Below, one piece after another: positions 1-64,000 of a stretch of DNA of 64,000 nucleotides. How positions within the stretch are numbered: the first letter of the stretch is position 1; every line of letters begins with the position of its first letter. The notes beneath the pieces are model-generated. The model searched no databases. It saw only the letters and a list, made by a program, of their open reading frames with translations, and was not told the origin of the DNA. Origin of the DNA: Methanomicrobium antiquum (GTDB lineage: Archaea > Halobacteriota > Methanomicrobia > Methanomicrobiales > Methanomicrobiaceae); assembly GCF_029633915.1 (NCBI RefSeq), contig NZ_CP091092.1, positions 1,240,001 to 1,304,000 of the forward strand, read 5' to 3'. The position numbers and the translations under genes are program-made.

Positions 1-564
1 TACTTCAACACTGTCCTCTATCATTGCATGTTTTATTAAATCACGCTCAGATATGATTCCTGTAAGCATTGAGTCCTTATTAAGAATAGGTATTGCATCA
101 TATCCGGAGATTTCCATGATTCTTCCGACAAGCGGCAAAGGAGTATTTTCCCATAGCGCAAATGTTGGTTTTGTATATCCCATTTTAATCTCTGATTTAA
201 ACTTCATCTGCGCAATTGCGCCTACTAAATCGGCAATACTAATAATTCCAAGTAGTTTTCCTTTTTCAACAACAGGAAGCCTTCTGAACTTATTCTTATC
301 CATTATCCGGGCAGCTTCAATAATAGATGCCTCCGGTCCGATTGTTACAGGGTTTGATGTCATTAAAAGACTAAGCTGCGTCTCATCAGCCTTTCTTAAG
401 AGATCTTTTCGGGTTATGATTCCTACAAGTTCACCTTTATTTGTAACAGGTACACCACTTATACCGGTTCTTTTTAAAATTCTTAAAACATCATCCCTGT
501 TTCCGGGTGTTTCAACAGAAACAACATCATCAACCATACAATCCCGGACGAGTCTTTCTTCTAT
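1..564 (-). CDS. CBS-domain protein, 3' end outside window
   Basis: At least three CBS motifs are visible, each with the pattern variable stretch - GVPV/LPVV/AIPI - G.L.GIIT.DL, and they fill all the visible residues. CBS pairs bind adenine nucleotides or SAM and usually act as regulatory sensors; the ligand here is unknown. The gene follows the universal stress protein with a 4-base overlap, so the two are probably co-transcribed and may both respond to energy status. The start is unusual: the only nearby ATG (537) would cut into the first CBS motif (LVRDCM), whereas ATA at 564 lies five bases after GGTG, the spacing seen at other genes in this window. I therefore prefer ATA. The C-terminus runs off the left edge. 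CBS assignment is secure; the start is inference. Confidence 0.8.
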   Translation of the reverse strand, partial: MEERLVRDCMVDDVVSVETPGNRDDVLRILKRTGISGVPVTNKGELVGIITRKDLLRKADETQLSLLMTSNPVTIGPEASIIEAARIMDKNKFRRLPVVEKGKLLGIISIADLVGAIAQMKFKSEIKMGYTKPTFALWENTPLPLVGRIMEISGYDAIPILNKDSMLTGIISERDLIKHAMIEDSVEV

Positions 565-989
565 GATCTCACCACCATTGTTGATACTTTGCTGTTTCTA
601 ATCACATATTCCGTGACACTGCCAAGAAACAGTTTGTCAACGTTGCTTTTTCCGGTTGAACCCATGACTATAAGATCAGCGTTTAATTCATCAGCAAGTT
701 TGAGTATTTCTTCCCCCGCATGCCCTTTTTTGACATGTGAGACAAATTCGACATTGCTCTTTTTGGCAATATTCTCCCCCAATTCAAATGCATCTGTTCC
801 GATAGCCTCAAATCTGCTGTATAAAAGCTCCATTGTGCTGTCAGTAGGAATGTCTTTGAACATACCTGTCTCAATTACATAAACTGCATTGACGACAGAA
901 TCTCTTATTTTTGACTCGTTGATGGCCGCCTCAAGCGCCTTCTCACTGGCTTTTGAGCCGTCCACTGCTACGAGGATGGTTTTAAACAT
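561..989 (-). CDS. Universal stress protein (UspA family)
   Basis: A complete 142-residue single-domain Usp. It begins with the usual strand MFKTILVAVDGS and carries the ATP-binding signature G-x2-G-x9-G-S near the C-terminus (GSTG at about residue 110, GS at about 123), so it belongs to the ATP-binding subgroup. These soluble dimers are linked to stress and energy responses, but a precise role cannot be given. A good Shine-Dalgarno site (GAGGTAGGTAA) precedes the ATG. It is the first gene of a two-gene unit with the CBS protein downstream, which is a common pairing of nucleotide-sensing proteins. Confidence 0.93.
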   Translation of the reverse strand: MFKTILVAVDGSKASEKALEAAINESKIRDSVVNAVYVIETGMFKDIPTDSTMELLYSRFEAIGTDAFELGENIAKKSNVEFVSHVKKGHAGEEILKLADELNADLIVMGSTGKSNVDKLFLGSVTEYVIRNSKVSTMVVRS

Positions 990-1021
990 AAATTACCTAC
1001 CTCAAAATTGTGATTTATAAA

Positions 1022-2086
1022 TTATTTTTTTATGTGCTTAAAATAGGTTCTCTCTATTAAGCCGGAATTCATCCTTTTTACGATTGTTTTTAGTGGAGAA
1101 TGGCTGAAGCGCAGATTATATTCACCAGGTATTACTGAAAAAAAGGCCGCAACATTTCCTTTTTCTATAAAAAATGGATTTTTAAAGATTTCTGAACCAG
1201 ATACCGACATTTTCATGATTTCTTTAGGATCTGTCCCATACAGATATGACAAAAATGACATCTCAGAAAACATATCCGGCTGGACAAACATCACGTTATC
1301 GGTCCCCAGTAAAACCATGCATCCCATCTCAAGCATTTTTCCAACAGGAGGATGTGCGGATGAAGATGATACGCCAAGTATGTGATTTGATCTTGGGCAA
1401 ATCACAACAGGTATATTTTCATCAACACAGCGTTTTAGCTGTTTGTCTGTTGCATGCGTCATATGGACAAGCATGTCAGGCTTTAAGTCTATTGCCTGAT
1501 CAACATCACTGTTGTTCTTCTCACCCGCATGGATGGCAACAAAACCTCCTTTCTTTTTTGTTTCAGATGCCTCTGTGATTACATGTGTTCCTTCTTTAGT
1601 ACTTGAAATTCCAATACCGTCAGATATTTCCTCTCCCCCGTTGCGCCCAAGTATTATGCCAAATATTTCTTTTTTGTCCATCGCTTTTTTTATTGTCAGA
1701 ACACCTTCTTTTCCACCTTCGCGAAAATCACAGAATCCAAATATAGCAGAATTTAGCATATAGTCCATACTGGATGATACAGCATCTTTTAGCACTTCTT
1801 TGTCAGTTTCTCTTAGAATTTTGTGTTTTAACCCGTTCGGAGGCGCCACAAGCTCAGATAAACTGCCCTTTGCCTCTGCATCCATAGCCACAGTATCAGC
1901 AAGATGTGTATGTGAATTAAAAAATCCTGGAAATATCCATCTTTCAGGAACTTTTTTTTTCTCTTCGATTTCAGCAATAATTCCTTCTTCAACAACAATT
2001 TCAACACAGCATTCCTCAAAATCACATCCGACATAAGCCCTGCCCGATATTGTATAATCTCCTGTTATATCTGATTTATTCTGCAT
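1022..2086 (-). CDS. Amidohydrolase-family protein (metal-dependent deaminase/hydrolase)
   Basis: A 354-residue protein of the amidohydrolase superfamily. Visible metal ligands are NSHTHL (about residue 57), AIHAGE (about 191), HMTHA (about 208) and GTDNVM (about 274), in the order expected for a TIM-barrel amidohydrolase of the chlorohydrolase/cytosine-deaminase type. Such proteins hydrolyse C-N bonds in nucleobases or related heterocycles. It is shorter than typical MtaD/DadD adenosine-type deaminases (about 420 residues), so I do not assign a substrate. It ends 33 bases before the Usp start and reads the same way. Family is secure, reaction is not. Confidence 0.8.
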   Translation of the reverse strand: MQNKSDITGDYTISGRAYVGCDFEECCVEIVVEEGIIAEIEEKKKVPERWIFPGFFNSHTHLADTVAMDAEAKGSLSELVAPPNGLKHKILRETDKEVLKDAVSSSMDYMLNSAIFGFCDFREGGKEGVLTIKKAMDKKEIFGIILGRNGGEEISDGIGISSTKEGTHVITEASETKKKGGFVAIHAGEKNNSDVDQAIDLKPDMLVHMTHATDKQLKRCVDENIPVVICPRSNHILGVSSSSAHPPVGKMLEMGCMVLLGTDNVMFVQPDMFSEMSFLSYLYGTDPKEIMKMSVSGSEIFKNPFFIEKGNVAAFFSVIPGEYNLRFSHSPLKTIVKRMNSGLIERTYFKHIKK

Positions 2087-2132
2087 AGTTACAGTTTTCC
2101 CTCTCAGCTTTTCTTATAGGCTCAGCCTTTAT

Positions 2133-2141
2133 TTTATATAT
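2133..2141 (+). promoter_or_regulatory. TATA box of the Sec61-beta gene
   Basis: The sequence TTTTATATA is centred about 26 bases before the ATG at 2164, and no Shine-Dalgarno site lies between them. In archaea transcription starts about 26 bases after the box centre, so the mRNA is probably leaderless or nearly so. Confidence 0.6.
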
Positions 2142-2163
2142 TCTAAAAGCAGATATAATAAGC

Positions 2164-2325
2164 ATGGCAGGTAAGAAGAACAGTGGAAGACTGGTTTCAT
2201 CTGCAGGTCTTGTCACATATTATGATAGTGAAGACAAGCGTGCAGTTCATATTTCACCAAAAACAGTGCTGGTTTTTGCAGGCGTAGTTGGAATAATTGT
2301 TGTTGTATTGAATCATTTATTCTAA
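2164..2325 (+). CDS. secG: Preprotein translocase subunit Sec61-beta (SecG)
   Basis: A 53-residue protein. The N-terminal half has the archaeal Sec61-beta pattern: a basic start (MAGKKNSG), then LVSSAGLVTYYD, then the conserved VHISPKTV just before one membrane segment (VLVFAGVVGIIVVVLNHLF). It is the small tail-anchored subunit of the SecYEG/Sec61 protein-conducting channel in the cytoplasmic membrane. Length and architecture match the family exactly. The gene stands alone between the amidohydrolase and cofE with its own TATA box and probably a leaderless transcript. Confidence 0.93.
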   Translation: MAGKKNSGRLVSSAGLVTYYDSEDKRAVHISPKTVLVFAGVVGIIVVVLNHLF

Positions 2326-2494
2326 AAATAAGACATAATACAGACTTTTTTGTCCGGAATAAACGGACAGTTTTATTTTCTAAAATTTTTTGCAGTTTTT
2401 TTGTTTTTTTTGCTTTTTAGTGTATTTTTCCAATAGTATTCTTGTATTACATTTTTCTATTCTTATTTAGAATTCTAAGAAAAAAATAAATTGC

Positions 2495-3235
2495 TTATTT
2501 TTTCTTCAGTGCTTTTATAGTAATATCCTCATCGGATGTGAAGAACAGGCTGTCATGTCCCTCCCATTTGGGTGCATTTCGAAATACAACTGCAGGGACA
2601 CCATTATTGCTCTCTCCCATGATAAAATTGGAAAATGCGGCAAACTCATCAACGACCGCTTCTTCTGTAATTTCCAACACACGCCCAAATAGATCAGTGT
2701 CTCCCCTGAAATCACGTATTGCAGGCATTCCGGCCCATCCAAGCGCAACACCGGTCTGCCCCCGTCTAAAGGCTCTTCCACAGGTGTCGGTAATAATTAC
2801 CCTTACATCCTTTCCTGTAATCTCTTTTATCTCGCATCTTATTTCTTCAGCAGATATCATAGGCTCAGGTGGCAGACGTATGATAAATCCCCTTTCAATA
2901 TTGCTGTTGTCAACGCCGGCACGCACACCTACATGTCCGCATTTTAATTTTGAAAGAACAAAAGGATATTCTAAGATTAAATCTTCGGTTTCATCCAGAA
3001 CTGCCTGAATAAAGCGCGTATCTTCTTTACATTGCCCGGCTATCTCTTTTGCCTTCTCTGTCGGCGTTATTGAGTCTATAACTCTTGTGAAACCTTTTGT
3101 TTTGGAGTAGACAGAAGATGCAATGCATAAAATATCCCCGTCTTTTAGCTCAATTTTATCACAAATCTCTTTTGAAATACTGTCTCCTTCATGAAAGATA
3201 GGAAGACCTGAAACCGGAAGAACTTCAATACTCAT
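2495..3235 (-). CDS. cofE: Coenzyme F420-0:L-glutamate ligase
   Basis: CofE adds glutamate residues to F420-0 with GTP, the last step in making the hydride carrier F420 of methanogenesis. The 246 residues match the usual length. Family motifs are visible: VLPVSGLPIF.EGD at the N-terminus, LKDGDILCIASSVYSKTKG near residue 40, a central ITDTCGRAFRRGQTGVALG (GTP and metal site) near 150, and GES.NGVP.V near 208. It reads left, with a 390-bp AT-rich spacer behind its start and no obvious operon partner. The assignment is firm; it also supports a methanogen host. Confidence 0.95.
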   Translation of the reverse strand: MSIEVLPVSGLPIFHEGDSISKEICDKIELKDGDILCIASSVYSKTKGFTRVIDSITPTEKAKEIAGQCKEDTRFIQAVLDETEDLILEYPFVLSKLKCGHVGVRAGVDNSNIERGFIIRLPPEPMISAEEIRCEIKEITGKDVRVIITDTCGRAFRRGQTGVALGWAGMPAIRDFRGDTDLFGRVLEITEEAVVDEFAAFSNFIMGESNNGVPAVVFRNAPKWEGHDSLFFTSDEDITIKALKKK

Positions 3236-3625
3236 AAAAAGAATATAGGATTTTGCATGTTAAAAGCATCTCTTTTTTTATATTTTTATATCTGTTTTAG
3301 AAATATTTTTTATTTCTTTTTTAGAAGAATTTTTTTTTAAGAATTGTTAGAACAGAGGTGAAATCAGAACAACAATTCCAAAATTACTTTTTAAGATAAT
3401 AAAAAAGAGGAAAAAAAGAAAGAGAATAAAAAAATACTGAAAAAGAACGCTTTTTAATATCCTAAATTTTAAGTTTTGAAGATGATGTTTTAATTGAGAT
3501 TTTAGAGAGATCTGAGGTTTGGATTAATAATCCATACTCAATTTTACGTTAAAAGCTCATTTTTTTTCAATTATCTCTTTTCACTCTTCTATTAACCATC
3601 AATTAATCTTCAATTAACTCATCAA
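3236..3625. other. AT-rich spacer with a short tandem repeat
   Basis: No gene is seen. The spacer lies between the cofE start and the end of the first MinD-type gene. Near its right edge the 18-base unit ATCAATTAATCTTCAATT occurs twice (3598-3615 and 3621-3638, period 23), the second copy overlapping the 3' end of the neighbouring gene. The rest is A/T runs. Confidence 0.6.
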
Positions 3626-4498
3626 TTAATCTTCAATTTCTTTTACAATAAATGAAAAACATTTCTCAATGGCTTTGGATGCCGGGCAGTCATAATCTGT
3701 TATCGGCTTTAAATTTCTAACAGAGTCATATACTGTTTCATCATATGGAATCTTACCTGCAACAGGAATCTGATTTTCTAAGCAGTAATCCTCAATCTCT
3801 TTTGTAATATCGGGGCTTATATCAAACCGGTTTATAACAACAAATATTTTTGCACCGAAATTCTCAATAACAACCCTTGCCCTTTTTAGATCATGAAGAG
3901 AAGAAAGACCAGGTTCTGCAACAATCACAGCATAATCAACACCGCTGACTGTTGCAATAAACGGACATCCAATACCGGGCGGACCGTCAATCAGGATTAA
4001 ATCTGCATCGGAAGATATCTTTTCTGCTTCACACTTTACTTCTTTTACCAAAAGCCCGCTTGCACCACAACCGGGAAGAAGGTCTGCATGGACTATTCTT
4101 AAAGAACCGGCATTTGAAATTTTTAAATCACCGGTTTTAATCCTCTCTACAGTTATTGCGTCAGCCGGACATACAATTGTGCAGACTGCACAACCTTCAC
4201 ATGCAATTCTGTTGACCTCAAAAACTTCGGATTCTTCATTGTATGATATTGCATCAAATCTGCAGTATTCTTCACAATTTCCACATAAAATACATAAATC
4301 AGGATTAATCTCAGCAATATCAGATCCTAAGAAATCTTTCTCCATCTCAATTTTTGTATCAAACAAAAGACAGAGATTGGCCGCGTCAACATCGCAATCA
4401 ACAAGAGTGAAAGGCCTGGTAATCAAAGATGCAAATCCTGCTGTAAAAGTAGTTTTTCCGGTTCCGCCTTTTCCGCTTACAACAGCAAGTGTTTTCAT
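3626..4498 (-). CDS. MinD-superfamily P-loop ATPase with inserted ferredoxin domain (second of pair)
   Basis: A 290-residue protein: a deviant Walker A (VVSGKGGTGKTT, residues 6-17), a two-cluster ferredoxin insert with CxxCxxC-type runs (CILCGNCEEYC and CEGCAVCTIVCP, about residues 68-110), then the remaining MinD/NBP35-like ATPase core with IDGPPG and an AEP(G)LSSLHDL switch. Proteins of this type occur in pairs in anaerobic archaea and sulfate reducers beside NifX/NifB-like proteins and are thought to act in metal-cluster handling; no substrate is established. Its start overlaps the end of the paralogue at 4495 by 4 bases (ATGA), so translation is coupled. Confidence 0.88.
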   Translation of the reverse strand: MKTLAVVSGKGGTGKTTFTAGFASLITRPFTLVDCDVDAANLCLLFDTKIEMEKDFLGSDIAEINPDLCILCGNCEEYCRFDAISYNEESEVFEVNRIACEGCAVCTIVCPADAITVERIKTGDLKISNAGSLRIVHADLLPGCGASGLLVKEVKCEAEKISSDADLILIDGPPGIGCPFIATVSGVDYAVIVAEPGLSSLHDLKRARVVIENFGAKIFVVINRFDISPDITKEIEDYCLENQIPVAGKIPYDETVYDSVRNLKPITDYDCPASKAIEKCFSFIVKEIED

Positions 4499-5346
4499 AA
4501 GACCTCACCTGCAGATTCCTGAATTTTTTCATAAAGACTTAAAAATTTTTCACTCCATTCAGGTATTTCTTTTGAAAAAAGACCGCCCCTGTTTTGGATA
4601 ACAGCAATTTTTAAATCGTTTGGAATTTTCATCAAAATTTCAAGACCGTTTTCTAAACAGAATTTTTCTGTTTCAGTGTCATTGCCATAACTTCTGTTTA
4701 TTACAACTGCCATAGGAACTTTTGCTGTCTTTCCTGTTTCATACGCGGCTTTTAAGTCATGAAGACCAAAAGGCGTTGACTCAGTTACTAAAAGACAAAA
4801 ATCACTATCAGAAATTGTTTCAATAAAAGGACATGCAGAACCGGGAGGTGAATCAAATATTACTGCATCGTACTTGTAAGAGTCTTCTTTCGATGCCTTA
4901 ATAATTTCATTTCCGGTAGGCTGTCCGGGAATAAGTCTCCCCTGTGTTAAGACAAGGTTTTCAGAAATATTCATTGAAATAATATTTCCAATGACAATAT
5001 CCTCTTCAGATATGGCATCTTCAGGACACACCAGCTTACAGCCCCCACAGGAATGACACAAATCATTTGAAATCAAAACTTTTTCTTTGATTATATTAAT
5101 TGCACCAAACCGACAGAATTCTGCACATTTACCGCATAAAATACACTTTTCATCATCCACAACAGGCTTTTTTAAAAAAACATCTTTTGAATTTTCTTTG
5201 CCTGAAAAAAAGATGTGAAGATTTGGCTCTTCAACATCACAGTCAATAAGAATTGTGTTAAATTTTTCAGAAACTGCTAATGCCAGATTAGCCGCAACAG
5301 TGGTTTTTCCTGTTCCACCCTTGCCGCTTGCAACAGCTATTTTCAT
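4495..5346 (-). CDS. MinD-superfamily P-loop ATPase with inserted ferredoxin domain (first of pair)
   Basis: A paralogue of the downstream gene with the same layout: Walker A at VASGKGGTGKTT, ferredoxin insert with CILCGKCAEFC and CHSCGGCKLVCP, and FDSPPGSACPF later. The best start is the ATG of MKIAVASGKGG (5346), preceded by GTGGGAT as ribosome site; a GTG 15 bases upstream would add MWDFK. It lies 20 bases after the NifX-like gene and overlaps the next ATPase, so the three form one operon. The two ATPases probably work as a heterodimer (inference) that couples ATP hydrolysis to Fe-S cluster or electron handling. Confidence 0.88.
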   Translation of the reverse strand: MKIAVASGKGGTGKTTVAANLALAVSEKFNTILIDCDVEEPNLHIFFSGKENSKDVFLKKPVVDDEKCILCGKCAEFCRFGAINIIKEKVLISNDLCHSCGGCKLVCPEDAISEEDIVIGNIISMNISENLVLTQGRLIPGQPTGNEIIKASKEDSYKYDAVIFDSPPGSACPFIETISDSDFCLLVTESTPFGLHDLKAAYETGKTAKVPMAVVINRSYGNDTETEKFCLENGLEILMKIPNDLKIAVIQNRGGLFSKEIPEWSEKFLSLYEKIQESAGEVL

Positions 5347-5366
5347 TTTAAAATCCCACACAGTTT

Positions 5367-5693
5367 TCAGGCTGAATTTTCGGATTCAAACTCAGATGCT
5401 GCTACTTTTACTGATTTATCAGTTCCTGTTTTTATAATTCTTATTTTTGCCGCGTCAATTACATTTTTTGCATTGTCGCCAATCATTCCGGTGATTAAAA
5501 CTTCAGCCTGACTGTCTATTACCATCTGAGCGGTTTTTGGGCCGACTCCACCGGGAAGATTCATATTTTTGTTTTCTAAGAAAGTAAACTCCTCAGATAC
5601 GGTATCATAAACTGCAAGATATGGTGCCCTGCCAAAATTTTTTTCAACTAAACTTTCTGTGTTGTTTCCTGTGGAAGTAATACATATTTTCAA
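5367..5693 (-). CDS. NifX/NifB-like dinitrogenase cofactor-domain protein
   Basis: A protein of about 108 residues with the fold seen in NifX, NafY and the C-terminus of NifB: MKICITSTG, then FGRAPYLAVYD, G.GPKTAQMV and AEVLITGMIGDNA. Members bind FeMo-cofactor precursors or other metal clusters, but no nitrogenase genes occur in this window, so a housekeeping metallocluster role is more likely. I place the start at TTG 5693, because the GTG nine bases upstream is part of the Shine-Dalgarno GGTGAT. It is the first gene of the operon with the two MinD-ferredoxin ATPases. Confidence 0.8.
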   Translation of the reverse strand: MKICITSTGNNTESLVEKNFGRAPYLAVYDTVSEEFTFLENKNMNLPGGVGPKTAQMVIDSQAEVLITGMIGDNAKNVIDAAKIRIIKTGTDKSVKVAASEFESENSA

Positions 5694-5778
5694 AAAAATC
5701 ACCTTTTTTAATTGTTTATTATTGCTAATACTGTCAAGGCTAAATATTTAATGAATGTAACAATAATAGACTGATTTT

Positions 5779-6720
5779 ATGGAATACAAATATTTATTTG
5801 GACCTGTTCCTTCAAGAAGACTTGGAATATCGCTTGGAATTGACCTTGTTCCTCCAAAAACATGCTCATATAACTGCATTTATTGTGAATGCGGAAAAAC
5901 AACCAATCTTACGATAACAAGAAAAGAATATTTTCCAACTGATAATATAATAGAAGAGTTAGACGATGCACTAGAAAAACATCCACACCTCGACTATATC
6001 ACATATTCCGGCTCAGGAGAACCAACACTCCATACAGGTATAAAAGAGATTACAAAATTTCTGAAAAAAAAATATCCGGAGTACAAAATTGCACTTTTAA
6101 CAAACGGAAGTATGTTTTGGGATGAAAATGTCCGAAAAGAATGTCTTGGAATTGATCTTGTAATACCTTCTCTTGACAGTTCAGTGGATGAAACGTTTAA
6201 AAAAATAGATCGTCCGCATAGAGAGTTAAAAATTGATAAGGTAAATAATGGAATTATAAAATTCAGTCAGGAATTTTCAGGAACAATATGGCTGGAAATA
6301 TTTATAGTCCCCGGAATTAATGATACAATCTCTGAAATTGAGAAGATGAATGAAGTTATTAAAAAAATAAAACCTGAAAAAGTTCAGCTAAACACTCTTG
6401 ACAGGCCCGGCGTTGTTTCATGGATTAAGCCTGCAAGCGATGATTCCTTAAAGCATATATCCTCACTTATAACTCATAAAAACGTTGAAATAGCAAAAAA
6501 ACCGGCAGAGAGACTCTCAAGCGAAGCATTCTATGGTGATGTTTCAGAACTTATCTTAAATACAATAAAAAGACGTCCCTGCACTCTTGAAGATATTTCA
6601 GAAATTACCGCTCTTCACATAAATGAAATAAATAAATATCTGGGCGTTCTTGTAGAAAAAGGTCTGATCTCAGAATCATCGGGTAAGCGGGGAGTTTTTT
6701 ACTCAGCAAAAGAAAAATAA
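5779..6720 (+). CDS. Radical SAM protein (COG0731-type Fe-S oxidoreductase)
   Basis: A 313-residue radical SAM enzyme. The cluster motif CxxxCxxC is C29-C33-C36 (TCSYNCIYCECG), preceded by the family start FGPVPSRRLGISLGID. A GSGEPTLH motif (SAM binding) follows near residue 75. The C-terminal 60 residues look like a winged helix (ISEITALHINEINKYLGVLVEKGLI). The reaction is unknown; relatives often sit beside MinD-ferredoxin and NifX-like genes, as here, where the gene diverges from that operon across 85 bp. This supports a shared role in building or inserting a metal cofactor (inference). Confidence 0.85.
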   Translation: MEYKYLFGPVPSRRLGISLGIDLVPPKTCSYNCIYCECGKTTNLTITRKEYFPTDNIIEELDDALEKHPHLDYITYSGSGEPTLHTGIKEITKFLKKKYPEYKIALLTNGSMFWDENVRKECLGIDLVIPSLDSSVDETFKKIDRPHRELKIDKVNNGIIKFSQEFSGTIWLEIFIVPGINDTISEIEKMNEVIKKIKPEKVQLNTLDRPGVVSWIKPASDDSLKHISSLITHKNVEIAKKPAERLSSEAFYGDVSELILNTIKRRPCTLEDISEITALHINEINKYLGVLVEKGLISESSGKRGVFYSAKEK

Positions 6721-6869
6721 AACCCAGAATAATAAAATATATATATAATATTTTGACGCTTTTAATTACATAAAATACATTCAGAACAGGAATAAGCGAT
6801 TAATTATAATTAATTGATATATCATCAATTAAAATAGAAATTTTTAAAAGTCAACTTTTTTTTTATTTT

Positions 6870-7010
6870 GTTATGAAAGTCTAAAATCCCTGATAGACTT
6901 TCATCAGTTTTTGTGTGATGAAAAAAGCTCATCATGTGCGTTTTATATGAAAGTTACTTCGTAACTTACATGAAACAGTAAGCATGAAATATAATTTCAT
7001 GGACGTTTTT
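6870..7010 (+). repeat. Intergenic modular hairpin repeat, copy A (complete)
   Basis: A full two-module copy in forward orientation inside the 429-bp spacer before the second NifX-like gene. Module 1 has the inverted pair TGAAAGTC / GACTTTCA and overlapping TGATGA / TCATCA hairpins. Module 2 has a perfect hairpin AAGTTAC-TTC-GTAACTT and the palindrome CATGAAAT...ATTTCATG. Both modules end in CGTTTT. The rest of the spacer (6721-6869, 7011-7149) is A/T-rich with no gene seen. Confidence 0.85.
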
Positions 7011-7149
7011 AGCAAAAAAACATCACCATATCTCATTGATTTTTATTTTTTTTAGTTTAACAATTTAAATTTTAAAAATTGTCAGTAAGCATAGTTTTTA
7101 AATTCTAACATTCTAACAATTAATAATTACTTAAATGGAAAGGAATTTT

Positions 7150-7479
7150 ATGAAAATAGCAGTTGCAAAAGATGAAAATATTGTTGCAGAGCATTTTGGT
7201 CATTGTCACCAGTATGCCCTTTTTACAGTTGAAAACAATCAGATTATAGAAGAAAAATTACTTGACGCGCCGGAACATGCTCCGGGAGTCATTCCTAAAT
7301 TTTTAAGCGAAAATGGCGCTAATGTTGTTTTAGCAGGCGGAATGGGTCAGGGAGCAATCAGTCTCTTCAATGAAATGGGAATAACTGTGTATTTAGGCGT
7401 ATGCGGAACAATTGAAGAAGCAATACAAAAATACATTGACGGAAGTCTTGTAAGCGGACAAAATGTCTGCGACCATTAA
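7150..7479 (+). CDS. NifX/NifB-like dinitrogenase cofactor-domain protein (second paralogue)
   Basis: About 109 residues: MKIAVAKDENIVAEHFGHCHQYALF, then PGVIPKFL, NVVLAGGMGQGAI and an end rich in CGT.EEAI. The HFGHC segment and GGMG turn match the NifX/NafY-type metal-cofactor-binding domain. The start is the ATG at 7150, behind AAAGGA; an ATG 15 bases upstream is in frame but overlaps that ribosome site. It is distinct from the paralogue at 5.4 kb. No nitrogenase is nearby; a role with the MinD-ferredoxin proteins is plausible but inferred. Confidence 0.82.
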   Translation: MKIAVAKDENIVAEHFGHCHQYALFTVENNQIIEEKLLDAPEHAPGVIPKFLSENGANVVLAGGMGQGAISLFNEMGITVYLGVCGTIEEAIQKYIDGSLVSGQNVCDH

Positions 7480-7702
7480 ACCGGAAAAGAATCAAAAAAA
7501 TTTTAAATCTAAATTTTTTAACCTAACTTTTTAATTCTGATTTCAAAAATAATTTTACGCCTAAATATAAACCAAAAATAATATCTAAACATAGTTATCA
7601 GATATTGATTTATTTAGATTTTATAGAGCTTTTGGTACACCATCAAAATAGTGCATCACAAGGATAAGTTTAATTATCTTATAATTATATCAGATAAATT
7701 TA

Positions 7703-7975
7703 GTGTACTTCATACTTCGCTGTCCCGGATGTTTTACCTTTACATATGTAGATTCCTTTCGCCAGCACCGCCTGTGCCCATTTTGTGGCGAAATAATTAA
7801 AGTTAAGGGAGCGCCGGTATATCTTGAGGTAAAAGACTATAAAGAAGCTGAAGCAATCGTTAATGAACTTGGAAAATATCTGCTCAAAAATAAAAGAAAA
7901 GACTTAACACCTGAAGAAAAGGAAAAAATGCGTGAAGAGTATGCTCAGTGGATGAGAAAAAATCTTCTGGTATGA
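7703..7975 (+). CDS. Small zinc-ribbon protein (DUF1922-like)
   Basis: A 90-residue protein with GTG start. The N-terminus holds a zinc ribbon, CPGC (residues 7-10) and CPFC (25-28), in the order seen in the archaeal DUF1922 family, followed by a charged helical tail (LKNKRKDLTPEEKEKMREEY). Function is unknown; such ribbons usually bind nucleic acid or protein. The upstream 220 bp is A/T-rich with a possible TATA element (TTATAATTATAT, about 7679-7690) about 20 bases before the start. Assignment to the family is by pattern only. Confidence 0.65.
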   Translation: MYFILRCPGCFTFTYVDSFRQHRLCPFCGEIIKVKGAPVYLEVKDYKEAEAIVNELGKYLLKNKRKDLTPEEKEKMREEYAQWMRKNLLV

Positions 7976-8013
7976 AAAAATATATAAAATCAAACGCAAA
8001 ATCGAAGATATTT

Positions 8014-8072
8014 ACATTCAAATTGTTTTTACATTAAATTTTTTATACATTCAAATTGTTTTTACATTAAAT
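8014..8072. repeat. 26-bp direct repeat, two copies
   Basis: The unit beginning ACATTCAAATTGTTTTTACA occurs at 8014-8039 and 8047-8072, 33 bases apart. It lies just after the zinc-ribbon gene and before modular repeat copy B. No function is apparent. Confidence 0.7.
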
Positions 8073-8175
8073 ATTCATCCATTAAACAAAAAATTCAATA
8101 CACAATTGGAAAATAATCCAATGAAAATTAAAATGAAACCTAAATAAAAATACAAAAAAGATGATTAGTTTCAAT

Positions 8176-8378
8176 AAAAACGTTCATCAAACGGATGTTT
8201 CATATGAAAGTTACATGCAACATTTCATCTGAATCACGGGCGCGATTTTCATTTTAAACTCACATGGTGCCAATGAGTTTTAAATAAAAAACGTTCATTT
8301 AAAACTCACATGATGAGCTTTTTTCATCACACAAAAAAGTGATGATAAGTCTATCAGGAATTTTGACTTTTATAGCAA
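8176..8378 (-). repeat. Intergenic modular hairpin repeat, copy B (diverged)
   Basis: Lies between two convergent genes (zinc ribbon and NrpR), in reverse orientation. Module 1 is well kept at 8305-8378 (ATGATGAGCTTTTTTCATCA, then AAGTCTATCAGGAA). The module 2 part (8176-8290) is diverged and contains an extra AAAAACGTTCAT boundary. The remaining spacer from 7976 is A/T-rich without a gene. Confidence 0.75.
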
Positions 8379-8380
8379 AT

Positions 8381-9331
8381 TCACATGTCAAAACTTGAAT
8401 ATGGAATATTTCCGGCTCCTATTTCGGTTTTCAAATTTATTCCCTTCTCAATGGCATATCCTATAAGATTCATTCCGCTGTACGCAACAATTGATGTTCT
8501 GTAAGGATCAGCCCTTATATTCAAAATTCCAGTACCCACTTTTACAGGAAATAAAAATCCTGAACTTTTCATCATATTTGCAATATCATTAACTGAATCT
8601 ATAGCAGTATCAGGGACTTCCCGCACATTGGCAAGCACTTTTCCGGTTCCGTTTTTTAAAACAGAACCAATTGATGTAAATCCTGCATTTATAAACAAAA
8701 GCAAAGGATCAATTGTTGTTCCTTTATATCCAATTAAATCCTGAAACCCTGATGGGGTGTTATTTTCAACATTCAAAAGTCCGCCAAACGCCATTTTGAC
8801 AGGGATACCATGATTTTGCAAAACACCATCCATTGTAATACTACACACTGTAATTACACCAAGATGACCTGAGGGGATGCGAGGATCACTGTCAATTATT
8901 TTATAGGATTTAAAAAAACTAATGCCATTTTTTATTACTTCATCAAAAACTGAAGATAAATTTTCTATCTGATTTTCAGGAACATATGAAAGATTGTACG
9001 CAACATTTCCAGTACCGGTTTCAGGATTAAAATTGCTTTTGAACGCAAGTCTTTCAAGCTTGGAGATGATAAAACCAATGCGTTCATCTACAAGAGCACG
9101 CTCGGTTTCAGATACACCAAGAGGAGTTAAAATCCTGCCCTGATTTCCAATCTTTCTTGTAAAACCCATATTGTCAAGATAGCTAAGATAATACTGAACT
9201 GCCCTGTCAGTAAGTGCAAAACCGTGCTCGGTCATTAACTCAGATAGGCGCTTTGCACCAACAGGTTCCTGGTGTTCTTTTAGTATCCTGAGTATCTCGA
9301 TACATTTTCTCTCAGATCTGATAAAGCTCAT
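8381..9331 (-). CDS. nrpR: Global nitrogen regulator NrpR
   Basis: A 316-residue protein: an N-terminal winged helix (residues 1-75, with ILRILKEHQEPVGAKRLSELM) followed by one NrpR (DUF128) effector domain, recognisable from VSETERALVDERIGFIISKLE, the PSGHLGVITVCSITMDGV stretch and KVGTGILNIRADPYRTS near the end. In methanogens NrpR represses nitrogen-assimilation genes and is released by 2-oxoglutarate. It has one effector domain, as in split or single-domain forms; a partner may be elsewhere. I could not identify convincing GGAA-N6-TTCC or GGTA-N6-TACC operators next to it. Confidence 0.88.
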   Translation of the reverse strand: MSFIRSERKCIEILRILKEHQEPVGAKRLSELMTEHGFALTDRAVQYYLSYLDNMGFTRKIGNQGRILTPLGVSETERALVDERIGFIISKLERLAFKSNFNPETGTGNVAYNLSYVPENQIENLSSVFDEVIKNGISFFKSYKIIDSDPRIPSGHLGVITVCSITMDGVLQNHGIPVKMAFGGLLNVENNTPSGFQDLIGYKGTTIDPLLLFINAGFTSIGSVLKNGTGKVLANVREVPDTAIDSVNDIANMMKSSGFLFPVKVGTGILNIRADPYRTSIVAYSGMNLIGYAIEKGINLKTEIGAGNIPYSSFDM

Positions 9332-9583
9332 ATGGTTTCTGAAATCCCCTGTAATTCTATAAATTCAAAGTAAAAATATTTAATATGGATATATTTCATA
9401 GGAATACCAATATTTTATATATACTGGCTTTTTTCATATATATTAGCAGAATTACATATATATTGACTGAATCATTATAATATCTTTTGATAACAAAATT
9501 AAAAAAACACTCAAGAAATCCTTTTCATATTCTTTTACCGCTATTAAAAAGAATTAAAAGTCCAAAAGTTAAAAATTTACTCA

Positions 9584-9862
9584 ATGGTCTGGATAAAATC
9601 ACTTGAAGGAAGTTATGTCAATGCGGACAACATCCTCTCAATTACCTTTGATACAAAATGCAATTCATTTGTTGCCGTTGTTGGATATAAAGAATCAAGA
9701 CTACAGCATAAAATTTTTCAAAACCGTGCTCTTGACAATATTTTAGCAGGTGACAAACCAAGAAGTGAAAATGAAATAATTGAAGAAATGATAGACTACA
9801 TTGAAAAAGCAAAAAATAAGCTTACACCAAACATTCTTGATTTCAATGTTCTTTTAACATAA
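9584..9862 (+). CDS. Hypothetical protein, 92 residues
   Basis: I do not recognise this protein. It is a small soluble alpha/beta protein with mainly beta N-terminal half (MVWIKSLEGSYVNADNILSI) and a helical C-terminal half (EIIEEMIDYIEKAKNKL). No cysteines cluster, no signal peptide and no membrane segment. It diverges from nrpR across 250 bp and ends just before modular repeat copy C. The coding look is good: full-length frame with codon use like the neighbours. Confidence 0.6.
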   Translation: MVWIKSLEGSYVNADNILSITFDTKCNSFVAVVGYKESRLQHKIFQNRALDNILAGDKPRSENEIIEEMIDYIEKAKNKLTPNILDFNVLLT

Positions 9863-9886
9863 AAAAATCTTTTACAATTTTTAATT

Positions 9887-10026
9887 AAAAACGTCCATGA
9901 TAATTTTTTTCATGCACCGGTTTCATGTAAGTTACGAAGTAACTTTCATGTAAAACGCACATGATGAGCTTTTTTCATCACACAAAAAGCTTGATAAGTT
10001 TATCCGGAATTTTGACTTTCATAACA
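9887..10026 (-). repeat. Intergenic modular hairpin repeat, copy C (complete)
   Basis: A complete reverse-orientation copy between convergent genes. It shows AAAAACGTCCATG at the module 2 end, the hairpin AAGTTACGAAGTAACTT, the ATGATGAGCTTTTTTCATCA core of module 1 and the terminal GACTTTCATA. It begins 25 bases after the preceding stop codon. Confidence 0.85.
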
Positions 10027-10370
10027 AATAAAAACCAGACAAAAAATAAAGCTAAAAATAAATTTAAACTGAATTTAAACTAAATTTGAAATACCTTATT
10101 TTCCAGATATAATCAAACAGAGCACTTAATTTTGATTGGTAAAGTCAGGCCTGCATCAACATAATTTTTTTATATCATATTCCATAAATGCAGAGGAGAT
10201 TTGACAATCAAACCCATATTATACTCGCACCATAATTTAATCTCACTGTAGAAATTTTAGTTCATCATTAATTAATCTGTTATTCATAATCTTTAAGGGG
10301 ATATTTATATCCTAAAAATGAAGGTTTTTTTTGTGCTTTTTTTAGTATTCTAATGATCTTTTAACGCTAT
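10027..10370. other. AT-rich spacer, no gene seen
   Basis: Between repeat copy C and the argF stop. It contains short A/T direct repeats (AAATTTAAACT twice near 10060-10085) but no frame or structured element that I can support. Confidence 0.5.
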
Positions 10371-11288
10371 TTATCTGCTTAAAAGAAGCTTTACCAAAAG
10401 AGCCTTTTGTGCATGAAGTCTGTTTTCTGCCTGATCCCATACAGCACTCTGTTTTCCTTCGATAACAGCGTCTGTAATCTCCTCACCCCTGTGTGCCGGC
10501 AGACAGTGCATCACAATTGCATCTTTGGATGCGCCTTTCATCAATTCATCATTTACACAAAATCCTTTGAAATGTTTCAAACGAACATCTTTCTCGTCTT
10601 CTGAACCCATAGAAATCCACGTATCAGTATATACGACATTGGAATCTTTTACAGAATCTGCCGGATTTTCAAAGAATTTTATTTTTGCACCAGACTTCTC
10701 AGCTGATATTATAATATCAGAATCGGGTTCATATCCCTTTGGTGTTGAAACATTTACCTCAAATCCGGTGTATGCCGCTGAAAGAAGAAGAGAATTGCAA
10801 ACGTTATTCCCGTCTCCAACCCATGCAACTTTAATTCCGCTTAAGTCATTACCGAATTTTTCTTTCATTGTCAAAACATCAGCAAGAATCTGGCATGGAT
10901 GTTCCTTATCGGAAAGACCGTTGATAACCGGAATCTCTGCATTCTTTGCTATCTCCTCAACAGTACTGTGCAGAAAAGAGCGAATCATAATTGCCGATAA
11001 ATAACGTGAAAGAACACGTGCAGTATCTTTTACCTCTTCTCCTCTTCCAAGCTGCATATCATGTGGATTTAAGAATATTGCATGTCCGCCAAGCTCAAAC
11101 ATTCCAACTTCAAAAGAAATTCTGGTCCTGGTTGAAGATTTCTCAAAGATCATTCCAAGAGTCTTTTTGTGAAGTAACTCTTCTATATCTCCATCAGCAC
11201 GTTTTCTTTTAAGATCTGCCGCTAGAGATACTACCTCTTCAAACTCTTTCTTTGACAGATCCAGAATTGATATGATATCTTTTTTCAT
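10371..11288 (-). CDS. argF: Ornithine carbamoyltransferase
   Basis: ArgF joins carbamoyl phosphate and ornithine to give citrulline in arginine synthesis. The 305 residues match the family. Carbamoyl-phosphate site SSTRTR is at about 51-56, HPCQ.LAD near 131, an ornithine-binding DTWISMG near 225 and [10 protein letters not shown] near 262. The ATG overlaps the purD stop region by 4 bases (GATGAAAAAAG context), so purD and argF are translated as a coupled pair although the pathways differ. Confidence 0.96.
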
Positions 11289-12577
11289 CTGATCTCCTTC
11301 ATATGGCTGATGCGTTTATTTAAAACTTCAATAGTTCCTATATCTTTTCTGTAAAAAACGTCACCTTTTACTGAAGCCGCGGCTGACTGTGCAGTCTTTT
11401 CTGCCCCCTCCAAAGTGTCTTCCATCCCGACAAATGCAAGAGTCCTTGAGGTCTGTGTATAAAGACTTCCATCTTTTTCAGTTACATTAGCATAATAGAG
11501 CTCAGCCCCTGATAAATCACCGGTTTCAATAACACCCCCGGACTCAGGAGATTCAGGATAACCTTTGGGAACGATATACTTACAAACTGTTGCTTTGTTT
11601 TCAAATACAACATGAGATTCTGAAAGAGTTCCCTCAACTATTCTTTTTATGATCTCGCAAAAATCAGATTTTAAGAGTGTTAAAAGATTCATTGCTTCCG
11701 GATCGCCAAATCTTGCATTAAATTCAATTACTTTGGGGCCGTCTGCAGTGTTCATAAACTGGCCATATAGAATTCCTCTATAGGGTGTTTTCGCCCTGTT
11801 CATGAATGCAATAACATCCTTCATAATAAGGAGTGCTTTTTCATAGTCCCTTTTTGAGACAAACGGGAGCATGTGATCAGGCATTGTGTATGATCCCATC
11901 CCTCCAGTATTTGGACCGACATCACCTTCATATGCCCTTTTGTGATCCTGGACCAGGGGCATCGGAACAAGATGTGTTCCATCAACAAAGGCCATTAAAG
12001 TAAACTCTTCTCCAATAAGCCTCTCTTCAAGGACAACTTCGCCGCCTATCTCCTCTATATATTTTATTGCTCCTTCCCGTCCAAAATGTTCGCCCATAAT
12101 CTTGACGCCTTTCCCGCCGGTAAGACCTATTGGTTTTATTGCGAGATCACCGTCATATGATAAAATAAACTTTGCCGCATCTTTTGCATCATGAAAAACA
12201 CGATAGAGAGGACATCCTGCAACACCATGCTTATTCATCATATCGCGGCAGAAAGCTTTGTCGGTTTCAAGGCGGGCGGCAATCCTGCGGGGGCCAACGC
12301 ATCCAACCCCTTTATCTTCCAGATAGTCCACAACACCTGCTTCCAGTGGTGCTTCAGGACCAATCACAGCATATTTAACACCGGATTTAACTGCAAATCC
12401 GGCAATTGTTTCTGCATCTGTTTCCTTGCAGAGAAGAAAATCTTTGCATAATTCTGCAATCCCCGGATTTTTCTTTGACATTACTGAATATATTTCACAT
12501 TCGTCGTTGCGGGAGAGTGCTTTTGCTATTGCATGCTCTCTGCCGCCTCCACCCACAACCAAAACCTTCATGACCAT
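11285..12577 (-). CDS. purD: Phosphoribosylamine-glycine ligase
   Basis: PurD (GARS) makes glycinamide ribonucleotide from phosphoribosylamine, glycine and ATP, an early purine step. The 430 residues show the N-terminal [14 protein letters not shown], the ATP-grasp core with [14 protein letters not shown] and the family signature [11 protein letters not shown] near residue 288. GGTGAT lies at good spacing before the ATG at 12577; a second ATG two codons on is possible. It forms a coupled pair with argF. Confidence 0.95.
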
Positions 12578-12621
12578 TTATATCACCGCAATACATCAAA
12601 TAATTTAGTCTGATTTGCTAT

Positions 12622-12690
12622 AAAAACGTCCATGAAATTATATTCCATGCAACAGTTTCATTTAAGTTACAAAGTAACTTTCAATGTAAA
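12622..12690 (-). repeat. Intergenic modular hairpin repeat, copy D (module 2 only)
   Basis: A reverse-orientation copy of module 2 only, just upstream of purD: AAAAACGTCCATGAAATTATAT, then the hairpin AAGTTACAAAGTAACTT. Module 1 is missing; a different hairpin (ATCAGAACCTGAT, about 12691-12705) follows. Confidence 0.75.
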
Positions 12691-12791
12691 ATCAGAACCT
12701 GATTTTCATTTTATCTCTGAATTAAATATTCATCTTATGAAGATTTTAAATCGAAATCTTCATCAGTCATTTCTAATTTTTTTGCTTTTTT

Positions 12792-13310
12792 TTATGAATG
12801 CTTTTTTAAAATTTCAGATACACGAACAAGCGAATGGAGATTTACACCGGTGCTTTTTAATTTTTCATCTGCTCCCTGTTCACGATCTACTACAGTTACA
12901 ACTTTGTCAATTATTGCACCTGCTGATTTAAGAGCGTTTATGCCAAAAATAACACTACCTCCGGATGTAATTACATCTTCTACCAAAAGCACGTTTTTAT
13001 CTTTGACATTACCGATTATATTTCCGGATTTTCCATGATCCTTCTCTTCCTTTCTGATAATACAATAAGGTTTTTCAGACGATAAAGAAACTGAAACAGC
13101 TATCGGTACTGCACCCACTGCAACTCCTGCAACAACATCAAAATCAAATTTCTCCGATATTTCTTTTCCAATCTCAAAAAGAAGTCCGGGATTTGTGCAA
13201 GCCGATTTTAAATCGATATAATAACTGCTTTTAGCACCCGATGCAAGTGTAAAATCACCAAATTCTATTGCACCATATTCAATTAGTAATTCTGCAATTT
13301 CATTTACCAT
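12792..13310 (-). CDS. pyrE: Orotate phosphoribosyltransferase
   Basis: PyrE adds ribose-5-phosphate from PRPP to orotate in UMP synthesis. The 172 residues are typical of archaeal forms. The PRPP motif VLLVEDVITSGGS is near residue 110, and the N-terminus has the family stretch GDFTLASGAKSSYYID. The start overlaps the end of carS by 7 bases, so the genes are coupled. pyrC is 5.6 kb away, reading the same way. Confidence 0.95.
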   Translation of the reverse strand: MVNEIAELLIEYGAIEFGDFTLASGAKSSYYIDLKSACTNPGLLFEIGKEISEKFDFDVVAGVAVGAVPIAVSVSLSSEKPYCIIRKEEKDHGKSGNIIGNVKDKNVLLVEDVITSGGSVIFGINALKSAGAIIDKVVTVVDREQGADEKLKSTGVNLHSLVRVSEILKKHS

Positions 13311-13858
13311 GGAACTTCTTTCACTCCGATAATATACCCTATAATATTTGCGCCTCTATGTAAAAGAGGTGTAATTATGATAATCCATAAAAATACAGCA
13401 AGGTTTATATTTGCAAATACCCACCCGCTGTCAAATATAAACACACAAAGAAGAGAGCCTGCAACAAGATCATATTGATCTGCAATCAGCCACTCATCTC
13501 CACGTTTTTTATTAAGCCTTCGCTTAAAAAAGCTTTTTACCAGATCTCCAAGAAGCGCTCCTGTTGCCAAAAGCACTACGGATAGCAGGGTATGGATGTA
13601 AATTCCTGCATAATTCCCAATTAAAATCAGAATTATTCCAACAAAAATTCCTGAAAAAACTCCGCCGAACAACCCTCTCCAGGTCTTTCCGTCCCCGAAT
13701 ATTCTTCTTTCGTCACTCCACTTTTTTCCAGAATCTATTGGAGAGCCGCCTCCGAATACTGCTGCTGCTGAGTTTGGGACATATGCTGGAAGCATTATCC
13801 ATAATGCTACAAAAAGCGAAGATAGTATTCCAATAAAATCAATCTCAAACGCCGACAA
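13304..13858 (-). CDS. carS: CDP-archaeol synthase
   Basis: CarS (DUF46) activates digeranylgeranylglyceryl phosphate with CTP, giving CDP-archaeol for ether-lipid head groups. The 184-residue integral membrane protein has about five hydrophobic segments and the family motifs GDGKTWRGLFGG (about residues 54-65), LLGDLVKSFFKRR (about 104-116) and DQYDLVAG (about 127-134). Its neighbour across the divergent spacer is a tetraether-synthase-like enzyme, so two lipid genes sit together. Confidence 0.92.
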   Translation of the reverse strand: MSAFEIDFIGILSSLFVALWIMLPAYVPNSAAAVFGGGSPIDSGKKWSDERRIFGDGKTWRGLFGGVFSGIFVGIILILIGNYAGIYIHTLLSVVLLATGALLGDLVKSFFKRRLNKKRGDEWLIADQYDLVAGSLLCVFIFDSGWVFANINLAVFLWIIIITPLLHRGANIIGYIIGVKEVPW

Positions 13859-13907
13859 TATGACTATTATAAAGGTTTAATGAAATAAATAATGTTTCAA
13901 AAAAACT

Positions 13908-13936
13908 TCATGAAATATAATTTCATGGACGTTTTT
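13908..13936 (+). repeat. Intergenic modular repeat, copy E (terminal fragment)
   Basis: Only the end of module 2 remains: CTTCATGAAATATAATTTCA followed by TGGACGTTTTT. It sits in the carS/tes divergent spacer. The rest of the spacer (13937-14252) is A/T-rich, with a short direct repeat GTATCATCCAGTT near 13990-14015 and no gene. Confidence 0.7.
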
Positions 13937-14252
13937 GATGCAACAGTTGTCATAAAAAACATTTATGAGAAAAATGTTTCATCTACAAATGTATCATCCA
14001 GTTGTATCATCCAGTTGTATTATGTAAATAACAACATGATTCCAATAGAAAACATGTTTTTTTAATATTTTTGATATTTAAAAGAAAAAATGATATTAAA
14101 AACAAAATCAAACATTAAAGATATAGTTCATCAAAGTTTAATTCACCAAAGTTACAAACCAACTGAATAGAAACTAAAACCTGTACCAAAACAATCCTTT
14201 TATTTTATTAAATTGAGAATAGAATTAAGCAAGCAATTGTGTGAGAGCAAAT

Positions 14253-15743
14253 ATGGTAATTAAAACAACAAAAGGCCTTTGTCCTGAATGTGGTGCAGTC
14301 CTCCCTGCAGAAATCATTGAGGAAGATGGCCAGATATGGATTGTCAGAACATGCCCAAAACATGGTTTTTTTAAGAATCTGTACTGGTCAGATTCGGAAA
14401 TGTACAGGCGTTTTGACAAATACAGTTCCGAAGGAACAGGAATAGAAAATCCTCAAAAATCTGCATTAAAAGAAGAATGTCCGTTTGCCTGCGGTATCTG
14501 TAACAATCATAAATCTACTACACTCCTTGCAAACATTGACTTAACAAACAGATGTAATCTAAACTGTGATTTCTGCTTTGCCAATGCGCGTGCGTGCGGT
14601 TACATCTATGAACCATCCTTTGAAGAAATAGTTTCAATGTTAAAAATGCTCAGGGAGGAAAAGCCATTTCCTGCGCCTGCAGTGCAGTTTGCCGGCGGAG
14701 AACCAACAATGAGAGATGATCTCGTAGAGATTGTTAAGACTGCAAAAAAACTTGGCTTCAAACAGATACAGATGGCATCAAACGGGATTAAACTTGCAAG
14801 AGATAAACAACTGGTTAAGGATTTAAAAGAAGCAGGGCTCAGCACAATTTATCTTCACTTTGACGGGGTTACAAAACAGACAAATCCACTAATCAATATC
14901 AGTAAAAAAGTCATAACAAACTGCGCTGAATACGGTCAGGGAGTAGTCCTTGTACCAACTGTCATTAACGGCAAAAATGATCATGAAGTAGGAGACATCA
15001 TCAAATTCGCGGCTGATAATATCAAGGTTGTAAGGGGTGTCAATTTCCAGCCGGTTGCATTCACAGGCGCCGCATCAGAAGATGATGTCACAAAAGAACG
15101 TGTTACAATACCAGACCTTGCTGACAGAATTGAAAAGCAAACAGGCGGCATACTTAAAAAAGACTACTTCTATCCGGTTCCATGTATTATCCCAATATCT
15201 CATCTTGTAGAAGCATACACAGGAAAACCACAGATTGAATTTACAACACACCAACATTGTGGTGCAGCGACTTACGCATTTGTAAATGATGACGGTCTTG
15301 TTCCTGTCAACAAAATGATCAATGTCGATGAATTCTTCAACGTAATAGAAGAAATGGCTGGCAGGCTAAATGACAAGAAAACACTCAATAAATACATAAC
15401 TCTTGTCGAAGGACTTAAAGGGATGCATTCCTCTTTGAAAAAGAGCGAAAGCGGCAAATCAGGATTGTTCTGGAAGATGCTGTATCAGGCTCTTGTCAAG
15501 CAGGATTTTGAGGCATTAAAAGATTTCCACTGGAATGCTTTATTTATCGGAACAATGCATTTCATGGACAACTATAATTATGATGTTGAAAGAGTCCAGC
15601 GCTGTTGTATTCACTATGCAACACCGGACGGAAGGCTGATTCCTTTCTGCACATATAATTCAGGTCCTGTCTTTAGAGAACAGGTATGGAAGAAATATTC
15701 TAAACCAATTGATAAACAAGACCCGCTAGAAGAGCTTGACTAA
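14253..15743 (+). CDS. tes: Radical SAM enzyme, tetraether lipid synthase (Tes) like
   Basis: A 496-residue protein of the MJ0619/Tes type. An N-terminal cysteine module is visible (CPECG at 10-14, CPKHG at 34-38), then CPFACGIC (76-83), then the radical SAM motif CNLNCDFC (C101, C105, C108), FAGGEPTMRDD near 150 and further cysteines at the C-terminus (QRCCIHYATPDGRLIPFC). Tes couples two archaeol lipids tail to tail to give tetraether lipids; related family members are annotated as methylases, which remains an alternative. The ATG at 14253 is preceded by GTGTGAGA; an upstream GTG (14241) is in frame. The gene lies next to carS, consistent with a lipid role. Confidence 0.75.
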   Translation: MVIKTTKGLCPECGAVLPAEIIEEDGQIWIVRTCPKHGFFKNLYWSDSEMYRRFDKYSSEGTGIENPQKSALKEECPFACGICNNHKSTTLLANIDLTNRCNLNCDFCFANARACGYIYEPSFEEIVSMLKMLREEKPFPAPAVQFAGGEPTMRDDLVEIVKTAKKLGFKQIQMASNGIKLARDKQLVKDLKEAGLSTIYLHFDGVTKQTNPLINISKKVITNCAEYGQGVVLVPTVINGKNDHEVGDIIKFAADNIKVVRGVNFQPVAFTGAASEDDVTKERVTIPDLADRIEKQTGGILKKDYFYPVPCIIPISHLVEAYTGKPQIEFTTHQHCGAATYAFVNDDGLVPVNKMINVDEFFNVIEEMAGRLNDKKTLNKYITLVEGLKGMHSSLKKSESGKSGLFWKMLYQALVKQDFEALKDFHWNALFIGTMHFMDNYNYDVERVQRCCIHYATPDGRLIPFCTYNSGPVFREQVWKKYSKPIDKQDPLEELD

Positions 15744-15766
15744 ATTTACCTATTTTTTGGTGTTTT

Positions 15767-16561
15767 ATGATTTATATTGTAAAAAAGCCTACCGACACTC
15801 CTTCAGACAATTCAACAGGAATGGTTGCAGATGAACTTAAAAGACGAAATGTGGATTTTTCATATCTTGATTTGGAAACAATAAACCCTTTCTCCAAAGA
15901 TTTAGAGGGAAATCTCATCTGGATCTGCGGAATAAAGCAGGACGAACTTCAATTTGAAATAATAAACTCCCTTAGCATAAACAACAAGGTTGTAAATTCA
16001 CCGGATGCAATAGCCATTTGTGCAAGCAAGGTGCAGACTACTGCAAAACTGATAAAAAACGGAGTGAAAACTCCTGAAACTATATTTACAGCATCAAAGC
16101 GTCTTGTTTCAGACTTTTTAGAAAAGCACGGAACTGTTGTATACAAACCTGTTTACGGATTTGACGGTAACGGAATATATCCTTTCGAAAACATTTCCGA
16201 ATTAAAAGAAAATCCTCCCTATTACATCCAGGAATATGTTAAAAATGATCGCGATTTCAGGGTTTTTGTTATAGACAAAAAAGCTGTTGGTGCAATTGAA
16301 AGAGTTTCTGATTCATTCGCACACAACATCCACCAGGGAGGGCTTGGAAGGGCTTTATCAAAAATTCCTCCTGAAATGGCAGAGACTGCATCTGCGGCGG
16401 CAAAAGCTATTGGAATAGACTACTGTGGTGTTGACTTACTTTTCAAAAATGACTCATATACTGTTTTGGAAGTTAACGGAACACCAAACTGGCACTGTAT
16501 GAGTGCACCTGTTCCAAAACTTCTTGCAGATTATTTAATAGAAACTGAAAAAAGCATATAA
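15767..16561 (+). CDS. RimK-family ATP-grasp ligase, MptN-like
   Basis: A 264-residue ATP-grasp enzyme. It has the pre-ATP-grasp region (residues 1-75), KVQTTAKLIKNGVKTPET, the ATP lysines in VVYKPVYGFDGNGI, the YIQEYVKNDRDFRVFVID segment and the metal-binding end VLEVNGTPNWHCM. RimK-type ligases add amino acids (often glutamate) to a carboxylate. In methanogens this group includes MptN (tetrahydromethanopterin:glutamate ligase), the best guess, but the substrate is not shown. It starts 23 bases after tes behind GGTG, so they are probably co-transcribed, which would also allow a lipid or head-group substrate. Confidence 0.7.
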   Translation: MIYIVKKPTDTPSDNSTGMVADELKRRNVDFSYLDLETINPFSKDLEGNLIWICGIKQDELQFEIINSLSINNKVVNSPDAIAICASKVQTTAKLIKNGVKTPETIFTASKRLVSDFLEKHGTVVYKPVYGFDGNGIYPFENISELKENPPYYIQEYVKNDRDFRVFVIDKKAVGAIERVSDSFAHNIHQGGLGRALSKIPPEMAETASAAAKAIGIDYCGVDLLFKNDSYTVLEVNGTPNWHCMSAPVPKLLADYLIETEKSI

Positions 16562-16564
16562 TTA

Positions 16565-16642
16565 TCTGATAAATTAAAAATTAAAAGAAAAAACTGAAAT
16601 AAATCTGATAAATTAAAAATTAAAGATAATCTGATAAATTAA
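16565..16642. repeat. Triple 13- to 21-bp direct repeat
   Basis: The unit TCTGATAAATTAAAAATTAA occurs at about 16565 and 16603, with a shorter copy at 16630 that overlaps the end of the UPF0058 gene. It fills the convergent spacer. No function is apparent. Confidence 0.6.
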
Positions 16643-16938
16643 AGATATTTATTATCAGGATCTTCTTCAATTTCTTTTTCTGTTTTTAATGCAAGTTCAT
16701 GCATCCTGTCTGCAATTCTCTTGGAGGCTGAAGGTTCAACATCCTTCATCGCCTGTGCAATCTCCTGTCCAAGGACAAAAATTGCATGTTTATGTTCCAT
16801 TTTACTTTTATGAACCTGAGTTGGCTTTATCTTAAGTGCTTCATACTCAGAAAAAACCACATTTGAATTTTCGTTCTCAAAGCTTTCCTTTATTGAATAC
16901 ATAAACTGATGGAGGGCTATTAGTTCTTCTTTGTGCAT
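16639..16938 (-). CDS. UPF0058 family protein
   Basis: A 99-residue, fully helical protein with the archaeal UPF0058 pattern: MHKEELIALHQFMYSI at the start and the central KPTQVHKSKMEHKHAIFVLG. Function is unknown. The gene ends against the ATP-grasp gene and starts about 60 bases after the dnaG stop, reading in the same direction, so it may share the dnaG transcript. Confidence 0.8.
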   Translation of the reverse strand: MHKEELIALHQFMYSIKESFENENSNVVFSEYEALKIKPTQVHKSKMEHKHAIFVLGQEIAQAMKDVEPSASKRIADRMHELALKTEKEIEEDPDNKYL

Positions 16939-16995
16939 TAGATATCATCCCGGAATAATTCAAAATGTGATTAAAATGTTTATCCTCAAACCAAT

Positions 16996-18198
16996 TTAAG
17001 GTATCTTCAAAAGCTTAACTGAGACAGGTTTTCGAATAATTTCCTTGAAATCAGGTGCAACAATAAAATTAAGACCGTGCATGGCGGCCATATCTATAAT
17101 TTTCTGGTTAACACTCCTGTTTGTAATCACACCTGAAACATCTCCGGATATCTTATTTAGTGCCGCCTCCATCTCATCTGAAGGGTATTCATTTAGAATT
17201 ATATACTCATTTGATAAAAAACGGGTAATATCTGAACTCTTAACCTCGTTCATCTGCTTAGAAAGTTCTTTATCGCAGGCAGGACTGACATTTCGTGAAT
17301 CTTCCGGATTATTCTTTAAAGATTCTTTTGAGTCCTCAAAAACATTTGATGTATAGGTGCTTATATCAACACCTCCGTCATACCCTGCAATTACCTCAAC
17401 AGGCACTTTATTTCTTAAGGGCTTGATGATCTCCTTTCTGGACATATCCTCGACACTGCGTCCACGTGGACCAATAGCAATGAAATCAATGTCTGCAACC
17501 TGCAAAAGTTCGCTTAGGATTAAATCACCACCCCGGTCTCCGTCAAGGAATGCTGTCGCCGTTTTTGTCCTGCACAGCTCAATTATAGTTTCCGGAACAT
17601 TAGTACCTTCGACTGCAACGGCATTTTTTATCCCGTACTTTAAGAGATTTATAACATCAGCTCTTCCTTCAACGACAATAATTGCATCTGAGTCACAAAC
17701 ATTAGGGCCTGCAGGAAGCTTTTCAGGACCAATCTCTATTAATTTTTCAATTCTTGAATATTCACGAACCTCATCTATTATGTCATTTGTATCAATTGTG
17801 CTCTCCTCAAATGCATCCATCAGGATTTCTTTTGCTCTTTCAATTATCAGCTTTCGTTTTGAGATTCTGATATCTTCTATCTTTTTAACCTTAAATATCG
17901 AAGAGCACGGACCTACTCTTTCAATTGTCTCAAGAGATGCGGCAAGAAGAGCTGTTTCTGCCCTGTCGATTGATGAATATATCAGAATTTCTCCTTTGGT
18001 ATCGCCTTTTTTGCTGACTGTTTTTACATCAATTCTCCCTATTCTTCCTGTTCTTTGAAGATCTCTAAGATCAAGGTCTTCTCCCAAAAGACCTTCGGTC
18101 TGGCCAAAAACCGCTCCAACAACATCGGACTTTTCGACCACCCCCTCAGTTTCAAATTCAATAATGATCTGATATTTTGTAGTTTCCGGTGAATACAA
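16996..18198 (-). CDS. dnaG: DNA primase DnaG (archaeal)
   Basis: A 400-residue archaeal DnaG. The N-terminal DnaG_N region (residues 1-110) is typical (VVGAVFGQTEGLLGEDLDLRDL). The Toprim domain shows VVEGRADV with E177 and FLDGDRGGD with D219, D221 and D225. In archaea DnaG is linked to the RNA exosome and has some primase activity. The start is TTG 18198 behind AGGAGGAATT. Residues about 290-330 are a low-complexity linker before the C-terminal domain. Confidence 0.93.
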   Translation of the reverse strand: MYSPETTKYQIIIEFETEGVVEKSDVVGAVFGQTEGLLGEDLDLRDLQRTGRIGRIDVKTVSKKGDTKGEILIYSSIDRAETALLAASLETIERVGPCSSIFKVKKIEDIRISKRKLIIERAKEILMDAFEESTIDTNDIIDEVREYSRIEKLIEIGPEKLPAGPNVCDSDAIIVVEGRADVINLLKYGIKNAVAVEGTNVPETIIELCRTKTATAFLDGDRGGDLILSELLQVADIDFIAIGPRGRSVEDMSRKEIIKPLRNKVPVEVIAGYDGGVDISTYTSNVFEDSKESLKNNPEDSRNVSPACDKELSKQMNEVKSSDITRFLSNEYIILNEYPSDEMEAALNKISGDVSGVITNRSVNQKIIDMAAMHGLNFIVAPDFKEIIRKPVSVKLLKIP

Positions 18199-18326
18199 TG
18201 ATAATTCCTCCTGTAATGTGATAAATTTGTGAAATATATTAATATGCTCTTATTAAATTTCATAAGGCAATTTGACTAATAGTAACTGAAATTATTTAAA
18301 TTAATTTCATAATTATATAATAGTAG

Positions 18327-18641
18327 TTAAGAAAGGATTTTTGTTAAAAGTTCTGATGCATCCTTCAAAGAAATATTTTTTACCAAAACGCGTTTTTGTG
18401 ATGATGTAGCACCTTTAATTATTGAAACATCAGACTGTGGGACAGAAAAAAAATCAGATATTGCACATATTATCTCTTTATTTGCTTTTCCTTCGACAGG
18501 AGGAGCATTGATTCTGCAAAGAAGGGCTTTTCGCCATTCATTAAACCCTGAAGGAAAGACAGTTTTTTTGCTTCCCGCAGATACATCCAGAGTGATTACA
18601 ACTCCCGACTGATTTTCTGCAAGAGCCATTCCAATATTCAT
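18327..18641 (-). CDS. DUF167 (YggU-like) protein
   Basis: About 104 residues with the family pattern VVITLDVSAGSKKTVFPSGFNEWRKA, then the signature INAPPVEGKANKEI and GATSSQKRVLV. DUF167 proteins are small and conserved, of unknown function. The best start is ATG 18641, since the GTG nine bases upstream is part of its Shine-Dalgarno site AGGTG. It is a single gene with a short spacer to the GC-rich RNA candidate upstream. Confidence 0.83.
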   Translation of the reverse strand: MNIGMALAENQSGVVITLDVSAGSKKTVFPSGFNEWRKALLCRINAPPVEGKANKEIICAISDFFSVPQSDVSIIKGATSSQKRVLVKNISLKDASELLTKILS

Positions 18642-18699
18642 TGCAAACACCTGAAAAACCTGAAAAATTTCAAGTCAAAAATAACCGGATTAAGACTAA

Positions 18700-18872
18700 T
18701 GTAGCCCGGCATTAACAAACATGGATCATAAGAGGCGCTTTGGCCTGTCTTCACCTGTTATACCCAAATGGCCGGGCTTTAAAATGCCTGTTGCGCATCC
18801 GGGTTGTCCCGAAGATCACTTCCAGACCTATGCCAATAGATCACCCGGGGACCTAATATACGATGCGCAATA
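18700..18872 (-). ncRNA. Candidate two-hairpin H/ACA-type guide RNA
   Basis: A GC-rich island in AT-rich surroundings. On the minus strand it folds into two hairpins in series, each closed by an exact 8-bp stem and each followed directly by ACA. The first is TGCGCATC (18869-18862) with GATGCGCA (18799-18792), then ACA (18791-18789). The second is AGCCCGGC (18778-18771) with GCCGGGCT (18710-18703), then ACA (18702-18700). Inner stems (GTCCC/GGGAC; GGCC/GGC pairs) leave internal loops that could be guide pockets. Stem plus trailing ACA is the archaeal H/ACA pattern for rRNA pseudouridylation. Targets and kink-turns were not verified. Confidence 0.6.
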
Positions 18873-18896
18873 ATTATCGGCAAACATATATTCGTT

Positions 18897-20174
18897 TCAT
18901 AAGGCTATATATCCATTCCCTCTGACAGGTCTGGCACAGTCTTTGTAAAACTCACCATTTTTATAGGCAATATTACCGCTGATAATTGTAATATCAGGAA
19001 ATACAGCATTCATTCCTTCATAAGGTGTCCAGCCGGCTTTGCTTTGAAGACTATCAGCCGTTATTTTAACAGGCTCTTTTGGATATAATGCAAAGTCAGC
19101 AGGAGAGCCTTTTGTAAATCCGGGTGGCTCAATCCCAATAATTTTTGAAGGATTAATTACTGTTTTTTCAATTACAGACTGGAGGGTTATATTTTTTTCA
19201 AGCACCTGATTTATCAGAAGCGGAAGCATTGTTTCAACTCCGGGAATTCCTGAAGGAATATCGGAAAAAATCTCTTTTGTCTTTTCAGTAATTGTATGCG
19301 GGGCATGATCGGATGCAACAACATCAATTTCATTCCACCTTAAAAGAAGCTTTTTTCTGACAGACTCAGACCTTAATGGAGGGTTGACCTTTCCAAATCC
19401 ATCATTTTTATCAAACATTTCATATGATAAAAAGAGATGATGCGGCATTACTTCAAATGTAATATTTTTCCGTTGTTTAATGAGGTCAACCGAATCAGGT
19501 GATGAAATATGACAGAAATGAAGTTTTAAACCTGTTTTTGAAATATCAATAATTGTTTTTACTGCCAAAAGCTCATTTTGGCAGTTTCTAAGCTTCTCAT
19601 GGGAAGTGAGTGAATCATCCTCCCCTGAATCAATAACCTCTGCATGAACGGTTATCAGGGCATCTTTTTTTTGAATCTTTTCAAAGGCAGATTTTAAAAA
19701 ATTGCTGTCAACTGCTGAACCATAGCTTGATTCAGCAAAAAAAGTCTCTCCAAATGCACAGACACCACAACGATATAGTGCATTTATATCCCAGCCGGGC
19801 ATTACACTTCCATTAATGCCAAAATTACAGTAGGAATTTTTTTCTGCTTCACTAAATCTCAAAAGGAAAGATTCCTTGTCGACAACTGGAGGAATTGTGT
19901 TTGGCTGATCAATTACTGTTGCAACTCCGCCTGCAAGTGCGCTTTTAGAACCGGTCTCCCAGGTTTCCTTATGCTTTTGGATGTCACCGCCCCGCATATG
20001 GACATGCATATCGGTTGCCGCCGGAATACAGATTAAATCTTTGCAGTCAATTGATATTTCTGAATCAACTGCCATTCCTGAATGGACAACCCGCCCGTCT
20101 TTTACAGATATGTCTTTTATAGTGCCGTTTGACAGTGAGACATTTTTTAAAACCAGACTACATTTAAGAGACAT
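18897..20174 (-). CDS. pyrC: Dihydroorotase
   Basis: PyrC closes carbamoyl-aspartate to dihydroorotate in pyrimidine synthesis. The 425 residues are type-I length. Metal ligands appear as DMHVHMRGG near residue 57, VHAEVID near 175, FCHISSP near 222 and VVASDHAPH near 285, the usual order. AGGATTTTTTAA precedes the ATG. It stands alone, with the candidate guide RNA just downstream. Confidence 0.94.
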   Translation of the reverse strand: MSLKCSLVLKNVSLSNGTIKDISVKDGRVVHSGMAVDSEISIDCKDLICIPAATDMHVHMRGGDIQKHKETWETGSKSALAGGVATVIDQPNTIPPVVDKESFLLRFSEAEKNSYCNFGINGSVMPGWDINALYRCGVCAFGETFFAESSYGSAVDSNFLKSAFEKIQKKDALITVHAEVIDSGEDDSLTSHEKLRNCQNELLAVKTIIDISKTGLKLHFCHISSPDSVDLIKQRKNITFEVMPHHLFLSYEMFDKNDGFGKVNPPLRSESVRKKLLLRWNEIDVVASDHAPHTITEKTKEIFSDIPSGIPGVETMLPLLINQVLEKNITLQSVIEKTVINPSKIIGIEPPGFTKGSPADFALYPKEPVKITADSLQSKAGWTPYEGMNAVFPDITIISGNIAYKNGEFYKDCARPVRGNGYIAL

Positions 20175-20580
20175 TTAAAAAATCCTGTTATGTATATTGT
20201 TATGTATCTTATTACACTATTTATGGGATTGTTAATTTTTAACAGGTGTTATTTTTTTATCAGGTGTTTTTTTAGGTTATTCCTTTTTTAGGTTATTCCT
20301 TTTTTAGGTTATTCCTTTTTTATAAGGATAATATTTTGAGGTAAACTGGATTGTGCCGGTTGCCTTAAAAAAGATTATTTTAACCATATTATTTTCCGTT
20401 TTATCAAATTTTAACGAACTGAAAAAATATATTATTAAATAATTATTAAAAAATAAAAATTACAGTGTAAAAAAATATAAAATATATCATCAAAAAATAA
20501 AAAATATAGTGTTAAAAAAATATGGAATATATTATCATAGAATTATAAAATAAATTTAATTTCAATAATTTTAAAATTTT
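20175..20580. other. AT-rich spacer with a 16-bp tandem repeat
   Basis: No gene is seen. Three copies of TTTTTTAGGTTATTCC run in tandem at about 20268-20316. Further right, AAAATATA-type direct repeats fill 20420-20560. The spacer lies between pyrC (starting) and hypE (ending). Confidence 0.6.
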
Positions 20581-21579
20581 TCAGCAGACCCTTGGAACAG
20601 GATCTCCGACAGGCGCCTCTATAAACCGTTCGCCGCCAATTGAAGTCTCCATAATAACAGATTTTCCTTCTGTTACTCTGCCGATTATTGCCGCATCTTT
20701 CCCATATTTGTTCTTCTTAATCGCTTTTAAGATAGCTTCCGCATCATCAGCGGAGACACCCATAACAACCTTTCCTTCGTTTGCGACATCAAGAGGATTA
20801 ATGCCTAAAAGTTCTGAAGCACTCCTTACACTATTTCTTATTGGAAGCGTTTCCTCATTGATTCTGACCTGGACGCCTGATTTCTCGGCCATCTCATTAA
20901 TGGCGTTTGAAAATCCTCCACGTGTAGGATCTTTCATTGCATGAATCTCCCCTGCATCCATTGCAGATTTTACAAGCTCCCATACTGGCGCAACATCGGA
21001 TCTAATCTGCTCACCCAAATCAAAGCCTTCGCGGGTTGTCATGATACAAAGGCCGTGATCACCAATTGTGCCGCTAACTATTATTACGTCGCCGGGCTTT
21101 AGTCCGTTGTCACGGACAGGTTTCTCAACAATTCCAATTCCCGCGGTGTTAATGGCAATGCCGTCAATTGCCCCCTTTTCAAGAACTTTTGTATCGCCGG
21201 TTACAAGAGATGCTCCACATTCCAAAAGTGCCTCATCCATTGATGCAACAATTTTTTCAAGGATATCAATGTCAAATCCCTCTTCAATTATCATACCACA
21301 GGAGAGTGCAATAGGCTTTCCCCCCATCATGGAAAGATCATTTGCTGTGCCGCATACTGATATTCTTCCAATATCCCCGCCGGGGAAAAAGAGAGGGCGC
21401 ACAACATGCGAATCTGTTGTAAATACAATATTTTTGTCACCAAACGGTATTACCGCGCCGTCATCGAGTGATTCAAGACCAATACCGCCGGCATTATTAT
21501 TTTTGTATTTTGTGAGTGTCTTTCCAAGAAGATCTGAAAAAACGGCCCCGCCGGCGCCATGCATAAGATTGACTTTCAT
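20581..21579 (-). CDS. hypE: Hydrogenase maturation protein HypE
   Basis: HypE takes a carbamoyl group on its C-terminal cysteine and dehydrates it to thiocyanate, the source of the CN ligands of [NiFe] hydrogenases. The 332 residues contain the AIR-synthase-like fold (HGAGGAVFSDLL, TTDSHVVRPLFFPGGDIGR, MKDPTRGGF) and the required end PRVC. It is last in the hypC-hypA-hypE unit, overlapping hypA by 4 bases. Confidence 0.96.
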   Translation of the reverse strand: MKVNLMHGAGGAVFSDLLGKTLTKYKNNNAGGIGLESLDDGAVIPFGDKNIVFTTDSHVVRPLFFPGGDIGRISVCGTANDLSMMGGKPIALSCGMIIEEGFDIDILEKIVASMDEALLECGASLVTGDTKVLEKGAIDGIAINTAGIGIVEKPVRDNGLKPGDVIIVSGTIGDHGLCIMTTREGFDLGEQIRSDVAPVWELVKSAMDAGEIHAMKDPTRGGFSNAINEMAEKSGVQVRINEETLPIRNSVRSASELLGINPLDVANEGKVVMGVSADDAEAILKAIKKNKYGKDAAIIGRVTEGKSVIMETSIGGERFIEAPVGDPVPRVC

Positions 21580-21923
21580 TCGTCTTCTACCTCAATTTCA
21601 ATATTTGTGACTACTATTTCCCTTCCTTCGATTACTTCAGGAAGAGAACCACAATCCGGACAAACAAACCTTTCAGAACCTTCATAACCGCATGAGCATT
21701 TTGTCTTTACAGGAACAGTCTTTGCTTCAATGCTACAGTCTTTGAAAAGAGGTTCATCTTCGTCCTCACACATAGTTTCAAAAAGAAAAATAACCTGCTC
21801 AGGGTTTACCATTGTCATTTCGCCGACACTGATACATACTTTTTTTATGTGTGTTGCGGAATTTTCAACAGCCGCCCGTTTGGAGGTTGCAAAAATATCG
21901 TATGCTATAGAGTATTCGTGCAT
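21576..21923 (-). CDS. hypA: Hydrogenase nickel-insertion protein HypA
   Basis: HypA helps insert nickel into [NiFe] hydrogenase. It has 115 residues with the nickel-binding start MHEYSIAYDIF (His2) and a zinc ribbon of the form CSCG...CPDCG near residues 76-95. The start overlaps the hypC stop and lies behind GGAGG, so the two are translated together. Confidence 0.95.
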   Translation of the reverse strand: MHEYSIAYDIFATSKRAAVENSATHIKKVCISVGEMTMVNPEQVIFLFETMCEDEDEPLFKDCSIEAKTVPVKTKCSCGYEGSERFVCPDCGSLPEVIEGREIVVTNIEIEVEDE

Positions 21924-22147
21924 TACTCCTCCATAGCCGCGTAGACTTCCTCAAATACCTGACGCGTCTGGAGTGCCTCTTCACGTGATAATTTCTGAAT
22001 AGCAAAACCTACATGGACTAAAACAAATTCGCCTACAACAACATCCACAAGGTCTATTCGGACCTCCTGCTGAAGATCTCCATAATCAACAACAGCGATA
22101 TTGCCATCTTTTATTTCCAACACTTCTGCCGGTATTGCAATACACAT
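21923..22147 (-). CDS. hypC: Hydrogenase maturation chaperone HypC
   Basis: A 74-residue HypC/HypG/HupF chaperone that carries the Fe(CN)2CO unit to the hydrogenase large subunit. The essential N-terminus MCIAIPAEV with Cys2 is present, followed by VDYGDLQQEVRIDL and FVLVHVGFAIQKL. It is the first gene of the three-gene hyp operon. Confidence 0.95.
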   Translation of the reverse strand: MCIAIPAEVLEIKDGNIAVVDYGDLQQEVRIDLVDVVVGEFVLVHVGFAIQKLSREEALQTRQVFEEVYAAMEE

Positions 22148-22211
22148 TGTTTAAAAACCCCTTAAATTAACCGGACCTAAAAGCCCAGTCAGGTTATAAT
22201 AAAAATAATAA

Positions 22212-22295
22212 CGCCGAGAAGGAGATTTGAACTCCTGAGGTGCGGACACCAGTGGCTTTCAAGGCCACCGCCTTCCCGGACTAGACTATCTCGGC
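22212..22295 (-). tRNA. tRNA-Ser (anticodon UGA)
   Basis: A class II tRNA of 84 nt. The acceptor stem pairs GCCGAGA (22295-22289) with TCTCGGC (22219-22213) plus discriminator G. The anticodon arm is GTGGC-CTTGAAA-GCCAC, giving TGA, which reads UCA codons. A long variable arm follows and the T arm contains GTTCAAATC. No CCA is encoded and there is no intron. Confidence 0.93.
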
Positions 22296-22337
22296 CCGTC
22301 TTCTAATATGTCTACTTTTTTCCTTAAAAATATGGTG

Positions 22338-23453
22338 TTATTGTCTTCGTGTTAAAATGACAATAACAAACAGTCCGATGACGGCAGATATTAACCCAAT
22401 TGGAAATTGACCGCCGGATTGGGTCGCCTCACCAGCAGGAGCACTCTCAAAGAAAGATGCTGAATCTTCACTTACTGTGATAGAAGAAGCGCCGGTTGTA
22501 AACACTGTCACATACCCGCTGTCAGATGAATCAACAGGATAGACTTTTACATATACAGTTCCTCCTTCAACATTGATTCCAAAAGATTCTGATTCGGAGC
22601 CGGAATAACGATTCACCGTTTTTACAGTCTTTTTCTCATCACAGTATTCAACAGCCCAGTTATGCCCTTCTGATGTTTCAACTGTCAAAATCCCCGGAAA
22701 TGTCTCTATTGAAAAATATGTCGGACTGTTTAATGATGCAAATGACTGTGCAGACATTGACTTTCCTGTATTGGAAGTAGGAACCGGCGTTATAGATTGT
22801 GTCAAAGATTGTGTAGGAGATGTAGTTGTTTTTACAGATGTAAACTTCTGGTGTCTTATAAGCCCCTTATTATCTGAAAACGAAACATAATAGTTACCAG
22901 GGCCGGAGATTGGAACTTCAACTTTAAACTGTCCATTTGAATCAGTTGAAACCCACTCTTCAGGGAATATAATATATTCTCCGTCATCAACCATTATTTC
23001 TATTCCAAGATTACCGCGTGTGGTGCTCCTTCCTTCAACAGACAAAAAACCGTTATATTCCTGATTTATTGAAGAGGCTATTACTATCTGATCTGTTCTG
23101 TCAATAAGTTCAAATGTTCTGTATCTTGTCGAACTTCCGCCAAGACTTACCTCGCTGTTATCCGGAATTTCAAGTTTGTAGTTTCCTTTTGAAAGAGAAT
23201 CAGTCTCAAAAGAAACCTTCCATGACCCGTCAGACTGGATAACAAAAGACTTTCTCTCAATCTCCTGAATCGAGACCTTCTGGTTGTAGAGAACAATTGT
23301 CATTGTAACTCCGGGGTTGATTGTGCTTGTTCCTTCGATTACAACTGTGTCACCAAGGTTTACCTGTGGCGGGACATCAAAATTGATAATGTATGCATTA
23401 GCACAAGAGACCAATGCCGCCAATAATATAATCAGGCATGCTATCTTTTTCAT
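22338..23453 (-). CDS. Secreted, C-terminally anchored surface protein
   Basis: A 371-residue protein with a signal peptide (KKIACLIILLAALVSCANA, residues 2-20), two beta-rich extracellular parts (about 24-205 and 250-335), a Ser/Thr/Pro linker between them (SPTQSLTQSITPVP) and one C-terminal membrane segment (GLISAVIGLFVIVILT) ending in RRQ. The N-terminal domain has phrases such as VNLGDTVVIEGTSTINPG, which resemble carbohydrate-free Ig-like or DUF3821-type domains of methanogen surface proteins. The role is unknown; the protein faces outwards. Confidence 0.75.
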   Translation of the reverse strand: MKKIACLIILLAALVSCANAYIINFDVPPQVNLGDTVVIEGTSTINPGVTMTIVLYNQKVSIQEIERKSFVIQSDGSWKVSFETDSLSKGNYKLEIPDNSEVSLGGSSTRYRTFELIDRTDQIVIASSINQEYNGFLSVEGRSTTRGNLGIEIMVDDGEYIIFPEEWVSTDSNGQFKVEVPISGPGNYYVSFSDNKGLIRHQKFTSVKTTTSPTQSLTQSITPVPTSNTGKSMSAQSFASLNSPTYFSIETFPGILTVETSEGHNWAVEYCDEKKTVKTVNRYSGSESESFGINVEGGTVYVKVYPVDSSDSGYVTVFTTGASSITVSEDSASFFESAPAGEATQSGGQFPIGLISAVIGLFVIVILTRRQ

Positions 23454-23481
23454 ATTTACACGATCAACTACTATAGCATTA

Positions 23482-24468
23482 ATGATATCTCAAAAAATTG
23501 AAAAACCTCTGGCATGCTGGAAAAGTAAAGAGACATATTCAGGAGAAGTTCTCGACTGCCTCACTGTGATCTTTAAATCAGGCGGCTGTTCATGGAACAG
23601 GTGCACAATGTGCGGATATAAGAATGAAAGGTATCACAAAATGCCTGCAGAGGAACTCTCAACCAGAATTAAACAGCAGGTTTCATGGGTTCTTTCTGAA
23701 TTTAAGCCTGACAGCTACCAGATGGTAAAAATATTTACTTCAGGAAGTTTTTTTGACACTGACGAAGTCCCGCCCGGTGCCAGGGATTCAATTGGAGAGG
23801 CATTCAAAGGCAAAATTGTTATCGCAGAATCAAGGACCGAATATGTAAAGGAAGATATTATTTCGGACTTTTTAGCGATTGTTGATGACAATTCACACAA
23901 AAATCCATTGTATGTTGCAATGGGCCTTGAGACAACAAACGACTATATCCGGGAAAAATGCATTGACAAAGGCCACACATTTGAGGATTTCAAAAATGCT
24001 GTAAGTCAGGGAAGAAAGGCCGGCGCAGGCATTAAAACATATCTCATGATGAAACCGCCATTCCTGACTGAATCAGAGGCACTTTTGGATATGCAAAAAT
24101 CTCTCAAAGAGTGTGCGCCGTACTCTGATATGATTTCTATGAATCTCTGCACTGTCCAAAACAGAACAGATGTTGAAAGACTCTGGAAACAAAGGGCTTA
24201 CAGACCACCATATCTCTGGAGTGCTCTGAAGGTTTTAATTGAGGCAGATGTTCATGTAATGTGCGATCCTGTCGGCGGAGGGAAAAGAAGAGGTCCTCAC
24301 AACTGTGGGAAATGTGATATGGAAATTGTTGACGCGATAAGAGAATTTTCACTCAATGTAGATAAAGAACTTTTAAGAGTTTATTTTGAAAGAGGATGTA
24401 AATGCAAAAATGAGTGGGAATTTATCTTAAAAGAAGAAAAACCCTTTTGCATGCCCCTGACAGAATAA
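23482..24468 (+). CDS. Archaeosine-synthesis radical SAM protein RaSEA
   Basis: A 328-residue radical SAM protein of the TIGR01210/RaSEA type, which with ArcS turns preQ0-lysine in tRNA position 15 into archaeosine. Visible cysteines are C36, C41 and C44 (GGCSWNRCTMCGY), a CxxxxCxxC spacing rather than the usual CxxxCxxC. TSGSFFDTDEV, GLETTNDYIRE, MKPPFLTE and HVMCDPVGGGKRRGPHNC are other family phrases. The start is ATG 23482; longer in-frame extensions run antisense through the neighbouring surface-protein gene. A single gene diverging from it. Confidence 0.85.
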   Translation: MISQKIEKPLACWKSKETYSGEVLDCLTVIFKSGGCSWNRCTMCGYKNERYHKMPAEELSTRIKQQVSWVLSEFKPDSYQMVKIFTSGSFFDTDEVPPGARDSIGEAFKGKIVIAESRTEYVKEDIISDFLAIVDDNSHKNPLYVAMGLETTNDYIREKCIDKGHTFEDFKNAVSQGRKAGAGIKTYLMMKPPFLTESEALLDMQKSLKECAPYSDMISMNLCTVQNRTDVERLWKQRAYRPPYLWSALKVLIEADVHVMCDPVGGGKRRGPHNCGKCDMEIVDAIREFSLNVDKELLRVYFERGCKCKNEWEFILKEEKPFCMPLTE

Positions 24469-24520
24469 AAATATTTTTTTATTCAAATATTTATTGCCCG
24501 GATTATTACAGTTTAGATAT

Positions 24521-25759
24521 TTACTGTTCAGATTTTATAGCATCGGTTTTCAGATACTTTGCAAGGAGAGGCAAAAATGCTCCTGCATCGCTTACAACCC
24601 CGATTGCCTGTGATGAACCCCTGTCATTTAATTTGGTAACTGATGCAGGATTTATATCAACGCATATAGTCTTTACATATGACGGCAGGCAGTTTCCAAC
24701 AGCTACAGAATGAAGAAGTGTTCCAATCATTATTACCATATCAAGACCGCGCAAATTTTTCCTCATCTCCTCCTGTGCAATCATAACATCGGTAATAACA
24801 TCAGGAAGCGGGCCGTCATCTCTTATTGAGCCTGCAAGAACAAACGGAATATTGTTCTTCACGCATTCATACATAATTCCCGTCTTTATTATGCCTTCTT
24901 CAACTGCTTGTTTAATCGAACCTGCACGGATAACCTCGCTTATTGCTGTTATGTGATTTTTATGTCCGCCAACTGCAAGTGTTCCTGTATCAAGATTCAT
25001 TCCAAGAGATGTTCCAAACAGGTTGTATTCAATATCATGGGTTGCGAGGGCATTTCCGGCAAATAATACATCAATATATCCTTCACGGATTATCTCTGCC
25101 AGTGCCGGTGCAGCCCGGGTATGAATGATTGCAGGGCCGCCAACAATCCCAATTTTTCCTCCGTTTTCCTTAATCTCTTTCATCTCAGAGGCTATTTTTT
25201 TAATAATTGTTTCACTCGGCCTTTCTGAAGAGACAGTGTTTTGCATAAATTCAAACTGATTAACTTTTCTTGACCTCTCAGGTGGCACAACCCTTACCCC
25301 TCTCTCACCGATTACAATATTGTCTCCCTTTTTTATTTTTGCAAGCGGCACACAGGTTGCAGAAAGTGTGTCTTTTTCCAATACGATGTGGCAGTCCATC
25401 TCAATATTTTCAACAGGAATCCATTTGTCATCATATTTTACAAATGTCGGGTGATTTGTTGTTGAGTAAAATCCTTTTGGTAAAATTCTGTCGCCAAAGG
25501 CCTCTTTTAGTTTTGCATTTTCAACTTCAGGCATCCTTGCACCAAGTCGATGAAGCTCACTTAGGATATTGTCAAGTTCCTCTTCATCCACTGCTGTGAT
25601 AATCAGCCTTGCATAACTTGTGTCCTGTTTTTTCTTTCCTACATCGAAGGTGGTAATCTCAAAATTGCCGCCCATATCCAGAACTTTGTCAAAAACACGG
25701 GTCATAATCCCTGAATCAATAATATGACCTTCAAGTTCAATCTCACGGGACGCTTCCAT
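24521..25759 (-). CDS. Archaeal-type ornithine cyclodeaminase (TIGR00300, LOR/SDH family)
   Basis: A 412-residue protein with an N-terminal LOR/SDH bifunctional-enzyme domain (MEASREIELEGHIIDSGIMTRV to about residue 95) and a C-terminal Rossmann-like NAD domain (GGKIGIVGGPAIIHTRAAPALAEII near 205). A member from Methanococcus converts ornithine to proline with loss of ammonia. Homologous domains occur in bacterial arginine dihydrolase AgrE. It is monocistronic as far as can be seen, and overlaps nothing. Confidence 0.82.
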   Translation of the reverse strand: MEASREIELEGHIIDSGIMTRVFDKVLDMGGNFEITTFDVGKKKQDTSYARLIITAVDEEELDNILSELHRLGARMPEVENAKLKEAFGDRILPKGFYSTTNHPTFVKYDDKWIPVENIEMDCHIVLEKDTLSATCVPLAKIKKGDNIVIGERGVRVVPPERSRKVNQFEFMQNTVSSERPSETIIKKIASEMKEIKENGGKIGIVGGPAIIHTRAAPALAEIIREGYIDVLFAGNALATHDIEYNLFGTSLGMNLDTGTLAVGGHKNHITAISEVIRAGSIKQAVEEGIIKTGIMYECVKNNIPFVLAGSIRDDGPLPDVITDVMIAQEEMRKNLRGLDMVIMIGTLLHSVAVGNCLPSYVKTICVDINPASVTKLNDRGSSQAIGVVSDAGAFLPLLAKYLKTDAIKSEQ

Positions 25760-25891
25760 AATTTAGTATATTTGTTTTATAAACTATTATGATTTGCGCA
25801 AATAACATAAAATAAGGATATAAAAAATTGATTAAAGCCGCAAAAAGGCATATCTCATCAGTTTTCTTGTCTTGCAATTCATGAATTTTTT

Positions 25892-26749
25892 TCAGACAAG
25901 AGGAGATGGATCTTTTCCTGCTGAAAAGGGCAGTTTTCCACCTTTAATTAAAACCTGATTCTTTGTATTTTTAATTTTTTCAAGAATTACTTCTTTTCCC
26001 TTCTTTGTCATTGCGTAAACAGGCACTGAAACTCCTCCCTGCAGGAGTGCTCTTTTACCGGCGATTTCACGAAGATGCTTTGAAGCGCATGCAGATATTA
26101 TATCACAGTTTTCAGCAAGAAGCTCTGATTCATGTATATCAGCGTTCGTTGTATGAACAGCGACAATAAATGCATTTTCATCTGTTTTTCTAAGCCGGAG
26201 GGCCTCTTCTCCTGAGGTTACAGTAACTGCAATATTTAAAAATCCAAGCTCAACTGCTTTTAAATATCCTTTGTATGAATCTATTGAAGCATCGTTTGGA
26301 AAAACAGTATATCCCAGATTATTATTTATTCTACATATGACCTCAGGGTAAGGGCACGTTTGTACAAGACCGGACATTTTTCCACCAATTCCCTGAACAA
26401 GACGTGGATTTTGTGCAATAACCGTTCCCGCACCATCACAGGCAATTACTGCACAATCAATAATTCCACCGGAGATTGCCGAAGATAAAAGCTCAGATGC
26501 GCCAAATAAAACAAAATCATCATCAGAGAGAACCTCACGCTCTTTTGTGCACATTCCAAATGATGAAATCCGCTCCTCTATGTTTTTTTTAATTTCTTCA
26601 GGCTCCATATTATTTACAGGATAATTAAATCGTCTTGCAAGAGGACAATTTGTAATAACCGGCTTTCCAACCGATATCACTTTTCCATTTCTTATTACAA
26701 CCTGAGTCTTTCCGGCAGCCTCAATTATATGCTCATCAATTAATGACAT
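25892..26749 (-). CDS. Methanogenesis marker protein 8 (DUF2099)
   Basis: A 285-residue protein with the methanogen-specific DUF2099 pattern: EHIIEAAGKTQVVIRNGKV, CPLARRF, the segment FGASELLSSAISGGIIDCAVIACDGAGTVI, GIGGKMSGLVQTCPYPEVI and an end ending in PFSAGKDPSPLV. It is found essentially only in methanogens; proposals link it to methyl-coenzyme M reductase assembly or activation, but the reaction is not settled. It ends about 130 bases upstream of the ornithine cyclodeaminase start. Confidence 0.88.
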   Translation of the reverse strand: MSLIDEHIIEAAGKTQVVIRNGKVISVGKPVITNCPLARRFNYPVNNMEPEEIKKNIEERISSFGMCTKEREVLSDDDFVLFGASELLSSAISGGIIDCAVIACDGAGTVIAQNPRLVQGIGGKMSGLVQTCPYPEVICRINNNLGYTVFPNDASIDSYKGYLKAVELGFLNIAVTVTSGEEALRLRKTDENAFIVAVHTTNADIHESELLAENCDIISACASKHLREIAGKRALLQGGVSVPVYAMTKKGKEVILEKIKNTKNQVLIKGGKLPFSAGKDPSPLV

Positions 26750-26813
26750 TTGATAGTGAATAATTAGTCATTGAAACTGAAATAAATATTTAAAAGAATT
26801 AAGGTGCAGTATC

Positions 26814-27617
26814 TTGAATAGGAATTTTTACAAAAAAACTGACACTAATAAAATTTTAAGATTATGGGAGATTGATTTTATCCGGGGATTTGCCATTATC
26901 TCAATGATTCTATTTCACATACTCTTTGATCTTAATTATTTCAATATCGCTAACATAAACACAAATATCGGTTTAATAAGAATTTATGGATATTTCACTG
27001 CATCGTTATTTGTATTCATTGCAGGAGTCTCTGTTTTTCTAAGCAGTGAAAGAGCTAAATTCTCTCTTTCAAAAGAAAAATACTTACTCAAATATTTTAA
27101 AAGAGGTCTTTTTTTATTTAGCCTGGGACTTTTAATAACAACTGCAACATGGATTTTTATTGGATCAGGCACAATCATCTTTGGAATACTGCATCTGCTT
27201 GGAATTTCAATTATTCTATCTCCATTTTTTATCAGATTTAAAAAATATAATTTTTTCATAGGAATTTTTGTTATAACAATCGGATTTTTCTTCTCACAGT
27301 TATCAGGCCCTTTTTATCTGATACCTCTTGGAATAACTCCTGAATGGTTTTATTCCCTTGATTACGAGCCTTTATTCCCATGGTTTGGAGTTTTTCTTCT
27401 TGGTATAGCAACAGGAGCCAAATTTTACCCTGGAGGGAAGAGACAGTTTGAAAAAACAGGATTCATAAAAGAAAAATCCAGAAAAAAACAGGATGAATTT
27501 TCTTTTTTTTCAGAAGGGCTGGAATTTTGCGGAAAACATTCACTTCTGATATACCTTGTCCATCAGCCGGTCATAATTCTTATTCTGTCACTAATATCAG
27601 GAAAGATACTTTTGTGA
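26814..27617 (+). CDS. DUF1624-type membrane acyltransferase-like protein
   Basis: A 267-residue integral membrane protein with about seven hydrophobic segments. The first loop carries WEIDFIRGFAIISMILFH, the conserved start of the DUF1624/heparan-alpha-glucosaminide N-acetyltransferase-like group. Such proteins are thought to acetylate extracytoplasmic sugars; the substrate here is unknown. TTG is used as start behind AAGGTG. A charged loop (about residues 200-230) precedes the last segment. Confidence 0.75.
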   Translation: MNRNFYKKTDTNKILRLWEIDFIRGFAIISMILFHILFDLNYFNIANINTNIGLIRIYGYFTASLFVFIAGVSVFLSSERAKFSLSKEKYLLKYFKRGLFLFSLGLLITTATWIFIGSGTIIFGILHLLGISIILSPFFIRFKKYNFFIGIFVITIGFFFSQLSGPFYLIPLGITPEWFYSLDYEPLFPWFGVFLLGIATGAKFYPGGKRQFEKTGFIKEKSRKKQDEFSFFSEGLEFCGKHSLLIYLVHQPVIILILSLISGKILL

Positions 27618-27647
27618 GATAAAGGATAATTAAGTTTTTTAAAGCAG

Positions 27648-29312
27648 TTAGTCTTCTTTGAAGAGTGAAATATCAGAAAATCCGACTACATCAAATACTC
27701 CTCTTTCAGTGATTCTAATCTCAGGAATCACAGTTAATGCAAGAAATGAGAGGTACATAAAAGGATTTTTTACCGCACCTGTTAATTTAACAAGCGAATT
27801 TAATTTTTCAAGCTCTGAATTTACATCTTCAAAGGATTTATGAGACATAATTCCCCCGCATTCAAGAGGAAGAACGAAGGATTTTTTATCAACAATAACT
27901 GACATTCCGCCATTTGACTCTTTTAAAAGCTCAACTGCAGAGATTATTTCTTCATCACTGCATCCAACAGCAACAATATTATGGGAATCATGTGATACAG
28001 AGGATGCAATTGCACCACATTTCATTTTAAAGCCGTTTACAAGACCTATGCCTGCCTTTTTACCACGATAGCGATCACATACAACACATTTCAAAATATC
28101 TCCGTTTAAATCAGGCAGTTTTGAAGTATCTGTCAGTTTTGTTATGTGCCTTGTAATAATCTGTCCTTCAATTATTCCTGCAATATTTGCAATTTTTTTG
28201 CCTCGTTCTAATTTGATTATTTCGTCTATACGTGCAGTTTTAAACCCGGTTTTTAAGCAAGTTGGCTTTTTATATCCTAAATCTCTTATTTCAACTCCGG
28301 ACTTATAAGTCTTTAAGACTTTAAATTCTTCTGAGTCATCAATGACACAGAAATCTGCAATTCTTCCCGGAGTTAATGAACCTCTGTCAAAAAGACCAAA
28401 TCTCTCTGCCGGAGAAAGTGTTGCCATTCTGTATGCAAGTTCAGGCTGAAGACCGCATTTTATTGCCTTTCGGATACAGTCGTCAATATGCCCGTCATTG
28501 ACAAGCATATCAGCATGCCTGTCATCGGTTGCAAACATGCATCTTGAAACAGTGCATGAATTTACTACAGGTATAAGTTCAGAGAGATTTTTCTCTGTTG
28601 AACCTTCACGTAGCATAATATACATTCCCTTTTCAAGCTTTTCCAAAGCCTCATCCTTATTTGTACACTCATGATCGCTTGAAATACCCTGCAGAATATA
28701 AGCGTTTAACTCCTTTCCCAAAAGAAGCGGACAATGCCCGTCAATATTTTTAAAAATCTCTAATTTTTTAAAGACTTCATCATCACCTGACAAAACTCCG
28801 GGATAATTCATCATCTCGCCAAGTCCGATTACAAAATTTTTATCAGAAAATTCTTTTATATCATCGGAATCTAAAACAGCGCCGCCCATATCCATATTTG
28901 TTGCAGGAACGCATGACGGAATCATATAAAAAATATCCAAAGCTGTTTTTTCAGCCTCTGAAATCATATATTCTATGCCCTTTTTTCCGGCAACATTTGC
29001 GATTTCATGGGGATCAGCGATTATTGCCGTTGTTCCTCTTAAAAGGACAAGACGTCCGTATTCTGCCGGTGTTAAAAGAGAGCTTTCAATATGAACGTGG
29101 GCGTCAATCAGTCCGGGAATGATTTTTGCACCATTCAGATCTGTTTCTTTTTCCCCCTCATAATCTCCCTCACCTATTATTATTCCATCTTTTACTGCAA
29201 TATTCTGCTTCTTCCAGCCACAGGTAAAAGGATTAAAGGTGTTTGCATTCAAAAAGACAACATCTGCTTTTTCCTTTCCAAGAGCGACATTTAAAAGTTT
29301 TTTCTGAGTCAT
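27648..29312 (-). CDS. ade: Adenine deaminase
   Basis: Ade converts adenine to hypoxanthine in purine salvage. The length (about 554 residues from ATG 29312) fits the two-domain Ade family of the amidohydrolase fold. Metal motifs: LIDAHVHIESS near 60, IIADPHEIANV near 95, the GHCPLLLGKELNAYI region and FATDDRHADML near 260. The C-terminal cytosine-deaminase-like domain carries SHDSHNIVAVGCSD. In-frame TTG three codons upstream is possible. Confidence 0.93.
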   Translation of the reverse strand: MTQKKLLNVALGKEKADVVFLNANTFNPFTCGWKKQNIAVKDGIIIGEGDYEGEKETDLNGAKIIPGLIDAHVHIESSLLTPAEYGRLVLLRGTTAIIADPHEIANVAGKKGIEYMISEAEKTALDIFYMIPSCVPATNMDMGGAVLDSDDIKEFSDKNFVIGLGEMMNYPGVLSGDDEVFKKLEIFKNIDGHCPLLLGKELNAYILQGISSDHECTNKDEALEKLEKGMYIMLREGSTEKNLSELIPVVNSCTVSRCMFATDDRHADMLVNDGHIDDCIRKAIKCGLQPELAYRMATLSPAERFGLFDRGSLTPGRIADFCVIDDSEEFKVLKTYKSGVEIRDLGYKKPTCLKTGFKTARIDEIIKLERGKKIANIAGIIEGQIITRHITKLTDTSKLPDLNGDILKCVVCDRYRGKKAGIGLVNGFKMKCGAIASSVSHDSHNIVAVGCSDEEIISAVELLKESNGGMSVIVDKKSFVLPLECGGIMSHKSFEDVNSELEKLNSLVKLTGAVKNPFMYLSFLALTVIPEIRITERGVFDVVGFSDISLFKED

Positions 29313-29384
29313 TTTTATCAAAATTTTATCAATTCTTTAACTTCTTGATCAATTTTAAAATTTTGGAATTTTTCAAATTGTTAA

Positions 29385-29747
29385 TTAAATAGTAAGGTCG
29401 CGTATTTCTGCTGATTTTCGGGTTTTATCCTTTAAAACATACAAATACATCTTATAATTTCCCTTTTCAAGCACTACCGGAAATGAATATTCATTTAGTC
29501 CGGGCTTTAGGTTGAATGTGCCAACACACTGTTTATATTCCTTCTGTCTGAAGTCATCGAGGCTGAAAACCGTTATCTGAATTGTTGTGATTGTTTCTTC
29601 GTCAGCATTGTTGTTAACCTCAAATACCAGCTTTTTTTCACTGTCATTATATGTAAGATCACCAAACGAATAATTCATGCATCCTGACAGAGCGGCCATT
29701 ACTGCAAGCAGAAACATTAAAGCAATAATCTCTTTTCGAATGGACAT
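29385..29747 (-). CDS. Small lipoprotein, unknown function
   Basis: A 120-residue protein with a signal sequence ending in the lipobox-like LSGC (Cys22), followed by one beta-rich domain (SFGDLTYNDSEKKLVFEVNN...). Probably lipid-anchored on the outer face of the membrane. I do not recognise the domain; the pattern LKPGLNEYSFPVVLEKGNYKMY suggests a small FxLYD- or CARDB-like beta sandwich. Two further lipobox proteins of similar size occur at 52-53 kb. Confidence 0.65.
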   Translation of the reverse strand: MSIRKEIIALMFLLAVMAALSGCMNYSFGDLTYNDSEKKLVFEVNNNADEETITTIQITVFSLDDFRQKEYKQCVGTFNLKPGLNEYSFPVVLEKGNYKMYLYVLKDKTRKSAEIRDLTI

Positions 29748-29801
29748 TAATTCAATGTGAAACCGCTAAGACTTAAATCATTCGCAATGATTCATTAAAT
29801 T

Positions 29802-29868
29802 TGGTATGAAAATTACTTCATAACGTAAATGAAACTGTTTCATAAAATAAAATTTCATGGATTTTTTA
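29802..29868 (+). repeat. Intergenic modular repeat, copy F (diverged module 2)
   Basis: A forward, module-2-like copy: GGTATGAAAATTACTTCATA, then AAATGAAACTG and the palindromic end TTTCATAAAATAAAATTTCA. It lies in the spacer between the lipoprotein and the ParA-like gene. Confidence 0.6.
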
Positions 29869-29960
29869 GTGAAATTCTGATTTTTGGGATAATAAGATCT
29901 GGTTTTCATAACAAAATTTATTCATATCCACACCCTTTTTTTTAGATCCTTGCCCTTTTC

Positions 29961-30060
29961 TTTCTGTACTTACCCTTTTCTTTCTGTACTTACCCTTTTC
30001 TTTCTGTACTTACCCTTTTCTTTCTGTACTTACCCTTTTCTTTCTGTACTTACCCTTTTT
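29961..30060. repeat. Tandem array of a 20-bp unit, five perfect copies
   Basis: The unit TTTCTGTACTTACCCTTTTC is repeated exactly five times with a 20-bp period; degenerate half-units flank it (about 29932-29960 and 30061-30076). It ends 258 bases before the ParA-like gene. There are no spacers, so it is not a CRISPR array. Iteron-like arrays near parA genes can act as partition sites, which is only a suggestion here. The rest of the 570-bp spacer holds repeat copy F and A/T-rich DNA. Confidence 0.9.
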
Positions 30061-30317
30061 CTCCTTATACTTACCCGAAATTCCGAAATATTCAGGATTT
30101 GCTATTCCAAAGTTTTAATTCTGTAAAATTTACATAAACGGGTGATAAAAACGATAAAAATAATTTCATTTGACATAAACTATGGATTTCGCCAGATTTT
30201 TTTTGTAATCATTTTTAAAAAAGTCCGGAATTTGTATTGATTAATCTTCGATTAATCTTCGTTATCTTTTTTAGCATAACAAACTATAGAGATAAATGAA
30301 TAAAGGATGGTGATTTT

Positions 30318-31160
30318 ATAACAGTAATTACTTTTGCACATCATAAAGGAGGTACCGGAAAAACAACCTCATGCCTCAGCATTGCAGGCTGTCTTTTAAA
30401 GAGCAATGAAAAATTACTGATAATTGACTGTGATCCACAGGCCAATGCTACAACAGGCCTTGGAGTTGACCCTGAAAAACAGTCAAAAAACATGTATGAT
30501 GTTTTCATGAATGTTTTTGAAGGGTTTCCTGATATCTCATTAAAAGATGTAATTATAAAAACATCATCAGGAATTGATCTTGCACCATCCTCACTGGACC
30601 TTGTTGGAGTTGAACCTTACCTTTATAGTATAAATGAGAGGGCTTTCGTCTTAAAAGAGGCAATAAAGCCGCTTTTGAATGAATACAGATATATCTTGAT
30701 AGACACTCCTCCTAGTATGGGTCAGTTTGTGATAAACGGACTTATAGCAGCAGACAGAATTGTTTTGACTCTTGATGAAAGTATCTTCGCTCAAAAGGGC
30801 CTTGAAAGCTTAAATTACATCTTTGAGGACATAAAAGAAAATACAGGAAAAAATAAATCACCAGACATGGCAATTTTCACTCGCGCAGGAACACTACATC
30901 AAAGAAAATCTCCAATGGAAGAGATAAAAAGTGCATTCAAACAATTGTTTTCATCCAAAAATCCGGATGATACTGAAAAAAAGCGTCAGGATGAACTTGA
31001 GGCAGAAGTAAAAAAGATGATTAAGGAAGTATATTCTGTCCCATATGACCCGGAGATATACAGAGCCCAAAAAGAAGGAATGCCTGTTACAAATATCTCG
31101 CCTGAGAGTCCGGCCTCACAAAAATACAGAGAAATTTCTGAAATAATTAAAAAGTGGTGA
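30318..31160 (+). CDS. ParA/MinD-family ATPase, apparent AUA start
   Basis: A 280-residue ParA-like protein: deviant Walker A in FAHHKGGTGKTT, LLIIDCDPQANATTGLG, Walker B-like YILIDTPPS and the VLTLDESIFAQKGLE switch region. ParA ATPases position DNA or protein cargo. No ATG, GTG or TTG occurs in frame between the TGA at 30297 and the Walker A, and the first ATG (30492) lies well past it. ATA at 30318 sits five bases after GGTG, the best ribosome site, so I take ATA as start. The stop is 6 bases before the chemoreceptor gene, so they form an operon; by analogy with PpfA-TlpT, it may place that receptor cluster. Confidence 0.82.
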   Translation: MTVITFAHHKGGTGKTTSCLSIAGCLLKSNEKLLIIDCDPQANATTGLGVDPEKQSKNMYDVFMNVFEGFPDISLKDVIIKTSSGIDLAPSSLDLVGVEPYLYSINERAFVLKEAIKPLLNEYRYILIDTPPSMGQFVINGLIAADRIVLTLDESIFAQKGLESLNYIFEDIKENTGKNKSPDMAIFTRAGTLHQRKSPMEEIKSAFKQLFSSKNPDDTEKKRQDELEAEVKKMIKEVYSVPYDPEIYRAQKEGMPVTNISPESPASQKYREISEIIKKW

Positions 31161-31166
31161 TGAAAA

Positions 31167-34121
31167 ATGGCAGATGAAAAAATAAAACAAAACAGACCCG
31201 GAAGAAAAGCTCTTTTCACCGGCGCGGCAATCCCAAAAGAAGTACAATCACTCTCTGCTGATGAAAAGGTCTCTGAATTCATTTCAAAAACCACAGAAAT
31301 TTTAAGAGATTATACCTCAGGAAACCAGGGCGCAAGATTAGAGAATGACCAAAAAGACGAAAAACTGTCTGGTCTTGCAATAGAAATAAACAGACTGCTT
31401 GAAAATTACGAGTCAGACCTGGAAAAAATTAAATCTTCTGATATAATATCCGACAATCAAAACATAATAATTTCAGAAGATTCTCAAAATTTAAAAGATT
31501 CAGAGGAATTTTTAAAAGAATTAAAAGATGTTCAGATAATGGCAGAGGAATACAGGGAAGCTGTTTTTGAAAAGGAAAAATTAATCGAAGAATATCAAAA
31601 AATTATTGAAGATAACAAAAAAACAATTGAAATTTTAAAACCAGATCTTGAAATATATGAAACTGAAAATGAGAAATTAAAATCAATAATTCAGCAAAAC
31701 GAAAACAAAATAATTGACTTAAATAAAGAAATAAGCGATTTGAAAGAAGAAATTGTCGTTTTTAAAGAGAGTGAAAACAACTCTGAAACATCAAAATATG
31801 AAGAAGAAATAAAATCCTTAAATGAAGAAATAATCACTCTTAAAGAATTAAACCAGAGACTTTCAAAAAATGTTGAGGAAAATGATGATGAATTTGAAAA
31901 GCTCCGGCAAAAGTACGAAGAGGAGATAAAAACTGCCACTGAGAAAGCATATCTTGATGCTGAAAACAAAACTTCTGAAAAAATAAAAATTTTTGAGGCA
32001 GAAACAGAAAATTTAAATCTTCTAATTCTTAAGAAGGAAGATATTGTCTCAGAGATGATATCAGAGCTTAATTCAAAAGAAAATATTTTGAACGAATATA
32101 AATCAAAACTCTCTGAACATGAAAATATTCTTCAAAAAGAAAAAACTGCCCTTTCTGAAAAAGACAAAGTCATTGCCGAACTAAAAGACGAAATTCAAAA
32201 AGTAATAACAGACACAAAAACTGACTCAGAAGAGGAAGAAAAACGACTAAAAATTATAGAAACATTAAAGAAACGCTCAGAGACAATTGTTCAGCAAAAC
32301 CCAATGCCGATAATTCTTGTAAATTCTTCATATAACATAATTGTTGCAAACAAGGCTTATGAAGATATGGCCGGAATCTCTGTTAATGATGCAAAAAGAA
32401 TGAATCTTCGCGACTTTGAGATTCTTGAAAAATCAGGGGACGGCATATCCAAAGTTCTTAAAACAGGTAAAAGAAGTCTTTCTGAATTAAAGATTAAACT
32501 ACCGGCAGGAATACGCTTCCTGAAACAGTACGGTATTCCAATAAGAAAAAACGGCCAGGTTTCTGAAATTCTAATTGTTTATGTCGATATAACCCATGAG
32601 ATGAATAAGGCCGAAGAGATAAAATCCCAGATGAAAGAGATTGATGTCTTGAAAAAACGCTCAGAGACAATTGTTCAGCAAAACCCGATGCCGATAATTC
32701 TCCTAAGTAAAAATCTTGATATTTTAGTCTCAAACAATTCATTTGAGAAGATAAGCGGAATTGAAAGACATGCGCTTTTAAAGATGAATTTAAAAGACTT
32801 CATATTTGAAGATAAAAAAGGCGATGATATCTCTACTGTTTTCTCATCCAAAAAGCGCTCATATGGAGAGGTTTCATTCAAAACTCCCCTTGAAACTCAC
32901 GTCCTTGAACAATACGCAATTCCCATAATGGACGAGAAAGAGAATATCTCAACCGTTCTTGTCGTTTACAACGAAATAACCAGGCTTAGGAAGAATGAAA
33001 AAGACCTTCAGGAATTAATGGAGAAGGTACAAAAAGAAGCAGTCTGTCTTGAAGAAAGTGCTAAAGAGATAACATCCGGCATGCTTGAACTTGCAGACAA
33101 AAATCTCAATATCAGATCAAAAATTTCAGATAACGATCCTCTAAAGATTCTGAAGGAAAATTTCAACAATTCTGTTCTGTCAATAAAAGAGTTAATCCGC
33201 GATATTGCATCAAAAACAGATAATATTGAAGAAACAGCTGACGGACTTTTCAAAAATAACGAAAGTATCTCAGATGCCGCTCAAAAAATGGCACAAAATG
33301 CATATGAGTCTTTCGACTTTACAGAAGACCTCACAAAACATTTTGAAAAAATCAGCAATGGCATTTCTGATCTTTCAGCATCAATAGAAGAAATTTCAAG
33401 TACTACTCAGGATGTCATGCAAAAAACACTTTATGCGGAGAAAGAAGGTAGGGAAGCGGCCGCAATAGGAAAAGAAGCATTTGACAAGATGGAGGCTGTT
33501 GGAGAAATTTCCAAGAAGAGTGTTCAGGAAATTAATTCTCTCAATTATGAGATAGAAAAAATCAACGATATTGTAAAATTAATCAACGGAATCGCAGAAC
33601 AAACAAATATGCTTGCATTGAATGCCGCAATTGAAGCGGCACGCGCAGGAGAAAACGGAAGAGGATTTGCTGTTGTCGCAGGAGAAGTAAAGAATCTTGC
33701 AGGGGAATCCAAAAAAGCAACACTGCAGATACAGGAATTAATCACAAGTATCCAGAAGAACAGTCAGAATACTACCGATTCAATGCACCATGTTGATGAA
33801 GAGATAAAAGTTGGAATCAAGAGTACAAATGCGGCGATTGAAGCATTAAACAAAATTGTTGAGGAGATAGTAGTTGCATCAGGCAGTATGACTGAAATCT
33901 CCAAGGCAACTGATATACAGGCACAGGAGACAAATGTCTTTATGCAGCTTGTTGATGCCGCAAATGAAATCAACAGGGAAAACAAAAAACGAACAGAAAA
34001 TATTACAGCATTAGCAGAGGAGATTTCATCAACAACAGATGAAGTAGGAGAAATATCAAATTCAATGCATGAAATGTCTATAGAATTAAAAGATGCAATG
34101 AATAAATTCAGAATTGAATGA
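31167..34121 (+). CDS. Cytoplasmic methyl-accepting chemotaxis protein with two PAS domains
   Basis: A 984-residue soluble receptor, with no membrane segment. Order: a short basic N-terminus ([15 protein letters not shown]), a long coiled coil (about 45-370, rich in Glu/Lys), PAS domain 1 (about 372-490), PAS domain 2 (about 495-610), a HAMP-like linker, then the MCP signalling domain (about 690-984) with the hairpin tip [21 protein letters not shown] and [13 protein letters not shown] near 810-840. It should signal to CheA/CheW. The start ATG lies behind GGTGATG and follows the ParA-like gene by 6 bases. The N-terminal basic stretch could bind the ParA partner (inference). Confidence 0.92.
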
Positions 34122-34208
34122 AAACCATTCATAAAATAAATATTCTAATATTCCATGCAAACGATAATAATAACAATAGTAATGGTGATGAAAATCACAA
34201 AATAATTC

Positions 34209-34369
34209 GCTATGAAAGTCAAAAATCCCTGATAGACTTATCATCACTTTTTTGTGTGATGAAAAAAGCTCATCATGTGCGTTTTACATGAAATTTAAAT
34301 TCGTAACTTACTTAATTTGGTAACTTACATGAAAAGTTTTCATGAAAATATAATTTCATGAACGTTTTT
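34209..34369 (+). repeat. Intergenic modular hairpin repeat, copy G (complete)
   Basis: A complete two-module forward copy between convergent genes (chemoreceptor and eif5A). It starts GCTATGAAAGTCAAAAATCC, has the TGATGAAAAAAGCTCATCAT core, a disrupted GTTAC hairpin in module 2 (insert CTTAATTTG) and ends TTTCATGAACGTTTTT. Confidence 0.85.
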
Positions 34370-34466
34370 AATGCAAATCACTTTTTTTAATTAATAAAAT
34401 TACAATTCTGAATCAATAAATAAAATACAAAAATTATGATATTGACTTATATCATTGAATTATTCA

Positions 34467-34847
34467 CTAATTATCAAGTTTTTTCTTACCCATAGAAGAA
34501 ATGTATGGAACTTCGGTTCCTGCTTCAAGTTTGGATGCTTCTTCTTCTGTGATTGTAAGCTCAAACATATCAAAGTCCTTAATGTCCATAAACTGAACTG
34601 TTGCACCGGAAATTGAAATTACCTGGGCTGATTTGCGCTCTACAATAGGAACATATGTCTTTGCTGATACAGGCTGAACAATTGAACGTTTTACACCATC
34701 AAAAATGCCTACTGCATCAATCCTTGATTTTGCCGCACCGTGTTTTCCAGGCTTTGAAGTAGCAATGCCAAGAATTTTGCATGGCTCTTCCTCTATAACG
34801 ACATATCTTCCCTCTTTTAATTTTCCAATTTCAGTCTGTTCTTTCAT
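34467..34847 (-). CDS. eif5a: Translation factor aIF5A
   Basis: Archaeal IF5A helps ribosomes through difficult peptide bonds. It has 126 residues from ATG 34847 (a TTG three codons upstream is also in frame). The hypusine loop TSKPGKHGAAK is present, with the modified lysine at K35. N-terminal SH3-like and C-terminal OB-fold halves are of normal length. It has its own short upstream region and diverges from suhB. Confidence 0.95.
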   Translation of the reverse strand: MKEQTEIGKLKEGRYVVIEEEPCKILGIATSKPGKHGAAKSRIDAVGIFDGVKRSIVQPVSAKTYVPIVERKSAQVISISGATVQFMDIKDFDMFELTITEEEASKLEAGTEVPYISSMGKKKLDN

Positions 34848-34928
34848 AATAATCAAACTCTATTATGTATATTACAATCAACTTAAATAAATTCAACGAA
34901 GAATCATGAAATATACAGGTACGAAATA

Positions 34929-35705
34929 ATGAATTTTCAGGATTGCTGTGAAGAGATCGCAAACGAAGTGAAAAGTGCAATAATTCCATATGTAGGAAGG
35001 CCTGAAGCGGCAGAATTCATCAGACAGGGCGCTGATGGCACACCAACAAAAAAAATTGACCAGATCGCAGAAGATATAGTCATCAGGTATTTAAAGGAAA
35101 AAAAAATCTGCAGTATGGTGATTAGTGAAGAGGCAGGATGTGAAGAGATTGGCGGGAAATCAGGGACAATATACCTGGATCCGGTTGACGGCACACACAA
35201 CGCAATAACAGGAAACCCATTTTATGCACTTTCAATTGCATTTGCCGAGGATGGAGTTATAAAAAAAGCCTACGTTAAAGACTTAGCCCACGGAGAATCT
35301 TTTTATGCGGAAAAAGATAAAGGAGCCTTCTGCAACGGAATAAAAGTAAAAGTTTCAGATACCGAATTCCTCGATAAAAGTACAATAAGTGTTTACGGGA
35401 AAAAATTTGATCCTGAAACTATCGTTAAAATTGGTGAGAAAATACGCAGATGGAGACTTTACGGGGCATCGGCACTTGAACTCTGTTATGTCGGATGCGC
35501 AAGATTAGACGGGTTTATTGATCTAAGAAATACCCTGCGTGTCACAGACGCCGCCGCAGGAATGCTTTTCTGCAAAGAGGCGGGAGGCACAGTAACTGAT
35601 AAGTGCGGCAGACCCATACAGTTTTCAGACGATGTCAGCCGTGGAGAATGTCTTATCGCTACAAACGGTCTGATACACAAAAAAACCATTGAATATCTGA
35701 GGTGA
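34929..35705 (+). CDS. suhB: Bifunctional inositol-1-monophosphatase / fructose-1,6-bisphosphatase
   Basis: A 258-residue archaeal IMPase/FBPase (class IV). Metal motifs are clear: SEEAG near 65, DPVDGTHN near 83-90, and the second site GASALELCYVGCARLDGF near 180-200. These enzymes act in gluconeogenesis and in making inositol-based solutes or lipids. The ATG lies behind AGGT. Its stop overlaps the ribosome site of nadK, so the two genes are co-transcribed; the same pair is common in archaea. Confidence 0.92.
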   Translation: MNFQDCCEEIANEVKSAIIPYVGRPEAAEFIRQGADGTPTKKIDQIAEDIVIRYLKEKKICSMVISEEAGCEEIGGKSGTIYLDPVDGTHNAITGNPFYALSIAFAEDGVIKKAYVKDLAHGESFYAEKDKGAFCNGIKVKVSDTEFLDKSTISVYGKKFDPETIVKIGEKIRRWRLYGASALELCYVGCARLDGFIDLRNTLRVTDAAAGMLFCKEAGGTVTDKCGRPIQFSDDVSRGECLIATNGLIHKKTIEYLR

Positions 35706-35709
35706 TTTT

Positions 35710-36528
35710 ATTAGATTTGTGCTGGTCGCAAGGCCTGATGATGAAAAAGCTCTAAGCCTTGCAGACGAATTGTCCATATTTTTAGAAGAGCGCGGTCACA
35801 GCATAATCTGTGAGAATAAAACATCTATAGCACTGGGAAATGGTGATGGTATAGATATTTCATCCTTAAAAGGGGATGCCGCAGTAGTTATCGGAGGAGA
35901 CGGAACAGTCCTTCATACTGTAAGACAGCTTGAAAACCAGATTCCAATAATAGGAATCAACAGAGGGCGCGTTGGATTCTTAACCGATATCGAACCTGAA
36001 GAAGCCAAAGAATATCTCCTTAAAATCGAGGCAGGAAATTATGCAATCGAAAAGAGAATGCGCCTTTCACTGAGTGTTGATGGTGAATACATTGGCCAAG
36101 CATTAAACGAGGCTGTAATTGTCTCATCGCGGCCTGCAAAAATCCTTCAGCTGACAATAAATATCGACCATGTTCCGGCTGAAAGATTCAGGGCAGACGG
36201 AGTCATTATAAGCACTGCGACTGGTTCAACCGGATATGCGATGAGTGCCGGCGGTCCGATTGTTGACCCGTGGATAGACGGCTTTTTAATAGTTCCTCTT
36301 GCACCTTATTATCTCTCATCACGACCGCATTTAATCAGCAGTAAAAGAAGATTAAGAGTTGAACTTGACAGCACAAAACCGGCGGATTTGGTTGTTGACG
36401 GCCAGCATATAATGGAAGTTTTCAACGGCAATGTCCTTTCGATTGAAAAATCACAAAAACCTGCACTCTTTATTAACGCCGGTAAAAATTTCTTTGCAAA
36501 AGTTGACAGCAAATTAAAAACCCTTTAA
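35710..36528 (+). CDS. nadK: NAD kinase, apparent AUU start
   Basis: NAD kinase makes NADP from NAD. Family motifs: GGDGTVLHTVRQL near 60, INRGRVGFLTDI near 81, and TGSTGYAMSAGGPIVDP near 170. The expected N-terminal strand RFVLVARPDDEKAL starts right after ATT 35710, which lies five bases after the GGTG ribosome site; an in-frame TGA precedes it at 35698. The only canonical alternative, GTG 35719, would remove part of this strand and lies 15 bases past GGTG. I therefore choose ATT. The downstream partner of suhB. Confidence 0.88.
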   Translation: MRFVLVARPDDEKALSLADELSIFLEERGHSIICENKTSIALGNGDGIDISSLKGDAAVVIGGDGTVLHTVRQLENQIPIIGINRGRVGFLTDIEPEEAKEYLLKIEAGNYAIEKRMRLSLSVDGEYIGQALNEAVIVSSRPAKILQLTINIDHVPAERFRADGVIISTATGSTGYAMSAGGPIVDPWIDGFLIVPLAPYYLSSRPHLISSKRRLRVELDSTKPADLVVDGQHIMEVFNGNVLSIEKSQKPALFINAGKNFFAKVDSKLKTL

Positions 36529-36597
36529 TTTAGCTTTTAATCAGGTTATGAAAATTTATGGTGAAATAATTATCTCAGGTTAAAATTCTCTTTTTAA

Positions 36598-36720
36598 AAA
36601 AACGTTCATGAAAAAAAAATTTTTCATGTACTATTTCATGAAAATTATAATTTGATTTTCATGCTAAAATTCGTTTTTAAAAAAATGTTCATTAAACAAA
36701 TTTTTCATGGACGTTTTTAT
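36598..36720. repeat. Intergenic modular repeat, copy H (strongly diverged)
   Basis: Contains AAAACGTTCATGAAAAAA and the closing TTTTTCATGGACGTTTTTAT in opposing orientation, so it looks like two degraded ends facing each other. It occupies the spacer between nadK and the ACT protein, otherwise A/T-rich with no gene seen. Confidence 0.5.
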
Positions 36721-36874
36721 GGTAAATTTCTTTCAAAAAAAAAGTTTATCAAATCATATTTCATGCAAAAATCAATAGATATTTTTTGCTAAAACTGAAT
36801 TTTAAAAATCATTTCTTTTTGTATAAGACTTATCTTCTTTTGAGTTCAAAATGAAATGAAAGGTGTCTTACTAT

Positions 36875-37375
36875 ATGCAGGTATCAATGAAACTTGAGAT
36901 AATGGACTCACCAGGTCAGCTCGTAAATGCGTTAAAACCGATATCGGATGCAGGCGGAAATATAAAATCTGTTATTCATGAAAGAGATCCCTTATCCGAG
37001 AGCAAGACTTTGGATGTTGAAATAACACTTGAACTGCCAAAAGACAGACTTGAGTCTTTAAAGGAGACGCTTAAAAAAAGCGGAGTTTCAATAGTAAGAA
37101 TAGGCGAAGAGCGTTTTTTAATCAGAAAATCTGTCATTTTAATAGGTCACCTTATGCACACAGACTTAAGCGATACTGTAGACAGAATCGATGCAACAGG
37201 TTTTGCTGAGGTAGGAGAACTTCAGATGATAATGCCTGCGATAGATGAACCAACCTCTGCTAAAATGACACTTAAATCTGACAGTCTTGAGGATATAAAC
37301 CGTGCAATGGAAATATTAAGAGTAATTGCCGTTCAAAAAGAGATTTTAATTGTTGAACCTCTGGAGGGCATCTGA
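36875..37375 (+). CDS. ACT-domain regulatory protein
   Basis: About 166 residues with an N-terminal ACT domain (MKLEIMDSPGQLVNALKPISDAGGNI, residues 5-75) and a second, less clear ACT-like half (DLSDTVDRIDATGFAEVGEL...). ACT domains bind amino acids. The gene overlaps hom by one base, so it probably senses a threonine- or methionine-type end product for homoserine dehydrogenase (inference). Start ATG 36875 behind AAAGGTG; the GTG in that site (36863) is an in-frame alternative. Confidence 0.82.
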   Translation: MQVSMKLEIMDSPGQLVNALKPISDAGGNIKSVIHERDPLSESKTLDVEITLELPKDRLESLKETLKKSGVSIVRIGEERFLIRKSVILIGHLMHTDLSDTVDRIDATGFAEVGELQMIMPAIDEPTSAKMTLKSDSLEDINRAMEILRVIAVQKEILIVEPLEGI

Positions 37376-38361
37376 TGAAAGTTGTATTACTTGGATTTGG
37401 ATCTGTTGGAAGAGGTCTTGCAAAAATCATTCATGAAAAAAATCCGGGAATAAAAATAACAGCAGTTGCCGACTCAAAAAGCGGACTTATTGACAACAAC
37501 GGAATAGATATCCCCGCACTCTTTGAAAGAAAAGATAAAACCGGATGCTGTGGTGAGAATAAACTCACTCCTCTTGAAATTCTTGATTTGGCAGAATATG
37601 ACGTACTGATTGAGGTTACACCAACAAATGCAGATACCGGCCAGCCTGCAATTGACTACATAAAATATGCCCTTTCAAGAGGCAAAAGTGTTGTAACCTC
37701 AAACAAAGGGCCGGTTGCGCTAGAATATCAAAATCTTATAAATATTGCCAAAAAAAACAATTGCTCTTTTAGATTTGAGGCAACAGTCTGCGGTGCAATC
37801 CCGATTATCCATGCTCTTGAACACGGACTTGCAGGAAATACAATTGAAAGAATATACGGTGTGTTCAACGGAACATGCAATTATATTTTAACCCGGATGT
37901 CTGATGAAAAACTCACATATCAGCAGGCGCTTTTGGAAGCCCGCGAACTTGGATATGCAGAGGCAGATCCGACATATGATATCAAAGGAATAGATGCGGC
38001 TATAAAACTTGTAATTTTGGCAAACGCAATTTTTGGATTCAACAAGACTTTGAATGATGTAGAGATTACCGGTATTGACAAGATTCCTTCAGATGCACTT
38101 CAGCTTGCCCTTCAGGATGACAAAACAATACGTCTTATCGGAGAGATTGATGCAAAAAAAGAAAGCCTCCGTGTATCTCCAAGAATTCTCCCGCAAAACC
38201 ACACTTTAGTTGTCAGTGATACTCTAAATGCGGTGACGGCAGAAACAGATCTTGCAGGAGCAGTCACTTTTATTGGAAAAGGGGCAGGCTCAGTTGAGAC
38301 TGCAAGTGCTGTTTTGGCAGATCTTCTCTTTATAAGTGAGTGCAATGGCAGGCGTAATTGA
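37375..38361 (+). CDS. hom: Homoserine dehydrogenase
   Basis: Hom reduces aspartate semialdehyde to homoserine for threonine and methionine. The 328 residues show the NAD(P) motif VLLGFGSVGRGLA at the N-terminus, SNKGPVALEY near 115, and the family signature with EATVCGAIPII and GVFNGTCNYILT near 165, then LEARELGYAEADPTYDIKG. It lacks its own ACT domain, and the ACT gene upstream supplies one in trans. The next gene overlaps its end by 17-26 bases. Confidence 0.95.
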   Translation: MKVVLLGFGSVGRGLAKIIHEKNPGIKITAVADSKSGLIDNNGIDIPALFERKDKTGCCGENKLTPLEILDLAEYDVLIEVTPTNADTGQPAIDYIKYALSRGKSVVTSNKGPVALEYQNLINIAKKNNCSFRFEATVCGAIPIIHALEHGLAGNTIERIYGVFNGTCNYILTRMSDEKLTYQQALLEARELGYAEADPTYDIKGIDAAIKLVILANAIFGFNKTLNDVEITGIDKIPSDALQLALQDDKTIRLIGEIDAKKESLRVSPRILPQNHTLVVSDTLNAVTAETDLAGAVTFIGKGAGSVETASAVLADLLFISECNGRRN

Positions 38362-39478
38362 GAAAAGACGGGAATTATTGGAATTGATGAGAGAATGCAC
38401 TCTCAAAAAAGGCTATTTTTCTGTGCATGATATCGAAGAGAAGACACAGATTCCAAGAAGTACTATTCAGGACTGGATTACCCGTCTTATTGATGAAAAC
38501 TGCCTTGTTTTAAAAGAAGAAAAGAGAGGACGCTCTCCTGCAAAGTATGTTACAAAAAGCACAATGCTTCAGACTGCATGCAAACGAATTTTTACTACTG
38601 TTGATGACGACACTGTAGCAATTTTTCATGAGTGCCGAAGCTACGGTTGTGCAGCCTTTTGCAACCACCATCACCTCCTTGCCGGCGGCGGGATTTTCAA
38701 AGCCAGAAGAGAAGGAAATCTTTTAGTTGAATATGCATGCCTTAACAATTCAGATGAAGAAAAAGATATTAAAATCGGCCTTTATCCATCACCTGCTGTC
38801 GGAGTTATTGATGTCAGAAAAAAAGACAATTTTATTGTCCAGAAAATCAGGTGCATAGGCGGTCCTGCATACTCCCTTACCGACATGATGAAAATGGCTG
38901 AAGGTGTCTGCAATATTCACATTACAAACAAAGGAGAACTTGTAGAAGGTGAAGTTTATACAAAGGCAATGTCTCATGTAATAATAGGCATTGATGATAC
39001 AGATACAAAAGACGGAGGCGCAACATTTGCACTGGCACTTGGTCTTTTACAGTATCTTGGAAAACTAAAAGGTGTTATTCCAATATCACACAGGGTTGTA
39101 ATGTTAAACCCAAAGCTTTTGGAATGCACAGCTGGAAATTCATGCAGTTATATTGAACTTGCTGTTATTCCAAAAAATGTCGAGGAGATAAAAAAAATTG
39201 CCGCACGTTTTGTTGAGGATGAATCACTATCTAAAAAATGGGGAATTGCTGTTAAATGCGGATTTAAAATATCAGATAATCTAAGGGATTACGGAATTTG
39301 TATAAGAAAGTCTGTAGTTGATGAGAATTATGCAAGAAAAATTGCAGATAGTGAAAATATCTATGTTAAAGGAAGCAGAGGAATAATTGGTGCACTAGCC
39401 GCCGTCTCACTAAGAGGTCTTGAAAACGATATTCTTCTAAATCCGGAATGTAATGATATTAAGAAAATTTCCAGATAA
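38345..39478 (+). CDS. Winged-helix plus DDTD-domain protein (methanogenesis marker 11-like)
   Basis: About 377 residues. The N-terminus is a winged helix (EKRRELLELMRECTLKKGYFS.., residues 1-70). The middle has ECRSYGCAAFCNHHHLL (a Cys/His-rich patch) and GGPAYSLTDMM. The C-terminal part begins HVIIGIDDTDTKDGGAT, the DDTD motif shared with TiaS and, as I recall, methanogenesis marker protein 11. Function is unknown; nucleotide or RNA binding is possible. ATG 38345 or GTG 38336 both overlap hom, so it is in the ACT-hom operon. Confidence 0.6.
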   Translation: MAGVIEKRRELLELMRECTLKKGYFSVHDIEEKTQIPRSTIQDWITRLIDENCLVLKEEKRGRSPAKYVTKSTMLQTACKRIFTTVDDDTVAIFHECRSYGCAAFCNHHHLLAGGGIFKARREGNLLVEYACLNNSDEEKDIKIGLYPSPAVGVIDVRKKDNFIVQKIRCIGGPAYSLTDMMKMAEGVCNIHITNKGELVEGEVYTKAMSHVIIGIDDTDTKDGGATFALALGLLQYLGKLKGVIPISHRVVMLNPKLLECTAGNSCSYIELAVIPKNVEEIKKIAARFVEDESLSKKWGIAVKCGFKISDNLRDYGICIRKSVVDENYARKIADSENIYVKGSRGIIGALAAVSLRGLENDILLNPECNDIKKISR

Positions 39479-39554
39479 TACTGTCAATTAAAAATCAGAC
39501 TTTAAGAACCAGAGAAATAACTCTTAAAAGTCATTAATGAATAAATGCTTATGT

Positions 39555-39650
39555 TCAAAAACATGTTCAGTTAAGAATGTACATGAAATTCTATTTCATG
39601 TAAGTTTCATGTGAATTACGAAGTAATTTTGATGTAATATTTTTGCTATA
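39555..39650 (-). repeat. Intergenic modular repeat, copy I (diverged)
   Basis: Reverse-orientation copy: CATGAAATTCTATTTCATG palindrome, the hairpin AATTACGAAGTAATT and a GCTAT end on the minus side (TTTTTGCTAT inverted context). Module 1 is absent. Confidence 0.6.
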
Positions 39651-39745
39651 AATTGTTGCATTCGTAAATATTTTAGTAATAAAATTGTTCAGACATAAAT
39701 GTTTCAAACCAATAATAATCAGAGAAAATTAGTTTAGAGAGGAAT

Positions 39746-41155
39746 ATGAATTTTTTTAGTGACGAAACAAAAAAACCTGCGCCTGTATTCGATGTCTTCA
39801 ATGTATATTTTGATATGATATATGAGCCGACAATGCACATTCTTCTGGAATTTGACGGCAGACTTAATGAAAAATTATTTCATGAAGCTCTTATCCGCTA
39901 TATTGAGTCCGACCCTTACCTTTCATCACAGTTTATAGAAATTAATAAAGAATTTTTCTGGAAGAAAATTTCAGAATCTAAAATCAAAGATTGCTTCTTT
40001 TTAAAAGAGAATTCCGGAGATGCCAAAGATATTTTTGAGTCTGCCCTTCCGCCTCTGGATGTATATTCAGGACCGCAGATTAGAGGTATTATATACAGGA
40101 ATAATTCACAGGATTTCATTTTATTATCATGTCATCATGGCTTTTGCGATGCAGGCGGCCTTAAATTAATGGCAAAAGAGCTGTTTTCAGTATATAAAAA
40201 ACTAATAGTAAATCCACAATACAGGCCAGAATATAAGGGATGGTATTACAGAGGAACAGAAAAAATAGTAAAAGACTTCTCTGAAAATTATCTTAAAATT
40301 GTCCGTGAAAACGAAAAGCCATTCTCTGATAAATGGGCATTTCCGTATGAAAAGAAAGGACGTGGTACTCCAAAAACAGCTTTAAGAACACTTAATCCAA
40401 AAAGACTTGAAAAAATAAAAGAATTTGGAAAAAACAATAATGCAACAGTAAATGACATAATAATTGGTGCATTTTTTCTTGCACTTCTAAAGATTAATTC
40501 GTGTAATTCAGAAAAGGGATATGAAAAATCCATACTGACATCTGCCGACATTAGAAAATATTATGGAAAAGATAAAGAAAATTATCCTGTAAATCTCTCT
40601 GTTGCCTTTGAATTGTCTCTTTATGCAAAACAATCATCTGAGCTTAAAGATATAATTAACCAGATAACAAAAATTACAAAAAATTTAAAATCAGGAGATT
40701 TGGGTCTTGGATGTATCATATTTTATGAGGATATATTTTTGAAGGGAAGTTCATTTATAAAAAATTTCTTTGAAAATATGATATTATCTTATGATAAGAC
40801 AAATTTTAAAAATCCGGTCTTTTCAAATATTGGTATAATAAATAATGAGGATTTTTCAGATATTCCAAAAACATCCGATGCCGGTTTTAATGAATCTCAT
40901 ATTGAAGATAAATCTAAAACAAATGATTTGTGTAACATTTCATGCAGAAAAGACTCTGATATTTATAAAAAATCCTTTCTTAATGTTAAAAATGCCTGGT
41001 TTCTTCCTGTCATATGCTGGCCACCCGGGTTTTTAATGACAGTTTCCACATTTAAAAATTCTTTGTCTCTTATCTGCGGCTATGAACAGGGCCCGTACTC
41101 TAAAGAAAAAATTGAGGATTTTTTAGAGTATGTAGATGATATTCTTCCAAAATGA
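39746..41155 (+). CDS. Condensation-fold acyltransferase-like protein
   Basis: A 469-residue protein of the CoA-dependent acyltransferase/NRPS-condensation fold. The catalytic motif HHGFCDAGG (HHxxxDxGG) lies near residue 130, and an NDIIIGAFFLALL helix follows near 235. Related stand-alone enzymes include alcohol acetyltransferases and mycolipid acyltransferases. No thiolation or adenylation domains are nearby, so the substrate is unknown. Residues about 320-400 are rich in Lys/Asp and poorly conserved looking. Its start lies behind AGAGAGG. Confidence 0.72.
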   Translation: MNFFSDETKKPAPVFDVFNVYFDMIYEPTMHILLEFDGRLNEKLFHEALIRYIESDPYLSSQFIEINKEFFWKKISESKIKDCFFLKENSGDAKDIFESALPPLDVYSGPQIRGIIYRNNSQDFILLSCHHGFCDAGGLKLMAKELFSVYKKLIVNPQYRPEYKGWYYRGTEKIVKDFSENYLKIVRENEKPFSDKWAFPYEKKGRGTPKTALRTLNPKRLEKIKEFGKNNNATVNDIIIGAFFLALLKINSCNSEKGYEKSILTSADIRKYYGKDKENYPVNLSVAFELSLYAKQSSELKDIINQITKITKNLKSGDLGLGCIIFYEDIFLKGSSFIKNFFENMILSYDKTNFKNPVFSNIGIINNEDFSDIPKTSDAGFNESHIEDKSKTNDLCNISCRKDSDIYKKSFLNVKNAWFLPVICWPPGFLMTVSTFKNSLSLICGYEQGPYSKEKIEDFLEYVDDILPK

Positions 41156-41201
41156 AAAAAAAAATAATAGATTTAATAATCAGAAAATAAAATTCATATT
41201 T

Positions 41202-41693
41202 ATGTGCGATGATGCAGGAGTGAAGGAATTCATCTCTCTTCTTTACAATAGTGATAAAACAATCAGACAAAATGCTACAAAATCTCTTGTTGAATGCAGA
41301 CAAAAATCAGTTTTGCCGCTTTTAAACATACTTGACGATCCGGACTGGGTTGTCAGGTACAGAGCGGCAGAAGCACTGGGTCTTATAAAGGATGCACGGG
41401 CAGTAAATCCTCTTACACGAAAATTGAAGGACTCAAAAGATCACGTCCGTTATATGGCGGCTAAAGGGCTTGGATTTTTTCAGGATAAGGAACTTTCTTT
41501 CTCATTAATTCCCCTTCTTCGTGATGAAAACGAATATGTAAGACGGATTACCGCTGTTTCACTTGGAAATATGGGTGGAAATATTGCATACAAATATCTA
41601 ATAAAATCGGTTGAAACAGAACAAAACACAAAAACAAAAGAAGCAATGGCTGAAGCAATACAAAAATTAAAGTTGAAATCAACTCAGATCTAA
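41202..41693 (+). CDS. HEAT-repeat (PBS-lyase type) protein
   Basis: About 163 residues made of four to five HEAT repeats with the pattern V.PLLNILDDPDWVVRYRAAEALGLIKDARAV. Such proteins act as scaffolds or in bilin attachment; in archaea they are mostly of unknown role. I take ATG 41202 (MCDDAGVKEF), since upstream in-frame sequence is A/T-rich and overlaps the end of the preceding gene by a few bases. The gene follows the condensation-fold protein by 46 bases and may be co-transcribed with it. Confidence 0.8.
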   Translation: MCDDAGVKEFISLLYNSDKTIRQNATKSLVECRQKSVLPLLNILDDPDWVVRYRAAEALGLIKDARAVNPLTRKLKDSKDHVRYMAAKGLGFFQDKELSFSLIPLLRDENEYVRRITAVSLGNMGGNIAYKYLIKSVETEQNTKTKEAMAEAIQKLKLKSTQI

Positions 41694-41713
41694 AAAAAAT
41701 CAGATTTATAATT

Positions 41714-41774
41714 TAAGTTACTTCGTAACTTACATGAGAGTGTTGTATGAGAAAAAAATATCATGAACGTTTTA
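41714..41774 (+). repeat. Intergenic modular repeat, copy J (module 2)
   Basis: Forward module 2 only: AAGTTACTTCGTAACTTACA, then TATGAGAAAAAAATATCATG and AACGTTTT. Lies between two convergent genes (HEAT protein, surE). Confidence 0.75.
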
Positions 41775-41815
41775 ATAGAAAAATTAAGAAATATGAATTG
41801 AAAATTTCAATCAAT

Positions 41816-42598
41816 CTATATCTCAAAAATTTCTTTTATCTCATTAAGACCTTTGTATGATGTTGAGTCAAGAGTTATAGGGGTTATTGATATGTTTCCT
41901 TTAGAGATTGAGTTTACATCTGTTCCTTTTGGTGCATTTTCATAAAGCGGGCCGTTAATCCAGAAATATGGCCTTCCACGCGGGTCAAGCCTTTTTTCAA
42001 CGCCGGTTTCAAACAACTTTTCTGCCAGATGCGTTACTTCATACTTTCCCAAAAATGTCTTTGGAATATTTACATTTATCACATCACTGGATTCAGGAAA
42101 CCCGTTTTTTAGAAGTTTTCTGCAGATATCAATTATTGCTTTTTTTGACTCTTCAAAATCAAGAGTTATATATTTCGGATCATCAAATTTGTCTCCCTGG
42201 TCTTCGACCTGAAGAGAAAATGCAACCGCCGGAACGCCATGATTTGCGGCCTCAAGCGCGGCGCCGATTGTTCCTGAAGTCATCACTGATTCAAAGGACA
42301 AATTTTCTCCTATGTTTACTCCGGATACTACAAGATCAGGATTTATCTTTAGTGCAAAAAGTCCGATGATGACAGAATCTGTAGGTTTTCCTCCAACAGA
42401 ATATGCTTCTTTCCCGTTAATCTGCACTTTATTCGCTCTTATCGGTTCAAAAATTGAAATAGATCTGCCAACAGCACTCTGCTGTGTAGATGGTGCGACA
42501 ACAGTTACATCCGCAAATGTTGTTAAGGCCTCATAAGCCGCCCACAGGCCTTCTGATGTAACACCGTCATCGTTTGTAAGAAGAATTTTTGGTCTCAT
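41816..42598 (-). CDS. surE: 5'/3'-nucleotidase SurE
   Basis: SurE is a metal-dependent phosphatase for nucleoside 5'- and 3'-monophosphates. The 260 residues start PKILLTNDDGVTSEGL with the metal-binding D10 and D11, then SAVGRSISIFEPIR, VVSGVNIGENLS, the conserved YSGTIGAALEAA-type stretch (here TSGTIGAALEAANHG) and NVNIPKT. A single gene, diverging from the CARDB protein. Confidence 0.94.
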   Translation of the reverse strand: MRPKILLTNDDGVTSEGLWAAYEALTTFADVTVVAPSTQQSAVGRSISIFEPIRANKVQINGKEAYSVGGKPTDSVIIGLFALKINPDLVVSGVNIGENLSFESVMTSGTIGAALEAANHGVPAVAFSLQVEDQGDKFDDPKYITLDFEESKKAIIDICRKLLKNGFPESSDVINVNIPKTFLGKYEVTHLAEKLFETGVEKRLDPRGRPYFWINGPLYENAPKGTDVNSISKGNISITPITLDSTSYKGLNEIKEIFEI

Positions 42599-42723
42599 AA
42601 ATTTGTCCTTTTATTATATCCAACTCTCTTCTAAGAATATTTTTTTAATATCTTTTCAGGATTTTAATATCTTAAGATTTCGGATATTAAAGAATAAAGC
42701 ATTAATGCTGGTTAAAGGTTTTT

Positions 42724-42839
42724 AAAAAAAAGTCCATGAAATTTATTTCATGTAAAAATTTCATGTAAAAAACGCAGGATTAGCGTTTTTCATCAGACAA
42801 AATGATGAAAGTCTTTTTGGAATTTTGACTTTTATAGCA
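42724..42839 (-). repeat. Intergenic modular repeat, copy K (shortened)
   Basis: Reverse orientation: AAAGTCCATGAAATTTATTT, TTTCATGTAAAAAACGCAGGA, then CATCAGACAAAATGATGAAAG and the terminal GACTTTTATAGCA. Module 2 has lost its GTTAC hairpin. It lies in the divergent spacer of surE and the CARDB protein; the rest of the spacer has no gene. Confidence 0.75.
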
Positions 42840-42943
42840 ACATTAATGAAAAAAAAGATATTTTAAAACCTAACTTTTCAGACATTTTTAGACAAGTATA
42901 ATATCCTTTGCTTATATACAAAAAGGTTAGTTGTGTGATTTCC

Positions 42944-44314
42944 ATGTCTGAGAAATATAATATAAAAACATGGTTTGCGGTTTTGGTTTTTGCTTTAATC
43001 TTAACAGTGCCGGCAGTATCAGCCGGAGATTATTATTATTCGCTTGATAAACCTGTTTTTTCACCTGAAGGTCTTATCTTAAACGGATTTACAGTATCAG
43101 CAGAATCTCCTGATATTTTTGTAGGGGATGAAATAACTGCAAAATATCTGCTTTATTATGAATCGACTATATACAACCAGCTTGTAATCGATCAACCTGG
43201 CGGTCTTTATTTTGATTTAACTGACCCTGATGGAAATACAAACAGATTAGGCCAGAATTATGTTGGAAAAACAATAGAACCTGGTGATTATTACAGTATA
43301 ACAGAAAAATTTGTGCCTGACCGTCCCGGCATATGGAAAATTTCACCTGCATACAGAGTTATCCCCGGAAGCGGAAGCAATAAAAAATCCAGTCCTGATA
43401 ACTGGAATACAGTAGAAATTGTTGTGAAAGGCATTGAAGCACCAAAGCCTGATCTTGTAATAGAATCAATGAAAGCTGATTTTAATCTGGAAAATGGTGT
43501 TATCTCCAAAATATCATATACAATAAAAAATATTGGAGAAGCTGACTCTGAATCAAGCAAATCAGTCTTTTTCACAGACGGCGCTAAAAACGGTACAGAA
43601 AGCAGTGTGGGATTCCTCCCTGCCGGTGAGAGTATAACTATTTTTGAGCCTGTCAATCTAAAATACACAGGGAGCACTACTCTAATTGAAGGATATGCTG
43701 ACTATTACAAACAGATTGATGAGTCAGATGAAAATAATAATTTATTTGATATAATCCTTGAAAACCCGTCTTCTGACAAAACACAGGAAATTACAGTCAC
43801 AAAAGACACAACTGAAACAACAACACAAGCTTCTATTAATTCTGAAAAAACAATCTCTGAAAATCAAAATTACAATTCATATTGTCCGGCACCGGATTGT
43901 TGTAATGTCTGTTTCATCTGTGGTGTAATTGGTCTTTTATCAATTCTTTTATGTGTTTTATCATTCACTCTCGGATATTATTACGGCCTTAACAAAAACT
44001 GTGAACGCGAAGTCCGCTGGTTTAGATCAAAAATAGATGTCTTAAAATCAAATTCAATATCAAACAAACAATCTGTACCGGAAGATGACGATATTGCCGA
44101 AAAAATGGAAGAAAAACTGGAACGGGCGATAAAAGATCTTAAAGACGGCAAAAAAGAAGATGAAAGCGTTGATAAATTAAAAGAAGATATAAGTGTCGAA
44201 AAGTCAGATGAATCAGAAAGCAACAAAGACGATAATAAAAATTCTGATAAAAATGAAAAACCAGATGCTTCATCTGATAAAAAAAGCGATACCGGGAAAA
44301 ATAAAAAGAAATGA
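42944..44314 (+). CDS. CARDB-type surface protein with charged cytoplasmic tail
   Basis: About 456 residues: a signal-like segment (WFAVLVFALILTVPAVSA), an extracellular beta domain (about 22-170), a CARDB domain (about 180-275; VIESMKADFNLENGVISKISYTIKNIG), a Thr-rich linker, a Cys-rich patch (CPAPDCCNVCFICG) leading into one membrane segment (VIGLLSILLCVLSFTLGYYYG), and about 100 cytoplasmic residues very rich in Lys, Asp, Glu and Ser. It may bind partners on the inner face through the charged tail; function unknown. ATG 42944 gives the cleanest signal peptide. Confidence 0.75.
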   Translation: MSEKYNIKTWFAVLVFALILTVPAVSAGDYYYSLDKPVFSPEGLILNGFTVSAESPDIFVGDEITAKYLLYYESTIYNQLVIDQPGGLYFDLTDPDGNTNRLGQNYVGKTIEPGDYYSITEKFVPDRPGIWKISPAYRVIPGSGSNKKSSPDNWNTVEIVVKGIEAPKPDLVIESMKADFNLENGVISKISYTIKNIGEADSESSKSVFFTDGAKNGTESSVGFLPAGESITIFEPVNLKYTGSTTLIEGYADYYKQIDESDENNNLFDIILENPSSDKTQEITVTKDTTETTTQASINSEKTISENQNYNSYCPAPDCCNVCFICGVIGLLSILLCVLSFTLGYYYGLNKNCEREVRWFRSKIDVLKSNSISNKQSVPEDDDIAEKMEEKLERAIKDLKDGKKEDESVDKLKEDISVEKSDESESNKDDNKNSDKNEKPDASSDKKSDTGKNKKK

Positions 44315-44380
44315 AAAAAGTGCAGATAATACCTTTTAAATTTAATTTTTATTTATTTTTATTTGATTGTTTTTCAATTT

Positions 44381-44540
44381 GAGTTCACTTCTCTTTTTTA
44401 TTTAAGTTACTTCTTTATTTGAGTTCACTTCTCTTTTTTATTTAAGTAACTTCTTTATTTGAGTTCACTTCTCTTTTTTATTTAAGTAAATTCTTTATTT
44501 GAGTTCACTTCTCTTTTTTATTTAAGTAACTTCTTTATTG
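44381..44540. repeat. Tandem array of a 40-bp unit, four copies
   Basis: Four copies, each exactly 40 bp, starting at 44381, 44421, 44461 and 44501. The unit opens GAGTTCACTTCTCTTTTTTA and its second half reads TTTAAGTAACTTCTTTATTT, with single-base variants only at GTTAC/GTAAC/GTAAA. It is pyrimidine-rich on this strand and ends 65 bases before mfnD. Either a promoter-region expansion or a simple slippage array. Confidence 0.92.
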
Positions 44541-44605
44541 ATTTTTAAAAATATGATGGTCTCAATCGTTATCCTCATGTGCATTAAAGTCTAAAAATTA
44601 TACAG

Positions 44606-45499
44606 ATGAAGGCACTAATTGCCGAATATACAGTATTCAATGAATCAGACCTTGCACCTGAAGGCGCCTGCATGCTAAAAACTCTAAGTGAGAGTTTTTT
44701 GCGTTTGGGCTACGAAGTAGTCTCTCCAAAAAAAAGCGATGATTTTGGAGAGGAATTAAAGCGGCTTTCACCGGATTGTGATGTAGGTCTTGTAATAGCA
44801 CCCGATGATATTCTCTCACGTTTCACCAAAATAATAGAGGACAACACAAGAAATATTGGATGCGGAAGCCTGAATATTGCATTATGTTCTAATAAACGCC
44901 GGACAGGTGCGATTTTATCTTCAAACGGAATTGATGTTCCAAAAGAGATAAATGAAGGCATAAGGCTGATAAAAAAAATAGAAGGTGTTGACTCACAAAA
45001 CATGCGTCTTTCTGACGAACCCTTAGGAGAGGGAGAATTTGGACAGGAGTTTATCGAAGGCGAAAATATAAGTGTCAGTCTGGTAGGAGGAAGAGTTACA
45101 GGCGATACCTGCCTTTCATTCAGCGGCAAAAGACCTCTTGTATTATCTGTAAACCGCCAGTACATAAAACGGGTCGGGAACAAATTCAGCTATCATGGCG
45201 GAGAAACACCCGTTCTTCATCCAAGATCTGATGAAATAATAAAAACGGCAATTAAGTGTCTTGATATTTTGGGATGCCAGGGATACACAGGTGTTGATAT
45301 GGTTGTATCAGATGACAGAATCTGTGTCGTTGATGTAAACCCTCGTCCTACTACGAGCCTTGTTGGAATTTGCAGTATTATGAAAGAAGAGATTGCCGAA
45401 ATTTTAGTTGAAGCATCAAAAGGGAATGTTTTCGATAAGGTTCACTTAGATGGCAAAGTATCATTCAACACAAAAGGGGAGGTCACAAAAATTGAATGA
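44606..45499 (+). CDS. mfnD: Tyramine-L-glutamate ligase (methanofuran synthesis)
   Basis: MfnD joins glutamate to tyramine in methanofuran synthesis. The 297-residue ATP-grasp protein begins MKALIAEYTVFNESDLAPEG and contains CGSLNIALCSNKRRTGAIL, FGQEFIEGENISVSLVGG, YHGGETPVLHP and the metal site VVDVNPRPTTSLVG. It overlaps the next gene, another methanofuran gene, by 6 bases, which strengthens the call. An ATP-grasp from another amino-acid-ligase group is the alternative but unlikely. Confidence 0.9.
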   Translation: MKALIAEYTVFNESDLAPEGACMLKTLSESFLRLGYEVVSPKKSDDFGEELKRLSPDCDVGLVIAPDDILSRFTKIIEDNTRNIGCGSLNIALCSNKRRTGAILSSNGIDVPKEINEGIRLIKKIEGVDSQNMRLSDEPLGEGEFGQEFIEGENISVSLVGGRVTGDTCLSFSGKRPLVLSVNRQYIKRVGNKFSYHGGETPVLHPRSDEIIKTAIKCLDILGCQGYTGVDMVVSDDRICVVDVNPRPTTSLVGICSIMKEEIAEILVEASKGNVFDKVHLDGKVSFNTKGEVTKIE

Positions 45500-46427
45500 T
45501 ATTATTGGAATAGATGTGGGCGGCGCTAACCTGAAAATATTCAATGGAAAATCTGTTGCAATTCACTACTGTCCAATGTGGCAGAAAGCTCCGTTAAAAG
45601 AGCTCTTAATGGAGTATTCCGGAAAAAAAGCCGCTGTTGTTATGAGCGGGGAGCTTGCAGACGGCTTTTTAAGAAAAACAGAGGGTATTGAATTTATCTT
45701 TAACTCAGTAAAAGCCGCAATTCCTGACTCTTTGTTTTATGGAACAGACGGAAATTTTCATGACAAACCCGTATCATCACTTGCCGCGGCAAACTGGTTT
45801 GCATCCGCTGATTATCTAAGGGGAATCTATGAAGATAGTCTGCTTATTGACTTTGGAAGTACAACAACCGATATTATACCTCTGAACTCTTTTGATTCAC
45901 TTAAAGGAATGACTGATCTCGACCGACTGAGAAACGGCTATCTCGTCTATACAGGCACGCTTAGGAGCACAATCCCGTCTCTTTTAAGAACAGTCAATGT
46001 TTGCGGACATGAAACACTTGTGAGCAGTGAATACTTTTCCCAAAGCGCCGATGCACATCTTGTTCTTGGAAATATTACCTGTGAGGACTATACAACACCT
46101 ACTCCGGACGGTGCAGAGGTATCAGTTGATGCATCATTGCAGAGGCTTTCAAGGGTTGTATGCTCGGATTTGGATGAGATTGGAAAGGCCGGTGCTTTAG
46201 AGATTGCAGATGCATTTTACAATGAACAGATGAATCTGATAAAAAAATATGCAGATAAGGCAATTGAGAAGACAAATTCTAAAGGTATTATTGTAGCAGG
46301 AATAGGATCACATATAATATCAGATTTTTTTGGATGCATTGATCTTGGAGTGGAAAAAAATATGTTTTCTGATGCTTTGCCTGCCCGTGCTGTATATGAG
46401 GTGTCAAAACGAACAGGTATCTTCTGA
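45494..46427 (+). CDS. mfnF: Methanofuran-precursor coupling enzyme MfnF
   Basis: MfnF joins the furan and the glutamyl-tyramine halves of methanofuran. The 310-residue protein has the ASKHA-like ATPase fold, recognisable by IIGIDVGGANLKIFNG at the N-terminus, LLIDFGSTTTDIIPL near 130 and GIIVAGIGSHIISDFFG near 280 (hydantoinase/oxoprolinase-related, COG1548). The start is TTG 45494 behind GGGGAGGT, overlapping mfnD; an upstream in-frame ATG would run through mfnD in another frame. Confidence 0.9.
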
Positions 46428-46453
46428 GCATAATTATTCTTTTAGGCTCTATT

Positions 46454-46642
46454 GTGGCATCTTTAATATTCATACTATTAGGTCTGCCATTCTTGTTCAT
46501 CTTTTTCTTACTACCTTTAATTCCATTTTTAAAAAGCAATAAAAAACAAAAATACTGCCCCCTCTGCGGTTTTTGTACTTCAGGCGATGAAATATACTGT
46601 CCTTATGACAAAACACCCCTTATTTTTTCTGATTCAGAATAA
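46454..46642 (+). CDS. Small membrane protein with C-terminal zinc ribbon
   Basis: A 62-residue protein: one long hydrophobic segment (SLIFILLGLPFLFIFFLLPLIPFL) and then a short zinc ribbon, CPLC...CPYD (about residues 37-53), with an extra Cys. It starts at GTG 46454, 26 bases after mfnF; upstream in-frame ATA codons exist. Function unknown. The zinc-ribbon membrane theme recurs in the operon at 47-52 kb, but no link is shown. Confidence 0.6.
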   Translation: MASLIFILLGLPFLFIFFLLPLIPFLKSNKKQKYCPLCGFCTSGDEIYCPYDKTPLIFSDSE

Positions 46643-46818
46643 TCAAAATTATATTCCTGAAACAAGGGTTCAATATACTTTTTTATAAACGTTCAAAAAA
46701 TATTCCGGAAAGTTTTTTTTTTCACAGCCACTCGCTCTGAAATTTATTTTAAAAATCAATAATCTGACTTAAATCTGCCAAAATTGATAAATAATTGTTT
46801 AATCTAGTATTGTTCATT

Positions 46819-47028
46819 ATGGGAATCATTGATTTTCTGAAAGGAATAAAAATCACCATCGGAAGCGGCGGCAGTTCAGGTAACAAAAATGACGATTATT
46901 ATCATAATAAAGATCCTGAAATTGTGAGAGATTCTAAAGGATCAGATGATGATTACAAAGAATCTGCTGAGTCACCAGACGAATATGACTACTCGGATGA
47001 TGATGATTCGGGCTCAGATGATGATTGA
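46819..47028 (+). CDS. Small acidic low-complexity protein
   Basis: A 69-residue protein beginning MGIIDFLKGIKITIGSGGSSG and ending in an Asp/Ser/Tyr-rich tail (DYSDDDDSGSDDD). I do not recognise it. The start is ATG 46819. The short hydrophobic N-terminus and acidic disordered tail suggest a binding peptide rather than an enzyme. Coding is plausible but not certain. Confidence 0.45.
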   Translation: MGIIDFLKGIKITIGSGGSSGNKNDDYYHNKDPEIVRDSKGSDDDYKESAESPDEYDYSDDDDSGSDDD

Positions 47029-47190
47029 TTAAAATCTTAAATTTTTATTTTAATCGGCTGTTTTTGATTTAGTCAGCTATTTTTTTATTTAATCAGCTTT
47101 CTTTTAATTTAAACAATAATTGAATGTGTAATTGTATCTAAAACCTAAAAAAAAGTAAAAACGGGTTAAATTTGTTTATCTTAACTTCAC

Positions 47191-48423
47191 TCACTCAACC
47201 GGTTTTCCGCAATTTGCACAAAATTTTACACCAGGCTCTAAATCAGCACCACAGTTTGAGCATTTGGCAGAGCCCATAGGATTTCCACAGTTAGGGCAGA
47301 ATTTTGCACCTTTAGGAACATCAAAACTGCACTTTGGACACTTAACAGTATCACCTGACTGAGGTGCACCACAGTTTGGACAAAACTTTGCTCCGGGACT
47401 TAACGGATGGCCGCATTTAACACAGGGGTTACCTGCACCCTGCTGATTAGAACCCTGTTGTTGCTGTTGCGGGCCTGAGCCAAAGGCTCCCGGCGCTCCG
47501 CCACCTCCTCCCATGCCTGCACCCATGGACTGTCCCATGACATTTGCCATTGAAAAGCCTGCACCCATGCCTGCACCCATCGTTGCAAAGCCTGCTCCTT
47601 CGCCCGGGCCTCCGCCCTGGGCGGCTCCCTGGCCAATATCCTCAATAGCTCTTCCGGTCTGGTACTGCATGTAGTTTACGCCAAGTGCTGACATTGCACC
47701 ACGCTTATCAACAGCCTGCTGTACCTCTTCAGGAAGATTGATGTTTAAACCTGAGAACTTTGTAATCTTAAGACCATACTGCTCGGTCTCACCAGTAAGT
47801 TTGGAGATGCATAACTGCTCTATTTCCGAGAGATATGCAGGCATGTCCAAAACACCCATATTCTGTTTGGATTTTAACTCTCCTAAGGTGTCATTTAAGA
47901 TCATTACAATCTGATCTTTAAGCCAGCCGATAATCTCGTCTGACTTTGTCATTCCCTTAGTGCCTACAAACTGGGTGATAAGAAGCATCGGGTCAGTGAC
48001 TTTGTATGCATACTGGCCAAACACACGAAGCCTGACAACGCCAAAATCAACATCACGGAAACTCAAAGGCTCGGATGTTCCAAAGTTGGAACGGAATTCA
48101 CGTTTCTGAACCCAGTAAAACTCTCCAATCTGAGTTACACCGACAACAGCCTTTCCAATGCTTTGAAGACCGGTGATGTTCTGCGTTGTCATTGCATATC
48201 TGTCAGGGCGGTCAAAAACCTGCATGGCTTTGCCGTCACGGAAGAATACACCGTATTCATCCTCCCTTACCATCACATTGTCATTCCACCGGATGTTTCT
48301 TGGAAGACGCCAGATGAGATTATCACCCTTATTTTCCTCAACCCAGTAAAATCCTTTTCTTGAGTCTGCACCGTTGATGTCGCTTCCACCGTGATAATCC
48401 GGTCTTTTGCCAAAAAGAGCCAT
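47191..48423 (-). CDS. SPFH-domain protein with three C-terminal zinc ribbons
   Basis: A 410-residue protein of the 'virion core protein'/YdjP-like SPFH group: SPFH fold at about 20-250 (REDEYGVFFRDGKAMQVF, FDGPDR-type segments, QFVGTKGMTKSDEIIGWLKD), a Gly/Met/Gln-rich linker (about 260-325), then three zinc ribbons of the form CVKCG...CPNCG, CPKCS...CPNCG and CSNCG...CANCG (about 330-410). SPFH proteins form membrane-associated rings. It is the last gene of a six-gene operon, starting directly at the previous stop. Confidence 0.85.
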   Translation of the reverse strand: MALFGKRPDYHGGSDINGADSRKGFYWVEENKGDNLIWRLPRNIRWNDNVMVREDEYGVFFRDGKAMQVFDRPDRYAMTTQNITGLQSIGKAVVGVTQIGEFYWVQKREFRSNFGTSEPLSFRDVDFGVVRLRVFGQYAYKVTDPMLLITQFVGTKGMTKSDEIIGWLKDQIVMILNDTLGELKSKQNMGVLDMPAYLSEIEQLCISKLTGETEQYGLKITKFSGLNINLPEEVQQAVDKRGAMSALGVNYMQYQTGRAIEDIGQGAAQGGGPGEGAGFATMGAGMGAGFSMANVMGQSMGAGMGGGGGAPGAFGSGPQQQQQGSNQQGAGNPCVKCGHPLSPGAKFCPNCGAPQSGDTVKCPKCSFDVPKGAKFCPNCGNPMGSAKCSNCGADLEPGVKFCANCGKPVE

Positions 48424-48960
48424 CTAAAATGCCCCCAGATCTGCCATTGTATTATGTCTTTCCTTAAACACGTTTAAAAACAAAACAGCATTCTTCTTTG
48501 TCTGTGCACAGGATTTTTTCATAGACATGAAATCTCCTGTTTCTGCATCAAGAAGAATACTTTCTGCCTCCTGACTCATACTCTCAACAAGACCAATCAT
48601 ATTGAGATCATAATCATAAAGTGCCTCAAGCTGGTCTTGGTCAATTCTGTAATTGGGAGAAATTCCTGAATATCCCTGATCTGCATGCCTTACTTTCTTC
48701 TCTGCAAGCGAAACCTTTGATATAAGCTCACCAATCTCATTCATAACATCCAGGTTTAGTGCTTTTGCCGCAGCTTCTCTTGCATTTTCAAGAGGTGCAG
48801 ATACATCAGTTTTAATCTTATCTGCAAGCTGAACTCTTAAGAGGCTGTCTGCAATCCTTAAATCCTCTCTCTTTCGATAACCACGAAATCCGGGGATTGC
48901 AAGCTGGATATTCTTTAAAAGCCCCCTGTCTTCTGTAACTCTGTCTCTTAAATCAACCAT
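48424..48960 (-). CDS. Helical protein of the SPFH operon, unknown function
   Basis: A 178-residue, almost wholly helical protein with no cysteines except one, no membrane segment and no recognised motif (start MVDLRDRVTEDRGLLKNIQL). The pattern of long amphipathic helices (ENAREAAAKALNLDVMNEIGELISKV) suggests a coiled-coil partner for the SPFH protein, whose gene follows with no gap. Function unknown. Confidence 0.75.
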   Translation of the reverse strand: MVDLRDRVTEDRGLLKNIQLAIPGFRGYRKREDLRIADSLLRVQLADKIKTDVSAPLENAREAAAKALNLDVMNEIGELISKVSLAEKKVRHADQGYSGISPNYRIDQDQLEALYDYDLNMIGLVESMSQEAESILLDAETGDFMSMKKSCAQTKKNAVLFLNVFKERHNTMADLGAF

Positions 48961-48989
48961 TTAATTCATCCCCTGATAAAAATAGGGGT

Positions 48990-49334
48990 TTACTTCTTAG
49001 AGTAAGTGTAAACCATGTATGCCAGGGCGGCACCCACAATTATTCCACCAAGAAGCGGTACAACCGGAACGTCAGGCCCGGCAGGGCGGGTTAGAATTGC
49101 AACTACACCTATAATTCCAAGCAGTCCTGCAAATCCTGCAAGATATACGTTTTTCTCGCCAATGCCCATTGCAAGAACTCCAAGAATCATTGCAAGACCT
49201 ATAAAGAATACTGCTGCTGTGTAGTTCATATCCCAGTTTGATATCCATCCGACAAGGATAGAAACACCAAACATTAAAGCTACTGCAGTCCATCCCATTT
49301 GAAATCTTTTGTCATCTTCTTTCATGTAAATCAA
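48990..49334 (-). CDS. Small four-helix membrane protein of the SPFH operon
   Basis: A 114-residue integral membrane protein with four hydrophobic segments (WTAVALMFGVSILVGWI; YTAAVFFIGLAMILGVLAM; VYLAGFAGLLGIIGVVAIL; VVPLLGGIIVGAALAYMVYT). No motif is recognised. Both ends should face the cytoplasm. It lies between the zinc-ribbon genes and the SPFH pair with short spacers. Confidence 0.75.
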   Translation of the reverse strand: MIYMKEDDKRFQMGWTAVALMFGVSILVGWISNWDMNYTAAVFFIGLAMILGVLAMGIGEKNVYLAGFAGLLGIIGVVAILTRPAGPDVPVVPLLGGIIVGAALAYMVYTYSKK

Positions 49335-49339
49335 ACCTC

Positions 49340-49927
49340 CTAAATTCCCGGAGTGTATTTGTTTTTATTTCTATAGAACGGCATATAAATTATTCTATAG
49401 GAATTGATGTCAAAGTCATAATCTATCTCCTGAAGTGTTCCTGAGATATCGGCCTCATGCCTTAAAAACATAAACTCAGAATGCTGTTTTGCCGCCTCAT
49501 TGTCAATTACAGCAGGAACTCTTGAAATTCCATTAAAACTTTGATTTTCTTCAATTACAGGTGGTTCAAGTGTGAAATCAACATTCCATTCTTTTACGAT
49601 ATCAGGTGCAATGTCGGCGGCACATACGAAAAGATTCTGGTTTCCTGCCATTTTTTTCTCACTTTTTATGAATCTCATGATTCTTCCGCCGACAATCTTT
49701 TCCTTATTTACTTTTATATCAACGTTTATAACCCAGAATGGCATGTACACCTTTTCAGAACCGCCCTCTTTTTTATACGCGGCAATTGTGCTGTCCACTT
49801 TTTGGACATCTCCATTTAAAAATTCCATAATATTTTCGCATTTACTGCAGATAAAGATGTTATCCCGCTCTTTAGAGGTAAGAGGCGTTCCACAGTTTGT
49901 GCATTTGAGAGTCTTTAAAGAAACCAT
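49340..49927 (-). CDS. Zinc-ribbon protein of the SPFH operon (short paralogue)
   Basis: A 195-residue protein with an N-terminal zinc ribbon CTNCG...CSKC (residues 9-35) and then a beta-rich domain containing PFWVINVDIKV and a repeated YMPFY near the end. No membrane segment. The [Y/M]PFW pattern is shared with the two upstream genes, so the three are probably paralogues. Function unknown. Confidence 0.72.
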   Translation of the reverse strand: MVSLKTLKCTNCGTPLTSKERDNIFICSKCENIMEFLNGDVQKVDSTIAAYKKEGGSEKVYMPFWVINVDIKVNKEKIVGGRIMRFIKSEKKMAGNQNLFVCAADIAPDIVKEWNVDFTLEPPVIEENQSFNGISRVPAVIDNEAAKQHSEFMFLRHEADISGTLQEIDYDFDINSYRIIYMPFYRNKNKYTPGI

Positions 49928-49929
49928 GA

Positions 49930-50964
49930 TTACTTCCTCCTAAGCAATATCTCAACATTTCCTGTTTTAGAGTACTGCTGTGCATCTGTCGCCTGTCCTG
50001 ATTTTTTAAACATTGCTGTTAAGTTTATTGAGGGTTTTTGAAGATCTCCGACAATTATCTCTGATCTGTACCTGAACTGATAATAAGACATGTATAAAAC
50101 TGTAAGTCCGACAATGCTTGTTGCAACAACAAGGCCACTTTCAGAAAGAATTGAAAATCCAAGACCTATTCCTGTTATTGCACCACCAATACTTCCTCCT
50201 GCACCGATAGAAAGACTCTGATAGAGAGGATCTCCTGGTGCTCTTCCGGATAAAATGTCACCTGTGACTCCGTCTGCGACTGCAAAGTAATCTCTGTCTG
50301 AATAGTTGTATCTTACAACCCAGAAAGGATAGAATATAAGCTCAAATGCCTTTGGATCAACAAACACTTTTGAAAATGTAACTTTTTCAATTCTTCCTCT
50401 TGCATTTGAATAAGTCATGTCAGCAATTTTTTTCCTGCCTTCTTCTATTGCCTCACTTTTTGATTCAGTTGCTTCAAAGGTTGGAATCTCCTCTTCTTCA
50501 TAAGGAACAATATCACCTTTTAAATTTCGAAGATAAGAAACGCCAATATCTCCTGCATCGCAGGCAATTAATGTATAGAGATAATCAGAATCCCAGACAT
50601 TATTGTAATAATTTTTAGTTGTCTTTCCATCGTCATCCTTGTCTTCAGAGTAACCGCACAAAATTGCCTTTCCTCTTCCAACAAGACGCCAGAATGGCAG
50701 GTATAATGGATAAGCCTCAGTTATTTCTCCCTTTTCAGGCAGATCACGTGCTTTAAATCCGCCTTCAAACCAGTTTTTGACAGTTGATACAGCCTTGTCA
50801 CGGTCAAGGACCATCTTATACATGAATTTTGCTATTCCCTCTTTTGTTTCAAGAGAATGCACACTGTTGCAGAACGGACATAATACAATCTGTTCTCCTT
50901 CCAAAATCTCTACTCTTCCTCCACAGGAAGGACAACTCATTCCAAAAACTATTCTTTCTGCCAT
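49930..50964 (-). CDS. Zinc-ribbon membrane protein of the SPFH operon
   Basis: A 344-residue protein: N-terminal zinc ribbon CPSCG...CPFC (about 10-32), two copies of a domain with the YLPFW / FYPFWVVRY signature (about 90 and 215), then two C-terminal membrane segments (IGGAITGIGLGFSIL; LVVATSIVGLTVLYMSYYQF) and a cytoplasmic tail. It overlaps its upstream paralogue by one base. Zinc-ribbon proteins of this kind occur beside SPFH proteins in bacteria and archaea, but no function is established. Confidence 0.78.
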   Translation of the reverse strand: MAERIVFGMSCPSCGGRVEILEGEQIVLCPFCNSVHSLETKEGIAKFMYKMVLDRDKAVSTVKNWFEGGFKARDLPEKGEITEAYPLYLPFWRLVGRGKAILCGYSEDKDDDGKTTKNYYNNVWDSDYLYTLIACDAGDIGVSYLRNLKGDIVPYEEEEIPTFEATESKSEAIEEGRKKIADMTYSNARGRIEKVTFSKVFVDPKAFELIFYPFWVVRYNYSDRDYFAVADGVTGDILSGRAPGDPLYQSLSIGAGGSIGGAITGIGLGFSILSESGLVVATSIVGLTVLYMSYYQFRYRSEIIVGDLQKPSINLTAMFKKSGQATDAQQYSKTGNVEILLRRK

Positions 50965-51746
50965 TAGAAAGCCTCCACAGCACTTTGTGACTCACCTGGC
51001 ATTTCAGATGTTTTTGTAACCTTCATTGCAAAGTAATAACCTATGAAAAACGCTGCAATTATCAGAGCATAAAAAATAAAAGATACAATCATTCCCAAAA
51101 GCCCTCCAAGGAATGCAAGGCCAAAGCTTGCCATTGCTACAAGACCATAAGGAACTGATGATCTTGTTGGATAATTTGCAGAATATACTTTGCCTGATGA
51201 TCCGTCAATTATAATCTTGTAGACCTGGCCGTTAAATTCATAGTCAATTTCAAATATCGGGAAGTATACTAAAGCCTGCTCTTTTCCAACTCCTTCAAGG
51301 TCGTTTATGTATGCATCCATACCGAAATCGACATCTAAGACTTTTGCATCACCTGGATTGAAGGATTCATCAAATATCTTTATGTCTCCTGCAGGAATTG
51401 TCAGATTGTTCATTCCCGGAAGAATTGTTCCTTTGGCAGGTTTTACATAGAACTTTTCTTTTCCGTTGACATCTCTTCTAAACTGGTACACCGGGAAATA
51501 CTGCTTGTTAAATCCTGTTATTTTAGCCTTTGATTCAAGCTCTTTGTCAGCCTGAGGATTTGCAGTCCACCTTTTAAATATTCCTTTTGCTTTTTCATCA
51601 CTTATGAAGAAGGGAAGGACATAGTAAAACATCACTCCGCTTCTGTCAACAAAAACAGTAGTACCGCAGTATTTGCAGTTTATAAAATGAACGCCTGTAC
51701 TGACGTTTACATTTGCACCACATTTTGGGCATGCGAAACTCGACAT
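50964..51746 (-). CDS. Zinc-ribbon membrane protein, first gene of the SPFH operon
   Basis: A 260-residue protein with an N-terminal zinc ribbon CPKCG...CKYCG (about 5-27), a YYVLPFF...RW central domain, YFPIFEIDYEFNGQ near 170 and two membrane segments at 200-245 (GLVAMASFGLAFLGGLLGMIVSFIFYA...). It leads the operon. An A/T-rich 278-bp spacer without a gene lies upstream; it contains the inverted pair ATGATG/CATCAT at about 51951-51972. Confidence 0.76.
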   Translation of the reverse strand: MSSFACPKCGANVNVSTGVHFINCKYCGTTVFVDRSGVMFYYVLPFFISDEKAKGIFKRWTANPQADKELESKAKITGFNKQYFPVYQFRRDVNGKEKFYVKPAKGTILPGMNNLTIPAGDIKIFDESFNPGDAKVLDVDFGMDAYINDLEGVGKEQALVYFPIFEIDYEFNGQVYKIIIDGSSGKVYSANYPTRSSVPYGLVAMASFGLAFLGGLLGMIVSFIFYALIIAAFFIGYYFAMKVTKTSEMPGESQSAVEAF

Positions 51747-52024
51747 CTAAACTTAATAACGCCAGCCAAATTAATATTTCTTTCGGGTATTACTCTATCT
51801 AATAGCGCCAAATTAATATTCAGACAAATATACAAAAAAAATGTTACGAACTGGATATTTAACAAGTGAACCCTAAAAAAATCCCTTAAAAACACTTTCA
51901 TGATTTACCATGAGAGCCAAAATTCCAAAAAAGACTGTTACTGTTTTTTTATGATGGTAATTACTCATCATGCAGATTTTGAATATGAAAAAAAATTGAT
52001 TTGAAAATAAAAAGTAATTCAGAT

Positions 52025-52378
52025 TTAGACAACAGGGTTTTTGATTATCTTTACCTGAACATTGGCATCTGAACCAAGCCCGATTAATGCCCAGTTCTTT
52101 ACTGTCATTGTTGTATCTTCTGTAAGAGTTACTACTTTATCAAAGGTCTTTTTGCCCTTTTGATCATAATCTGCGACAGTGTCAAATAATACATCAATAT
52201 CAGTGTCAGATGTAAGCGTTATTTTGTATGTTCCTGCAGAAAGCAGATAGAGGTGCTGATCGTTGTCAGGTACACTAATCACTTCATCGGTAATTACTTC
52301 ATTTTGGGATGTACATCCGGAAGACAAAACAGACAGCAGAAGTACAAATAATCCCAGACCAAAAATTATCTTTTTCAT
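52025..52378 (-). CDS. Small lipoprotein
   Basis: A 117-residue protein with a signal segment and lipobox (LSSGC, Cys22) followed by a small beta domain (LYLLSAGTYKITLTSDTDIDV). It is probably attached outside the membrane. Not recognised further. It reads left, 250 bases downstream of another lipoprotein gene. Confidence 0.65.
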   Translation of the reverse strand: MKKIIFGLGLFVLLLSVLSSGCTSQNEVITDEVISVPDNDQHLYLLSAGTYKITLTSDTDIDVLFDTVADYDQKGKKTFDKVVTLTEDTTMTVKNWALIGLGSDANVQVKIIKNPVV

Positions 52379-52637
52379 GAATAAAATCCCGCCTCTCTGA
52401 TATTTATATTTTTTGAAAAAACAAAGACCACATTCATGGATATTTGAGAGGAAAGATCAATAAAAACAAATTAAAAATTACATAAATCAATAAAAAATTA
52501 TTAAATTTTTCAAACAGTTAGTGAAACAGATAGTTCATGCAACTGGTTCATGGTAATCAGATTCGAATTTTATAAAAGTTAGTAAAAAAATTGGTTTAAT
52601 AAAACAAAAAAAAAATGATTATAAAGTTTTACTCTTT

Positions 52638-52982
52638 TTAAGCGACCTTTTCAAGTGAAAGACTGACAGTTTTTCCCAAAATAACATATTCAAATGAAAG
52701 CTTTTTGCCGTCATCACTTACGCGGCCTGTAATCGGGTTTCCAACACCGAAATCCAGATCATATTCTTTATTGCTCTTGCTTGTCCATTTTCCATCTGTT
52801 CCGACTCCATTTACAGAAAAAATGAATGTTCCGTCTTCATAAAATGTTGATTCAATATTTACAAGAGGAATTGTATACTCTTTCCAGTAGCCAACAATGG
52901 GATCAGGTCCCATACAGCCTGCGGCACCAGAAGCCGCAAGCAGACAAAGAATAATACCAACCAGATATCCAATCTTTTTCAT
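52638..52982 (-). CDS. Small lipoprotein (lipocalin-like beta domain)
   Basis: A 114-residue protein with lipobox AAGC (Cys23) and a domain starting GYWKEYTIPLVNIESTFYEDGTFIFSVNG..GKW, the strand pattern of small lipocalin-like/DUF5640-type domains found in archaeal lipoproteins. It reads left. Role unknown. Confidence 0.65.
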   Translation of the reverse strand: MKKIGYLVGIILCLLAASGAAGCMGPDPIVGYWKEYTIPLVNIESTFYEDGTFIFSVNGVGTDGKWTSKSNKEYDLDFGVGNPITGRVSDDGKKLSFEYVILGKTVSLSLEKVA

Positions 52983-53138
52983 ACCTTAAGATAAGTGTGA
53001 CACTTTATTAATATTAATTTCTAAATTCTGATTTGAAAAAAAGGGGATGAAAGATTAGGTTTCACTTACTTTTTCCAGATATAACCGATTTATAAATTTA
53101 GTCAGGAATGCTGATTTAATGAATAATAAACTGAATTT

Positions 53139-53358
53139 GCTATAAAAATCAAAAATTCCTGATAAACTTATCATCACTTTTTTGTGTGATGAAAAAAGCT
53201 CATCATGTGCGTTTGCTATAAAAATCAAAAATTCCTGATAGACTTATCATCACTTTTTTGTGTGATGAAAAAAGTTCATCATGTGCGTTTTGCTATGAAA
53301 GTTACTATGTAACTTACATGAAACAGTTAGCATGAAATATAATTTCATGAACGTTTTT
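53139..53358 (+). repeat. Intergenic modular repeat, copy L (module 1 tandemly doubled)
   Basis: Module 1 appears twice (53139-53214 and 53215-53291; 76 and 77 bp, nearly identical), followed by one module 2 (53292-53358). Each unit begins GCTAT(A/G)AAA and ends CATGTGCGTTT, so the unit boundary is directly visible. The flanking spacer (52983-53138, 53359-53406) has no gene. Confidence 0.9.
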
Positions 53359-53406
53359 TTAAGAAAAATAAAGGTTTTAAATTTTCAAAAGCTTACTTTG
53401 AAAATT

Positions 53407-53853
53407 TCAATCATATTTAGCGGCGGATATTTCCAGCACACCATTATTGTATTTGTATTTCATTGTCTCTTTTTTAATGTCAGGTATTTTTACCTCTGCA
53501 AAGTGTTTGATATTATCTTCAAAGGATGATATGTATATCAAATTCCCGTTTACAGAAACGGCAGTGTTTGACATATCAGAACCCGGAATATTCACATAGA
53601 CAATAACTAAATTTCCATCCTGATGAACTTCTGTATGCGGGTTATTTAAAATAAACCCGTCTTCGGAATTATTCATATTATTAAACGGCATGTCAATGTC
53701 CAATGGTATTAATTCAACAGGAAGTTTTCCGCCTGCTATTGTTATTGAAAAATTATTTCCAAATGGAAATATACCATTCTCTATCGCCTGTTCCAGGATT
53801 TTTCTGATTACGTCATTGAAATCCTTTTTTTTGTCTTTTTCATCTTCAGACAT
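53407..53853 (-). CDS. Hsp20/alpha-crystallin family protein
   Basis: A 148-residue protein: a charged N-terminal arm, then an alpha-crystallin-like domain (about residues 65-148) with TEVHQDGNLVIVYVNIPG and KYNNGVLEISAAKYD at the C-terminus, where the usual IXI tail is missing. Small heat-shock proteins hold unfolded proteins for refolding. The weak ACD match makes a divergent member likely. It is next to Cdc48. Confidence 0.75.
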   Translation of the reverse strand: MSEDEKDKKKDFNDVIRKILEQAIENGIFPFGNNFSITIAGGKLPVELIPLDIDMPFNNMNNSEDGFILNNPHTEVHQDGNLVIVYVNIPGSDMSNTAVSVNGNLIYISSFEDNIKHFAEVKIPDIKKETMKYKYNNGVLEISAAKYD

Positions 53854-53964
53854 TGGTTGTCTCCATAAAGGTTTGATTGTTTATTTTATCAAACCTGCCA
53901 CCATATGCGAATTTTTTCATCGTCATTAAAGGTTTTATTATTAATCTAATCCGGCTGACAGGTT

Positions 53965-56457
53965 TTACTGTTCAATTTTGGATATTAACTCGCCGGTTAA
54001 TTTTTTAATCTGTTCAAAGTCCTTTAATCTCGAATATGTGACTTTTTCAAGCTTTTTCCTGCACTCTGTTTTATCCTCTGCATCTTCGCCGAATTCTGAT
54101 CGCTTTATTGCTGATGCCGCTTTTTCGAGAATCTGCCTTTCATCTGTTGAATACATTACAGGCCACGCCTTTCTTTCGTATTCTTCAATTGCAGATTTAT
54201 CAAGAGAACTCTTAATTTTTTTCATTGCGGCATTGAAGTGCTCTTTTGTTACACGGACATTGTCCAAAACCTTCTGCCTTTCCTCTTCAGTTCTGCTGTC
54301 CATCAGTGTAATGAACTCACGCATTGCCTGAAGTTTTGCTTCACGAACAACAAGTTCAATATCTGCACCAACATAACCTTCACTTTGCAAAACAAGCTCA
54401 TCAATGCTTATATCTTCTGAGAGGAGGCTCTTTGAATTTTTAAGATATACTTCAAAGATTTTCTTTCTTCCTTTCGCATCCGGCGGTGGAACATAGATAA
54501 TTCTGTCAAGACGTCCAGGTCTCATAAGGGCTTCATCAAGCATATCAGGTCTGTTTGTCGCTCCAAGCACTGTTACGTTTTTAAGTTCTTCCAGACCGTC
54601 AAGTTCAGTTAATATCTGACTTACAACACTTTCTGTTACATGAGATGAACCCTCAAAAGTTCCTCTTTTTGGAAGCAAAGCGTCAATCTCATCGAAGAAT
54701 ATTATCGAGGGTGATGCCTGCCTTGCCTTTCTGAATATGTCACGGACTCCCTTTTCAGATTCTCCTACCCATTTTGAGAGAAGCTCAGGGCCTTTTACCG
54801 ATATGAAATTGCACTCGCTTTTGTTTGCAACCGCCTTTGCAAGAAGCGTTTTTCCTGTTCCCGGAGGGCCAAAGAGAAGGATTCCTGAAGGCGGTTTTGT
54901 ATCGAATTTATCAAATATCTCAGGGTATTTAAGCGGCCATTCTACAGATTCGGTAAGCTCTTTTTTGATATCTTCAAGCCCTCCGATGTCATCCCAGGAA
55001 ATATCAGGGATTTCAACAAGGACTTCACGCATGGCTGAAGGCTCAACATGTCTTAGGGCCTCTTCAAAGTCACTTCTTTTAACCTTTATTTTCTCAATAA
55101 TTTCTATTGGGATGTCTTCTCCGGTTTTAATATCCCTTAACTCTTCACGAAGTGCATGCATTGCGGCCTCTTTTACAAGCAGGGATATATCTGCTCCTAC
55201 AAATCCGTGTGTGACTGCCGAAAAGGGCTCGAGGAATTTCTTTCTTTTAATCTCGTCTTCATGCTTTTTCCCTTCGGTTTCTCCCATTTCTGCAAACTTA
55301 CGACTTAGTTCAACACTTTCTTCGCTTGATATGGAAATTTCTGATAAGTCAAGCGGAACTCCGCGTGTATGAACCTGGAATATTTCAAGACGTCCCTTCC
55401 TGTCAGGAATGCCGATTTCAATCTCCCTGTCAAATCGTCCGCCACGGCGAAGTGCCGGATCAATATTGTCAGGAAGGTTTGTTGCCGCAATGACAATTAC
55501 TTCGCCTCTTCCTTTAAGACCATCCATTAAGGATAAAAGCTGGGCGACAATTCTCCTTTCAACCTCGCCTTTGGTCTCTTCACGCTTTGGTGCGATTGAA
55601 TCAATTTCATCTATGAAGATTATTGTCGGAGCATTTTTTTGCGCCTCTTCAAAGACTTCTCTTAGTTTTCCTTCACTTTCACCATAATATTTGCTTACGA
55701 TTTCAGGACCGGAAAGTGTCATGAAATGAGCATCAACTTCGTTTGCGACTGCCTTTGCAATTAAGGTCTTTCCGGTTCCGGGAGGGCCGTAGAGTAAAAC
55801 TCCTTTTGGAGGCTCAATGCCTAATTTTTCAAATATTTCAGGATGTCTTAAGGGAAGCTCTATCATCTCCCTTACCTGATCCAGTTCTCTTCCAAGACCA
55901 CCGATATCTTCGTAATGAACATCAGGAACATCTTTTTTACTGCCCTCTTTTGGCTCATAGGGGGTATCTTTTATCTCAATCTCAGTTTCAGGACCGACAA
56001 TTGCAACACCTGAAGGTTTGACTTTTGATATGACAAATGTCAAAGCATTTCCCATTATGTTTACACGGAATGCCTGACCTTCGCTGACAGGTCTTCCGGA
56101 GAGGAGCCTTCCAATATACTGTTCTCCGCCGCGAAGTGATATTGGCTGAGTTGGATGAATTACAACCTTTTCAGCATACTTTGCATCGACTTTTCTGATA
56201 GTGACTTTTTCATCAATACCTGTCTGGATATTTCCACGGATATTTCCGTCAATCCGGATAATCGCCTTACCTGTGTCCTGAGAATAGCCGGTCCAGACAA
56301 TGGCGGCGGCTTTGTTCTTTCCGGAAATTTCTATCACATCGCCGCTTCTAAGATCAAGTGCATTCATTACATCAATGCTGATTCTTGCAATACCTCTTCC
56401 TGCATCCTCATGGAGTGCTTCTTTTACTGTGACTTCAAATGACTGTGAATTATTCAT
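53965..56457 (-). CDS. cdc48: Cdc48/VCP-type AAA+ ATPase
   Basis: An 830-residue CDC48 homologue. The N domain (1-180) is followed by D1 with GPPGTGKT near 222-229 and [10 protein letters not shown], and D2 with GPPGTGKT near 532-539 and [10 protein letters not shown]; both sensor/arginine-finger segments ([28 protein letters not shown]) are present. D1 contains an insert rich in Glu/Lys (about residues 390-410). The ring unfolds proteins for the proteasome. TATA box and GAGGT site are visible upstream. Confidence 0.96.
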
Positions 56458-56498
56458 AATAATGTAACCTCTTTAGTTGATATTTACTTATAGTAATC

Positions 56499-56512
56499 AT
56501 ATATAATATATA
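56499..56512 (-). promoter_or_regulatory. TATA-box region of cdc48
   Basis: A TATATATTATATA-type stretch lies about 45 bases upstream of the cdc48 ATG, followed by the ribosome site GAGGT (56471-56467). This predicts a short leader of about 20-25 bases. Confidence 0.55.
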
Positions 56513-56744
56513 ATACAATGCTTCATGGCAACTTTTTTGAAAACAGTCATAATTTAAACTTTTACAAAAGATGCAGAGATTCAAAACAGCTTATGCCCGT
56601 TTTTAAATTTAAAAATAAGTGTGATTTTCCTAATCATCCGGACATATCAGTTCACATATTCTGATATCAATATACCAAAAATATGGCTCTTCGCAGTTTT
56701 GAATGGGTGAAATTTAATTTTAATACTCTGATGCCTTTTAATTT

Positions 56745-56891
56745 TTAATCTTTTTCGTATACAAACAAAATTTCCTCTTCTGTCTGCATCTCTTCATCCA
56801 TGTCATAGTCTTCTGTTTTGGAATGTCTTAATAAATATATGATTATCGCAATAAAAATTAAGGACGCTGCCAGTATGATTATAGTCATCAT
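56745..56891 (-). CDS. Small single-span membrane protein
   Basis: A 48-residue protein: MMTIIILAASLIFIAIIIYL is a membrane segment, followed by a strongly acidic tail (EDYDMDEEMQTEEE). The start lies behind GAGTGAAATT. Two ATG codons in a row; I take the first. It resembles small anchor peptides but is not recognised. It precedes the 619-bp duplication. Confidence 0.55.
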   Translation of the reverse strand: MMTIIILAASLIFIAIIIYLLRHSKTEDYDMDEEMQTEEEILFVYEKD

Positions 56892-56945
56892 AATTTCACT
56901 CTTCTAAATAGTTTTAGTCGGGGCTATTAAATTCTGAGCATCCTT

Positions 56946-57564
56946 TTTTTGCACAAGTTATCCGGGGCATTCCTGATAACTCGTTTTTTGAAAATATTTC
57001 AGAAGACAAAAAAGGTGCACAGCCTGTGCACTTTTGATACAGATTCAGTGGGGGCAACTGTCAGGTATTTCTTTACAGTTCAAATTACAGAGAGTCGGGA
57101 AATGAATCGTAATTCAAATATTAGAAAATTCCAACTATTAGGAAATTCCTAATAGTTCGTTTTTGGGATTTTATTTTTGACCTATCCGGAAAATTTCTGG
57201 GATAACTCGTTTTTTGGAAAATATTTCAGATCTTAATATTCCTAATTTTCTTCATAGCTTTGCAAAATCAAAGTTTTGCCTTTTTCCAAATCAATATCAT
57301 TTTTTATGCTGATTTCAAGATCGCCGGTACCTAAATGACCGACATTTGTTACATCTCTTAAAAAGCCCTTTTCTTTTTCAAGATCAAATGCCTGCGGGTT
57401 TAATTTAACCCAGACAACAATCTCTCTTTTTTTCCGAGCAATGTTTACACAGACAAAATTTTTGATTCTCTTAAATGCTACATAAAATTTAAGCACTTTT
57501 GTCTGGACATCATCACCAAATGCTTCGATGAATGCCCGGAGATTTTCATACCTGTCAGTTAAAT
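56946..57564. repeat. 619-bp direct duplication, left copy
   Basis: Nearly identical to 59258-59876, with equal length. It holds a non-coding half with three hairpins followed by CGTTTTT, and the 3' part of the nuclease gene found complete in the right copy. It ends abruptly at ...GTCAGTTAAAT (57564), where the ATPase promoter begins. Confidence 0.92.
57242..57564 (-). pseudogene. Truncated C-terminal DUF5655 fragment of the nuclease gene
   Basis: Encodes about 107 residues nearly identical to the C-terminus of the gene at 59.6 kb (from ...YENLRAFIEAFGDDVQTKVL to YEEN). The nuclease half is missing; the frame continues for only about 22 unrelated residues to 57631, into the ATPase control region. 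It is most likely a non-functional relic of the duplication, though a free DUF5655 peptide cannot be excluded. Confidence 0.8.
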
Positions 57565-57622
57565 GGTGAGATGAGAAAAAAAATAAAGAATATATGGCAA
57601 TTCTGACCCCGTCAGTTTTAAT

Positions 57623-57654
57623 ACTAATCACGATTAGTACTAATCATGATTAGT
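57623..57654. promoter_or_regulatory. Two abutting 16-bp palindromes over the ATPase start
   Basis: ACTAATCACGATTAGT (57623-57638) is followed directly by ACTAATCATGATTAGT (57639-57654). The second palindrome contains the ATG at 57646. A TTTTAATA box lies at about 57615-57622. Two tandem palindromes at the transcription or translation start look like an operator for autoregulation; the binding protein is unknown. Confidence 0.65.
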
Positions 57655-59031
57655 CCTTTCATAGACAGGGACGAAGAGCGTTTTGTACTTGAGGAAGAGT
57701 GGAGCTCAGATGGCGGGAGGCTTATTGTACTATATGGAAGGAGAAGATTAGGAAAGACAAGGCTGTTATTTGAATTTTCAAAAGGAAAAAAAGGAATAAT
57801 GTATTTTTCTGAAGAGACTCCTGTCCGTCAGCAGATAAAAGGACTGCAGGAGGAGTGTGCACGCTTCTTAAACGACAGTCTCCTTTCCGACCTTAAGATA
57901 GAATCCTGGTCGCAGCTCTTCTCTTATCTCGTAAAAAATCCACCATCAGAGCGTTCTTACCTGATTATCGATGAATTTACATATCTTATAAAAGCTGATA
58001 AAAGTGTTTTGTCCGCACTGCAAAAAGCGTGGGACAACGGGCTTTCCGATTCAAAATGGTGCATTATTCTCTCAGGTTCGATTCTTGGACTTATGAGTGA
58101 ACTTGCTCTTTCATATACATCGCCGATTTACGGCAGAAGAACACGTGACATTCTGCTGGAAGAATTGCCATTTTGTCATGCAAAAGATTTCCTCAGGCAA
58201 AATTTTGAGGATTCCATGAAGACATATTTCACAATAGGAGGAGTCCCTGAATATCTTCAGAAGGCATCTGAGTATGACACATTTGACGAATTCGCAAAAA
58301 AAGAGCTCTTCTCAAAATACGGATATTTCTACCGCGAACCATATTTTTTGCTCTCACAGGAATTTCGGGAGCTTAAAATTTACCAGGGTATATTAAGGGC
58401 AATCGCAAACGGCCGGACAAAACCCTCCGAGATTGCCTCTCACTGCGGTATTGAAACAAGGAGCCTTTATCCATACCTTGAGGGAATGATACGGCTTGGA
58501 TTCGTTGAAAAGGAATCGCCGCTTTTGGGAAGCAGCAGGAATTCGATATATAATATAAAGGATCATATGCTTGGGTTTTGGTACCGTTATGTCTACCCGG
58601 AAAAAGGAAGAATTGAGACAGGTTCATTTCGTTATGAAGACTGCATCCTGTCACAGTACTTTGGAGCACAATTTGAAAAATTCATCAGATATGAGATAGC
58701 TCCTTTAATATTTCCCGGATATGATACCGGACGCTGGTGGCACAAAGGAGAAGAGATAGACTTTATTGCAATAAACAAAAGTTCTAAAAAAATTGTTTTT
58801 GGTGAATGCAAATACGGCGCAAAATCGGCCCGTGATGCAAAACGCATTCTGGAAAAATTAAAGACAAAGTCAGGACTGGTACATGCAGAGGACGGATACG
58901 AGATAAAATATGCCCTTTTTGCCGGGAAAGTAAATGATAAAGAGAGTCTTTTAAAAGAGGGGTATCTTATTTACGATTTGGATGAGTTAAAAAGAATCTT
59001 TAAGGATACAAATATTTGGGAACCGAATTAA
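57646..59031 (+). CDS. DUF234-type archaeal ATPase
   Basis: A 461-residue protein of the COG1672 archaeal ATPase group: Walker A GRRRLGKTRLL (K37), Walker B-like YLIIDEFTYLI near 107, a winged helix near 255-290 (RTKPSEIASHCGIETRSLYPYLEGMIRLGFVEKESP), and a C-terminal DUF234 domain with a PD-(D/E)XK-like core GEEIDFIAI...FGECKYG near 365-390. Function is unknown; such genes multiply in archaeal genomes and are found in variable regions. No ribosome site; the transcript may be leaderless. It lies between the two 619-bp copies. Confidence 0.85.
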   Translation: MISPFIDRDEERFVLEEEWSSDGGRLIVLYGRRRLGKTRLLFEFSKGKKGIMYFSEETPVRQQIKGLQEECARFLNDSLLSDLKIESWSQLFSYLVKNPPSERSYLIIDEFTYLIKADKSVLSALQKAWDNGLSDSKWCIILSGSILGLMSELALSYTSPIYGRRTRDILLEELPFCHAKDFLRQNFEDSMKTYFTIGGVPEYLQKASEYDTFDEFAKKELFSKYGYFYREPYFLLSQEFRELKIYQGILRAIANGRTKPSEIASHCGIETRSLYPYLEGMIRLGFVEKESPLLGSSRNSIYNIKDHMLGFWYRYVYPEKGRIETGSFRYEDCILSQYFGAQFEKFIRYEIAPLIFPGYDTGRWWHKGEEIDFIAINKSSKKIVFGECKYGAKSARDAKRILEKLKTKSGLVHAEDGYEIKYALFAGKVNDKESLLKEGYLIYDLDELKRIFKDTNIWEPN

Positions 59032-59073
59032 AATCTTTTTTTTCCCAAATTTAAAGCAGCTCTCAGGAAATAT

Positions 59074-59096
59074 CTGATAGTTCGTTTTGTATAATT
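59074..59096 (+). terminator. Hairpin with T-run after the ATPase gene
   Basis: The imperfect inverted pair CTCTCAGG / ATCTGATAG is followed by TTCGTTTTG, about 40 bases after the ATPase stop. It matches the form of the hairpins in the duplicated segment (stem, then CGTTTTT). Confidence 0.4.
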
Positions 59097-59098
59097 TT

Positions 59099-59240
59099 GT
59101 AATGAAAGTCTAAAATCCCTGATAGACTTATCATCAGTTTTTGTGTGATGAAAAAAGCTCATCATGTGCGTTTGCTATGAAAGTTACTTCGTAACTTACA
59201 TGAAACCGGTGCATGAGATATAATTTCATGGACGTTTTTT
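59099..59240 (+). repeat. Intergenic modular repeat, copy M (complete)
   Basis: A complete forward copy: module 1 (GAAAGTCTAAAATCCCTGAT, then TGATGAAAAAAGCTCATCAT) and module 2 (GCTATGAAAGTTACTTCGTA, then TGAGATATAATTTCATGGAC). It lies between the ATPase and the right 619-bp copy, so it is not part of the duplication. Confidence 0.85.
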
Positions 59241-59257
59241 ATGCATTTTTCAAAGAG

Positions 59258-59876
59258 TTTTTGCACAAGTTATCCGGAATTTCCGGATAGCTCGTTTTTT
59301 GAAAATATTTCAGAAGACAAAAAAGGTGCACAGCCTGTGCACTTTTGATACAGATTCAGTGGGGGCAACTGTCAGGTATTTCTTTACAGTTCAAAGTACA
59401 GGGAATCGGGAATTGAATCGCAATTTAAATATTAGAAAATTCCAGCTATTAGGAAATTCCTAATAGTTCGTTTTTGGGTTTTTCATTTTTGACCTATCCG
59501 GAAAATTTCTGGGATAACTCGTTTTTTGGAAAATATTTCAGATCTTAATATTCCTAATTTTCTTCATAGCTTTGCAAAATCAAAGTTTTGGCTTTTCCCA
59601 AATCAATATCATTTTTTATGCTGATTTCAAGATCGCCCGTTCCTAAATGACCGACATTTGTTACATCCCTTAAAAAGCCCTTTTCTTTTTTAAGATCAAA
59701 TGCCTGCGGGTTTAATTTAACCCAGACAACAATCTCTCTTTTTTGCGGAGCAATGTTTACACAGGCAAAATTTTTGATTCTCTTAAATGCTACATAAAAT
59801 TTAAGCACTTTTGTCTGGACATCATCACCAAATGCTTCGATGAATGCCCGGAGATTTTCAAACCTGTCAGTTAAAT
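59258..59876. repeat. 619-bp direct duplication, right copy
   Basis: Right copy of the duplication. Left half: hairpins such as TATCCGGAATTTCCGGATA followed by GCTCGTTTTTTG (about 59270-59299), and CTATTAGGAAATTCCTAATA with TTCGTTTTT (about 59444-59476). Right half: the 3' end of the nuclease gene. No gene lies in 59258-59553. Confidence 0.92.
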
Positions 59877-60486
59877 CCTCATCAGACTGGTTTAGAAGTT
59901 CGATGAATGTTTTATGGGGGGATTCTTTTTTTCTCTCTTCTTTTGACGGGATATTAATGTCAGATGATTTCCCGTTTTGTGCAGATGTTGCATTAACAAG
60001 GTCTAATAAAAGAAGGTCCGGCTCAAATTTGCGGTAGCGCAAAAGCTCAATATTTCGGTTTATTTGCGAAACTGCATGGAGATCGTACTTTGTAAAATCG
60101 CCGGCAATGCAGAGAAGACGTGGACTGCTCCAGTCTATCTTTTCCGAATATTTATTTCCGAGTTTTTTTAATACATGCAGTTCAAATTCGCCTTTGTGAT
60201 CAAGCAGCCAGTCTAAGTAATACAATCCCTGATTGATGACATTTTCATTGGTGGCCCGTTTGTATTCGATTATTACCGGAAATCCGTTTTCATCAATTCC
60301 TATTGTGTCAATCCTGCCTCTGTGAGTTTTGCCTGTTGTGTATTCGCTTCCAAGAAATGTAATTCCAAGCAGGGACTCCAGATTTTTCTCGATAAAATTC
60401 TGAAGGGATTTCTCCAGTGCCACCGAATGGCCTTTAAGTTCGGCCGCATCGCCACCCTTCATACTAAAAATTCGAATGTCTCCCAT
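59554..60486 (-). CDS. PD-(D/E)XK nuclease with C-terminal DUF5655 domain
   Basis: A 310-residue protein. N-terminal restriction-endonuclease-like fold: a helix with the conserved Glu (FIEKNLESLLG), then GKTHRGRIDTIGID (D60) and FPVIIEYKRATN (E74, K76), the PD-(D/E)XK core of DUF91/NucS-like nucleases. C-terminal DUF5655 domain (about 200-310). It follows the EVE gene by 4 bases, a coupled pair. A DNA nuclease guided by modified-base recognition is a reasonable inference; activity is not shown. Its 3' end is duplicated at 57 kb. Confidence 0.82.
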   Translation of the reverse strand: MGDIRIFSMKGGDAAELKGHSVALEKSLQNFIEKNLESLLGITFLGSEYTTGKTHRGRIDTIGIDENGFPVIIEYKRATNENVINQGLYYLDWLLDHKGEFELHVLKKLGNKYSEKIDWSSPRLLCIAGDFTKYDLHAVSQINRNIELLRYRKFEPDLLLLDLVNATSAQNGKSSDINIPSKEERKKESPHKTFIELLNQSDEDLTDRFENLRAFIEAFGDDVQTKVLKFYVAFKRIKNFACVNIAPQKREIVVWVKLNPQAFDLKKEKGFLRDVTNVGHLGTGDLEISIKNDIDLGKAKTLILQSYEEN

Positions 60487-60490
60487 ATAA

Positions 60491-60946
60491 TTATCCTCTC
60501 GGAGTCTCGGCAGCCTTCATAATATATTCATAATCCTCTTCAGGAATTGTTCTCATTGCCGTTCTTAAATGTCCGGTCCACTGCTTTTTGTTTGTGATGA
60601 ATTCAAGATTTGGAATCAACGATTTAAAGTCGAGCTCCTCTTTGAATATTTTAACAGGCTTTAATTTAACACGGTATGGAAATACTTCTTCGCCGCTCAT
60701 TGTCGGAGGCTTTTTGAAAATTTCTGTTTTTTCTTCAAAGGGCTTTGACGCGATATCAAACGCTGCCGTTATTGCGGATGGAAGAATAGTGTCTCCTGCA
60801 TTTTCCTGGCGGACGAATATGAGAATTTTATCTTTGGGCTCTGATCTTTCTATGCTGTTTTTGTTTCTCTTCGGAACGCCCCAGATGTTGTTTTTCTTAA
60901 TTACTTCCCAGTTTTCGCGGTTGGTTGACGCAATCCAGATTGTCAT
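60491..60946 (-). CDS. EVE/PUA-like domain protein
   Basis: A 151-residue protein with the EVE fold pattern: MTIWIASTNRENWEVIKKNNIWGVPKR, DKILIFVRQENAGDTILPSAITAAFDIAS and FPYRVKLKPVKIF, then a helical end. EVE proteins bind modified bases such as methylcytosine. It stands directly before a PD-(D/E)XK nuclease gene, so a modification-dependent restriction pair is likely but inferred. No ribosome site is clear at the ATG. Confidence 0.8.
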   Translation of the reverse strand: MTIWIASTNRENWEVIKKNNIWGVPKRNKNSIERSEPKDKILIFVRQENAGDTILPSAITAAFDIASKPFEEKTEIFKKPPTMSGEEVFPYRVKLKPVKIFKEELDFKSLIPNLEFITNKKQWTGHLRTAMRTIPEEDYEYIMKAAETPRG

Positions 60947-60997
60947 TTGAAATGAGTAGTTGATTTTGAGATTTATAAAGGTCGTTGGAGATCAACG

Positions 60998-61141
60998 GTG
61001 AGAATGGGAGGTATTGAACTCGGCCGGTGCGGTCTTTGCGGAGAGGGGAGGGCTTTGTTTAGGTCCTGTGATCTTAAGCTTGCGATTTGTGAGAGGTGTT
61101 ACGGGAGGCTTCTCCGGGAGGAGAATGCTGGGAATAGATGA
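60998..61141 (+). CDS. Small GC-rich zinc-finger protein
   Basis: A 47-residue protein from GTG 60998 (behind GGAGATC); ATG 61004 gives 45. It has CGLC and CERC pairs about 20 residues apart plus one further Cys (LFRSCDLKLAI), a zinc-finger layout seen in very small archaeal proteins. Codon use is GC-rich (GGC, CGG, CTC), unlike the neighbours, which hints at recent transfer or strong translation. Function unknown. Confidence 0.6.
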   Translation: MRMGGIELGRCGLCGEGRALFRSCDLKLAICERCYGRLLREENAGNR

Positions 61142-61283
61142 ACTGAATTAGAGTGAAAAATAATTTTAAAGTCTCACTGAATTATGAGAATAATTCGCAC
61201 AATCAAAAAACACTCCAAAATCATAACTACTCATTAAAGCAATAATAAATTATTAGTTTATAAATAAGATATTGGCTATACTC

Positions 61284-62429
61284 ATGATAGATCTCTCAAC
61301 AGTCCGGACAATCAATGCTATAATTGAACAGGATTCAAAGGACTCCACTTACAAATATGCTTTGATGCGGGGTGCTATTGAAATATGTCAGCACTATTCC
61401 CACTTGAAAGAAATTAAGGGAGACAGAGCTGTCTATCCGCTGGGTCTGCTTGCTGAGAAATGGATTTATTATTACTATCCAGTAATAGCTCATGAAAGTT
61501 TTATTCCGCAACGTAGTGGTGAACCTGAAAATCCTATAATACGCGGATCCCTCAAATTTCGTCCACATTTTCTCAAAGTTACGAATTTTTACAAGGCTCG
61601 TGGTGGATTTGATGCTTTCTGGAACGATTATACTTCAGGAAATCTGCCTGAAGATATTGCTCAGGAAGTACTTTTACTTCTTAGATCTGTCCGGGACACG
61701 ATAACAGAAAATCCTATGCGTCATATTGGGTATTCACATTTCAAAGAAGAATATAAGGTTTTCACATACGAGAAGGGCCCTACGATTCGCAAAAAAAAGA
61801 TTTATCCAGACACTAACTATATTCTGGAAAATTTTGGAACTTACACGATTTCTGCAGATCTTAGTGAGGCTTTTGAAAGTCTTGGCAGTTATCTTCTGGG
61901 AGAAGATTCTATAATTCAGCAATGGGCAGAATTTACGCACCGGATGAGTAATAAAGCAATAAAAACTGAAACGATGCTGTCACTTCTTACTACTAAACCA
62001 GAGGATAAACGGTATGTCCAGATGGCAGGCAGAGTGTACAAACAAGTGCTTGATGAGGGATGGATTGAATGTGTCTGGAGTGGAAATACAATTAAAAGAA
62101 TGTCTGAGATGTACATAGATCATGTTCTTCCCTTTGCCCGATGGAAAAACAATGATTTATGGAATCTTTTACCTGCAATAAGTTCTGTAAACAGTAAAAA
62201 AAGAGACAAAATTCCTGAACCGGGTCTCCTTCTAAAACGTGAAGATGTTATCCTGGATTACTGGCAAAAACTTTATGAGTCATATCCGGATCAGTTTCTG
62301 CATGAGATAACAAGATCATTGACAGGTAATAAACCCCAACAGCAATGGCAGGAAAATGCATTTGAAAGTCTTGTTGAGAAGGCTGATTATCTGATAAATA
62401 CACGGGGGTATGCAGCATTCGTAATTTAA
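61284..62429 (+). CDS. HNH-endonuclease domain protein
   Basis: About 381 residues. The C-terminal third has an HNH-type core: YIDHVLPFARWKNNDLWNLLP followed by SVNSKKRDKIP (about 285-320), in which the Asp-His, Asn and KK residues fit. The N-terminal 250 residues (RGAIEICQHYSHLKEIKGDRAVYPLGLLAEKWIYYYYP) are not recognised; similar N-termini occur in restriction-type HNH proteins. TATA-like TTTATAAATA at 61257 supports the start at ATG 61284; TTG 61272 is an alternative. Confidence 0.75.
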   Translation: MIDLSTVRTINAIIEQDSKDSTYKYALMRGAIEICQHYSHLKEIKGDRAVYPLGLLAEKWIYYYYPVIAHESFIPQRSGEPENPIIRGSLKFRPHFLKVTNFYKARGGFDAFWNDYTSGNLPEDIAQEVLLLLRSVRDTITENPMRHIGYSHFKEEYKVFTYEKGPTIRKKKIYPDTNYILENFGTYTISADLSEAFESLGSYLLGEDSIIQQWAEFTHRMSNKAIKTETMLSLLTTKPEDKRYVQMAGRVYKQVLDEGWIECVWSGNTIKRMSEMYIDHVLPFARWKNNDLWNLLPAISSVNSKKRDKIPEPGLLLKREDVILDYWQKLYESYPDQFLHEITRSLTGNKPQQQWQENAFESLVEKADYLINTRGYAAFVI

Positions 62430-62821
62430 AGAATTATAATAAAGCAATCCGTGATTTAATCCCTGAGATAATCCGTTCACAGGGTAAGGACTGCGAAGTT
62501 TTGGAATTAGAAGATTCTGCTTTTTTAAGTCAAATCGAATTTAAATTAATCGAGGAACTGGAAGAATATCTTGAATCAAAAGAACCGAAAGAGTTGGCTG
62601 ATCTGATTGAAGTGATCTATAGAGTTGCCGAGCTAAGAGGAGTTTCACAAGAGGAGCTGGAAATAATCCGACAAAATAAAGCAGCTGAACGGGGCGTTTT
62701 TATGAAAAACCTTGTTCTGGTTTCTGTTGAAGAAGAAAAAAGGGATGCGGAGGAAGAACCCGGGCGGGTGTCATCTCTTTGTACCTGTGAAAAAACAGAT
62801 CATATTTTTGAAGAAGAATGA
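62417..62821 (+). CDS. MazG-like / phosphoribosyl-ATP pyrophosphohydrolase-like protein
   Basis: The core matches small MazG-like NTP pyrophosphohydrolases: NKAIRDLIPEIIRSQGK, then the metal-binding pattern KLIEELEEYLES and ELADLIEVIYRVAELRG, then LEIIRQNKAAERGVF. No ATG or GTG lies in frame before RDLIPE; TTG 62501 would cut off the start. ATT 62417 lies after GGGGGTATG and gives MRNLKNYNKAIRDLIPE, the usual N-terminus, overlapping the HNH gene by 13 bases. I take ATT as start (inferred). Such enzymes remove faulty nucleotides or act in toxin control. Confidence 0.7.
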   Translation: MRNLKNYNKAIRDLIPEIIRSQGKDCEVLELEDSAFLSQIEFKLIEELEEYLESKEPKELADLIEVIYRVAELRGVSQEELEIIRQNKAAERGVFMKNLVLVSVEEEKRDAEEEPGRVSSLCTCEKTDHIFEEE

Positions 62822-62842
62822 CTCAGGCATTTACGTTGACTT

Positions 62843-63035
62843 TTGTCAAAACTGAACTTCAAAGCCGTGAAAATAAATGGCAATAAACAAATAGTCCCGC
62901 TTTACATCCCTTCAATAAAATTGACTTATGATTTAACAGATGATTCGGATTGGCTTAAATTTAAAGAAGAACTTAGGAATATAACCCGAAGCCTCACAAT
63001 TGATGATAATGCTGAGGGGGTATTTATGAAACGGC
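62843..63035 (+). pseudogene. Truncated gene, 5' part only
   Basis: From TTG 62843 about 64 residues look genuine (SKLNFKAVKINGNKQIVPLY, then TYDLTDDSDWLKFKEELRN), directly after the MazG-like gene. From about 63036 on, the frame runs antisense to the end of the opposite-strand winged-helix gene and becomes His/Pro-rich. The original 3' end was probably lost at this junction. No function is recognised. Confidence 0.5.
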
Positions 63036-63394
63036 AGCAGGTGTCTCACCCCCCTCACCTCCACATAACTCATCCTCCCGTGCACCCCATCCCTCCTCAC
63101 AAGATCAACAAGCCTGAGCTCCTCTAACTTTTTCATATACTCATAAAAGTAAGTATATCCGATATTCAGATCACTCTTCAGAGCGCCTGCCTGCAACTCT
63201 CCTGATGTAACGCCGGCAGCGTCTCCCTTATCTTCAGACTCCCTTGTCATCTGACCGATGAGCTCAAAGAGCTTCTTCTCACCGTTCTTTAAAGTCTTGA
63301 CAGTCTCATTAACATGAACATCCTTTGAGACAGAAAAGGACAGGGAATTCTCACTCGCCGATGTGGCATTAATCTCAGCAAGCGGAAAATGCAA
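62933..63394 (-). CDS. Winged-helix C-terminal domain protein, frameshifted end
   Basis: Residues about 35-115 form a winged-helix-like domain: KTLKNGEKKLFELIGQM, LNIGYTYFYEYMKKLEELRLV and DGVHGRMSYVEVRG, which resembles the C-terminal domain of Orc1/Cdc6-like ATPases (moderate similarity only); no ATPase domain precedes it. A second copy at the window edge ends YVEVRG-stop. Here a C6 run on the plus strand (63049-63054, against C5 there) shifts the frame past the likely stop at 63046, so the tail to 62933 is probably spurious. TTG 63394 start. Confidence 0.5.
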   Translation of the reverse strand: MHFPLAEINATSASENSLSFSVSKDVHVNETVKTLKNGEKKLFELIGQMTRESEDKGDAAGVTSGELQAGALKSDLNIGYTYFYEYMKKLEELRLVDLVRRDGVHGRMSYVEVRGVRHLLPFHKYPLSIIINCEASGYIPKFFFKFKPIRIIC

Positions 63395-63442
63395 ACCTCA
63401 ATGAGTGTTTGTTTAGGGTTTTTATCTTCGATATTTTGCCCG

Positions 63443-63652
63443 TTATACCAAAACACAGGACGCAGATGATTTGCCTTCAGGAATTGGAAGCCGATCCTCC
63501 TTTAAACCCTCAATATGAAATGCAATGGCCTCGTGCATATTTGCCTCTGCTTCCTCACGGGTCTTACCTGTTGCGACACATCCTGCAATATCCGGGGAAT
63601 ATGCGGAATAGTTGTCATTCACCTTCTCAACAATAATCAAAAATCTAAACAT
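63443..63652 (-). CDS. hicB: HicB-family antitoxin
   Basis: A 69-residue HicB: MFRFLIIVEKVNDNYSAYSPDIAGCVATGKTREEAEANMHEAI matches the partial RNase-H-like fold of HicB antitoxins. There is no C-terminal DNA-binding domain, as in short HicB forms. It follows the hicA-like gene by zero bases, with GGAGATAG serving as ribosome site. The order hicA-hicB is normal. Confidence 0.88.
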   Translation of the reverse strand: MFRFLIIVEKVNDNYSAYSPDIAGCVATGKTREEAEANMHEAIAFHIEGLKEDRLPIPEGKSSASCVLV

Positions 63653-63832
63653 CTATCTCCTCTCCTTAATTCCTGCCTGTTTTAATACGCTGTTCAAAGT
63701 ACCCGGCGCAAGTGTATCATTCATATTGCCCGGAATCGTTATTCTCCCTGCAATTTCAGGATTTTTGTACTGCCTGTGGCTTCGTTCAATTGTTACAACA
63801 ACATCCCATTTAAGCTCTTCTGGTCGCAGCAT
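63653..63832 (-). pseudogene. hicA: hicA-like toxin gene with disturbed N-terminus
   Basis: The C-terminal part is typical HicA (SHRQYKNPEIAGRITIPGN and LAPGTLNSVLKQAGIK). The N-terminus MLRPEELKWDVVVTIE lacks part of the usual first helix, and the residue before SH is Arg where Gly is usual. A good ribosome site (GGAGGTG) fits the ATG at 63839 instead, which is one base out of frame and stops after nine codons. A one-base frameshift has thus probably inactivated hicA; a shorter but working form from 63832 is possible. Confidence 0.6.
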
Positions 63833-63971
63833 TGAACATAAGCACCTCCAATATTGTAGAATTCACTATACTCTTACAGGTATTTACTGCTTTAAAAGAA
63901 TTAGAATCTTATCAGATAAAATTAAAGAAAAACATTTTTCGGATTAATAAAAATCATTTTTATCTCCGCAC

Positions 63972-64000
63972 TCACCCCCGAACCTCCACATAACTCATCC
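63972..64000 (-). CDS. C-terminal end of a second winged-helix gene copy, cut by window edge
   Basis: Only the last codons are visible: on the minus strand RMSYVEVRG followed by TGA (63974-63972). They match the end of the frame at 63.05 kb, showing a second, probably intact copy to the right of the window. The 98-bp plus-strand spacer before it has no gene. Confidence 0.6.

Follow-up and report, generated by a model that had tools for sequence, protein, structure and literature searches.

The question raised by this locus is where translation of a parA-like gene begins. The gene lies in a window of 64,000 nucleotides (the whole stretch of DNA that was analysed) from Methanomicrobium antiquum, whose genome is one contig of 2,438,126 bases. 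When the sequence, its translation and the list of open reading frames were read together, no ATG, GTG or TTG was found in the ParA frame from the stop TGA at 30297-30299 up to 30492, and a start at the ATG there would cost the protein its Walker A motif. After the stop, the frame reads IKDGDF-ITVITFAHHKGGTGKTTSC; the codons between TGA and the ATA at 30318-30320 read IKDGDF, and ATA opens ITVITFAHHKGGTGKTT. GGTG (30309-30312) is located five bases ahead of this ATA. Farther upstream, the intergenic region contains a 20-bp tandem repeat of CTTACCCTTTTCTTTCTGTA in 5.6 copies (29949-30059 of the window).

The protein carries the deviant Walker A motif KGGTGKT and matched PF13614 (E=8.8e-46) and PF01656 (E=5.7e-16) in Pfam, and ParA/Soj proteins in the PDB were matched down to 2e-28. 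Both marks of the ParA/MinD deviant Walker A ATPases, KGGxGK[T/S] and an AAA_31/CbiA domain, are thus present. Translation from ATA begins where ParA/MinD proteins begin. Indeed, comparison with the PDB placed residue 3 opposite residues 3-5 in several ParA/MinD chains of solved structure, and therefore the predicted N-terminus is native-like. The original prediction, made from the sequence alone, had claimed that no canonical start exists between the TGA and 30492, past Walker A, that ATA lies five bases after GGTG in the same layout as ATT of nadK, and that translation from ATA gives the expected ParA N-terminus; all three claims held. A plasmid origin of the gene was considered and rejected, the best listed plasmid ParAs being only 28-34% identical.

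Table 1. Features at the parA locus and other genes with apparent near-cognate starts. Prefixed coordinates refer to the sequences so labelled in the analysis.
Feature	Position	Strand	Basis or remark
In-frame stop TGA upstream of parA	30297..30299	+	no ATG/GTG/TTG between TGA and ATA
Shine-Dalgarno (SD)-like GGTGAT	30309..30314	+	5 nt from GGTG end to ATA
ATA start codon of parA	30318..30320	+	translation and orthologue comparison
parA-like CDS, 280 aa, AAA_31/CbiA, deviant Walker A KGGTGKT	30318..31160	+	Pfam, PDB ParA/Soj matches, alignment
First canonical in-frame start, ATG, past Walker A	30492..30494	+	rejected as parA start
GGTGAT overlapping parA stop, likely SD of chemoreceptor gene (ATG 31167)	31156..31161	+	sequence, SD comparison
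Stop TGA of parA	31158-31160	+	counted within CDS 30318..31160
Chemoreceptor, PAS-PAS-HAMP-MCPsignal, canonical ATG start, likely operon partner of parA	31167..34121	+	ORF list, Pfam, orthologous loci
RPGRKALF motif, chemoreceptor N-terminus	31194..31217	+	kept in most orthologous operons
nadK, start ATT 35710-35712	35710..36528	+	sequence, Pfam, relatives
REC-PAS response regulator, ATT start behind AAGGAGG	L121:17025-17816	-	relatives compared
trpF, ATT start behind GGAGG	L320:8819-9385	-	relatives compared
METTL5-like methyltransferase, ATC start	L315:1386-1982	+	relatives compared
FAD-synthase-like nucleotidyltransferase, ACG start directly after TAA	L314:790-1230	+	relatives compared
Membrane PAS-kinase-like gene, apparent ATA start behind AGGAGGT	L315:10285-11841	-	sequence

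Orthologues of parA were collected from 60 relatives, a phylum-wide sample and loci with organism names, which gave 57 from Methanomicrobiales; the scan of named loci returned mostly bacterial ParA and added only eight archaeal loci. The original prediction proposed checking the orthologues for ATG at this codon. Most lack it: in 48 of the 57 the corresponding position, likewise preceded by a similar SD, holds a near-cognate codon (AUU 35, AUA 8, AUC 4 and ACG 1), so that the AUA belongs to a set in which AUU is commonest. A sequencing error and a start at 30492 are therefore removed, and the AUA start is supported, without proteomic proof of the N-terminus. The other nine orthologues have AUG, and the weak start is therefore not essential. 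In 28 of the 57, the frame is free of canonical start codons all the way from the stop upstream to the Walker lysine. A GTG lies three codons upstream in twelve Methanoculleus-type rows, and a TTG one codon downstream in three rows; these are ambiguous, and therefore only the 28 are fully forced. In the finished genome of Methanoplanus petrolearius (G007; 2,843,290 bases, PMC3035365) and in G013, TGA stands immediately 5' of ATT. Two sister genomes (L073 and L074) share an identical nearest leader, GGTGATATC, which is followed by ATA in one and ATG in the other. The more distant Methanophagales orthologues have ATG near this position.

GGTG precedes the start codon by 5-7 nt in 42 of the 57 orthologues, and in 51 the second residue is T, S or P, from which removal of the initiator Met is probable. 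Among 43 distinct AUH starts (H being A, C or U), 31 were AUU, compared with 11 expected from the Ile codon usage of the same parA genes. In GC-rich parA genes the start was ATT in 23, ATA in 5 and ATC in 3, compared with 398 ATC, 132 ATT and 83 ATA among Ile codons. This over-use of AUU argues that the position is not an internal Ile codon. Furthermore, the SD match was longer in non-AUG than in AUG orthologues (mean 5.0 vs 3.9; Mann-Whitney p 0.003). Neither this test nor the start-codon counts or the codon-usage test was corrected for phylogeny. On an IQ-TREE tree, the AUG/non-AUG split needs 4 changes and all start codons together need 15. With no canonical start available in the 28 fully forced rows and a near-cognate codon at a conserved place behind an SD, parA qualifies by sequence as a conserved near-cognate start of the infC type, initiation at the codon being inferred. 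Sequence comparison shows where the start lies, that its codon is near-cognate and that this state is conserved across Methanomicrobiales.

Other genes of this genome were surveyed in a sample of 864 kb (~35% of the genome), in which 712 genes were called by dicodon score. AUH or ACG starts were apparent in about seven of them (~1%), namely parA, nadK, trpF and genes for a REC-PAS regulator, a membrane PAS-kinase, a METTL5-like methyltransferase and a FAD-synthase-like nucleotidyltransferase. Two more AUH candidates, L136 and L135, were dropped, a later ATG being plausible in each. The leader of nadK is GGTGATTTT, followed by ATT in the same layout as GGTG and ATA of parA, and its SD shares bases with the stop codon of the preceding gene; the start is ATC and ATA in two relatives of the same genus and ATG or GTG in other relatives. 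The REC-PAS regulator likewise has a near-cognate start in two relatives of the same genus, ATT in one and ATA in the other, and starts with ATG in the Methanoplanus petrolearius genome. The ATT start of trpF was found in four species including this one, the three further species spanning two genera; a second trpF-like gene with a canonical start is also present. The METTL5-like gene, whose name rests on N-terminal resemblance without a family match, has ATC, ATA or ATT in five species (ATC here, ATA and ATT in relatives of the same genus), TTG in one relative and possibly CTG in another genus. The ACG of the nucleotidyltransferase was seen only in this genome among those compared, relatives having ATG, TTG or GTG. 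For the membrane PAS-kinase, tblastn in the relatives matched C-terminal parts only and gave no orthologue informative for the start. These comparisons suggest that near-cognate starts are a minor but recurring habit of this genome. The original statement that AUA initiation is very rare thus holds in general; here the parA start is no one-off.

No special component of the initiation machinery was identified. An extra initiator-like tRNA reading AUH was rejected, since the anticodons in the sampled genome stretches are ordinary (three Met-CAU and one Ile-GAU). A duplicate aIF1 was also rejected, each genome with a match carrying one copy of the factor. At the parA start, neither an unusual RNA structure (z = 0.08) nor an Rfam family, apart from a sub-threshold chance match, was detected. 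One tRNA-Met(CAU) gene, in L284, has an apparent intron adjoining the anticodon.

The gene following parA encodes a chemoreceptor in which Pfam found no transmembrane family. The pair, together with an RPGRKALF-like motif, recurs in most orthologous loci, Methanophagales included, and the downstream MCP start was canonical in all 51 operons where the MCP could be located. ParA thus stands beside a predicted cytoplasmic chemoreceptor without ParB in the pair, which is the PpfA-type arrangement, and most orthologous loci are alike. By analogy, the two proteins could be a cluster-positioning pair resembling PpfA/TlpT, nucleoid binding and cluster segregation being inferred. The RPGRKALF motif might be a tail contacting ParA, an inference made without contact data.

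From these comparisons, without proteomic or ribosome-profiling data, ATA 30318 is very likely the genuine start of parA, and the weakness of the codon is very likely conserved across Methanomicrobiales. In the mechanism that we consider most likely, the good SD GGTGAT on the mRNA would place AUA in the P site, where the ordinary initiator Met-tRNA (CAU) would pair with two of the three bases, reducing the rate of initiation. ParA would begin Met-Thr, with the inferred initiating Met probably removed. parA would consequently be translated less than the adjacent AUG-started chemoreceptor gene. The weakness of the codon may be maintained by selection because it would limit the amount of ParA relative to that of the receptor cluster, which ParA would position much as PpfA does with TlpT. 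The dosage role taken by itself, in which the weak start holds ParA low relative to the receptor, is an inference to which we give slightly less than even credence, and the ParA:receptor ratio is unmeasured.

Among the alternatives, general tolerance is a possible one. It agrees on the parA start codon and differs on the reason for its retention: ribosomes of this lineage would accept AUH and ACG fairly well, and weak starts would drift in and last almost neutrally without any regulatory role at parA. The ~7 of 712 sampled genes with apparent AUH/ACG starts support it, as do the several starts common to relatives (trpF, METTL5-like, nadK and REC-PAS). Against it, the parA state has been kept order-wide although a single substitution would produce AUG and codon changes of other kinds are common, and AUU is specifically favoured. 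Selection is therefore favoured by the order-wide persistence and the AUU preference; the choice between selected, neutral and factor-tuned retention is not settled by sequence. Tuning of AUH starts by an aIF1-like fidelity factor or by growth state, in the way that IF3 acts on infC and sigR, appears unlikely. Control by a fidelity factor does operate in bacteria (PMC5472188) and Sulfolobus aIF1 is stated to discriminate against non-canonical starts (PMC6237735); however, the single-copy aIF1, the lack of a common function among the AUH/ACG genes and the absence of an unusual RNA structure or Rfam family at the parA start speak against such control.

The remaining explanations concern the start itself. 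A mini-ORF beginning at ATG 30307 (MVIL, stop TAA 30319-30321) overlaps the ATA, and reinitiation or a frame shift might be imagined. The same overlap exists in the source genome, G004 and G006, but it is not kept in other genera, where the distance to the stop varies widely, and in L177 the 40 nt upstream are free of start codons in all three frames; we regard this coupling as very unlikely. A sequencing error, a pseudogene or a true start at 30492 would fit the general rarity of starts other than AUG, GUG and UUG. These are all but excluded by the intact frame of 280 codons, by the same state in independent genomes, some of them finished, and by the loss of Walker A from 30492. A bolder extension of the preferred reading is that AUU and AUA are retained in Methanomicrobiales as deliberately weak starts, possibly under the control of a factor, and that the output of a small gene set (~1% here) depends on initiation fidelity; the ParA linked to the chemoreceptor would be the most ancient and best conserved of these genes. 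We consider this unlikely.

As far as the searched literature shows, a weak start conserved across an archaeal order would be the first conserved AUH start in archaea: no precedent for an order-wide one was found in that literature, whose coverage excluded most subscription papers and all preprints. Gene finders usually permit only AUG, GUG and UUG, and AUH/ACG-started genes will therefore probably be overlooked or given truncated annotations. These genes form a natural set for in vivo tests of start-codon discrimination by archaeal aIF1 and aIF2, and the weak start of parA offers a testable idea of restraint on ParA dosage in the ParA-chemoreceptor pair.

Parallels are known from several systems. 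infC, encoding IF3, starts with AUU in Escherichia coli and AUC in Streptomyces, and resembles parA in having an evolutionarily kept AUH start with weak initiation (PMC5472188). In contrast to parA, which encodes no translation factor, infC is a bacterial gene under autoregulation, and its product is itself the fidelity factor; archaea use aIF1. sigR of Streptomyces also combines a non-canonical start (GTC in 32 of 34 species) with a strong RBS and is usually misannotated (PMC5472188), but its GUC/GUU start is IF3-repressed and conserved at the genus level, whereas that of parA is AUH, archaeal and conserved at the order level. Within archaea, an ATT start was inferred from the N-terminus and RBS for the tubulin gene atubA of Kariarchaeaceae, an Asgard archaeon (PMC13394414); this is a single gene, inferred only, with no conservation shown. 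With regard to function, the orphan ParA of Rhodobacter sphaeroides, PpfA, acts with TlpT in segregating clusters of cytoplasmic chemoreceptors, and the likeness lies in an orphan ParA working with a cytoplasmic chemoreceptor without an adjacent ParB (PMC2829493, PMC9178275). The archaeal ParA differs in being paired with one receptor gene, with no che operon in the stretch read, and the pair has a conserved RPGRKALF tail and an AUH start; the parallel is drawn from gene arrangement and inferred function.
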